A stretch of DNA of 21,838 bases, taken from positions 1 through 21,838 of IMG/VR virus record IMGVR_UViG_3300035670_001360; one strand, given 5' to 3'. This document shows positions 1 through 21,838 of the stretch, in pieces. Within the stretch, counting starts at the first letter, position 1. Each line of letters begins with the position of its first letter. Below the pieces are notes generated by a model. It did no database searches. It worked only from the letters and a program-made list of their open reading frames with translations, and was not told where the DNA came from. The position numbers and the translations under genes are program-made. This DNA is from a virus.

Positions 1-71
1 GTTGAATGCACTGGTCTTGAAAACCAGCAACGGGGTTTCCTCGTTCGTGAGTTCGAATCTCACCCCCTCCG
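1..71 (+). tRNA. tRNA-Ser(TGA): tRNA-Ser (anticodon TGA), 5' end cut off by window edge
   Basis: The anticodon arm is 11-15 / 23-27 with loop CTTGAAA, giving anticodon TGA (reads UCA). A long variable arm (about 28-46) marks a class II tRNA. The T arm is GTGAG/CTCAC at 47-51 and 59-63 with loop TTCGAAT. The 3' acceptor strand CCCCTCC (64-70) is followed by discriminator G71. The 5' acceptor strand and D arm lie outside the window. CCA is not encoded, so the host must add it. Confidence 0.93.
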
Positions 72-72
72 C

Positions 73-100
73 TTGACTTTTGAATCGCGATCTGTATTAT
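73..100 (+). promoter_or_regulatory. Probable sigma70-type promoter after tRNA-Ser
   Basis: A -35 box TTGACT (73-78) and a -10 box TATTAT (95-100) are separated by 16 nt. Transcription would start near 107, just before the hairpin at 112-136, and meet the strong terminator at 166-207. No gene lies between them. The promoter therefore either makes a short non-coding RNA or supplies tRNA-Thr by read-through. It is called from box matches only. Confidence 0.5.
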
Positions 101-106
101 CTGTGG

Positions 107-207
107 CGTAGAGAGATTTGTTAATTTCAAATCTCTTCTGCCTTCTCGTGTTGTTGTGTTCTCCTGAGACCCCTGCTGATCCAAAAGATTGGTGGGGGTC
201 TCTTTTT
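107..207 (+). ncRNA. Candidate ~100-nt small RNA between two tRNAs
   Basis: The unit has a promoter (73-100) and a perfect 9-bp hairpin at the predicted 5' end: AGAGATTTG (112-120) and CAAATCTCT (128-136) with loop TTAATTT. A pyrimidine-rich, apparently unpaired stretch (about 137-165) follows, ending in TTCTCCT. A 16-bp intrinsic terminator closes it (166-207). This is the usual build of a phage or bacterial trans-acting sRNA. The CU-rich stretch could in principle pair with AGGAG ribosome-binding sites. There is no ORF. The alternative is that these are simply the leader and terminator of neighbouring tRNA transcripts. Function is not known. Confidence 0.4.
166..207 (+). terminator. Strong Rho-independent terminator directly abutting tRNA-Thr
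   Basis: A 16-bp stem (166-181 pairing with 187-202, including several G-U pairs and an outer GAGACCCC/GGGGTCTC block) encloses loop CAAAA and is followed by TTTTT (203-207). The next base, 208, is the first nucleotide of tRNA-Thr. Any transcript from upstream must therefore read through it to make that tRNA. Confidence 0.9.
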
Positions 208-280
208 GCCGGGATAGCTCAGTTGGCAGAGCAGCTGTTTTGTAATCAGCAGGTCGTGGGTTCGAGTCCCTCTCCCGGCT
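208..280 (+). tRNA. tRNA-Thr(TGT): tRNA-Thr (anticodon TGT)
   Basis: The acceptor strands GCCGGGA (208-214) and TCCCGGC (273-279) pair fully, and discriminator T280 follows. The anticodon loop is TTTGTAA (239-245), giving TGT, which reads ACA. The last base pair of the anticodon stem is a T238-T246 mismatch. The T-loop TTCGAGT is canonical. CCA is not encoded. No promoter is visible between the upstream terminator and this tRNA. An ORF starts 2 nt after its 3' end. Confidence 0.93.
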
Positions 281-281
281 T

Positions 282-536
282 ATGAAAATTCTAATTACAA
301 AGTTTGGCGTTCCAATCGAGCTTAAGCGAGTTTCTGACTGGCACCTTAACTTCAGTTGGCGCAACTGGAGAATTGGAGTGCATTTCGAAAGCTCGATGTG
401 GGAGTTTGATTTTCTCTGGTTTCAGGTATGGTGCGAGCGTTATCACAAGCACGGCGATCAGCTCAGTGAGATTCCGAAAGATGCTGATGTAATTATTGAC
501 TTCAGGCCCGTTTCTGAGTTCAACGAGTTTCCCTAG
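282..536 (+). CDS. Hypothetical 84-aa protein wedged between two tRNAs
   Basis: I recognise no family. The 84-residue product is Trp- and Phe-rich (several W in residues 20-50) and looks like a small folded protein rather than random translation. ATG 282 comes one base after the tRNA-Thr discriminator (T280), so tRNA 3' processing would leave an mRNA with AUG at or one base from its 5' end. There is no SD, since the upstream bases are tRNA. Its TAG stop (534-536) shares G536 with the first base of tRNA-Lys, so RNase P cleavage there would split the stop codon. The gene is thus co-transcribed with, and probably processed alongside, the tRNAs. Confidence 0.6.
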   Translation: MKILITKFGVPIELKRVSDWHLNFSWRNWRIGVHFESSMWEFDFLWFQVWCERYHKHGDQLSEIPKDADVIIDFRPVSEFNEFP

Positions 537-608
537 CCCCTGTAGCTCAATTGGCAGAGCAGCGGGCTTTTAACCCGAAGGTTGCAGGTTCGATTCCTGC
601 CGGGGGCA
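536..608 (+). tRNA. tRNA-Lys(TTT): tRNA-Lys (anticodon TTT)
   Basis: The acceptor strands GCCCCTG (536-542) and CGGGGGC (601-607) pair with one T-G wobble, and discriminator A608 follows. The anticodon loop is CTTTTAA (567-573), giving TTT, which reads AAA/AAG. The outermost anticodon-stem pair is G562-A578, a mismatch. The T-loop TTCGATT is canonical. CCA is not encoded. The gene overlaps the upstream ORF stop codon by one base. Confidence 0.93.
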
Positions 609-629
609 TGTTATTATTATTTTCTTCTT

Positions 630-812
630 ATGGCAGCTACAGGTAAACCAAGACGACGCAGGGTTTGGGAAGGCGAAACTCGCCGCGAGTGGAAGCGCAG
701 CAAGCGCACTGATCTTCCCAAAGGCGCATTCAATCGTCATCAGGCAGCCAAAGAAGAAAAGCGCCGAGCTAAGAAAAAAGCTCGTAGGGCTGCTCGAGAT
801 CAAGAATCTTAA
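630..812 (+). CDS. Small highly basic hypothetical protein (60 aa)
   Basis: I recognise no family. The 60-residue product is very rich in Arg and Lys, including RRRR near residue 9 and a Lys/Arg-dense tail, so RNA or DNA binding is plausible but unproven. The frame stays open upstream to a TTG inside tRNA-Lys (582). I chose ATG 630 because a start inside the tRNA is unlikely. No SD is visible in the T-rich 609-629 leader. It stops just before the leaderless promoter of the next gene and probably belongs to the tRNA transcript. Confidence 0.5.
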   Translation: MAATGKPRRRRVWEGETRREWKRSKRTDLPKGAFNRHQAAKEEKRRAKKKARRAARDQES

Positions 813-819
813 AAAGTTC

Positions 820-849
820 TTGACTTCGCATACTTGCTGCTGGTAAGAT
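820..849 (+). promoter_or_regulatory. Leaderless promoter for the HTH gene
   Basis: A -35 box TTGACT (820-825) and a -10 box TAAGAT (844-849) are separated by 18 nt. Exactly 6 nt separate the -10 from ATG 856, so the predicted transcript starts on or next to the start codon. There is no SD upstream of 856. The same -10 sequence and spacing recur at 12902-12907, and a variant at 15539-15544. Confidence 0.75.
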
Positions 850-855
850 CTCTTC

Positions 856-1164
856 ATGCCAGAGAATGAGGAGTCTGCCCAGAAGATCTATATTCGGGAG
901 GCGGCTCATTTGCTCAACCGCAGAATGGCGACTCTTAGGAAGTGGGAACAGCTTGGAGTTCTTCCAGATGGCTTAGTTCCTCACAGGGGAGATCGTGGTT
1001 GGCGGTATTGGACTCCAGAGCAGCTTGAAGGAATCCGAGCTTGGATTCGTGAAACTGATCGTCGTCCGGGCAAAGGGCTTCCCCACTACAATCCGACAGA
1101 AGCAGAATTGGAAAAAGCAATTGACGCGATGAGAACTCCTCGTCGCAAATCAGAACTAATTTAA
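856..1164 (+). CDS. MerR/excise-like helix-turn-helix DNA-binding protein
   Basis: The 102-residue product has a winged helix-turn-helix of the MerR/HTH_17 type at about residues 11-66. Helix one runs from YIREAAHLLN, a recognition helix contains MATLRKWEQLG, and a wing with GWRYWTPEQLEGI follows. This layout is known from excisionases and small phage regulators that bind promoters or attachment sites. The C-terminal ~35 residues are charged and of unknown role. It is the first gene after a strong leaderless promoter, as expected for an early regulator. No integrase is seen here, so an excisionase role has no direct support and a transcription regulator is the safer reading. Confidence 0.75.
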   Translation: MPENEESAQKIYIREAAHLLNRRMATLRKWEQLGVLPDGLVPHRGDRGWRYWTPEQLEGIRAWIRETDRRPGKGLPHYNPTEAELEKAIDAMRTPRRKSELI

Positions 1165-1176
1165 ACTAAGGACAAA

Positions 1177-1599
1177 ATGGCAGAAGAAAGTACAAACCCA
1201 TTTATTTCAAAATCTGTTGGCAATTCGGATCAGCAGAGCAAACAGAAAGCGAGTGCGGCAATGGCACAAGCAGAGAAGGCCCGCGCATCAGCGGACACAG
1301 AAAGCTGGCCGGTCGGAGAAAACGGTCAGCCTATGATGAAGATTACGATGACCGCAGCGGAGCTGATTCCGACAGGCCAGTACGCCAATGTGAGCGTCGG
1401 CCCGGCTCAGATCACAGCGTTCGTCGATACCGATAAGGTGCTCGATGGAGAAGAGGCTTACTTCACCAAGGAGCAGCGTGGAACGATGGCCAAGGCGCTC
1501 AACGAGCTTGCCGAGATTATCGAGATCGATGTAGTCGCCGTTCAGCGCAACCTCGTCCTTGAGTCAATGCAGAATCAGGTGGGTAATGGAAACAGCTGA
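1177..1599 (+). CDS. Hypothetical protein, 140 aa
   Basis: I recognise no family. The N-terminal ~45 residues are Ala-, Ser- and Gln-rich and probably disordered. A folded core follows (about residues 46-130), with alternating hydrophobic segments such as MMKITMTAAELIPTGQYANV and a C-terminal helix rich in Glu and Ile. ATG 1177 has an SD-like AAGGA about 8 nt upstream. The C-terminus overlaps the next gene by 14 nt, which suggests translational coupling. Similar small proteins with a disordered head are common in early actinophage regions, but I cannot name this one. Confidence 0.7.
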   Translation: MAEESTNPFISKSVGNSDQQSKQKASAAMAQAEKARASADTESWPVGENGQPMMKITMTAAELIPTGQYANVSVGPAQITAFVDTDKVLDGEEAYFTKEQRGTMAKALNELAEIIEIDVVAVQRNLVLESMQNQVGNGNS

Positions 1600-1930
1600 C
1601 GAGAAAAACGACAAGGTTGAGAAGCTCTCCGAGGTAAAGGTAGAGCGCAAGGAGAACAAGTCAAAGGCTTCTACAGAGGACAAGTATCTTAATCTTGTCA
1701 CTGTTGCAGGTGGAATTATGGGGCTTGCCACCTTTGATGTGAAAGACATGATTCTTAGTGGCACTGTCACTATTGACGGAAAAGACTGGAGACCAACTGA
1801 CGGAAATTTTGATATTCAGATGAGCGAAATTGATGGCAAAGAAGTAGAGATCACTTCTTTCCCCAAGTCGATTAAATTCACTCTTGACTCTAAAGCTCTA
1901 AATGAATATCGAACAAGTGAACCTAATTAG
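1586..1930 (+). CDS. Hypothetical protein, 114 aa
   Basis: I recognise no family. The first ~35 residues are Lys/Glu-rich and likely form a charged helix. The rest (about 36-110) looks like a beta-rich domain with short hydrophobic strands (LVTVAGGIMGLATF, GTVTIDG, KEVEITSFP). ATG 1586 is chosen because AGGTGG lies just upstream. A TTG at 1559 in the same frame would lengthen the overlap with the preceding gene and has no SD. It is co-expressed with the previous gene and followed by an inverted repeat in front of the HNH gene. Confidence 0.65.
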   Translation: METADEKNDKVEKLSEVKVERKENKSKASTEDKYLNLVTVAGGIMGLATFDVKDMILSGTVTIDGKDWRPTDGNFDIQMSEIDGKEVEITSFPKSIKFTLDSKALNEYRTSEPN

Positions 1931-1936
1931 TCTTTT

Positions 1937-1963
1937 TAATAGAACTCTGATAGGGTTCTATTA
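1937..1963. repeat. 9-bp perfect inverted repeat just before the HNH start codon
   Basis: TAATAGAAC (1937-1945) and GTTCTATTA (1955-1963) are perfect inverted copies with a 9-nt spacer. The right arm ends 2 nt before ATG 1966, where no SD is seen. A T-run precedes rather than follows it, so it is not a normal terminator on the + strand. It may be an operator or a hairpin limiting HNH translation. Confidence 0.55.
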
Positions 1964-1965
1964 TC

Positions 1966-2484
1966 ATGGCTGATAAACGTATCGATCTCGATATTGAGTC
2001 CATAGTCAACGAGTACAAAGCTGGTTCCTCTATGAGGAAACTCGGCTTAAAGTACGGAGTAAGCTGGCAGACAATAAGAAACCGTTTGCGAGAGCAAAAA
2101 GTTTCGATTCGCCCCAGAGGAAATACTGGCATAAATAAAAGAAGCGGATCACGCAGTCACAAATGGTCTGGTGGTGTGACTACTGACAGTCAGGGATACG
2201 TTTGGATTCACACAGACTTAGTAGAAGAAGAGTTTCGCTGCATGGCTCAGAAAGGAGCCAAAACTATTGATGGTCATAAATCATACGTTGCAGCTCACCG
2301 TTTAGAGATGGCAAGAATTCTTGGCCGCCCACTAGAGAAAAATGAAACAGTTCACCACATAAACGGCATTAAATCAGATAATTTAATTGATAATCTACAA
2401 TTAAGAAAAAGCAATCATGGCGCTGGACAGTCATATTGTTGTCAGGATTGTGGATCTAAAAATATAGTTTCGGTGGTGATCTAA
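1966..2484 (+). CDS. HNH homing-type endonuclease with N-terminal HTH
   Basis: The 172-residue product has a resolvase-like helix-turn-helix at about residues 12-45 (SMRKLGLKYGVSWQTIRNRL), then an HNH_3 nuclease core. The core shows H111 in the AHRLEMARILGRPL helix and the HHINGIKSDN motif at 130-139, ending DNLQL. A C-terminal CCxDCGS (158-164) looks like half of a zinc knuckle. Such proteins cut DNA to spread themselves. It sits between two unrelated hypothetical genes and the helicase, in AT-richer sequence than its neighbours, as expected of a recent insertion. Its last codons carry the SD of the helicase, and both genes share a reading frame separated only by TAA. The call is firm for HNH; homing activity is inferred. 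Confidence 0.88.
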   Translation: MADKRIDLDIESIVNEYKAGSSMRKLGLKYGVSWQTIRNRLREQKVSIRPRGNTGINKRSGSRSHKWSGGVTTDSQGYVWIHTDLVEEEFRCMAQKGAKTIDGHKSYVAAHRLEMARILGRPLEKNETVHHINGIKSDNLIDNLQLRKSNHGAGQSYCCQDCGSKNIVSVVI

Positions 2485-2487
2485 ATT
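2472..2487 (+). promoter_or_regulatory. Near-perfect Shine-Dalgarno pointing to an AUU start
   Basis: GGTGGTGATC (2472-2481) matches the 16S-complementary GGAGGTGATC at 9 of 10 bases. Its core is 8 nt before ATT 2485, ideal spacing, and the TAA of the HNH gene fills the gap. No ATG, GTG or TTG lies in frame until 2596, which would remove the conserved start of the helicase. Confidence 0.65.
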
Positions 2488-3747
2488 AACGTCGAACAAG
2501 CTCTCCTGAATAAAGTTATAACTACTGGCCAGCTTGAAGAGGCAGTTTCACGGGGAATAAGAGCAGATCTCTTCGCAGATGAAGAGTGCCGTGACATGTT
2601 TGAATACATCACGGATCATGCTCGTCGATATAAAACTCCACCTTCAACTAGCGCTGTAGAAACTGACCGGCCCAGCTGGAAGGTAGACCATAATCAGGAA
2701 TCTCTTGATTACCTGATTGACAAGTTCACAGTTCTTTGTAAGCGCCGCCTGTCGCAGGAGGCTCTAATCGAGCTTGCGAAGCTGACAGAAGATCCGCAAG
2801 AAGGACCAAATCTCGATCTGCACTTTCTCGAGGTGAGCCGTCGTCTAGCCACCCTCGTTCCCTCAACTCAAGTAGCAAGGTTCTCCGATATGGAGCAGCG
2901 TGTCGCTGAGTACGAAGAAAGAGCGGCTGAGGGTAAGAAAATTGGTATTCCATTTGGATATCCCACGCTTGATGATTGGACTGGTGGTGTGCAATCGCAC
3001 GAGCTGGTGACGATTGCTGGCTTCTCTGGTCTTGGTAAGTCAACGATGCTTATGTCACTGGCTTTCAATGCTTGGTCTCAGGGCTATACGCCCCTCTACA
3101 TTTCTCTTGAGATGGAGGCGGGGGCCATCTTGCGTAAGTTCGACGCTATGGCGGCCTCCCTTGATTACGCAAAAATCAAGCAACTCCAACTTCCCGAACG
3201 GCAGATCGAGGAGTGGAGAAAGACCGCCGACGAGATCGCTGGCAAGGCCCACGACATTCCTGTGATTGACAGCATTCGTGGGTGTACGCCGGATCATGTC
3301 TTCGCAGAGACTGTCAGACACAAGCCGGATCTTGTCCTGATTGACTACCTGAGCTTATTGCGGTCTTCCCGACCTCAGCGGAACTCTTCAATGTGGCAGT
3401 CCCTCACGGAGATCACTCAGGATCTGAAGCAGAACGCCAGAACTCTTGGCATTCCGATCATTGCTGCCGCTCAGACAAACCGTTCTGGTGGCAAGGAAGG
3501 TGCCGATCTCGACAACATCGGCTACTCGCTTTCCGTCGTTCAGGATTCTGACATCATGATTGGTCTTTTTGCTGATGATGAGATGAAAGACAGAAAAGAA
3601 ATGGAAATTCGTCTGAATAAAAATCGAGATGGACGACTCGGAAAATTTATGGCAAAATGGGATCACGAAAGCATGGAGTTCCGCCAGCTTACGATCAAAG
3701 ATAAATTCGGAAAGCCCGGTATTGAAAGTGCGGCTGACACAGCTTAG
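2485..3747 (+). CDS. dnaB: DnaB-type replicative DNA helicase (apparent AUU start)
   Basis: This is the ATP-driven hexameric helicase that unwinds the phage fork and recruits primase. Read from ATT 2485 it is 420 residues. The N-terminal DnaB domain begins NVEQALLNKVITTG and continues through ADEECRDMFEYI. A RecA-fold ATPase domain (about 155-400) follows, with Walker A GFSGLGKST near 179-187 and Walker B DLVLIDY near 282-288. The first ATG (2596) would delete 37 residues that align with the expected N-terminus of the family. ATT is therefore preferred, backed by the SD at 2472-2481. One base change (ATG to ATT) would explain it; a sequencing error is possible. The gene overlaps the next one by 20 nt. 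Confidence 0.93.
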   Translation: MNVEQALLNKVITTGQLEEAVSRGIRADLFADEECRDMFEYITDHARRYKTPPSTSAVETDRPSWKVDHNQESLDYLIDKFTVLCKRRLSQEALIELAKLTEDPQEGPNLDLHFLEVSRRLATLVPSTQVARFSDMEQRVAEYEERAAEGKKIGIPFGYPTLDDWTGGVQSHELVTIAGFSGLGKSTMLMSLAFNAWSQGYTPLYISLEMEAGAILRKFDAMAASLDYAKIKQLQLPERQIEEWRKTADEIAGKAHDIPVIDSIRGCTPDHVFAETVRHKPDLVLIDYLSLLRSSRPQRNSSMWQSLTEITQDLKQNARTLGIPIIAAAQTNRSGGKEGADLDNIGYSLSVVQDSDIMIGLFADDEMKDRKEMEIRLNKNRDGRLGKFMAKWDHESMEFRQLTIKDKFGKPGIESAADTA

Positions 3748-4039
3748 GAAAATCTCAGAGTTTCATATTTGCCAGTGGGAGGGCGACCTCGACGACGGCA
3801 AATATGTTTATGTGCGAATCAGAAATGACCGGCTGGCAATTGGCTACGCGCACGAGCGTTGGATCGCCATGAACCATTCTGTGAACTCTCCTTACAGCGA
3901 AAAGTTCATAGAAAGAGCCGACCTAGAAGGACCATTTCATACAGCCCAATTGCTGCCACACCTAAAACAATCAGGAATCGACTGCTCACAAATCAACCCA
4001 GAAGAAGTGGAAAAAAGTTACTTAGATGCCCGGTTTTGA
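3728..4039 (+). CDS. Hypothetical protein between helicase and primase (103 aa)
   Basis: I recognise no family. The 103-residue product looks like a small alpha/beta protein: a beta-rich first half (FHICQWEG, KYVYVRIRNDRLAIGY) and a charged helical C-terminus. GTG 3728 is chosen as the start most compatible with a short overlap with dnaB. The frame is open back to 3629, but that would double-code a conserved helicase end. Its position between helicase and primase, with overlaps at both ends (20 nt and 14 nt), suggests a replication accessory role such as helicase loading or primase contact. That is inference from context only. Confidence 0.6.
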   Translation: MRLTQLRKISEFHICQWEGDLDDGKYVYVRIRNDRLAIGYAHERWIAMNHSVNSPYSEKFIERADLEGPFHTAQLLPHLKQSGIDCSQINPEEVEKSYLDARF

Positions 4040-5111
4040 TCCAAGCTGTATTGACGTAGAACATTTCCTCGAGACCCTTGAAGTAAGAAATCTTTCTTGG
4101 GCAACCGATGATGAACTTCGGTTCTCTTGCCCGTTTCCTTCTCATGCTGGTCTAGATGAGAAGCCCTCGTGCTACATGAATGTTGACACGACGGCTTTCT
4201 TTTGTCATGGGTGCAAGCAACGCGGAAATGCCATCGGGTTTACCGAAGTAATTCTCGGGATCACCCCACTGGAAGCAATCCGGTTATTGAGGGATCGTTA
4301 TCAGCCGGGAGCGATCAACCCGGACGAGCGAGAGATGGTTAAGGAAATTAAAAACATCTTGGAGACCAAAGAAGAGCAAGCTGTTCAGCCTTTGATCGAT
4401 GAGTCTGTTTTTGAAAAGCTTTCTGTTGACTGGGAAAAAGTTGATTTTGCCATCAGGCGCGAGCAATATGTTCCAGAACCTTTGGCCTACATGTTCGACA
4501 GGGGATTCGATCACCAGACTCTCACAGACTGGGAGTTTGGATATGACGACATTTCTAATCGGCCAGTTTTTGCCGTGCGAGACGAATTCGGTCAGCTGAT
4601 TGGGTTTAAGGGTCGCGCTTGGGCCAAGAATCAATTCCCGAAGTATTTTGTTCTAGGAGATAAAGCGGGAAAACCGAATAGATATGGCTTTCCTTGCTAT
4701 CACACTTCACAAGTGGTCTACGGAGCCAATCGAGTGATCGGCAACGAGGAGTGTCTCGTAATTTGCGAGGGCGAGCTAAACGCAATCTCCGTAACAATGA
4801 AGACTGGACTTAGGGCAGTGGCGATAAACGGATCACATTTTTCGGACTTTCACGCAGGCGTAATCAAGGACAAGGCCAACAAAGCTATATTGTTCTTGGA
4901 CAGCGATCCAGCAGGCGAGTCAGCCGTTTGGGGTTGGAAGGACACAAACGGAATTCATCACGATGGCGTCGTCGATTGCTTAAAAGATTTCATGGATGTC
5001 AGGATTTGCCCTGATCATGAGGGCGATGCGGCTTCCATGAATGCAAATGAAATTGCAGAATGCTTGAACAGTTCTGAGGATTGGGTTACAATCCAGATGA
5101 ATGTTTGCTAA
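4026..5111 (+). CDS. dnaG: DnaG-type DNA primase (CHC2 zinc finger + TOPRIM)
   Basis: The protein synthesises RNA primers on single-stranded DNA at the fork. It has 361 residues, shorter than cellular DnaG (about 600) because the C-terminal helicase-binding domain is missing. The N-terminal zinc-binding domain has ligands C35, H40, C60 and C63 (CPFPSH and FFCHGC). A linker of about 80 residues leads to the catalytic core. The TOPRIM motifs are CEGELNA with E248 and LFLDSDPAGE with D292 and D294. ATG 4026 overlaps the preceding gene by 14 nt, so translation is probably coupled. It could also be read as a phage primase with reduced helicase contact, and the small upstream protein could supply that contact. 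Confidence 0.93.
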   Translation: MPGFDPSCIDVEHFLETLEVRNLSWATDDELRFSCPFPSHAGLDEKPSCYMNVDTTAFFCHGCKQRGNAIGFTEVILGITPLEAIRLLRDRYQPGAINPDEREMVKEIKNILETKEEQAVQPLIDESVFEKLSVDWEKVDFAIRREQYVPEPLAYMFDRGFDHQTLTDWEFGYDDISNRPVFAVRDEFGQLIGFKGRAWAKNQFPKYFVLGDKAGKPNRYGFPCYHTSQVVYGANRVIGNEECLVICEGELNAISVTMKTGLRAVAINGSHFSDFHAGVIKDKANKAILFLDSDPAGESAVWGWKDTNGIHHDGVVDCLKDFMDVRICPDHEGDAASMNANEIAECLNSSEDWVTIQMNVC

Positions 5112-5114
5112 GAT
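5086..5114 (+). promoter_or_regulatory. Possible promoter for the ssDNA-binding protein gene
   Basis: A -10 TAAGAT (5109-5114, followed by C as at 844 and 12902) lies 17 nt after TTACAA (5086-5091), a poor -35 match. Transcription would start near 5121, giving a short leader with the SD AAGGAG (5146-5151). A separate promoter would fit a protein needed in large amounts. The evidence is weak. Confidence 0.3.
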
Positions 5115-5156
5115 CCTTTCAAGCACAAATTAAATAAATCCAACTAAGGAGAAGAA

Positions 5157-5879
5157 ATGCCAAGAGGACTATCAGGAATTAGGGAGGCTTCAGCGGAACT
5201 GGAGTCTCGCAAGGGTGGAGTTCAGCGTGGCCCCGGCGCGCTTTATTTCCGCCTTCAGGATGGAGACGAAACTGTTGTTCGTTTTCTCGAGCAGGACGAT
5301 GACATCGCGTGGTGCTGGATGCACGAGATTCCCGTCGAAGGTCGTGCTTGGGGCCGCCCTACTCCCTGCCTCGATCAGCAGAAGGACGGAACGCCCTGCC
5401 CCGGTTGTGAGCGCGATATGCCGCGTAAGTTCACCGGCTACATCAACCTGATTTGGGACGATGCTCCTGTCTTTAAGCGTGATGACACCGGACGTATCGT
5501 GCGCGACAGCACGGGCGACCCTGTGATCACCGGAACGAAGCCGCAGGTTGCTATCTGGTCTTCCGGTATCCGTCTGTTTGAGGAGCTTGATGAGATTAAC
5601 GCCAATTACAAGGGCCTTATGTCTCGTAAGTTCAAGGTCAAGCGCAAGGGCGCTAGGCTTGATACTAAGTATCTGATTAGTCCTCAGGACATCGATGCTG
5701 GTCCTCAGGAAATGACTTCCGAGGAGAAGGAACTCGCCGCCAATAAGTTCGATCTTTCGGAATTTATTACTCCGAAGACTTATGACGAGTTTCTCGAAGA
5801 GCTTGGTGGAACCGCACCGAACGGAAACGGTACTGCTGCACCGCAGCAGACTGTAAATCCGTTCATGCGTAACCGCTAA
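5157..5879 (+). CDS. Single-stranded DNA-binding protein, gp32-like, zinc-binding
   Basis: It probably coats ssDNA at the fork and during recombination. The 240-residue product has Cys ligands C71, C81 and C84, spaced x9 then x2 as in the zinc motif of T4 gp32 (C77, C87, C90), with a His (H56) at about the matching upstream position. The N-terminal basic segment and a beta-rich core (about 30-150) suit an OB-fold. A flexible Asn/Gly/Ala-rich linker near 220 precedes the short tail NPFMRNR. The start is set by SD AAGGAG, 5 nt before ATG 5157. It lies between primase and dNMP kinase. Family assignment is from motif spacing and context, not sequence alignment. Confidence 0.72.
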   Translation: MPRGLSGIREASAELESRKGGVQRGPGALYFRLQDGDETVVRFLEQDDDIAWCWMHEIPVEGRAWGRPTPCLDQQKDGTPCPGCERDMPRKFTGYINLIWDDAPVFKRDDTGRIVRDSTGDPVITGTKPQVAIWSSGIRLFEELDEINANYKGLMSRKFKVKRKGARLDTKYLISPQDIDAGPQEMTSEEKELAANKFDLSEFITPKTYDEFLEELGGTAPNGNGTAAPQQTVNPFMRNR

Positions 5880-5915
5880 GAAAGAAAAACGATCAATAGG
5901 AAAGGAGGAAGCGAA

Positions 5916-6230
5916 ATGGCAGAGACCATTATCAAGGATGAGACAAGTCAGGAGACTCCGCGTAAGCGCGGCCCCGGTCGCCCCCGCAAGAATCCCGACA
6001 GTCCGATTCGCACTGCTAGGTATCACATCTATCAGGAGCGTGAAGATGGTACGCTGGCCCACCTTGGCGAGGCGCAGGCGCGCAACGCTGAGATGGCAGC
6101 TAGTGATTTCATCAAGAATCACGAGGACATGCAGAATGATCAGCAGTTCGTCGTGGTTCCTAATCGGAACATTTCTCGCGTTAGCGCCAAGGTCGAGACG
6201 ACCAAGCGCGTTCGCGTGACAACCGACTGA
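5916..6230 (+). CDS. Small AT-hook-like DNA-binding protein (104 aa)
   Basis: Residues 16-26 contain RKRGPGRPRKNP, whose GRPRK core matches an AT-hook, a minor-groove binder of AT-rich DNA. The rest (about 32-104) looks like a small alpha/beta domain with strands TARYHIYQ and QFVVVP around helix AEMAASDFIKN. The start is well supported: a strong SD AAAGGAGG (5901-5908) lies 7 nt before ATG 5916. High expression is likely, as for the preceding ssDNA-binding gene. A role in DNA organisation or origin binding is possible but inferred. I recognise no named family beyond the hook. Confidence 0.7.
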   Translation: MAETIIKDETSQETPRKRGPGRPRKNPDSPIRTARYHIYQEREDGTLAHLGEAQARNAEMAASDFIKNHEDMQNDQQFVVVPNRNISRVSAKVETTKRVRVTTD

Positions 6231-6235
6231 CCTAA

Positions 6236-6856
6236 GTGGCCAGTCGGATACCGACGCTGATCGGTATATCAGGAGGGCGCGGCAGCGGTAAAGATACGGC
6301 TTACGGCATCATTGAAGAATGGGCTGTAAAGCAGAATCTCACTTCCGCTCGCCGCGCTTTCGCTGATCCTCTCAAATGGAGTTTTGCTCGCATCTTCTGG
6401 CCCGAGATTTCTCTCGAGGATGCCATTGACTGGTGCGAGGATGTCAAGCAGAATTCTGTAGTTTCTGTTCTCGATGCCGCCGTCACCGGAAGGCAGGCGT
6501 TGCAGAACTACGGCTATGAATCTCATCGTCAGTTGTTCGGAGAAGAATTTTGGATTGAGCAGGTTGTTCCAATAAAAAATTGGCGAGATAAATTCTCAAA
6601 CAATGGCAGACTTACGGATATTTGCGTAGTTACTGACGTTCGTTACGAAAACGAAGCCAAAAGAATTCGTCAAGCTGGCGGAATCATGTGGAATATTGAA
6701 CGCGATACTGGTATTCTCGATCAGCACTCAAGCGAGGCCGGTATCGAATCTTATTTGATTGACTACACAATCATCAATACAGATTTAGACGGTTTCAAGG
6801 TTCAGGTCGAAAATTTGACAGATGTTGCTGTTTCAAGGAAAGAAGAAAGAAAATAA
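6236..6856 (+). CDS. Deoxynucleoside monophosphate kinase
   Basis: It phosphorylates dNMPs to dNDPs with ATP, feeding phage DNA synthesis from degraded host DNA. The 206-residue product has a P-loop at residues 10-21 (GISGGRGSGKDT), a DPLK segment typical of phage dNMP kinases (T4 gp1-like fold), and VVTDVRYENEAKRIRQAGG near 135-150, the conserved DxR(F/Y)xNEA signature. The C-terminus has a HxSE-type stretch (DQHSSEAG). GTG 6236 is the start, 5 nt after the previous stop, with no clear SD, so it probably depends on coupling. It lies among replication genes as expected. Confidence 0.87.
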   Translation: MASRIPTLIGISGGRGSGKDTAYGIIEEWAVKQNLTSARRAFADPLKWSFARIFWPEISLEDAIDWCEDVKQNSVVSVLDAAVTGRQALQNYGYESHRQLFGEEFWIEQVVPIKNWRDKFSNNGRLTDICVVTDVRYENEAKRIRQAGGIMWNIERDTGILDQHSSEAGIESYLIDYTIINTDLDGFKVQVENLTDVAVSRKEERK

Positions 6857-7039
6857 ATGCTTAGAATTTTTATCGAAAATTGCAAGTGGGGGGCAGACAA
6901 CACTGACGAGGGAATGCAGCTGAATTTTCTCGATGAAGAGTCTGGTTTTATGGTTCATGTTCCATTCAACATGGAAGCCATTGATGCAATGGAAAAAATG
7001 ATTGAAGACGCAAGAGAAAATCAAAACAAAAACGACTAA
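6857..7039 (+). CDS. Small hypothetical protein, 60 aa
   Basis: I recognise no family. The product is acidic, with a beta-like first half (LRIFIENCKWG, MQLNFLDEESGFMVHVPF) and a helical, charged end. ATG 6857 follows the preceding TAA with no gap. The purine-rich stretch around 6836-6853 (AAGGAAAGAAG) can serve as SD. It ends 2 nt before the DnaE start, so it is translated within the same operon, and it may help couple ribosomes onto the TTG-started polymerase gene, which has no SD of its own. Confidence 0.65.
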   Translation: MLRIFIENCKWGADNTDEGMQLNFLDEESGFMVHVPFNMEAIDAMEKMIEDARENQNKND

Positions 7040-7041
7040 AA

Positions 7042-10000
7042 TTGTCATTTGTTCACCTTCATCGCCACTCTGAATACTCAAGACTCGACGGACTAGGATC
7101 AGCTACTCACTACGCTCAGAGAGCAGCTGATCTTGATCAGTTCGCACTAGCTCAAACTGATCACGGCACTCTTTCGGGAGCGCTGGAACACATTGAGGCT
7201 TGCCGTATTGCCGGAGTTCTACCCATCTCTGGAGTAGAGGCTTATTTCAGGCCCGACCGCTCCAGCAAGGACACGCGACAGGCGTGGCATCTCTGTCTGT
7301 ACGCGAAGAATCTGCGCGGCTGGCATAACTTGCTTCGCATCGTTTCGGTCGCCTACGGGGAGATCGAAGACGGCGGAGGCTTCTATCAGTACCCGTGCGT
7401 TGACTATGAGCTTCTTCGCAAGTATTCCGAAGGGCTTGCTTGTTCCTCAGCTTGTGTCTCTGGCTGGCTGAGCAATCTCATTGAGGGTGGAGATTCTGTC
7501 GCTGTACGCGAATACATCGACACGATGACTTCGATCTTTGGTGAGGATTTCTGGCTCGAGATTATGCCTCACGATTTCGAGCAGCAGAAGATCCTGAACA
7601 AAGAACTTGTGGGAATTTCGCAGGAGCGAGGAATCGGCATCATCGCCACGAATGACGCTCACTTTCCTTATCAGGAGTGGGCCGAGACTCACAAGATCGC
7701 CAAGATGTGCGGAGCTTCCACCTCTTTCTCCAAGCTCGAAAAGGACAAGGAGAAGGGTAAGGCTGGCTACCTGTCGGAGCTAAATCCAACTCTTTATCTC
7801 TGCACAGAGGAAGAGATGATCGAGTGGTTTTCTGCCAACCATCCCGATATTACACGACACACGATTCGCGAATCACTTGACAACACTGAGCTGTTTGTCC
7901 AGCGAACTACGCCTTTTCTTCTGGATAAATCTCCAAAACTTCCGAAGGTGGCAGAAAATGAGCAGTCCCCGGCAGAAATTCTGCGCGAGTGGATCGACGA
8001 GGGAATGGAGCGGATTCTTGCCGAATATCCAGATAGCCATTGGGAGCGCTGGCCCAAGGAGCTTTATTACGAGCGGATCGAATCAGAATTTGAAATTCTC
8101 GATAGCAAGGGTGTTATCGATTACTTCGTTCTCGTTGGCGACGTTGTGCGTTGGGCGAGGAAAGAAGGAATCCGTGTCGGTCTTGGGCGCGGTTCCGCCG
8201 CAGGATGCCTGATCTCTTATCTCGTTGGCATTGTCGCCATCGATCCGATTTCTTGGGGCCTGCTCTTCGAGCGTTTCCTTAACCCGGAGCGCAAGGGGCT
8301 TCCCGATATTGATCTTGACTTCCAGAGCGAGCGCCGCTCAGAAGTCAAGGCTTACATCGCTCGCAAGTACGGCGCAGATCACGTAGCCGACATCATCACT
8401 CACTCGCGTTTTCAGCCTAAGTCCGCGATTCAGGATCTCTGCCGCGTCTATGACGTTCCTTACGACGAGGCTCACGCCGTAACTGACACCATCGAGATTC
8501 GTCAGGACGACGAAGACACGACGCTAGAAGAGATTCTGCCCAACAACGAAAAGCTTCAGGAGTTCAAGCGCCGTCACCAAGACATCTGGGAACACGCTCT
8601 GCGCATCGAAGGTTCTGTGAAGAATGCTGGCAAACACGCTGCCGGGATTATCATCACGCCTAAGCCTGTTGTCGAATACATGGCTTTGGAGCGCGGCAAG
8701 CAGGGAGACCTCGTTACCTCTTGGTCAGACGCCGCAGATTTCCCGGTCGTTTCTGACTATGGCTTTCTCAAGATTGATGCCCTTGGGATTTCTGGCCTTG
8801 ATCGTCACGCCTACGCCTGCGATCTGATCAAGCGTCGTCACGGCAAGGAGATAGATCTCTACAGCCTTGGCCCGCTTCGCAATCCTTACGACGTAGACAT
8901 GGATGTAATGAGCGGCTTTGCCAATGGCTACACGATTGGCATTTTCCAGTTTGGAAGTCGCGGCATCACAAATCTGCTCAAAGACATCAATCCAGATGTC
9001 GCTTTTGATCTTGCCGCAGCCAACGCGCTTTATCGCCCCGGCCCTATGAAGGGTGGAGTGACTTGGGATTACGCCAAGCGCAAGCGCGGAGGTGACTTCG
9101 ATACTTGGCATGAGGCGATCAAGCCGATTCTCTCAGAGACTTATGGGCTTGTGACCTATCAGGAGCAGGTCATGGAGATCTCAAAGCAGATTGGTGGCTT
9201 CTCCGGCGCTGAGGCTGACGATCTCCGTAAGGCGATGGGCAAGCTCTACCGAATCAAGGGTGGTTCTACTGCCAAAACTTTCATGAAGCGCTTCGAAGAA
9301 AAGTGGTTCGAAGGCTGCGTCGATAGAGATATTGACAAAACTACTGCCAATGAGATTTGGCGCAAAATTCTTGAGTTCGGCCATTACGGATTTAATAAAT
9401 CGCACTCGGCCTCATATGCGCTTCAGGCATATCAGGACATGTATCTCAAGATTAAATATCCGCTTGAGTTTTATGCAGCGATCCTGACTTACCCCTCTGG
9501 CTCAAAGCCAAAGGAGAAGCAGGACTTCGTAGCTCAGGTAATTCGAGAAGCTCGCCTCCGTGGAATAAAAATTCTACCGCCTTGCGTGAACCGATCCGAA
9601 GTTGGCTGGTCGGTGGACGATGAGGGCATTCGAGTTGGCTTGCTCGCCATCAAGGGTGTAGGTGAAGTTGGAGCAAGAACGATTATTGAGAATCGTGAAA
9701 ACGGATTGTATGACTCGATGCAGAACTTCCGTGATCGAATTGCTCCCCGCGCCATTAATAACTCTGCGCTTATTGCTCTGCAAGAGGCAGGAGCTTTTGA
9801 CTTTTGCGATGGCCGCAGCGATGCCAGTCAGAATCAGATTTCTATTTGGGAGCGCGACCGGCTAGGAATGAACCTGACCGTCGCTGCCGATATTCAGAAG
9901 TATGCCTCTTTGATTGAGCAGAACATTCACACTCAGGAAGAAGTTGCTGAGAACGAAGACGGCACCGTTGTAGTCGGCGGTGAGATCGTTCGCATAGATA

Positions 10001-10239
10001 GGAAGACCACAAAGCGTGGAAGCCCGTTCGCAACTGTCATTCTTGCCTATGGACTTAACGAATGGAGAATTAGATTTTGGAAAGAGTCGCTAGAAATGTA
10101 TGGCGATTTGCTTTCTGAAGGTCAAGCGATTATGGTTGCTGGGCCGACTGATTCTTGGAATGGGACCGTTAGCGTGGTTTGCCAACACGCAGCATCAGTT
10201 GAACAATTTGCGAAAGAAATGGAATCTAATGCCAGTTAA
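7042..10239 (+). CDS. dnaE: DNA polymerase III alpha subunit (DnaE, C-family replicase)
   Basis: This is the replicative polymerase, 1065 residues against about 1160 for E. coli DnaE. An N-terminal PHP domain begins HLHRHSEYSRLDG (residues 5-17) and keeps QTDHGTL, GVEAYF and a later NDAHFP, so its metal site looks intact, unlike in E. coli. In the palm, GRGSAAG begins near 382 and the catalytic PDIDLDF supplies D424 and D426, with D579 in LKIDALG. HYGFNKSHSASYA lies in the fingers. A helix-hairpin-helix stretch (GVGEVGARTI) and a C-terminal OB-fold (about 975-1050) follow. A TTG start at 7042 is required by the PHP motif; no SD is visible. It overlaps recA by 11 nt. No separate proofreading subunit is seen here. 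Confidence 0.96.
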   Translation: MSFVHLHRHSEYSRLDGLGSATHYAQRAADLDQFALAQTDHGTLSGALEHIEACRIAGVLPISGVEAYFRPDRSSKDTRQAWHLCLYAKNLRGWHNLLRIVSVAYGEIEDGGGFYQYPCVDYELLRKYSEGLACSSACVSGWLSNLIEGGDSVAVREYIDTMTSIFGEDFWLEIMPHDFEQQKILNKELVGISQERGIGIIATNDAHFPYQEWAETHKIAKMCGASTSFSKLEKDKEKGKAGYLSELNPTLYLCTEEEMIEWFSANHPDITRHTIRESLDNTELFVQRTTPFLLDKSPKLPKVAENEQSPAEILREWIDEGMERILAEYPDSHWERWPKELYYERIESEFEILDSKGVIDYFVLVGDVVRWARKEGIRVGLGRGSAAGCLISYLVGIVAIDPISWGLLFERFLNPERKGLPDIDLDFQSERRSEVKAYIARKYGADHVADIITHSRFQPKSAIQDLCRVYDVPYDEAHAVTDTIEIRQDDEDTTLEEILPNNEKLQEFKRRHQDIWEHALRIEGSVKNAGKHAAGIIITPKPVVEYMALERGKQGDLVTSWSDAADFPVVSDYGFLKIDALGISGLDRHAYACDLIKRRHGKEIDLYSLGPLRNPYDVDMDVMSGFANGYTIGIFQFGSRGITNLLKDINPDVAFDLAAANALYRPGPMKGGVTWDYAKRKRGGDFDTWHEAIKPILSETYGLVTYQEQVMEISKQIGGFSGAEADDLRKAMGKLYRIKGGSTAKTFMKRFEEKWFEGCVDRDIDKTTANEIWRKILEFGHYGFNKSHSASYALQAYQDMYLKIKYPLEFYAAILTYPSGSKPKEKQDFVAQVIREARLRGIKILPPCVNRSEVGWSVDDEGIRVGLLAIKGVGEVGARTIIENRENGLYDSMQNFRDRIAPRAINNSALIALQEAGAFDFCDGRSDASQNQISIWERDRLGMNLTVAADIQKYASLIEQNIHTQEEVAENEDGTVVVGGEIVRIDRKTTKRGSPFATVILAYGLNEWRIRFWKESLEMYGDLLSEGQAIMVAGPTDSWNGTVSVVCQHAASVEQFAKEMESNAS

Positions 10240-11242
10240 TCCAGCAGATTACGATGAAATTGTCTCTAAAATTAATCGTAAGTACGAAAACTCAATAAGA
10301 ATTGGCAACCAGTTTGAAAGCGCGCAAAGAATCTCCACCGGCAGTTTGGAACTCGACGTTGCTATGGGCGGTGGTTTGCCTATTGGCCGGTGGTCTCGTT
10401 TCTACGGCGGCTACTCATCTACTAAGACGCTTACCACTCTCAGCGTCATTAGAGAAGCGCAGAAGGAAGGACTCACATGCGCTTACTACAACATCGAGAA
10501 GCAGTACGACCCGAAGTTCACAGCAGAAAAGATCGGGGTCGATATTGACAAGCTTATGGTCGTCGAGGGAACCACAATTGAGGAAATCACGGACAAAATG
10601 GAGGCGCTTTTCGGAGTCGTCCACCTTCATGTCATCGACTCCTGTACGGCTGCGGTATCAGAAGACGAGCTAAACGCTGACGTTCGCGACTGGCGACCGG
10701 GAATCACGGCTCGTGCTTGGGGTAAGTCTTTCCGCAGGCTCAACGAGCGTTTCGATGCCAGCGAGAACACCGTGATCATGGTCGATCAGGTCAGAACTAA
10801 CTTCCGCACAGGCGCAGAAGAAGCTCCGGGCGGTCGCATTCTCGATCATCAGTCTTCTATGACTGTTCACTTTAAGAAGGGTGGCTGGCTCAATCGCAAC
10901 GGAGAGGGCTATCTAGACGAGAAAGCAACTCAGTCAAAGGGAATGAGCGGACAGGCTGAGCCTGACGGAATTGAAATCAAGGCTCGCGTTCAAAAATCTC
11001 GCGTTTGCCGGCCTTTCCGTACTGCCACGATGCGACTCGACCTTGACAGCATCGAGTTTGATCGTGTATTTGAATTGTCTAAGGCTGCGCGTTATTACGG
11101 TCTTGTAGATCAGAAAGGCGCCTACTACTATTACGGCGATCAGAAGTTCCAAGGGGAGAAGAAGCTTCGTGAGTTCATCATGGGCGATCTAACCTTTCAG
11201 GAAGAAATCAGAGAAAAAGCACTCGAGGCATCAAAGAGGTAG
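10229..11242 (+). CDS. recA: RecA-like recombinase with altered Walker A
   Basis: It forms filaments on ssDNA and promotes strand exchange in phage recombination and repair. The 337-residue product matches the RecA core. Walker A is at 60-67 as GGYSSTKT, where cellular RecA has GPESSGKT, so the glycine before the Lys is Thr65. The catalytic-Glu region is YYNIEKQYDP (E90), Walker B is LHVIDSCTA (133-141), and a QVRTNF segment (187-192) sits where loop L2 begins. ATG 10229 is preferred over the open frame from 10100, because earlier codons only double-code DnaE. It is coupled to dnaE by an 11-nt overlap. Non-glycine residues also occur here in phage UvsX, so activity is likely. Confidence 0.9.
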   Translation: MPVNPADYDEIVSKINRKYENSIRIGNQFESAQRISTGSLELDVAMGGGLPIGRWSRFYGGYSSTKTLTTLSVIREAQKEGLTCAYYNIEKQYDPKFTAEKIGVDIDKLMVVEGTTIEEITDKMEALFGVVHLHVIDSCTAAVSEDELNADVRDWRPGITARAWGKSFRRLNERFDASENTVIMVDQVRTNFRTGAEEAPGGRILDHQSSMTVHFKKGGWLNRNGEGYLDEKATQSKGMSGQAEPDGIEIKARVQKSRVCRPFRTATMRLDLDSIEFDRVFELSKAARYYGLVDQKGAYYYYGDQKFQGEKKLREFIMGDLTFQEEIREKALEASKR

Positions 11243-11244
11243 AA

Positions 11245-11493
11245 ATGAATATTTCATCAGTAAAAGCTGGCGACATTATTGAAGTTGACATTCGCGGTTC
11301 TAAGTTTTTGGCCTACGCCGAAGAGCTGGTAAAAGAAAAAGGCAAGCAGAGCAGTCTTCGTATCACGCCAGTTTCTAAAAACATTACTTATTATTCATGC
11401 AAGGCTAATCAGGTAATTAGTCACTACAAAAAGATGCAGCGCAAGAGCGCCAAGAGAACTACTTCTAATGGCGAAACTTTGCAGGCTTTGTAA
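11245..11493 (+). CDS. Hypothetical small basic protein, 82 aa
   Basis: I recognise no family. The product resembles a small beta-barrel: VKAGDIIEVDIRGSKFLAYAEEL and LRITPVSKNITYYSC alternate hydrophobic and polar residues as in SH3 or OB folds. A basic C-terminal tail (KKMQRKSAKR) suggests nucleic-acid contact. ATG 11245 has AAGAGGT a few bases upstream. It overlaps the next gene by 26 nt. It lies in a small cluster between recA and the Cas4-like nuclease. Confidence 0.65.
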   Translation: MNISSVKAGDIIEVDIRGSKFLAYAEELVKEKGKQSSLRITPVSKNITYYSCKANQVISHYKKMQRKSAKRTTSNGETLQAL

Positions 11494-11686
11494 AAGGGAA
11501 AAGCACTCTGGACTTTGCGATATGGCAGAGTTATCAGATGGCTCGTTAGTCCATGTATCAAGGCTGGATGATGAAAATTCTGAGCTTGCTAAACAAATTA
11601 AAGATGGTAAGATCAAGGTCGTAAACCGTTGGAAGAAAGATTGGATTGGCCTTGACGGAGAGAGAAGTTCACTGGGAGAGACCTAA
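11468..11686 (+). CDS. Hypothetical small protein with one CxxC motif (72 aa)
   Basis: The N-terminus reads CRLCKREKHSGLC, a CxxC followed by another Cys, with a His, close enough to bind one zinc. The rest is charged and contains a predicted strand-helix stretch (SLVHVSRLDDENSELAKQI). I recognise no family. ATG 11468 lies within the end of the preceding gene, with only a weak purine-rich SD. It overlaps the following gene by about 40 nt. Tight overlap on both sides supports a real co-translated gene rather than a shadow. Confidence 0.6.
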   Translation: MAKLCRLCKREKHSGLCDMAELSDGSLVHVSRLDDENSELAKQIKDGKIKVVNRWKKDWIGLDGERSSLGET

Positions 11687-11867
11687 GTATGTTTGGTCGC
11701 ATTTCAAGCGGTTTCACAACCCGTATTACTCAGATGCGTATGAGAGGGTCGTTCAAGAGGGCAACCCGTGGATTCTCCGAGAAGCAGCGAATAACCTTTC
11801 TGATGTTTACTCAAGAGAACTAAGGTATTTAGCGGATTTGATTGAAGACGCCCAAAACCTCCGCTAG
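11646..11867 (+). CDS. Small hypothetical protein, 73 aa
   Basis: I recognise no family. The product has an aromatic-rich first half (VWSHFKRFHNPYYSDAYER) and an amphipathic helical second half ending RELRYLADLIEDAQNLR. It begins at TTG 11646, preceded by a GAAGAAAG purine run; TTG 11652 is an alternative two codons later. It overlaps the preceding gene and stops 20 nt before the nuclease GTG. The helix-rich end could mediate oligomerisation, but no function is claimed. Confidence 0.5.
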   Translation: MALTEREVHWERPKYVWSHFKRFHNPYYSDAYERVVQEGNPWILREAANNLSDVYSRELRYLADLIEDAQNLR

Positions 11868-11887
11868 GGCGCAGAAAAATTTAGAAA

Positions 11888-12901
11888 GTGATCTACGACA
11901 GAACAACAATTCTGGGCTTAAAGCTCAACTCGTCCACAAAGCTGAAAAAGCTGAGTCGCTCAGAGATGCTTACGCGGCTCCAGATCCAGCGTTCTCTAGA
12001 TCCAATCGTCGCTGCCGCTTATCGCAAGGTCGAAGAGCAGGTTTGGCGTTCCGGTGACGGCAACAGTCCGCACGGAAACCCTTGGCATGTTTCTTTCCAT
12101 GCCTCACAATTTCCCGGCGACGATCCAATGGCTTGTGGCAGGCAGGCGATGTATCGAATGATGGATCTGCCCAATGCAGAACCATTTAACCGTCGCGCCC
12201 GAACTGTTATGGCTGCTGGCAAGGCTGTTGAGTATGAGCTTGTCTCGACTCTTGACGCAGCTGGACTTCTTATTTCTGCCGGAGCAGACGATGAGGTTCA
12301 GACTGGATTTACATTCGCTGATGCTTGGCTTACCGGCTCAGTTGACTGCGTGATTCTTCCCAAGGATTCGAATACTCCGCTGCCCGTAGAGATCAAGTCC
12401 AAGTATCAGAACGTTATCGAAGAGATGCAGCTTGGCATCAAAGGTCCAGATGAAGGTCATATCTCGCAGCTAAAAGTTCAGCTTGCGCTTGTGCGTGACG
12501 CTCAGGAGCGGGGCGAGCTTTGGTCAGATTACGATCTTGTAACTCACGGTTACATTTATTACCTGTCTCGTGATAAACCTTTTGAGACTGCTGAATTTCG
12601 GATTGACTATGACAAAAGATTTTTTGAGATGGGCATTGAGCGTCTCAAAGAGTGGAAGCAGATGTTTATCGACGAGCGTCTTCCCTCTGAGAATCCTTCT
12701 AAGCGTCATCCGAATGGATGGCGTTGGTCCTATCCGCCCTGTCAGTGGTGCGACTTCAAGAAAACCTGTAAGCTCGATTTCGAGCATGGGACAGAAAAGC
12801 TAACTGACTCAGTTGGCATTGACCGGGCAAAACTCGTTATTAGCGACTACTCATATGACAAAGCTCGAAAAAGAGTCCTTGAAAGATGGAATCAAGGTTG
12901 A
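11888..12901 (+). CDS. Cas4/RecB-like PD-(D/E)XK exonuclease with Fe-S cysteines
   Basis: It probably degrades or resects DNA ends during recombination-dependent replication. The 337-residue product has the PD-(D/E)XK core: GKAVEYE (E115), GSVDCV (D153), VEIKSK (E168, K170) and QLKVQL (Q194). One upstream Cys (C83 in ACGRQAMYRM) and a C-terminal CQWCDFKKTC (C285, C288, C294) give the four-cysteine layout that binds a 4Fe-4S cluster in Cas4 and AddB. No CRISPR array or cas1/cas2 gene is present, so a phage recombination nuclease is the natural reading. GTG 11888 is the start, after a weak AGAAAG. It follows the RecA cluster and ends at the promoter of the next gene. Confidence 0.87.
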   Translation: MIYDRTTILGLKLNSSTKLKKLSRSEMLTRLQIQRSLDPIVAAAYRKVEEQVWRSGDGNSPHGNPWHVSFHASQFPGDDPMACGRQAMYRMMDLPNAEPFNRRARTVMAAGKAVEYELVSTLDAAGLLISAGADDEVQTGFTFADAWLTGSVDCVILPKDSNTPLPVEIKSKYQNVIEEMQLGIKGPDEGHISQLKVQLALVRDAQERGELWSDYDLVTHGYIYYLSRDKPFETAEFRIDYDKRFFEMGIERLKEWKQMFIDERLPSENPSKRHPNGWRWSYPPCQWCDFKKTCKLDFEHGTEKLTDSVGIDRAKLVISDYSYDKARKRVLERWNQG

Positions 12902-12907
12902 TAAGAT
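12879..12907 (+). promoter_or_regulatory. Leaderless promoter for the acidic protein gene
   Basis: A -35 box TTGAAA (12879-12884) and a -10 box TAAGAT (12902-12907, then C) are 17 nt apart. Exactly 6 nt separate the -10 from ATG 12914, matching the promoter at 820-849. The boxes overlap the end of the nuclease gene, whose TGA (12899-12901) abuts the -10. There is no SD for the downstream gene. Confidence 0.7.
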
Positions 12908-12913
12908 CTAATC

Positions 12914-14008
12914 ATGAACCTAGATAAGGCAAAAGCAATTATTAATCAGGCAAAAATCGCTGAGATTTATGAAGGTCCGATTCCAGATGACGAAGAGAAG
13001 GCAATTTCCGAAGCTGGCAAACTTGTCGAGCTTGCTCAAGACGCTTGGAATCAAAGCGTCAGAGGGGCCGAAGTGGAGTCAATCCTTCGAATCGCTAACG
13101 ATGAATTTGGCGGGGTCGAAGAGAGCGAGCCAGAAGCAGTCGATCCTGAGCCAGAGGAAGTCGAAGAAGAAGAGCTGGAAGAGCTTGAGGAAGAAGGCGA
13201 AGTAGTCGAAGACGGCGGTAGCCCGATGCCTTGGGAGGGCTATAACAAAGAGCTTGCCGTAGATATCGTCAAGTCTTTGAACTCGCGCTCAAAGGATCTC
13301 TCAGGCGACGAGCTTCGAGACTTTCTTCAGTTGGTTTGGAAGTACGAATCTGCTACCGACGCTAGGCAGACCGTTCTTAATCATCTGGACAAGCTCGCCG
13401 GAAAGATCGAGAGCGAGAGCACCGAAGAACACGCTGAGGACGAGCTTGAGGTGCCAGAGGTGACAGAAGTTGTCGTAGACGCCGAGGAAACCGTCACGCG
13501 TGTCGAATGGCAGGAGACGCCCTACAGATCGATCATCGACAGCATTGACTCTGAGCTTGCTTCCGATAGGCGTCATGCTCCAGAACCTCCAAGTGATGAA
13601 GCTCCAGAACTTCCTTGGGACTGGACGAAACTATCTGACACTCAAGTTCAAAGTTTATACTCTTATTATTCTGTTTTGGCTTATCACAAAAACTTTTTGG
13701 TTACTAGAGAAGACAGAATTGCACTTGAATGCAAGCGAGCCGCTGACGAACTTGCAAACGAGCTAATCAGCGCCCTCGACAAGTACGACGAGAAGGGCAA
13801 GGAAAAGAAAGTAACTCTCATCGAAGCCGAAGTGGAAGCTGATCACAACGTTTCCAATTGGCGCAGGATGCAGAGAAAGCACGAAGCTTATTGCGCTCAG
13901 GCTAGACGCGAGCGAGACTCTTTGTATAAGATAGTCGAAGCGCTAAGCCGTTTTGAGACCATGCGCCAGCAGGAATGGCAGCGTTCAGGACAGTCTAGTT
14001 ATAAATAA
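12914..14008 (+). CDS. Acidic hypothetical protein with Glu-rich linker (364 aa)
   Basis: I recognise no family. The protein has three parts: a helical N-terminus (1-65), a very acidic low-complexity stretch (about 66-105, mostly Glu with Asp, Pro and Val), and a larger helical region (about 106-364) that contains a second acidic block near 165-190. The C-terminal ~70 residues are basic and coiled-coil-like (NWRRMQRKHEAYCAQARRER). A DNA-mimic, scaffolding-like or replication-accessory role could be imagined, but nothing in the sequence proves it. It has its own leaderless promoter. An AT-rich patch (about 13600-13740) uses different codons from the rest. Confidence 0.75.
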   Translation: MNLDKAKAIINQAKIAEIYEGPIPDDEEKAISEAGKLVELAQDAWNQSVRGAEVESILRIANDEFGGVEESEPEAVDPEPEEVEEEELEELEEEGEVVEDGGSPMPWEGYNKELAVDIVKSLNSRSKDLSGDELRDFLQLVWKYESATDARQTVLNHLDKLAGKIESESTEEHAEDELEVPEVTEVVVDAEETVTRVEWQETPYRSIIDSIDSELASDRRHAPEPPSDEAPELPWDWTKLSDTQVQSLYSYYSVLAYHKNFLVTREDRIALECKRAADELANELISALDKYDEKGKEKKVTLIEAEVEADHNVSNWRRMQRKHEAYCAQARRERDSLYKIVEALSRFETMRQQEWQRSGQSSYK

Positions 14009-14016
14009 GGAGAGAG

Positions 14017-14211
14017 ATGAGTCAGAATATTTTTGATCAGTTTCCAACTCAGGAGCAGTCAACTATTAATCAGCTAGAAGCTCCTAAACAGCGAAATGGC
14101 CTTGCTGGATTTATTGCTGGGACTGCGACTCTTGCATTTCTTGCTGTAGTTGCTCCAATCTATATTCACGTTTTAGTAAAAATAGCTGTTTGGAGCTGGA
14201 ATCTAATTTAA
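14017..14211 (+). CDS. Small single-pass membrane protein (64 aa)
   Basis: The N-terminal ~28 residues are polar (starting MSQNIFDQF). One long hydrophobic segment follows from about residue 29 to 57, with the core ATLAFLAVVAPIYIHVLV, and the protein ends at a Trp-rich interface (VWSWNLI). It lacks a signal-peptidase site and is likely anchored in the host inner membrane with its N-terminus in the cytoplasm. SD AAGGAGAG a few bases before ATG 14017 fixes the start. The NxFDQF-type head followed by a membrane helix occurs in small phage proteins of unknown role. It does not look like a holin, since it has one helix and lies far from any lysin. Confidence 0.65.
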   Translation: MSQNIFDQFPTQEQSTINQLEAPKQRNGLAGFIAGTATLAFLAVVAPIYIHVLVKIAVWSWNLI

Positions 14212-14239
14212 GATTCGTCTTAGGCGCATTCCATTTTCT

Positions 14240-14248
14240 GAGGTGATC
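14240..14248 (+). promoter_or_regulatory. Orphan perfect anti-16S sequence ahead of the rusA hairpin
   Basis: GAGGTGATC is a 9-nt perfect complement of the usual 16S 3' end, but no good ORF follows at normal distance. The nearest ATG (14259) is 15 nt past the GAGG core and opens a two-codon ORF (ATG GAC TAG) inside the left hairpin arm. The next frame stops at once (CTG TAA). It may be a ribosome standby or loading site for rusA, or chance. Confidence 0.4.
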
Positions 14249-14255
14249 CTGTAAG

Positions 14256-14300
14256 GTCATGGACTAGCTACTATTAAGGCGCTCGTAGTTAGTCCATGAC
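14256..14300. repeat. 16-bp inverted repeat that buries the rusA start codon
   Basis: The left arm (14256-14271) and right arm (14285-14300) pair over 16 positions with a single G-T wobble and a 13-nt loop. Both arms contain CATGGACTA or its complement. The start codon ATG 14296-14298 lies in the right arm, so in RNA it would be sequestered. No T-run follows, so it is not a terminator. It could also be an operator or cruciform. Confidence 0.75.
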
Positions 14301-14769
14301 TCAATCCCAAATTCACCTCGAGATTCACGGTAAACCAGTCGGCAAAGGCCGACCAAAGTTCAGCACCCAGACTGGCAGGGCTTATACCCCCAAGCAAACA
14401 GTTCTGGCAGAAAAGGAAATCAGGCAGGTTTGGCGAGAAGCTGGAGAACCTCGTCTTCCTGACGTTGCACTCGATCTTTTGATAGAACTTCATGTGCAGC
14501 GACCGCAGTCTCACTTTAAAAAAGATGGGAGTTTAACGGCTGAGGGTCTTAGGCACCCGATTCCGAGAAACAAAAAACCTGACGTTGATAATGCCCTGAA
14601 GTTAGTCATGGACGCTCTTAATTCAATGGCTTATCGCGACGATGTTCAGATAGCAAGCGCAAGGGTTTTGAGGTACTGGGGAGAATGGCCAAAAACAATA
14701 ATTAGGGTTAAGGAGTTGAACGTTGAAGAGCACGCTCTGCTCAAGGTGCAGCAAGAACAGTCCGGCTAA
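14296..14769 (+). CDS. rusA: RusA-type Holliday junction resolvase
   Basis: It cuts four-way DNA junctions, clearing branches before packaging. The 157-residue product is close to RusA's usual length (about 120-150). It starts with the GKPVGKGRPKF motif (12-22) and contains KKPDVDNALKLVMDALN (about 92-109), which carries the metal-binding Asp residues (D95, D97), plus the YRDDVQI strand with further acidic residues (D115, D116). ATG 14296 lies inside a long inverted repeat with no adjacent SD, which is unusual and suggests tight control. It overlaps the next gene by 47 nt. Confidence 0.9.
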   Translation: MTQSQIHLEIHGKPVGKGRPKFSTQTGRAYTPKQTVLAEKEIRQVWREAGEPRLPDVALDLLIELHVQRPQSHFKKDGSLTAEGLRHPIPRNKKPDVDNALKLVMDALNSMAYRDDVQIASARVLRYWGEWPKTIIRVKELNVEEHALLKVQQEQSG

Positions 14770-15526
14770 AGGTTTTAAGACTTGCGAAAAATGTCTTGAA
14801 TACAACAGGCAGTATCGAAGCGCTAACCCAAACGTTCCTTCGCAGGTAAGAATTATGCGGAGACGCGGAGTTACTTGCGGCAGAAGACACTGTTCTAAAT
14901 GTGGTAGATGGCGTCACCTGATTGATTTTTGTGTAGCCAAGTGGCGTGATCCTCTTGAGCGAACAGAGCCTCAGTATTGGCGCAACATCTGCCGTACATG
15001 CGAGCGTATACAGGGTCGTATACGAAATGCTGAGCGTATGGGCAGGTCTGAACCCTATGGCCCGCAGAAGTATGTTGGTCAGACGCCAGAGCAACGCCGC
15101 GAACGCCGCTTAAAGAGTCGTCGTGAATGGCAAAAGATGAAGCTTGAAACTGATCCAGAGTGGGCAGAGCGATATCGTGAAAGACAGCGTTTTTACGCTG
15201 AGAAAAAGCGCCGCGAGAAAGGTATTAAGGCTAGAGAAGTTGAGAAGTCAACTTATAAGCGCAGTAAAGCCGATGACCTTATTGAAATTGCTCCGTTTCA
15301 ACAGTGGATTAATCACAAGATTGAAAAGTATGGGTCAATTGAAGATTTTGCGATGGCTGTTGATACAAGCCCGAGAACTGTGCTTCGCTGGAGGACGGGA
15401 AGGGAGATCTCCAAGAACGGAAAAGAGCGAGTTTTTGACAAAATTCCTCTTCACACAGTTGACGTTGCCCTAACAAGAGAAGGCAACACAGCTCTATGGG
15501 AAATTTATCCTGAGTTGTATAAATAA
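14723..15526 (+). CDS. Zinc-finger and helix-turn-helix DNA-binding protein (267 aa)
   Basis: The N-terminal half has two CxxC...CxxC pairs: C6/C9 with C21/C24, and C57/C60 with C90/C93. This is the zinc-ribbon style found before phage HNH or endonuclease VII cores, but no nuclease motif is visible here. A long, very basic helical middle (about 95-190) follows. The C-terminal domain (about 195-267) contains SIEDFAMAVDTSPRTVLRWRTG, a helix-turn-helix, ending in a conserved-looking TVDVALTREGNTALWEIYP. It is likely a regulator of late genes, since it lies just before the terminase promoter. TTG 14723 is set by SD AAGGAG 7 nt upstream and keeps the first CxxC. Confidence 0.75.
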   Translation: MKSTLCSRCSKNSPAKGFKTCEKCLEYNRQYRSANPNVPSQVRIMRRRGVTCGRRHCSKCGRWRHLIDFCVAKWRDPLERTEPQYWRNICRTCERIQGRIRNAERMGRSEPYGPQKYVGQTPEQRRERRLKSRREWQKMKLETDPEWAERYRERQRFYAEKKRREKGIKAREVEKSTYKRSKADDLIEIAPFQQWINHKIEKYGSIEDFAMAVDTSPRTVLRWRTGREISKNGKERVFDKIPLHTVDVALTREGNTALWEIYPELYK

Positions 15527-15544
15527 GATCATTGTGTGTAAAAT
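15515..15544 (+). promoter_or_regulatory. Leaderless promoter for the packaging genes
   Basis: A -35 box TTGTAT (15515-15520) and a -10 box TAAAAT (15539-15544) are 18 nt apart. Again exactly 6 nt separate the -10 from the start codon, here GTG 15551. A TAAGATC copy lies at 15524-15530, over the previous stop codon, but without a -35. No SD precedes the GTG. Confidence 0.6.
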
Positions 15545-15550
15545 CGTTTA

Positions 15551-16021
15551 GTGTCCGAAAAACCTAAAAAGAACTTTTCGCCAGAGTCACGGCAAAAGCT
15601 CTCTGATTTAGCCAAACAAAGGCACGCAGAAGGAAAGTTAGGCGGGCCTAAATACGGCGCAATGGGCGGTAGAGCACCCAAGAAAAAAGACAGGATCTCT
15701 AAGCGCGTTGCCGATGCCGCAGAAGAGGAACGGCAGGCAAATCAGATCATTGAGGTCTTCAAAGACGCAATTGATCCGAGTCAGCCGATTTCTGTACGTC
15801 TAAAAGGCGCGCAGGCTTGGGTTGATATCGCTGTGCAGCATGGCAAGTTTGAGCTTCAGGAAGAGGCTCACGAAGCAGCGCAGCATTCTCGCGAAGAGCT
15901 GATTGAGATGCTTTCCAAGAAGCTGACTAGCGGGCCGACTGGATCAATTATCCGCAAGCAGATTGAAGAGCACAATGTCATCGAAGGCGAAGCCATAGAA
16001 GTGGAGCCTGATGAGCAGTAA
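15551..16021 (+). CDS. Probable terminase small subunit
   Basis: It probably recognises phage DNA and starts packaging. The 156-residue product has a basic, Gly/Lys-rich N-terminus (KLGGPKYGAMGGRAPKKKDR at about 30-49), a helical middle (RISKRVADAAEEERQANQIIEVF, RLKGAQAWVDIAVQH) and an acidic tail. No sequence motif proves the call. Length, domain order and an 11-nt overlap with the large terminase support it. GTG 15551 is the start and appears leaderless. The first helical segment could form the DNA-binding domain. Confidence 0.6.
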   Translation: MSEKPKKNFSPESRQKLSDLAKQRHAEGKLGGPKYGAMGGRAPKKKDRISKRVADAAEEERQANQIIEVFKDAIDPSQPISVRLKGAQAWVDIAVQHGKFELQEEAHEAAQHSREELIEMLSKKLTSGPTGSIIRKQIEEHNVIEGEAIEVEPDEQ

Positions 16022-17807
16022 AGAATCAGATCAGATGCTCAAGCTCCTCGAGAATCTTTCAGATGAGGAGCTGGCAGAAATGCTTGCTGCTCAGGAAGAG
16101 CTGGAGAAAAAACTTAACGAAACTGGCCCCCAAAACGACGATGAACTTCACGAATGGATCAAATACGAATTAGGAATTGATATTCCTCGTACTGCTGTTT
16201 GCGAGAACCATCAGGCACCGTTTAGCTTTCTGGCAGATCTTTACTTCGACCGTATTGACGCTGCCCTAGCCGTTGCTAACCGAGGCGGCGCAAAGACTTT
16301 TATGGTCGCTGTTCTGCATTGGCTGAATGCTCGCTTCAAGCCCGGCATCGAGTCTTGCACCTTCGGAGCTATCGAGGCTCAGTCGTTTCGCGCTTACGCT
16401 CACCTGAAAAACTGGGTTTTCGACGAGAAGGGCAATAAGAAACCAGAGATCGTTTCTTCTCTGATGCGCGAAACCGTTTTTATGAACGGCTCAAAGATTG
16501 AGGTTCTTGGTTCTACGCCAGAAGCTGTGAACGGCCCGCACCCGCAGATCGCTCACGCCGATGAGATCGAGCTTATGCGCGACGACACTTGGAATGAGTC
16601 GCGCAACATGACGATCTCAAAGAAGATCAAAGACGGTCGCACGATGAATCCGCAGGATGTAGCCACTTCGACTCGCAAAGGCCCATCTGGTCGTGTTCAG
16701 GAGCTGATCGATGAAATCGAAAAGGCTGTCGCTGAGGGCTATAAACCTCCTCGTAAGCTTTATATCTGGTGTATTAAGGAGACTGCCAGCCAGCAGAAAA
16801 ACTGCCAGATCGCCAATCCTGATTTATCAGAAAAGCTTCGCTGTCCTTGCGACACAATTCGTAAAGGCGAATGGGAGGATGGATCTCCTCGTCTTTTGCG
16901 CGATGTCTGTAACGGCGACTTCTATAAGAGTCGTGGTTGGCAGCCATTTTCTGACATCGTTAAGCAGTTCACTGAGAATGACCGAAATACTTTCGAAGTT
17001 CAGCAGCTGTGCGCCAAGCCAGAAATGCAGCATCACTACGTTCCGACTTGGCGTGATGACAAGCATCTGATTAGAAACTTTGATCCTGATCCGGCTAATG
17101 GCCCGATTTTTCTCTCAGTGGACTGGGGCGGAACTAACCCTCACGCTGTTAACTGGTATCAGCTTTTAGCTTTTGAAATCGAGGTTGAAGCTTGGAATCA
17201 ACCTGAAGATAAAATTATTACTCGCCGTCTCAAAGAAGGCACGCTGGTGTGCTTTGGTGAGATTTACATCACCGAGATTGGCAATGAACAACTTGGGAAG
17301 CTGGTGCTTGAGAGAGAAAGCCGTTGGGCTGCCAAGCACAATGGGTTCCGCGTGTACGAGCGTTTTGCCGACCCTCAGGGCAAGGCGGCTCGTATGGATT
17401 GGAAAGCGATGGGACTCCCGACTCGTTGGCACACTACGCGTGAGTTCGACGAGCACATTAAGTCAATTCGTTCGATGTTTGACGACGAATTGTTTGTTGT
17501 TGATGGTGAAGCGTGTCCTATGTTTGTCAAGGAAATTAAAGCTTGGCGAGCAGATCCAAGGTCAGGCAACCAGATCGACAAATTTAACCACTGTATGTCG
17601 AATTTTAGATACGCAGTAGCTAACATTAAAAAGATAAAGCAACGTGCTCTTAGCACATCCAATAACTTGCCAGCATCTACTACCATACCTAGACAAGCAA
17701 CAGTAAGTAGAACTGGCTCCACTCCTGTAGGATTTAAAGGTAGTGGTAACGAATTCGATAACTGGCGCAAACGTCTCGGAGAGCCAGTGACGAGAGTGAG
17801 AGACTAA
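16011..17807 (+). CDS. terL: Terminase large subunit (packaging ATPase and nuclease)
   Basis: It pumps DNA into the head and cuts it. The 598-residue product starts with an acidic coiled-coil-like leader (1-50). The ATPase domain has Walker A ANRGGAKT (89-96) and Walker B with D184/E185 (QIAHADEIE). A Cys-rich insert near 260-310 (NCQIAN, CPCDT, DVCNGDF) resembles an Fe-S or zinc site and is uncommon. The RNase H-fold nuclease starts at LSVDWGG (D371), with later acidic FADPQG and DKFNHCMSNFRYAV. ATG 16011 follows GTGGAG. The last ~60 codons (about 17580-17745) are AT-rich with different codon use and encode a Ser/Thr-rich tail beyond the nuclease domain. Confidence 0.93.
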   Translation: MSSKESDQMLKLLENLSDEELAEMLAAQEELEKKLNETGPQNDDELHEWIKYELGIDIPRTAVCENHQAPFSFLADLYFDRIDAALAVANRGGAKTFMVAVLHWLNARFKPGIESCTFGAIEAQSFRAYAHLKNWVFDEKGNKKPEIVSSLMRETVFMNGSKIEVLGSTPEAVNGPHPQIAHADEIELMRDDTWNESRNMTISKKIKDGRTMNPQDVATSTRKGPSGRVQELIDEIEKAVAEGYKPPRKLYIWCIKETASQQKNCQIANPDLSEKLRCPCDTIRKGEWEDGSPRLLRDVCNGDFYKSRGWQPFSDIVKQFTENDRNTFEVQQLCAKPEMQHHYVPTWRDDKHLIRNFDPDPANGPIFLSVDWGGTNPHAVNWYQLLAFEIEVEAWNQPEDKIITRRLKEGTLVCFGEIYITEIGNEQLGKLVLERESRWAAKHNGFRVYERFADPQGKAARMDWKAMGLPTRWHTTREFDEHIKSIRSMFDDELFVVDGEACPMFVKEIKAWRADPRSGNQIDKFNHCMSNFRYAVANIKKIKQRALSTSNNLPASTTIPRQATVSRTGSTPVGFKGSGNEFDNWRKRLGEPVTRVRD

Positions 17808-17811
17808 TAAA

Positions 17812-20145
17812 GTGACTGACGTTCCAGCTAATAATAATGGCCAGCTTCCTGAGGGTGCAGTATCGCCTGAAGAAGCTCAGCGTATTCGCGCTGCTGTCAC
17901 CAAAAAGGAGCAGGCACCTTCCAGCAGAATTCAGTCGCTTTTTGGCAACTGGAAGGATGTTTCTGATCAGCTCGGCTCACCTTTCGAGGTTGAGCGCATT
18001 CCTCTTTCGAAGCTGCGTCAGATGCGCCGCGATCCAATGCTTGGCTTCGGTCTCAGCTTCATCAAGACTCCGCACGTTCGCGCCAAGTGGTTTATCAACG
18101 CCAAAGATCAGAATGGCCCTAACGCTCAGATTGCCGCTCACCTCGATAATGACTTGCGGAAAATCTATCCTAGTTTTGTAATTCAGAATACGAATATGCT
18201 TGATTTTGGATTTCAGGCAATCGTAAAACGTTTCGAATTTAGGACACCAGCAGGCACTTATGTACAAATTGATCCGCAGACCGGAGAGCAGACAGAGCAG
18301 CCCATCTGGAATCAGGGAAACATCCAGCCGATTGCTTGGAAGCCTTTTGTTGCGCTACGGCCTGAAGGTGTGGAACCGCAGTGGAACAACAAGGGCGAGT
18401 TCGACGGAATCGCTTATTCGCCTGCTGATGCCAGCACAGCTCTTGGAGTCTCTTCTACTGCGGGTGGTGCAGGAGGATCAAATCAAGAGTCGTCCTACAA
18501 GGTCGATGTTTATCACTCTCTCTGGGTCACAAACGAGAGAGATGCGGCCTTCGGTTCAGTATTCGGATATCCGCGTCTCGGTTATGCCTATCGGTACTGG
18601 TGGTCTTACTGGTTCCGTTGGGCGATTGCTGACCGCGCCTTTGAGCGCAAGGCTGATCCGTCCGTTCTTGTCCGTTATCCAGAGGGTTACTTCGTAGATC
18701 CGCTTACTGGTCTTGAGACCTCTTATCAGGATTACGCGCTTGAGATGGGAGCGCGTATGCGTTCGGGCGGTGTTATCGCAATGCCGTCAGAGCCTTTTGA
18801 GGACGCTAACGGTCGCGGCACCCTTCGTCAGTGGGACATCGAGTTCACCAAGGATGCCGTCAACTTTGAGCCGTTCGACAAGAGCTTCGAGTATCTCGAC
18901 GTTCAGAAGCTTCGCTCGCTTTTCATTCCAGAGCAGGCTTTCCTTGAAGGTAAGGGCGGCACTTCTTCGCGCAACGTCGCGGCTGAAATGGGTAATTCTT
19001 TCCTTGAGTCGCAGGCTGTACTTTCTGCTCAGATTCAGGAAAACATCAATCGCTACCTGATTCCTCAGTGGCTTGCCGTCAACTATCCAGAGTTCGCTCA
19101 GGCTGGCGGCACGGCAGAAATTGTTGTTCAGGGTTTTGCTGATGAGGACAACGAGTTCATGCGCCAGCTCGTTCAGCTTCTTGGCCAGCAGGAAGCCGGT
19201 GCTAAGGAAATCATGAAGCTCGTGGATCTTCAGAAAGTTCTCGAGGATCGTGGCACTCCGATTGTTTCGTGGGCTGAGCAGCAGCGCCGCGATCAGGAGC
19301 TTGCTAATCAGGCTGAGACTCAGGGTGTCGGTCAGGTAGAGGCTGTACCGGGAGAGCAGGTAGGAACAGTTCCTACTCAGACTGGATTTTCTTACATTCA
19401 GCCTCGCGAAGTCATTTATCTTTCCGATTCTGACTCAGAGTTCGTTAGTTCACTTCCAGACACGCCGCATTTTTCATCGAAGACCAATCGCGTTGCGGCC
19501 CGCGATCTTAACTCGCGCCTGTCTGACTTCTACGCCAGCCAGTACGAGTTTTACATTGGCAACTCCGACGATGAGGAGAAATACGACAGCGAAGGCATTG
19601 TTTCTGCTGTCGATGATGTTTCTTCAATTCTTTCATCTGCATTTTCTGCCGAAGATCCAATCAAGCAGACTTCTGTTGATCTGATCTCCAAGGCTGTTGA
19701 GACTGTTCGCGCAGAAGTTGAGAACTTCTACGGCGACACCGAGGCAGATTCAGACACCGATGTTGAGGCGATGGCCCGCGAGCATTTCGCTGGCTTCTCT
19801 GATTGGCATTCTGCTTCGGACACAGTTCGCATCGTTCGCGATCTCTACAACACCGAAGTCATCCTTGCTGCCAAGTCTGAAGGCTCTGATCTGCTCGTCG
19901 CTTTTGAGGACGGCGACCGTGACGGCCAGATGTTCACGCTCGAAGAGGCGACCGAGTTTTCGCCCGCGCCGGACAACATGATTTACTGGCGTCCGCTGCC
20001 GTTCAACTTTGAGATTGATCGCTCGCAGGATGTTCGTGGTGGAGCTATGTGGGACGAGGAGACGATGACCTTGAATCTGTCAGACAGCATTACTCCCGAG
20101 GCGGAGAGGAAGATTCTCAAGACAGTCGTTGATGAGATTTCCTGA
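17812..20145 (+). CDS. Portal protein with long C-terminal extension (777 aa)
   Basis: The portal forms the ring through which DNA enters and leaves the head. Residues about 40-510 resemble phage portals: LGFGLSFIKTPHVRAKWF, an internal aromatic block (YAYRYWWSYWFRWA near 260-275) and the stem-crown region with IPEQAFLEGKGG and a GTAEIVVQGF strand. After about residue 520 comes a ~250-residue acidic segment not needed for a portal (ordinary length about 450-550). It may be a fused head-morphogenesis (MuF-like) or adaptor domain; I see no motif that decides. GTG 17812 is 4 nt after terL and has no strong SD. It ends overlapping the next start (TGATG). Confidence 0.85.
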   Translation: MTDVPANNNGQLPEGAVSPEEAQRIRAAVTKKEQAPSSRIQSLFGNWKDVSDQLGSPFEVERIPLSKLRQMRRDPMLGFGLSFIKTPHVRAKWFINAKDQNGPNAQIAAHLDNDLRKIYPSFVIQNTNMLDFGFQAIVKRFEFRTPAGTYVQIDPQTGEQTEQPIWNQGNIQPIAWKPFVALRPEGVEPQWNNKGEFDGIAYSPADASTALGVSSTAGGAGGSNQESSYKVDVYHSLWVTNERDAAFGSVFGYPRLGYAYRYWWSYWFRWAIADRAFERKADPSVLVRYPEGYFVDPLTGLETSYQDYALEMGARMRSGGVIAMPSEPFEDANGRGTLRQWDIEFTKDAVNFEPFDKSFEYLDVQKLRSLFIPEQAFLEGKGGTSSRNVAAEMGNSFLESQAVLSAQIQENINRYLIPQWLAVNYPEFAQAGGTAEIVVQGFADEDNEFMRQLVQLLGQQEAGAKEIMKLVDLQKVLEDRGTPIVSWAEQQRRDQELANQAETQGVGQVEAVPGEQVGTVPTQTGFSYIQPREVIYLSDSDSEFVSSLPDTPHFSSKTNRVAARDLNSRLSDFYASQYEFYIGNSDDEEKYDSEGIVSAVDDVSSILSSAFSAEDPIKQTSVDLISKAVETVRAEVENFYGDTEADSDTDVEAMAREHFAGFSDWHSASDTVRIVRDLYNTEVILAAKSEGSDLLVAFEDGDRDGQMFTLEEATEFSPAPDNMIYWRPLPFNFEIDRSQDVRGGAMWDEETMTLNLSDSITPEAERKILKTVVDEIS

Positions 20146-20939
20146 TGCCGATCTACTTCGATGAGAGGGGAGTGCGACTGGCCGATGCACCCGGCGCGGT
20201 TGCCGACGCTCCGCCAGCAGAATCGGCTGAAGTGCCAGCCGCCGATAATAAAGAAGGAGAATCGTCGTCAACGTCGAAGACCGAACACATGAGAATGATG
20301 GATGCTGTTCGGGAGGCTGCACGCGAGTACGACACGCCCACAGAGGCAGACATTAGGGAGTTTGTTGCTGGGCGAGCTAAAGATCCTTCCAAAGTCGATA
20401 TCCAGAAGTTTCTTGAGCTGACAATGGATCAGCGACAGGCTGATCTGATTGACCTCCTCGACAATCATCTTCGGCAGACAGGCCCGATGAAGCGCGGTCG
20501 CCGCAAGGTCCGCATTTCTGCTCCTCGCGGATACCTTCGCCGCTTGATGCGGAACATGGATTCTGATTCAATCGCGCAGGTCACGCTAAGGCTGAAGTCG
20601 ATGGGTCACGATGAAGAGACCGTCAAAGAGCTTTTGACTCGTAAGCAAGGGTCCAAAAAGACCGTAGAAGTTGAAGAGAAAATCGCTGCGATGTCTGAGT
20701 CTGATAACTGGACTACAGACGCAATTGAGTTTGTTGGAGATTCTTGGGAGGATCATGAAAATCCTTCTGAAGTGATGGATGTTGATCCTGTAGAAATGGC
20801 TCAGAGGATTGCTTCCAATCTTCCGCAGCCAGTAATTAACGTAACTGTTCAAGCACCGAAGAACGGCAAGAAGATCGTCAAGAGGAATCCTCAGACTGGT
20901 CTTATCGAGTCTGTAGAGGAGGAAGAAGATGCCAGCTGA
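20145..20939 (+). CDS. Probable head-assembly protein (264 aa, unassigned)
   Basis: I recognise no exact family. It has a disordered Ala/Pro/Glu-rich N-terminus (about 10-45), a helical middle (about 46-150) with a basic patch (MKRGRRKVRISAPRGYLRRLMR), and an ending with INVTVQAPKNGKKIVKRN then TGLIESVEEEE. That short beta tail (NVTVQAP...VKRxxxTGxI) recurs in proteins encoded next to actinophage portals. Position between portal and virion proteins suggests a scaffold, protease or connector role. No Ser-His or Ser-Lys protease motif is evident. ATG 20145 overlaps the portal stop. Confidence 0.6.
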   Translation: MPIYFDERGVRLADAPGAVADAPPAESAEVPAADNKEGESSSTSKTEHMRMMDAVREAAREYDTPTEADIREFVAGRAKDPSKVDIQKFLELTMDQRQADLIDLLDNHLRQTGPMKRGRRKVRISAPRGYLRRLMRNMDSDSIAQVTLRLKSMGHDEETVKELLTRKQGSKKTVEVEEKIAAMSESDNWTTDAIEFVGDSWEDHENPSEVMDVDPVEMAQRIASNLPQPVINVTVQAPKNGKKIVKRNPQTGLIESVEEEEDAS

Positions 20940-21348
20940 AGTAGCCCTCTTTCACGATGAAGACATGATTGAGCCGGTAGAGAGAATTTCTCTGGCAGAT
21001 TTTGATCTCGATGAGATTGATCCTTCCACCGCTTCCTTTGGCGAGGGCGAGCCGATTAAAATTTACGCATTTAATATTGGTGACACTGTTCTCAGGGAAA
21101 TGGAAGTTTACGTCGAAGGAGACGGTGCAAAATTTATTCAGCTTTCCAGAGACGACGATGATGAGCCGGGTGTTTGGGCTGCCGCTGGCGAGTCAATAGT
21201 GGCCACCAAGTCAGAAAGTATTTTCCCCAACGAGAGCTTTGAGTTTTGGGCGAGACCTTCCTTTAGCGCTGATGATCGTGAAGGAACTTTTGATTTCGAA
21301 TTTGTAATTCGTGGTAAATCAATTGGGGTAAATCCTAAAAACGATTAA
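20929..21348 (+). CDS. Acidic hypothetical structural-region protein (139 aa)
   Basis: I recognise no family. The product is acidic and beta-rich: after an Asp-rich opening it alternates strands (IKIYAFNIGDTVLREMEVYVEG, FEFWARPSF, GTFDFEFVIRG), compatible with a small Ig- or jelly-roll-like fold. That would suit a head decoration or connector protein. SD GAGGAGG (20916-20922) lies 6 nt before ATG 20929, inside the end of the preceding gene. The region after its stop holds an inverted repeat reaching into the next start codon. Confidence 0.65.
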   Translation: MPAEVALFHDEDMIEPVERISLADFDLDEIDPSTASFGEGEPIKIYAFNIGDTVLREMEVYVEGDGAKFIQLSRDDDDEPGVWAAAGESIVATKSESIFPNESFEFWARPSFSADDREGTFDFEFVIRGKSIGVNPKND

Positions 21349-21353
21349 AAATT

Positions 21354-21426
21354 AAGCCATTTGGAGTTTTGCTTTCAGTTTAGAATTAACTCTGGAAGTA
21401 TTAACGAACGAGGAGTCAAATGGCTT
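21354..21426. repeat. 10-bp inverted repeat spanning the leader of the Ig-like virion gene
   Basis: AAGCCATTTG (21354-21363) and CAAATGGCTT (21417-21426) are exact inverted copies 53 nt apart. The right arm contains ATG 21420 and abuts the SD GAGGAG (21410-21415). In RNA the pairing would hide the start codon of the downstream gene. It begins 5 nt after the previous stop. Confidence 0.55.
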
Positions 21427-21838
21427 CATACTTTAATATAACCCTTGACACGCTTGCTCCTTCTGGCGCAACGTTCCTCATCAATGGTGACGATGTTTAC
21501 ACGGCCACTCAGATGGTTGATGCCGAGTTCAGCACCGTTGATGGAGACACCACGGGTTATGAGATCAAGATCTGGGGTGACGTTGATACCTCATACGACG
21601 CTGATGTTCAGTCCACAGAGAACGGTTCTGAGTGGATTGCTTACACATCGTCATACGAGATCAAGCTGTCATCCGGCGATGGCTCAAAGACCGTCTACGC
21701 GAAGATTCGCGACGACGTGTACAACGAGACCGCCGAGCTTTCAGACTCGATCACACTCGATACAACCGCTCCGGTCGTCACAATTACGACCAACCCGGAT
21801 GTATCTCGCATCTCGAAGGTCGCCGGTCGCGATACCGT
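21420..21838 (+). CDS. Virion protein with Ig-like repeats, 3' end outside window
   Basis: The frame is open from ATG 21420 to the window edge (about 139 codons). SD GAGGAG lies 4 nt upstream of ATG. The product starts MASYFNITLDTLAPSGATF and is beta-rich and acidic. The segment SITLDTTAPVVTITTNP is the typical junction between bacterial Ig-like (Big) domains, each starting with an LDTxAP stretch; the N-terminal LDTLAP is a second copy. Such proteins decorate heads or form tail appendages and may bind host surface glycans. Total length, domain number and exact role cannot be seen. Confidence 0.75.
   Translation, partial: MASYFNITLDTLAPSGATFLINGDDVYTATQMVDAEFSTVDGDTTGYEIKIWGDVDTSYDADVQSTENGSEWIAYTSSYEIKLSSGDGSKTVYAKIRDDVYNETAELSDSITLDTTAPVVTITTNPDVSRISKVAGRDT

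Follow-up and report, generated by a model that had tools for sequence, protein, structure and literature searches.

A very probable AUU start codon for a phage DnaB-like helicase, abutting the stop codon of an inserted HNH gene

Where does translation of the replicative helicase begin in a phage genome in which the reading frame opens with ATT? As a start codon, AUU is very rare. Only a few bacterial genes are known to begin with AUU, AUC, or AUA (AUH). We analyzed a 21.8-kb contig from an uncultured virus (the window; 21,838 nucleotides), in which a helicase frame directly follows the stop codon of an HNH endonuclease gene. The features that bear on this question are listed below.

1559-1930, + strand: conserved small gene with a putative start, 39% identical to L002 positions 1607-1951.
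1937-1963, + strand: 12-bp hairpin just 5' of the HNH start, with the AGGG of the HNH gene inside the stem.
1966-2484, + strand: HNH endonuclease gene with a helix-turn-helix (Pfam HNH_3, 2.3e-9; HTH_58, 3.5e-6).
2472-2481, + strand: extended Shine-Dalgarno sequence GGUGGUGAUC, within the final HNH codons.
2482-2484, + strand: HNH stop codon TAA, abutting the AUU and in the frame of the helicase.
2485-2487, + strand: very probable AUU start codon of the helicase; the homologous codon in relatives, aligned without gaps, is ATC, ATA, GTG, or ATG.
2485-3747, + strand: DnaB-like replicative helicase, 420 amino acids (PHROG 19, Pfam DnaB_C, Foldseek).
2488-2595, + strand: codons 2 to 37, N-terminal helices 5' of the first canonical start (pS/pN, predicted structure).
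2596-2598, + strand: Met38, the first in-frame ATG, GTG, or TTG (from the sequence).

The initial annotation, which proposed that the helicase starts at AUU, placed GGTGGTGATC at 2472-2481, TAA at 2482-2484, and ATT at 2485-2487, all of which are exact, as is its statement that no ATG, GTG, or TTG occurs in frame for 37 codons: the first is the ATG at 2596, codon 38. Read from ATT 2485, the peptide begins INVEQALLNKVITTG. Because the TAA at 2482-2484 shares the helicase frame, any in-frame start further upstream is blocked. A standard gene finder would call the start at Met38, deleting helices 1 and 2 of the N-terminal domain.

The identity of the protein is clear. It matches PHROG 19 from residue 1 (E value, 8.7e-79) and Pfam DnaB_C (2.2e-35), and the best Foldseek matches of its predicted structure are DnaB; a RecA-fold C-terminal domain with a Walker A motif is preceded by a helical N-terminal domain, as in other DnaB-like proteins. 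The conserved DnaB N terminus claimed for it holds in that this region is kept among relatives, but the Pfam DnaB N-terminal model by itself scored below threshold (E value, 0.087). The surrounding genes encode a primase, a single-stranded DNA-binding protein, a nucleotide kinase, a DNA polymerase, a UvsX/RecA-like protein, and a Cas4-like nuclease.

Several side observations concern this neighborhood. The small gene 3' of the helicase (3722-4039) probably starts at TTG 3722 (MKVRLTQLRKISEF; compare L002 position 3198, MKIISLTKISEF) rather than at ATG 3629, and the UvsX/RecA-like gene (10229-11242) probably starts at ATG 10229, overlapping the end of the polymerase gene, rather than at ATG 10100; homology in relatives begins at or near 10229. 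The DNA polymerase gene opens with TTG 7042, where Shine-Dalgarno pairing is about nil (+0.1 kcal/mol), making it another weakly started replication gene. The phage also carries two tRNA genes (208-280 and 536-608; Thr [TGT] and Lys [TTT]), and L002 contains a segment that matches the tRNA-Lys region. Rfam snoRNA-like matches at 3567-3657 fell far under threshold.

We found six relatives of the helicase beyond the window in a viral contig collection, counting as one the contigs L002 and L003, which have 2 differences in 6,192 bases; a search of a genome contig collection returned no relatives. Protein identity to the window helicase is 82% for L002/L003, 63% for L020, 57% for L010, 55% for L021, 51% for L018, and 50% for L013. 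In the alignment of relatives that had been proposed as a check, the first residue occupies one gap-free column in all seven members, and its codon is ATT in the window, ATC in L002/L003, ATA in L013, GTG in L020, and ATG in L010, L018, and L021. This is the sole column of the first 120 in which six gap-free members show only AUN or NUG codons. The window, L002, L003, and L013 have no ATG, GTG, or TTG between the upstream in-frame stop and a Met at codon 34 to 38, so that in each an AUH codon stands at the conserved N terminus with no canonical in-frame start.

The non-canonical start is kept in only part of the clade (ATC and ATA; the four others have GTG or ATG). Independent AUH lineages are few (two clades, of which one consists of a single contig), and the tree allows the AUH codons to have arisen once or twice. 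Among more distant phage helicases with the upstream stop in view, the first start is ATG, GTG, or TTG in 69 of 69, a set (among L023 to L098) that includes many near copies and does not amount to 69 independent cases. That first start is GTG in 36 of the 69, so this gene may often have a weak start. Comparison of the window frames with the relatives, among the frames listed, revealed no other real gene with homology 5' of its first canonical start, once we set aside frames whose 5' part lies within the preceding gene, where the homology belongs to the overlapped gene. On these comparisons, the AUH start is specific to the helicase and not a feature of these genomes in general.

What distinguishes the non-AUG members is the strength of the sequence upstream. 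The ribosome-binding site, described at the outset as near perfect, deserves that name: it matches 9 of the 10 bases of GGAGGUGAUC and is predicted to pair with the 16S tail at −15.4 kcal/mol, a value from which that in the host may differ. Only 0.1% of the positions sampled in the window match that pairing, and the site is the strongest of 29 scored, all tested gene starts included. Pairing is −8.7, −10.5, and −12.5 kcal/mol ahead of the AUC, AUA, and GUG of the relatives, and −6.4, −3.5, and −1.7 kcal/mol in the three AUG members; hence, every one of the four non-AUG sites pairs more strongly than any of the three AUG sites, an outcome of 1 of 35 permutations with seven genes. This ranking is robust to the length of anti-Shine-Dalgarno used, with a much smaller margin for the shortest. 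The window, AUC, and AUA members therefore all have the strong or extended Shine-Dalgarno sequence seen at known AUH-start genes.

These observations leave a serious rival to any benefit for helicase dosage or via IF3: the start may be genuine and its codon a product of tolerated drift with no regulatory role, a strong Shine-Dalgarno sequence and translational coupling having made the third base nearly neutral. We regard this as possible rather than probable. The interchange of AUU, AUC, AUA, GUG, and AUG at one position is what little selection on the third base would produce, and the frequency of GTG among the distant helicases points the same way. However, AUH occurs only in the helicase and not in the other orthologous window genes, and neutrality seems unlikely for a replication gene given the output of such codons in Staphylococcus aureus, where cvfC1 (AUU) and ccpN (AUA), which have extended Shine-Dalgarno motifs, reach in poor medium about 10% of the output given by AUG (PMC13009471).

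A sequencing or assembly error, with ATG as the true codon, is far less credible. The window phage is known from one contig, and relatives at 51 to 57% identity do have ATG. The initial annotation had itself cautioned that a single misread base would give the same picture, a caveat now excluded in practice: the homologous codon is ATC in the two nearest contigs and ATA in a third lineage, three separate third-base errors in one codon would be needed, and it is the non-AUG members that have the stronger Shine-Dalgarno sequences.

Initiation at Met38, with the upstream codons untranslated, is more improbable still. Met38 is the first canonical in-frame start, and the other AUH members also have an ATG nearby. 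Between the window and L002, however, synonymous sites in codons 2 to 37 have reached saturation while the protein is conserved (pS, 1.01; pN, 0.12); the values for codons 38 to 413 are pS, 0.82, and pN, 0.12, and stops interrupt both other frames across codons 2 to 37. Selection at the protein level is as strong there as in the remainder of the gene, which is evolutionary evidence that codons 2 to 37 are translated and speaks against initiation at Met38. The same stretch is the best predicted of the N-terminal domain: mean pLDDT is 67 for the whole model and 81 to 90 for residues 1 to 50, with helices predicted at residues 3 to 14, 17 to 22, and 33 to 49. Moreover, the AUG members start at column 1, and pairing ahead of Met38 (2596) does not exceed −4.7 kcal/mol in strength. 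Codon 1 and the Walker A motif are 178 residues apart in the window helicase; in the distant phage helicases in which the motif could be located, 179 to 184 residues separate it from the canonical start. We also rejected the CTG at codon 8, which is too distant from the Shine-Dalgarno sequence and at which the AUG members do not start. Together, the non-canonical homologous codons and the protein constraint on codons 2 to 37 bear out the proposed start, and AUU 2485 is very probably genuine.

A fused product, made by ribosomes that shift frame out of the upstream gene or read through the HNH stop, is barely conceivable: relative to the upstream gene, the helicase is in the −1 frame in L002, L010, and L013, and it shares the HNH frame in the window, but the relation is not conserved (+1 in L020 and L021; in frame, but after a stop, in the window and L018), which led us to discard programmed frameshifting or readthrough, and inspection by eye revealed no conserved slippery site.

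Stop and start usually lie close together. The upstream stop and the helicase start overlap by 2 nucleotides in L013 (ATAG) and are separated by 0 nucleotides in the window, 1 in L021, 2 in L002 and L010, 4 in L020, and 24 in L018; the start thus falls within a few bases of the stop in six of seven members (2-nucleotide overlap to 4-nucleotide gap), and the spacing in L018 indicates that coupling is not universal. This geometry fits termination-reinitiation, for which the effects of IF2, IF3, and the Shine-Dalgarno sequence have been measured in Escherichia coli (PMC2268962). Of the earlier suggestion that output is limited by reinitiation after the HNH stop, the juxtaposition stands; the HNH gene is dispensable to it, as relatives that lack this gene also have non-canonical starts.

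Indeed, the HNH gene is missing from this place in every relative, which indicates a later insertion. In relatives lacking it, the small gene found at 1559-1930 in the window is the direct 5' neighbor of the helicase, and the insertion altered the last residues of that gene (EYRTSEPN in the window, EYRKGVV in L002). Comparison across the clade thus portrays the HNH gene as having been inserted secondarily, without causing the AUU start. The idea that its insertion destroyed an original ATG fails because L002/L003 have no HNH gene and nonetheless have ATC. We also dropped the notion that a C-terminal Shine-Dalgarno sequence (GTG GTG ATC TAA) is a hallmark of the HNH family: HNH relatives in named phages end otherwise (...CGSHNVKSTTL and ...CGSHNVKNVKLD). 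A search of the viral contigs for HNH relatives found none. GTGGTG occurs in L002 at almost the same distance from its AUC; plausibly, the last codons of the inserted gene run into, and hence preserved, the ancestral initiation region.

Hairpins are known to hide the ribosome-binding sites of phage homing endonucleases, and the one at 1937-1963 resembles these. The region from 1928 to 1975 folds at −17.6 kcal/mol (z score, −5.9) with a perfect 12-bp stem, and this predicted structure probably lowers HNH translation; if so, de novo initiation at 2472-2485 may outweigh coupling in the window phage. Finally, ATGAATATCGAACAA at 1902-1930 is similar to ATTAACGTCGAACAA, with which the helicase opens. 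We rejected the reading that a mobile intron interrupts the helicase and that ATG 1902 begins its 5' exon (MNIEQ, similar to INVEQ), because Rfam yielded no intron match; we consider the likeness a coincidence, since the stretch at 1902-1930 forms the upstream gene's conserved end, read in a different frame, and is also present in L002.

We propose that fMet-initiator tRNA would start the helicase at AUU 2485, the weak codon-anticodon match being offset by the extended Shine-Dalgarno sequence and by ribosomes terminating on the abutting upstream gene, some of which may reinitiate at the helicase start. Across this phage clade the position of the start has stayed the same while its codon drifted among AUG, GUG, AUU, AUC, and AUA; the HNH gene was a later arrival, its end now providing both stop and Shine-Dalgarno sequence. 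Initiation at AUU would presumably be slower than at AUG, probably capping helicase output, which may fall under strong IF3 discrimination. That the role of the AUU start is to limit helicase dosage is a tentative reading, somewhat less likely than not. It seems unlikely that the clade purposely retains a poor AUN start for its helicase, leaving IF3-dependent start-codon proofreading in the host to set both the amount of helicase and the onset of phage DNA replication.

The AUU helicase start represents an unusual place for an ordinary class of mechanism. Like the helicase gene, infC is essential and has an AUH start (AUU in E. coli, AUC in Streptomyces) that its relatives share (PMC5472188), but it encodes IF3 and regulates itself, whereas the phage helicase has no known tie to IF3. 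The S. aureus genes cvfC1 (AUU), ccpN, and citZ (both AUA) share with it an AUH start to which an extended Shine-Dalgarno sequence directs the ribosome (PMC13009471); they reside on the bacterial chromosome, and ribosome profiling mapped their starts, while the helicase is a phage gene abutting a stop, with a variable codon, known from sequence. E. coli pcnB also has an AUU start, described as limiting translation (Binns and Masters 2002, as cited in PMC13009471 and PMC9410913), but is a cellular gene and not a phage replication gene. In Streptomyces sigR, a GTC start missed by annotation sets dosage, and its repression by IF3 was shown experimentally (PMC5472188), a case that differs from the helicase in its codon, which is not AUN. 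Among phages, the M13 gene V-gene VII junction provides a gene started by termination-reinitiation (PMC2268962), for which the evidence is experimental, in contrast to the stop-start geometry by which we know the helicase junction. The literature searched, a partial coverage, yielded no phage gene with an AUU, AUC, or AUA start. The helicase is thus a phage-borne addition to the known genes with AUH or other non-canonical starts (infC, pcnB, ccpN, and sigR).

At least two lineages thus begin an essential phage gene with AUU, AUC, or AUA, the position of the start being fixed and its codon variable. Gene finders limited to ATG, GTG, and TTG would shorten these helicases by 33 to 37 residues, and comparable cases in other phages therefore probably go unnoticed. 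Together, the seven homologous sites offer a natural series for examining how Shine-Dalgarno strength and coupling buy start-codon freedom.
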